Assembly: GCA_943331415.1 (NCBI GenBank) | Contig: CALQLM010000014.1 | Location: 1 to 10,491, forward strand | DNA from: Bifidobacterium breve | GTDB lineage: Bacteria; Actinomycetota; Actinomycetes; Mycobacteriales; Mycobacteriaceae | Length of the DNA stretch: 10,491 nucleotides | Direction: 5' to 3' | In this document: in pieces, positions 1-10,491 of the stretch | Numbering within the stretch: position 1 is the first letter of the stretch | Layout: each line of letters begins with the position of its first letter | The notes under the pieces: generated by a model | What the model saw: the letters and a program-made list of their open reading frames with translations, nothing else | Told to the model about the DNA's origin: nothing | Database searches by the model: none | Translations under genes and position numbers: made by a program

Positions 1-464
1 AGTACGCGGGCCGGGCCGGTGACGGGTTCATCTGCACCTCCGGAAAGGGTGAGGAGCTCTACACCGAGAAGCTGATCCCGGCGGTCCTCGAGGGGGCCGC
101 ACTGTCGGAGCGCGATGCCGACGGCATCGACAAGTTGATTGAGATCAAGATCTCATACGACACAGATCCTGAAGCGGCGCTGAACAATTGCCGATTTTGG
201 GCGCCACTGTCGCTGACCCCGGAGCAGAAGCACAGTGTGTCCGACCCGATGGAGATGGAGCGCCTCGCCGACGAACTGCCCATCGAGCAGGTCGCCCGGC
301 GCTGGATCGTCTCCTCCGATCCTGACGAGGCCGTCGAGAAGGTGGCCGACTACGTCAAGTACGGATTGAATCACCTCGTTTTCCATGCACCCGGCCATGA
401 TCAGCGCCGGTTCCTGGAACTTTTCGAGCGTGATTTGGCTCCCCGCCTCCGCAAACTAGGCTGA
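1..464 (+). CDS. fgd1: F420-dependent glucose-6-phosphate dehydrogenase, C-terminal part (5' end outside window)
   Basis: This is the last 153 codons of a gene entering from the left; the reading frame begins at base 3. The enzyme oxidises glucose 6-phosphate to 6-phosphogluconolactone and reduces cofactor F420 to F420H2 in the cytoplasm, supplying the deazaflavin-dependent reductases of mycobacteria. The family is luciferase-like and the full protein is about 336 residues, so somewhat under half is present. Seen directly: the start of the fragment reads [20 protein letters not shown], followed by [25 protein letters not shown] and the C-terminal [21 protein letters not shown], all matching my memory of mycobacterial FGD1 nearly residue for residue. 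It ends at TGA 462-464, 30 nt before pta, on the same strand and probably on the same transcript. The identification is firm; nothing can be said about its start or promoter. Confidence 0.95.
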
Positions 465-494
465 TCGCCGCGCCGACTAGGGAATGCTCGAGTC

Positions 495-2576
495 GTGACA
501 CAGGGTTCGATGGCGCAGGGGCCGACCTCGATCTACGTCGCCTCCCCGGAAGGCGAAACCGGTAAGTCCACCATTGCGCTGGGAATCCTGCACCGGCTGG
601 CGGCGCTCGTCCCCAAGGTTGGGGTGTTCCGACCGATCACCCGCCGCGAGGACCGCGACTACATCCTCGAGTTACTGCTGGCCGAAAGCGAATCCGGACT
701 GACCTACGAGGAATGCGTCGGGGTGAGCTATCAGCGCCTGCACGCGGATCTCGACGGCGCGATCGCCGATATCGTCGATCGCTACCATGCCGTTGCCAGC
801 CGTTGTGACGCCATGGTGATCGTGGGCTCGGACTACACCGACGTCGCCACGCCCACCGAGTTGAGTGTGAATGCCCGCATCGCGGTGAATCTCGGAGCGC
901 CGGTGGTCCTGTCTGTGCGGGCTTTCGACCGCACGCCAGATGAGATCGCCGCGGCCATCGAATTGTGTCTGGTCGAGTTGACCGCGCAGCACGCGTACAC
1001 CGCCGCAGTGGTTGCCAACCGTTGCGACCCCACTCAGATAAAGGCAGTCGCACAGGCCTGCCAGGGCCTTGGGCCGTCGGTCTACGTGATTCCCGAGGAA
1101 CCTCTGCTTGTGGCACCGACCGTGGCTGAGCTCTGCGTGGCGGTCCAGGGAACCCTGGTGCACGGTGATGAATCGCTACTCTCGCGGGAAGTGATGGACG
1201 TGATGGTCGCGGGGATGACGGCCGAACATGTGCTGGAACGACTCAGCGAGGGTGCGGTCGTGATCACCCCGGGTGATCGGTCGGACGTCGTGCTGGCCGT
1301 GGCCAGCGCCCATGCCGCCGAGGGCTTTCCGACGCTGGCGGCCATCATCCTCAATGGTGGATTGCCGTTGCACCGCGAGATCGCCCGATTGGTGACCGGC
1401 GTGGGTTTGCGACTGCCGATCATCGCCACCGAACTGGACACGTTTGCGACCGCCAGCGCGGTGGCCAACACCCGCGGACGGGTGACGGCGGAATCGGAGA
1501 GCAAGATCGACACTGCAATCGAATTGATGGAACGGCACGTCGATATTTCCGACATGCTGACCCGGCTCGCGATCCCTATCCCCACGGTCACTACACCGCA
1601 GATGTTCGCCTACGGCTTGATGGAGAGAGCGCGTGCCGACCGCAAGCGCATCGTGCTTCCAGAGGGAGATGATGACCGGATCCTGCTAGCGGCGGGTCGG
1701 CTGCTGCGTCGCGGTCTGGCCGATCTGACGATTCTCGGCGAGGAGTCTCAAGTACGTTCCCGGGCAGCCGAACTCGGTGTCGACCTGTGCGCCGCGACCG
1801 TGATCAATCCGCATACCAGCGAACTCTGCGAGCCGTTCGCCGCTCAGTACGCCGACCTGCGCAAGGGTAAGGGCGTCACACTCGAGCAGGCCCGCGAGAC
1901 AATCTGCGACGTCTCCTACTTCGGAACGATGCTGGTGCACAATGGCATCGTCGATGGAATGGTGTCCGGTGCGGCGCACACCACCGCCCACACCGTGCGT
2001 CCGGCTTTTGAGATCATCAGAACGCAGCCCGGTGTCTCAACGGTGTCCAGCATCTTCCTGATGTGCCTTGCCGACCGGGTACTGGCCTACGGGGATTGCG
2101 CGATCGTGCCGGATCCGACGGCGGAGGAGCTGGCGGATATCGCGATCAGCTCCGCCCGCACCGCGGCACAGTTCGGGATCGAACCGCGGGTGGCCATGCT
2201 GAGTTATTCGACCGGTGAATCCGGTAGCGGTGCCGGCGTCGACAAAGTCAGGGCGGCAACCGAACTCGTCAGGCAGCGCGAACCGGGACTTCAGGTGGAA
2301 GGACCGATCCAATACGACGCCGCCGTCGACCCGACTGTCGCGGCGGCCAAGATGCCGGACTCCGCCGTCGCCGGCCGCGCCACGGTTCTGATTTTCCCGG
2401 ATCTCAACACCGGCAACAACACCTATAAGGCGGTACAGCGAAGCGCAGGCGCGATCGCCATCGGACCGGTACTGCAGGGCCTCAACAAACCGGTCAACGA
2501 TCTCTCCCGTGGCGCGCTGGTGGAAGACATTGTCTATACGGTCGCGATCACGGCCATCCAAGCTCAAAAACCATGA
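495..2576 (+). CDS. pta: Phosphate acetyltransferase (long, three-domain type)
   Basis: Converts acetyl-CoA plus phosphate to acetyl phosphate and CoA, reversibly; with AckA it forms the acetate overflow and assimilation branch. At 693 residues it is the long form, close to the 690 of M. tuberculosis Pta. Domains in order: an N-terminal P-loop NTPase-like domain with PEGETGKST at residues 18-26; a DRTGG-type regulatory domain at about 230-345, with [10 protein letters not shown] at 259-268; and the catalytic PTA_PTB domain from about 370 to the end, with [11 protein letters not shown] (387-397), [10 protein letters not shown] (491-500), [12 protein letters not shown] (568-579) and [18 protein letters not shown] (634-651). 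The GTG start at 495 is preferred because AGGGAA at 479-484 lies 10 nt upstream. An in-frame ATG at 510 (688 residues) is the alternative. The stop overlaps the ackA start by four bases. The product is certain, the exact start less so. Confidence 0.95.
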
Positions 2577-3715
2577 CCGAGACGGTGCTGGTCCTCAATT
2601 CGGGATCGTCGTCGCTGAAATATTCGCTGGTGCAACCCGATACCGGTGTGTCACTGGTTGACGGTATCGTCGAACGGATCGGGGAGGACGAGGGCGTTGC
2701 CGACCACGAGGCTGCACTTCGATTGGCATTCGATCGTGTCGCCGAGGTCGGGGGAGACCTCGATCAGCTGGGACTGGTCGCTGTCGGGCATCGGGTTGTG
2801 CATGGTGGACCCAGCCTGTACCGGCCAACGATTGTTGACGACGAACTGATCGACGCGCTGCGTGATTTGGCGCCGTTGGCGCCGCTGCACAATCCGCCGG
2901 CAGTGCTGGGTATCGAGGTGGCCCGGAAGGTGTTGCCCGACCTGCCGCACGTCGCGGTGTTCGACACGGCGTTCTTCCACCACCTGCCGGCTGCCGCGGC
3001 CACCTACGCGATCGACCGCGACCTGGCCACGCGATGGCGGATTCGCCGGTATGGATTCCACGGCACATCGCACGAATTCGTCAGCCACCGGGCCGCTGAG
3101 TTCCTCGGCGTCCCACTGGACTCGATTAACCAGATCGTGCTGCATCTGGGCAACGGTGCGTCCGCCTCGGCGATCGCCGCCGGCCGGCCGGTCGACACCT
3201 CCATGGGCATGACCCCGATGGAGGGACTCGTGATGGGCACCCGCTCCGGGGATATCGACCCGGGTGTGATCAGTTATCTCTGGCGGGCTGCGGATATGGG
3301 TGTCGACGAGATCGAGACGATGCTCAATCGGCATTCGGGGATGTTCGGACTAGGCGGCGAAATCGACTTTCGGGTCATCCACGAGCGCATCGCATCCGGT
3401 GATGACGCGGCCACGCTCGCCTATGAGGTCTACATCTACCGACTGCGAAAGTACATCGGCGCCTACCTGGCGGTGCTGGGGCGCGTCGACGTCATCACAT
3501 TCACCGCGGGGGTGGGCGAGAACGATGCCCGGGTTCGGCGGGATGCTCTGAGCGGCTTGACTTCCCTGGGTATCGAACTCGACGAGACTCTCAACACTGA
3601 TCTCTCACGCAGCGCACGCCGGATTTCCGCGGAGTTCTCGCCGACCACCGTGCTGGTGATCCCGACCGATGAGGAGTTGGCGATCGCCCGGGCCGCGGTG
3701 GCGGCGCTGTCCTAG
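2573..3715 (+). CDS. ackA: Acetate kinase
   Basis: Transfers phosphate between acetyl phosphate and ADP to give acetate and ATP, reversibly, in the cytoplasm; it uses the product of the adjacent pta. The 380-residue protein carries all ASKHA-fold acetate kinase signatures: [15 protein letters not shown] (5-19), GHRVVHGG (72-79), [10 protein letters not shown] (130-139), [11 protein letters not shown] (159-169), [11 protein letters not shown] (191-201), [11 protein letters not shown] (221-231) and FTAGVGEND (310-318). By position against the Methanosarcina enzyme (recalled), the active-site residues Asn, Arg, Asp, His, Arg and Glu correspond to N9, R74, D131, H163, R224 and E367, all present. 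It is slightly shorter than the usual 390-400 residues, as in other mycobacteria. The ATG at 2573 shares ATGA with the pta stop, so translation is probably coupled. It converges on pknG with a 13-bp gap. Confidence 0.96.
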
Positions 3716-3727
3716 CCGCAGGACAGC
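3706..3727. terminator. Inverted repeat between convergent ackA and pknG
   Basis: GCTGTCC at 3706-3712 pairs perfectly with GGACAGC at 3721-3727 across an 8-nt loop. The left arm and the ackA stop codon (3713-3715) lie inside the structure, and the right arm ends two bases before the pknG stop. A 7-bp hairpin centred on a 13-bp convergent gap suggests a bidirectional terminator. There is no U-tract on either strand, so at best it is the U-less type proposed for mycobacteria. Function is inferred. Confidence 0.4.
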
Positions 3728-3728
3728 C

Positions 3729-6944
<3,216 letters not shown>

Positions 6945-6958
<14 letters not shown>

Positions 6959-7061
6959 CACGATTTTTCTGTTCTTCGCGCAAGCGCTCATCACCATTTG
7001 TCTGTTCTTCGCGCAAGCGCTCATCACCATTTGTCTGTTCTTCGCGCAAGCGCTCATCACC
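6945..7061 (-). repeat. 33-bp tandem repeat, 3 full copies plus 18-bp partial, at the glnX/glnH junction
   Basis: In plus-strand coordinates the copies are 6945-6977, 6978-7010, 7011-7043 and a partial one at 7044-7061. Copies two and three are identical; copy one differs at two positions (6962 and 6967). Read on the minus strand, each copy includes TGATGAGCGCTTGCGC, so the stop/start overlap linking glnX to glnH is itself duplicated. The period is a multiple of three and keeps all four ATGs (7057, 7024, 6991, 6958) in the glnH frame. The glnX frame meets consecutive TGA codons in every copy. The third frame is open and reads GDERLREEQTN repeatedly. Removing three units restores a plain TGATG junction and a normal-length GlnH, so this is probably an expansion of a single ancestral junction. 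The arrangement resembles mycobacterial interspersed repetitive units, which also sit at overlapping stop/start codons; sequence kinship to them was not established. Confidence 0.95.
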
Positions 7062-8376
7062 GGTACTCACTCATCCTCGGCCAGAGGCCCAATGCCACCG
7101 CGAGCGCCGCACCGACCGACAGCATGGCCCCGCCGACTGTCGTACCTGACAGCACTCGGCGAGCCGACGAGATGTCGTTACGTAACTGCGTGCGACTCTC
7201 CTGAATACCCTGGGACAGTGCTTCATTCAGTTTGTCGAAGGCCGGCGTCGAATCGTCCTCGCCGGTTCCCAGCGCGACCTGAGTGGCAGCCTGGTAGTTC
7301 CCAGTCTTGATGTATTCGTTGATTCGCTCGTCAGCCTGCCGCCATTTCTCCAGCAGCTGATCAGCCTGGGCCAGGCCGCTTGTGTCGATGGTGTCTTTTC
7401 GGGCGAGGTAGTCGCGAAGCTCATCACGCATGAGGTCCACTCGTTGATAGTAGGAGCGCTTGCGGACGTCCTCATCACCACGGCGGATCAGCGACAACGT
7501 TTCATCCGCCCTGGCCTGCTGCGCGGTGATAGCGAGGTTGGTCACGGTGCGCAGCGATTCGGCCGCAGTGCTTTTCGCCGCGCGGCTACCTGCTGTGGAG
7601 ACGGCCAGCGCGGTTCCGACCCAGACGATCATGACCGCGATTGCCAACCCGCCGACCACCAGACCGATATTCACCCGACGCTTGGTATGACGAGCCAGCC
7701 ACCGGTGGGCAAAGGCGCCGAACAGCAGTGTCACGGCGACGATGATGATCACCGGCGCGGGGATCTTGGTGGATGCGCTGGTCTCGGCATCGACAAGTCC
7801 CGAGGTGGCTACGTACAACCGCTGCGCGTCGGGCAGGATCGTCTGTTGCATGAGCGCCGAGGCCTCCGAGAGGTACGACGACCCGACCGGGTTACCCATT
7901 CGATTGTTGGTCCGGGCGGTCTCGATCAGTCCGGTGTAGACCGCCAGCCGTGCGTTGGTTCGTCCGAGCAGTTCGACCAGTTCCGGATCGGTCAGTCCGC
8001 TCGATGCCCTGGTGACCGCGACAGCGGCATCGGTGATGGCCTGTTCGTAGCGTTGCCGGACGGCCTGTGGCTCAGATCCGGAGATGAACGCCGTCGCCGC
8101 GGCGGCATCCGCCACCGACAGCGTGGTGTAGAGCTGGCCGGCGGCGAACGCCAGGGGTTCGGTGTGATCGAGCACGTTGGTGAGCTGCAGCTGCCGTTCG
8201 TTGATGGTCGTCGAGATGGCGAACGCGCTGAGGACGCCCAGCATTGCCAGGACGGCACCGATGGCGAGGATCCGGCCGGGAGTGGTGTTGACGAACCACC
8301 ATCTCGGGTGAGAGGGCCCGATGGGCGTCCGTTGTGCCAACGGCTCGCTCGACGGGTGCGCCAGCTCGACGGTCAC
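7057..8376 (-). CDS. glnX: Four-helix transmembrane sensor GlnX (Rv0412c type)
   Basis: A membrane protein proposed to relay the GlnH ligand signal to PknG in the cytoplasm. It is 439 residues, the same length I recall for Rv0412c. Predicted membrane segments: 35-56, 206-226, 237-259 and 411-433. This leaves two extracytoplasmic blocks of about 150 residues each (57-205 and 260-410), both rich in Ala, Gln, Glu and Arg, as in helical-bundle sensor domains. No kinase, HAMP or methyl-acceptor signalling domain is visible; the cytoplasmic parts are the N-terminal tail (1-34), a short basic loop ARHTKRR (228-234) and a six-residue C-terminus. The GTG start at 8376 is supported by GAGG 9 nt upstream. 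The TGA at 7059-7057 overlaps the first possible glnH ATG. It is first gene of the glnX-glnH-pknG set and divergent from mutT3. The name rests on synteny and topology; the signalling role is established for homologues, not shown here. Confidence 0.88.
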   Translation of the reverse strand: MTVELAHPSSEPLAQRTPIGPSHPRWWFVNTTPGRILAIGAVLAMLGVLSAFAISTTINERQLQLTNVLDHTEPLAFAAGQLYTTLSVADAAAATAFISGSEPQAVRQRYEQAITDAAVAVTRASSGLTDPELVELLGRTNARLAVYTGLIETARTNNRMGNPVGSSYLSEASALMQQTILPDAQRLYVATSGLVDAETSASTKIPAPVIIIVAVTLLFGAFAHRWLARHTKRRVNIGLVVGGLAIAVMIVWVGTALAVSTAGSRAAKSTAAESLRTVTNLAITAQQARADETLSLIRRGDEDVRKRSYYQRVDLMRDELRDYLARKDTIDTSGLAQADQLLEKWRQADERINEYIKTGNYQAATQVALGTGEDDSTPAFDKLNEALSQGIQESRTQLRNDISSARRVLSGTTVGGAMLSVGAALAVALGLWPRMSEYR

Positions 8377-8424
8377 TCGCGCAGACCTCGCTCCCCTCGC
8401 CGGTGCCCCGGACTCTCCTAGCGA

Positions 8425-8430
8425 AGTCTA
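8425..8430 (-). promoter_or_regulatory. Candidate -10 element for the glnX-glnH-pknG operon
   Basis: TAGACT on the minus strand fits the mycobacterial TANNNT -10 consensus. Initiation about seven bases downstream would leave a 5' leader of roughly 42 nt before the glnX GTG, containing the GAGG ribosome-binding site. I found no convincing -35 hexamer, which is common for mycobacterial housekeeping promoters. Confidence 0.4.
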
Positions 8431-8456
8431 AGAGCAGCCGCGACCGATGGCGTGCT

Positions 8457-8462
8457 TATCCT
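8457..8462 (+). promoter_or_regulatory. Candidate -10 element for a leaderless mutT3 transcript
   Basis: TATCCT fits TANNNT and is separated by six bases (GAACGC) from the GTG at 8469, which places the predicted first transcribed base on the G of that start codon. No Shine-Dalgarno sequence precedes this GTG, which agrees with leaderless initiation. It lies in the 92-bp divergent region shared with glnX. Confidence 0.5.
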
Positions 8463-8468
8463 GAACGC

Positions 8469-8942
8469 GTGCGAGGCGACGGTGACGGCTGGGTGGTGTC
8501 CCACGAGGGCACCCGGCACTGGGGTCGGCACGGCGCCGCCGGACTCCTGCTGCGTGCCCCAACCGAGGACGGCGCCTGGGCGGTGCTGCTGCAGCACCGC
8601 GCGCCCTGGAGCCATCAGGGCGGTACCTGGGGGTTGCCCGGGGGCGCCCTCGACAGTCATGAGACGCCCGAGGAGGCCGCGCTGCGGGAGGCGCATGAGG
8701 AGGCCGGCCTGCCCCGGGAGCATCTGCAGGTCCGGTTCAGCGTTGTCACAGCGGAAGTCCATGGTCCGGGTGGCGTCCACTGGACCTACACCACTGTGGT
8801 GGCCGATGCTGCGAGAACACTGCCCACGGTGCTGAACCAGGAGAGCACCGCACTGAGCTGGGTTGCCACCGAAGAGGTGACCGAGCTGCCGCTGCATCCG
8901 GGTTTCGCGGCCAGCTGGCGGCTGCTCAGCGCGCGGCTGTAA
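8469..8942 (+). CDS. mutT3: Nudix hydrolase MutT3
   Basis: A MutT-family pyrophosphohydrolase. Mycobacterial MutT3 has been linked to removal of oxidised guanine deoxynucleotides from the pool, though the substrate cannot be read from sequence. The Nudix box is complete at residues 59-81: G, five residues, E65, seven residues, R73-E74, E77-E78, G80 and L81. Other family matches are GRHGAAGLLLRAP (19-31), WSHQGGTWGLPGG (47-59) and LPLHPGFAASW (140-150). The start is uncertain. GTG 8469 (157 residues) is chosen because a TANNNT hexamer precedes it by six bases and homology is strong from this point. In-frame GTGs at 8403 (179 residues) and 8334 (202 residues) are alternatives, the last starting inside glnX. 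M. tuberculosis MutT3 is about 217 residues; this protein stops soon after the conserved HPGFAASW and lacks that C-terminal extension. It converges on the downstream hydrolase with a 14-bp gap. Confidence 0.88.
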   Translation: MRGDGDGWVVSHEGTRHWGRHGAAGLLLRAPTEDGAWAVLLQHRAPWSHQGGTWGLPGGALDSHETPEEAALREAHEEAGLPREHLQVRFSVVTAEVHGPGGVHWTYTTVVADAARTLPTVLNQESTALSWVATEEVTELPLHPGFAASWRLLSARL

Positions 8943-8957
8943 CCGCGCGCGGTTTTT
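8941..8957 (+). terminator. Palindrome plus T-run after mutT3
   Basis: AACCGCGCGCGGTT (8941-8954) is a perfect palindrome that begins within the mutT3 TAA and can fold as a five-pair stem with a four-base loop. It runs directly into a stretch of five T residues in total (8953-8957), the usual order for a short intrinsic terminator acting on mutT3. The stem is small. On the opposite strand no T-run follows, so it should mainly stop rightward transcription. Confidence 0.45.
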
Positions 8958-9913
8958 CAGGCGCCGGCCATGAATTCGGCGATGATCGCTGCCAGCCGTG
9001 TGCCCTGCTGTTCCTGGATGAAGTGACCGGCTCCGGGGATCGTGGTGTGTTGTTGTCCGCGGGCACCCGGCACGTGTTCCTGGAATACCGCATCCCATCC
9101 CCGGGTGGCCGGATCGGCGTCGGAGTAGGCGGTCAGAAAGGGCTTCTCCCACTGCCCTAGCGCCGCCATCGTCGCAACCCCGATTTTTGCGCCTGGATCG
9201 TTACGGGTGAGTGGGATCAGCGCGGTCAGCTGCCGCAGTCCGGCCTTATAGGTGCGATCCGGGAAGGGTGCGTCGTAGCCGGCCAGCACCGCGGCGCTCA
9301 GCGGCCCCGCAACGGCGTCGAGGAAGACGCTCGGTGTGAGGTCCGGTGCGCGCTGGTAGAACGACACATAGTCCAACAGTGCCTCCTGCAGGAGCATCCG
9401 GCCTCCCCCGACGCCGTGGTGGGCCCATGTCAGCTTTCCCGCCAGAGCCGGATCGCCGGTGTGCAGGATTGTGTTGGTTGCCACCACGCGGGAGAAACGA
9501 TCCGGTTCGCGAGCCAGCACGCTCAGCCCGATCGGACCGCCCCAATCCTGGACGACCAGTGTGATGGCCCGCAGATCCAGGCCCACCGTCATGCTGTGGA
9601 TCCAGTCGATGTGTCGGGCGAACGTGTAGTCGGTTCCCTCGGTGAGTTTGTCGGACCGGCCGAAGCCGATGTTGTCGGGGGCAATGACCCGCATTCCCAC
9701 ATCGGCCAGCGCGGTGATGACATGCCGGTACAGAAACGACCATGTCGGCTGGCCGTGCAGCAGAACCACCACCGGCCCATCGGCCGGGCCTGCGTCGACG
9801 TAGTGCATGCGCAGCGGAGGTAGTCCCGTGGTTTCGACGTCGAGGTAGCACGGTTCGAACGGGTATCCGGCCAGGCCGGCGAATCGTTCGTCGGGAGTCC
9901 TCAGCACTCGCAT
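8957..9913 (-). CDS. Alpha/beta hydrolase, haloalkane dehalogenase-like (subfamily I type)
   Basis: A 318-residue alpha/beta hydrolase with a cap domain. The N-terminus MRVLRTPDERFAGL and the block order match subfamily I haloalkane dehalogenases, which cleave carbon-halogen bonds hydrolytically to give an alcohol and halide; M. tuberculosis DmbB (Rv2296) is the closest homologue I can recall. Seen: oxyanion-hole HGQPTWSFLYRH (53-64), VGMRVIAPDNIGFGRSDK (72-89), nucleophile elbow VQDWGGPIGL (121-130) with D123 as nucleophile and W124 as first halide-binding Trp, acid D265 or D267 in SDADP, and base H297 in GAGHFIQE. The cap (about 150-235) has one Trp, W163, that could be the second halide ligand. 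The usual HGEP is HGQP here. Activity is unproven: it could be an epoxide hydrolase-like or other alpha/beta enzyme. It diverges from lpqL, has no Shine-Dalgarno sequence and is probably leaderless. It occupies the place of the thi genes of M. tuberculosis. Confidence 0.8.
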   Translation of the reverse strand: MRVLRTPDERFAGLAGYPFEPCYLDVETTGLPPLRMHYVDAGPADGPVVVLLHGQPTWSFLYRHVITALADVGMRVIAPDNIGFGRSDKLTEGTDYTFARHIDWIHSMTVGLDLRAITLVVQDWGGPIGLSVLAREPDRFSRVVATNTILHTGDPALAGKLTWAHHGVGGGRMLLQEALLDYVSFYQRAPDLTPSVFLDAVAGPLSAAVLAGYDAPFPDRTYKAGLRQLTALIPLTRNDPGAKIGVATMAALGQWEKPFLTAYSDADPATRGWDAVFQEHVPGARGQQHTTIPGAGHFIQEQQGTRLAAIIAEFMAGA

Positions 9914-9920
9914 CGGGAGA

Positions 9921-9926
9921 AGGGTA
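9921..9926 (-). promoter_or_regulatory. Candidate -10 element for the hydrolase gene
   Basis: TACCCT on the minus strand fits TANNNT and ends seven bases before the ATG at 9913. Transcription would start at or one base before the A of the start codon. The pyrimidine-rich spacer contains no ribosome-binding site, consistent with a leaderless mRNA. Confidence 0.45.
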
Positions 9927-9938
9927 GCCGTGTGCGTC

Positions 9939-9944
9939 TAACCT
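9939..9944 (+). promoter_or_regulatory. Candidate -10 element for lpqL
   Basis: TAACCT fits TANNNT and ends seven bases before the GTG at 9952, so the transcript would begin at or one base before the start codon. It lies in the same 38-bp divergent gap as the hydrolase -10, with only 12 bases between the two hexamers, so the two promoters probably compete for polymerase. Confidence 0.45.
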
Positions 9945-9951
9945 GGGTGCT

Positions 9952-10491
9952 GTGAAGCGGGTATCCGGTCTGGCGGTTGTCGTCGCCGTTGTGTTCGCGT
10001 TCGCCCTCGGTTGTGGCAGGTCGGCCGATACCGCGCACCCGGTGTCGGCAGGCGCCCCCGCCCGGGAATTCGCCGAGGGGCTGCGCCAGCGGGTCACTAC
10101 CGACGCGATGGTGGAGCACCTGGGTGAGCTCCAGACCATCGCTGATCGCCACGACGGCACCCGCGCGGTCGGAACGCCGGGCTATGACGCCAGCGTCGAC
10201 TATGTCGCGGGCGTGTTACGCAACGAGGGATTCGATGTCCAGACCCCGGAATTCCAGATCCGGGTATTCGAAGCCGAGAAGCCGACGTTGACGGTGGGTG
10301 GTAACCCGATCGACGCCAACGCGCTGAGCTACAGCGCCGGTACGCCCGGTGTCAGCGGCCCACTGGTTGCGGCGCCCGCCGACGAGACGCCCGGCTGCGC
10401 ACCCGCGGACTATGACGGCTTGCCGGTCAAGGGTTCGGTGGTTCTGGTTGATCGTGGTAGCTGTCCCTTCTCTGAAAAACAGGCCATCGCC
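9952..10491 (+). CDS. lpqL: Lipoprotein aminopeptidase LpqL, N-terminal part (3' end outside window)
   Basis: The first 180 codons of a predicted membrane-anchored metallopeptidase of the M28 type with a protease-associated (PA) domain; homologues are about 500 residues, so roughly a third is present and the zinc-binding catalytic part lies beyond the window. Seen: signal peptide MKRVSGLAVVVAVVFAFALGC, with Cys21 as the expected lipidation site; the lipobox ALGC has Ala rather than Leu/Val at -3, acceptable but not ideal. Then DAMVEHLGELQTIAD (51-65), DGTRAVGTPGYDASVDYV (68-85), GFDVQTPEFQIRVFEAEK (93-110) and the start of the PA domain, GCAPADYDGLPVKGSVVLVD (148-167). These match my recollection of Rv0418 closely. 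The GTG at 9952 is chosen because it yields the signal peptide and has a TANNNT hexamer seven bases upstream. It is divergent from the hydrolase gene. Confidence 0.9.
   Translation, partial: MKRVSGLAVVVAVVFAFALGCGRSADTAHPVSAGAPAREFAEGLRQRVTTDAMVEHLGELQTIADRHDGTRAVGTPGYDASVDYVAGVLRNEGFDVQTPEFQIRVFEAEKPTLTVGGNPIDANALSYSAGTPGVSGPLVAAPADETPGCAPADYDGLPVKGSVVLVDRGSCPFSEKQAIA

Follow-up and report, generated by a model that had tools for sequence, protein, structure and literature searches.

A dispersed Mycobacterium repeat of 32–33 bp at the glnX-glnH junction: stop/start placement, a predicted hairpin and a possible translational relay

The window, that is, the whole stretch of 10,491 nucleotides analysed here, contains a stop/start junction between two genes that is repeated several times in tandem. 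This raises the question of where such a repeat came from, and of how an operon interrupted in this way could still be translated.

The array in the window

The genes glnX, glnH and pknG follow one another, in this order, on the minus strand of the window. A reading made from the sequence alone had placed a tandem repeat on the glnX-glnH stop/start junction, and both TRF (6945-7061, period 33, 3.5 copies, 97% matches, score 220) and the sequence itself agree with this, a TGATG being present in each unit. The A of the glnX stop codon (TGA, 7059-7057) is common to the ATG at 7057. The features concerned are the following.

7057..8376, minus strand: glnX, the upstream gene (NF041460)
5978..7060, minus strand: glnH reading frame, open across the whole array; the downstream gene (ORF, SBP_bac_3)
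6945..7061, minus strand: tandem array of three full 33-bp units and a partial one (TRF, sequence)
7026..7058, minus strand: unit 1, whose ATG (7057) overlaps the glnX stop TGA (7059-7057) (sequence, covariance model)
6993..7025, minus strand: unit 2, same sequence as unit 1, ATG 7024 (covariance model, sequence)
6960..6992, minus strand: unit 3, two bases different from unit 1, ATG 6991 (covariance model, sequence)
6945..6959, minus strand: partial unit 4, with the 5′ arm and loop and the 3′ arm gone, ATG 6958 (sequence)
7037..7060, minus strand: hairpin predicted for unit 1, spanning −3 to +20 relative to its ATG (MFE structure, outer-pair covariation)
7004..7027, minus strand: predicted hairpin of unit 2 (sequence identical to unit 1)
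6971..6994, minus strand: predicted hairpin of unit 3 (core and outer pairs, GT/AC, as in unit 1)

The gene names previously assigned from the sequence stand: GlnX scored 816 bits against NF041460, above the cut-off of that model, GlnH is an SBP_bac_3 protein (its score against the E. coli-type GlnH model being below cut-off), and PknG carries the PknG_TPR and PknG_rubred domains. The longest pknG ORF, which begins at ATG 6056, shares 79 bases (5978-6056) with the end of glnH, and pknG may actually start at a more internal position. Elsewhere in the window, positions 10238-10269 hold a weak tandem repeat of 2.1 copies of 15 bp; an Rfam scan of the window gave no matches.

A covariance model built from relatives, without the window copy, matched unit 1 at 7033-7062 with an E value of 2e-9. 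The two identical copies that had been noticed are units 1 and 2, unit 3 differing at two bases. Four in-frame glnH starts had been proposed; those named (7057, 7024, 6991 and 6958) are right, but the count was too low, as the GlnH frame holds three further ATGs (7030, 6997 and 6925) and four GTGs (7060, 7027, 6994 and 6961). Initiation at 7057 rather than at 6958 would lengthen GlnH by 33 residues (99 nt), just as had been calculated, the 33-bp unit specifying the basic peptide MSACAKNRQMV. Judged by its basic n-region and lipobox, the mature-type GlnH precursor is likely to start at ATG 6958. The window belongs to a fragmented metagenome bin (1.89 Mb in 371 contigs, 63% completeness), and the repeat might be suspected of being an assembly artefact; the probability of this is practically negligible for the element, since isolates of several groups carry arrays at glnX-glnH (L051, L076, L100 and L114 are isolate assemblies with the unit there), and the copy number in the window is to be read as an assembly-level value.

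Dispersal, placement and reading frame

The unit is not confined to this junction. With one mismatch or fewer allowed, its 20-nt core was found in 101 of 148 congeneric (Mycobacterium) genomes, at 1–82 matches each, a backwards control pattern giving none; in a family-wide search it appeared in 21 of the 29 genomes of the genus versus 1 of 272 genomes of 30 other genera. The window's own genome holds the core (three mismatches or fewer) on two other contigs, once as three 32-bp units between the genes for an acyl-CoA carboxylase carboxyltransferase and a biotin carboxylase, and once as a single copy at a TGATG that joins a further pair of genes. The covariance model of relatives returned 12 matches in total in that genome at E values up to 1, adding some weaker copies. 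Three diverged copies there (L243, L244 and L245) are longer by one base in the loop region. A looser stem pattern was present in 94 of 146 genomes, with two control matches, and the stem was nearly invariant among the places listed.

Outside the genus, the covariance model matched 28 of 141 genomes at E values up to 0.1 (best, 0.0016); it yielded no firm relatives, and these matches are taken to be at chance level since the model was only briefly calibrated. A pattern with a shortened stem was found in 24 of 251 genomes (three matches for the control); many of these places resemble ordinary coding sequence and a few resemble relatives. Cores with a shortened stem (GATGAGCNNNNGCGAAGA) form 30-bp tandem copies in L277, L279 and L288, which come from other genera of the family, and in three genera such a core lies at what is apparently the same junction (L266, L268 and L275). 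A distant blastn search of plasmid and phage records, for which 106 bases of the carboxylase junction served as query, gave no match at E values up to 0.1, and an exact pattern gave none in viral contigs.

Placement was analysed at 128 distinct sites, made up of 75 regions from six genomes together with loci from the searches. The 75 regions are all the places listed for those six genomes (for G037, for instance, 27 of 44), genome G028 being left out; the set takes in the window site, five other glnX-glnH sites and one match from another genus. Genes around the sites were called with a codon-usage script of our own, and other GATGA sites in the same loci served as controls. The element lay between co-oriented genes at 110 of the 128 sites, versus 207 of 719 controls. 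The stop codon of the upstream gene fell exactly at +1 or −2 of the element ATG at 87 sites (49 at +1, an ATGA overlap, and 38 at −2, a TGATG overlap), compared with 22 of 744 control sites, or 21 of the 719 counted alongside relays. The mini-ORF of the last unit ended within a few bases of a downstream-gene start at 79 sites. Both ends were coupled as a relay, with the mini-ORF ending on the start of the next gene, at 66 of 128 sites versus none of 719 controls; five further sites of the 128 were coupled upstream and in frame downstream, an arrangement seen in 14 of the 719 controls, presumably at native starts. Among the 77 sites listed singly, 47 were relays, in 46 of which the stop lay at +27 to +36; ATGA (29) and TGATG (11) were the commonest relay overlaps among the sites listed. 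Against such a placement, 18 of the 128 sites were not between two co-oriented genes and 41 lacked an exact upstream overlap. No gene function common to the junctions was seen.

The length of the units appears to follow the reading frame. Of 76 steps between units in 37 arrays, 42 were of 32 bp, 24 of 33 bp, nine of 30 bp and one of 29 bp, and steps of 28, 31 or 34 bp (1 mod 3), which would break both modes of frame keeping, were absent from these 76. After a step of 29 or 32 bp the mini-ORF ends on the next ATG; with steps of 30 or 33 bp all ATGs share one frame. The periods therefore preserve one frame relation or the other; the evidence is suggestive rather than a formal test, since arrays share ancestry. 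In L177 and L203, 30-bp arrays of a CTCG-loop variant lie away from any coupled junction; they may encode protein, in the form of DERSREE-type repeats.

Most of the glnX-glnH junctions that carry the element have the first ATG of the array in the GlnH frame, as would be expected if the repeat had been selected as a peptide, an 11-residue basic and Cys-containing extension of the GlnH signal peptide. Such selection is extremely improbable: the arrays of L054 and L063 have a period of 32 bp, with a later ATG alone in frame with GlnH, and elsewhere the same DNA forms a mini-ORF out of the downstream frame.

Gain or loss at glnX-glnH and the predicted hairpin

The glnX-glnH junction was compared in 81 genomes: to the window were added the best 80 of 376 named glnH loci. 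The element was present in 29 of them, with one copy in ten, two in nine, three in seven, four in two and eight in one; L066, L067 and L095, which match only a looser unit pattern, and L107 and L117, which hold a remnant, were counted as absent. That the locus may vary between strains had been suggested from the sequence, and copy number does vary between species-level genomes (0–8 copies in the 81 genomes); the opposite expectation, one fixed copy number in all relatives, fails on the same range. Presence requires at least 18 changes on a GlnX plus GlnH tree, a quick tree that gives no direction of change, so that repeated gain or loss is apparent from it. Differences were also seen between genomes bearing the same species name: M. 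peregrinum DSM 43271 has no copy and two other isolates have two, M. rhodesiae JS60 has none and DSM 44223 one, and M. sphagni ENV482 has none and ATCC 33027 three. Filled junctions could also be set beside empty ones. L061 is 33 bp longer than the empty L062, their GlnH DNA being 98% identical; L100 is 66 bp longer than the empty L093, the extra stretch being flanked by direct repeats of CCGCTGATGAG, of which the empty site bears a single copy. As the flanks of the L061 element differ from those of its empty relative, the element may carry its outer 5′ bases along with it.

The sequence-only reading had explained the array as a slippage duplicate of the native junction. Slippage as the origin, with any similarity elsewhere being secondary, is very improbable and was rejected: the core belongs to a dispersed family found at many unrelated junctions (more than 100 other sites, only 6 of the 128 being glnX-glnH), and the empty junctions of relatives lack it. 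Slippage was retained for array length alone. The identity of units 1 and 2 and the range of 0–8 copies make slippage or unequal recombination within the array likely, and slippage probably explains copy number within it.

At glnX-glnH in L107 and L117, a different, palindrome-like insert (GTGGGGGTACCGCCC...GGGGGA) lies directly behind the TGATG and ahead of a truncated element; a second kind of repeat may thus use the glnX-glnH junction too. Contigs L049 and L068 are titled as a Bifidobacterium breve MAG; their glnX-glnH is of the mycobacterial type, and the titles therefore look wrong.

By MFE prediction the unit folds as ((..(..(((....)))..)..)), with a CUUG loop on a 3-bp stem, two tandem G.A/A.G steps flanking a single U-A pair, and two outer pairs. 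The outer pairs covary. Over 101 independent first units, positions −2/19 were Watson-Crick paired in 93 (48.5 expected) and positions −3/20 in 76 (50.6 expected), neither value being reached in 2000 shuffles; the next pairs outward of −3/20 showed no covariation over the 101 sites. The combinations present were GC/GC, GT/AC, CT/AG, CC/GG and GG/CC, and the commonest misfit was CC/GC (10). Within each of five single genomes (at least nine sites each) the −2/19 pair was significant (0–16 of 5000 shuffles); −3/20 was significant alone in only one of the five. In 30 sequences chosen for diversity, paired cells, changed cells and the covariation score exceeded those of shuffles, while the other two of the five measures, both coarser, did not. 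The inner stem gives no covariation because it hardly varies, and the variants seen break pairs. The invariance of the core is partly built in, since the sites were found with a 20-nt pattern allowing few mismatches; the covarying pairs lie outside this core. Folding energy was no better than for shuffled sequences, 119–182 of 200 shuffles folding at least as well, and DNA parameters returned the inner stem alone or another fold, without the outer pairs. From the covariation it is inferred that the hairpin may form.

A regulatory RNA, that is, a coupling or attenuation hairpin kept for its function and not self-spreading, would account both for the covariation of the outer pairs and for the placement on start codons. 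This is nevertheless improbable. At glnX-glnH the element is patchy and fast-changing (the 18 or more changes noted above), it is absent from 47 of the 148 congeneric genomes, and the junctions have no visible function in common. Moreover, G-T at −2/19 was seen four times when 21 were expected from the columns, which is unlike RNA selection tolerant of wobble pairs.

Proposed mechanism and comparison with known repeats

The preferred reading, to which a probability of about 0.72 is assigned, is that the array arose by local tandem expansion of an inserted, dispersed Mycobacterium element of about 32–33 bp, which combines a mini-ORF with a hairpin and relays ribosomes. Each unit would provide a mini-ORF whose ATG overlaps the upstream stop (ATGA or TGATG), and a hairpin of the form NN-GA-T-GA-GCG-CTTG-CGC-GA-A-GA-N'N'. 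After terminating glnX, a ribosome would reinitiate at the ATG that overlaps the stop codon. In arrays of 32-bp units the mini-ORF would stop on the next ATG, and a chain of ORFs of about 10 codons would lead to the start of the next gene; in arrays of 33-bp units, such as that of the window, the ATGs lie in one frame and each unit would place 11 residues ahead of the GlnH lipoprotein signal, unless the internal ATGs were used as starts instead. As the operon would be translatable in both modes, the element could insert and expand at coupled junctions. It tends to sit at stop/start overlaps and probably passes ribosomes on from one gene to the next, which would require that ribosomes use the mini-ORFs. 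At the window locus the likely outcome is near-neutral: any of several in-frame starts would serve for GlnH, and the length of its n-region would vary by 11 residues per copy. The peptide MSACAKNRQMV fits a signal-peptide n-region, and this may explain why in-frame copies are tolerated. Copy number might conceivably affect the GlnH:GlnX ratio, the use of the signal peptide or PknG, as had been put forward from the sequence alone.

The element may also move, beyond being spread by recombination alone. It is tentatively proposed, as a rather doubtful extension of the preferred reading, that it is a minimal mobile element, a 32–33 bp hairpin that would copy itself into stop/start overlaps via an ssDNA or RNA intermediate and be silent in translation thanks to the relay. 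The outer pairs, Watson-Crick only and formed with the junction flank, would then reflect a transposition substrate and not mRNA folding, and the stem-shortened cousins in other genera (L277, L279 and L288) would make the family an old one that has taken different forms in different lineages. The analysis found neither a transposase nor any other mobiliser, and Y1_Tnp showed no association with the element.

If the preferred reading is right, many mycobacterial genomes hold a tiny element that enters packed operons with an overlapping start and stop of its own. The glnX-glnH junction, upstream of pknG, would offer a natural series of 0–8 copies in which to measure termination-reinitiation, the clean pairs of empty and filled sites would make MIRU-like movement testable, and the copy numbers could serve as markers for environmental mycobacteria. 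Annotators should regard N-termini at such junctions as unreliable, since several in-frame ATGs are available.

Three kinds of known repeat were compared with the element. Like REP/RAYT sequences, it is a short, dispersed and imperfect palindrome lying outside or between genes; unlike them, it is placed on start codons and contains an ORF. Y1_Tnp (PF01797) was found in 26 of 146 genomes. The element was present in 16 of these 26 compared with 101 of 148 overall (tallied by hand, on the assumption that the handles of both lists name the same genomes), and several high-copy genomes, such as G027 and G123, lack PF01797. The VNTR upstream of fpg1 in M. tuberculosis is likewise an intergenic tandem repeat of variable copy number, whose length is reported to go with expression; it differs, according to excerpts of the paper describing it (PMC2734929), in its units (37 + 18 and 37 + 26 + 16 bp) and in beginning 40 bp past the upstream stop.

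Of known repeats, MIRUs come closest to the element; that it simply belongs to a MIRU class described before is unlikely. Excerpts of a 2025 review (PMC12548453) describe MIRUs as dispersed and intergenic, inserted at start codons and coupling an internal ORF with a −4 nt spacing; from these and from excerpts of PMC2734929, MIRUs resemble the element in being dispersed, tandem and operon-oriented, with an internal ORF coupled at both ends. The many loci per genome (up to 82 matches) fit this description, as does insertion at start codons with double coupling and operon orientation, a majority trait and not a universal one (the 66 of 128 sites versus 0 of 719 controls). MIRU units are, in contrast, given in the excerpted sources as 40–100 bp, or 51–77 bp for the MIRU-named loci of a primer table, versus the steps of 29–33 bp in the 37 arrays studied here. 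The literal core strings occurred in no paper found, Supply et al. 1997 on MIRUs being outside the literature searched, and a keyword search, mostly below full-text level, found no description of the element. The MIRU4 forward primer matched 0 of 396 congeneric genomes, hence no carrier of that locus entered the comparison. MIRUs reportedly lack dyad symmetry and, if they do, the covarying hairpin sets the element off from them. Set apart in this way by descriptions of MIRUs, the element is therefore called MIRU-like and not MIRU: it is shorter, it has a covarying hairpin, and in its 33-bp form it runs on, in frame, into the protein encoded downstream.
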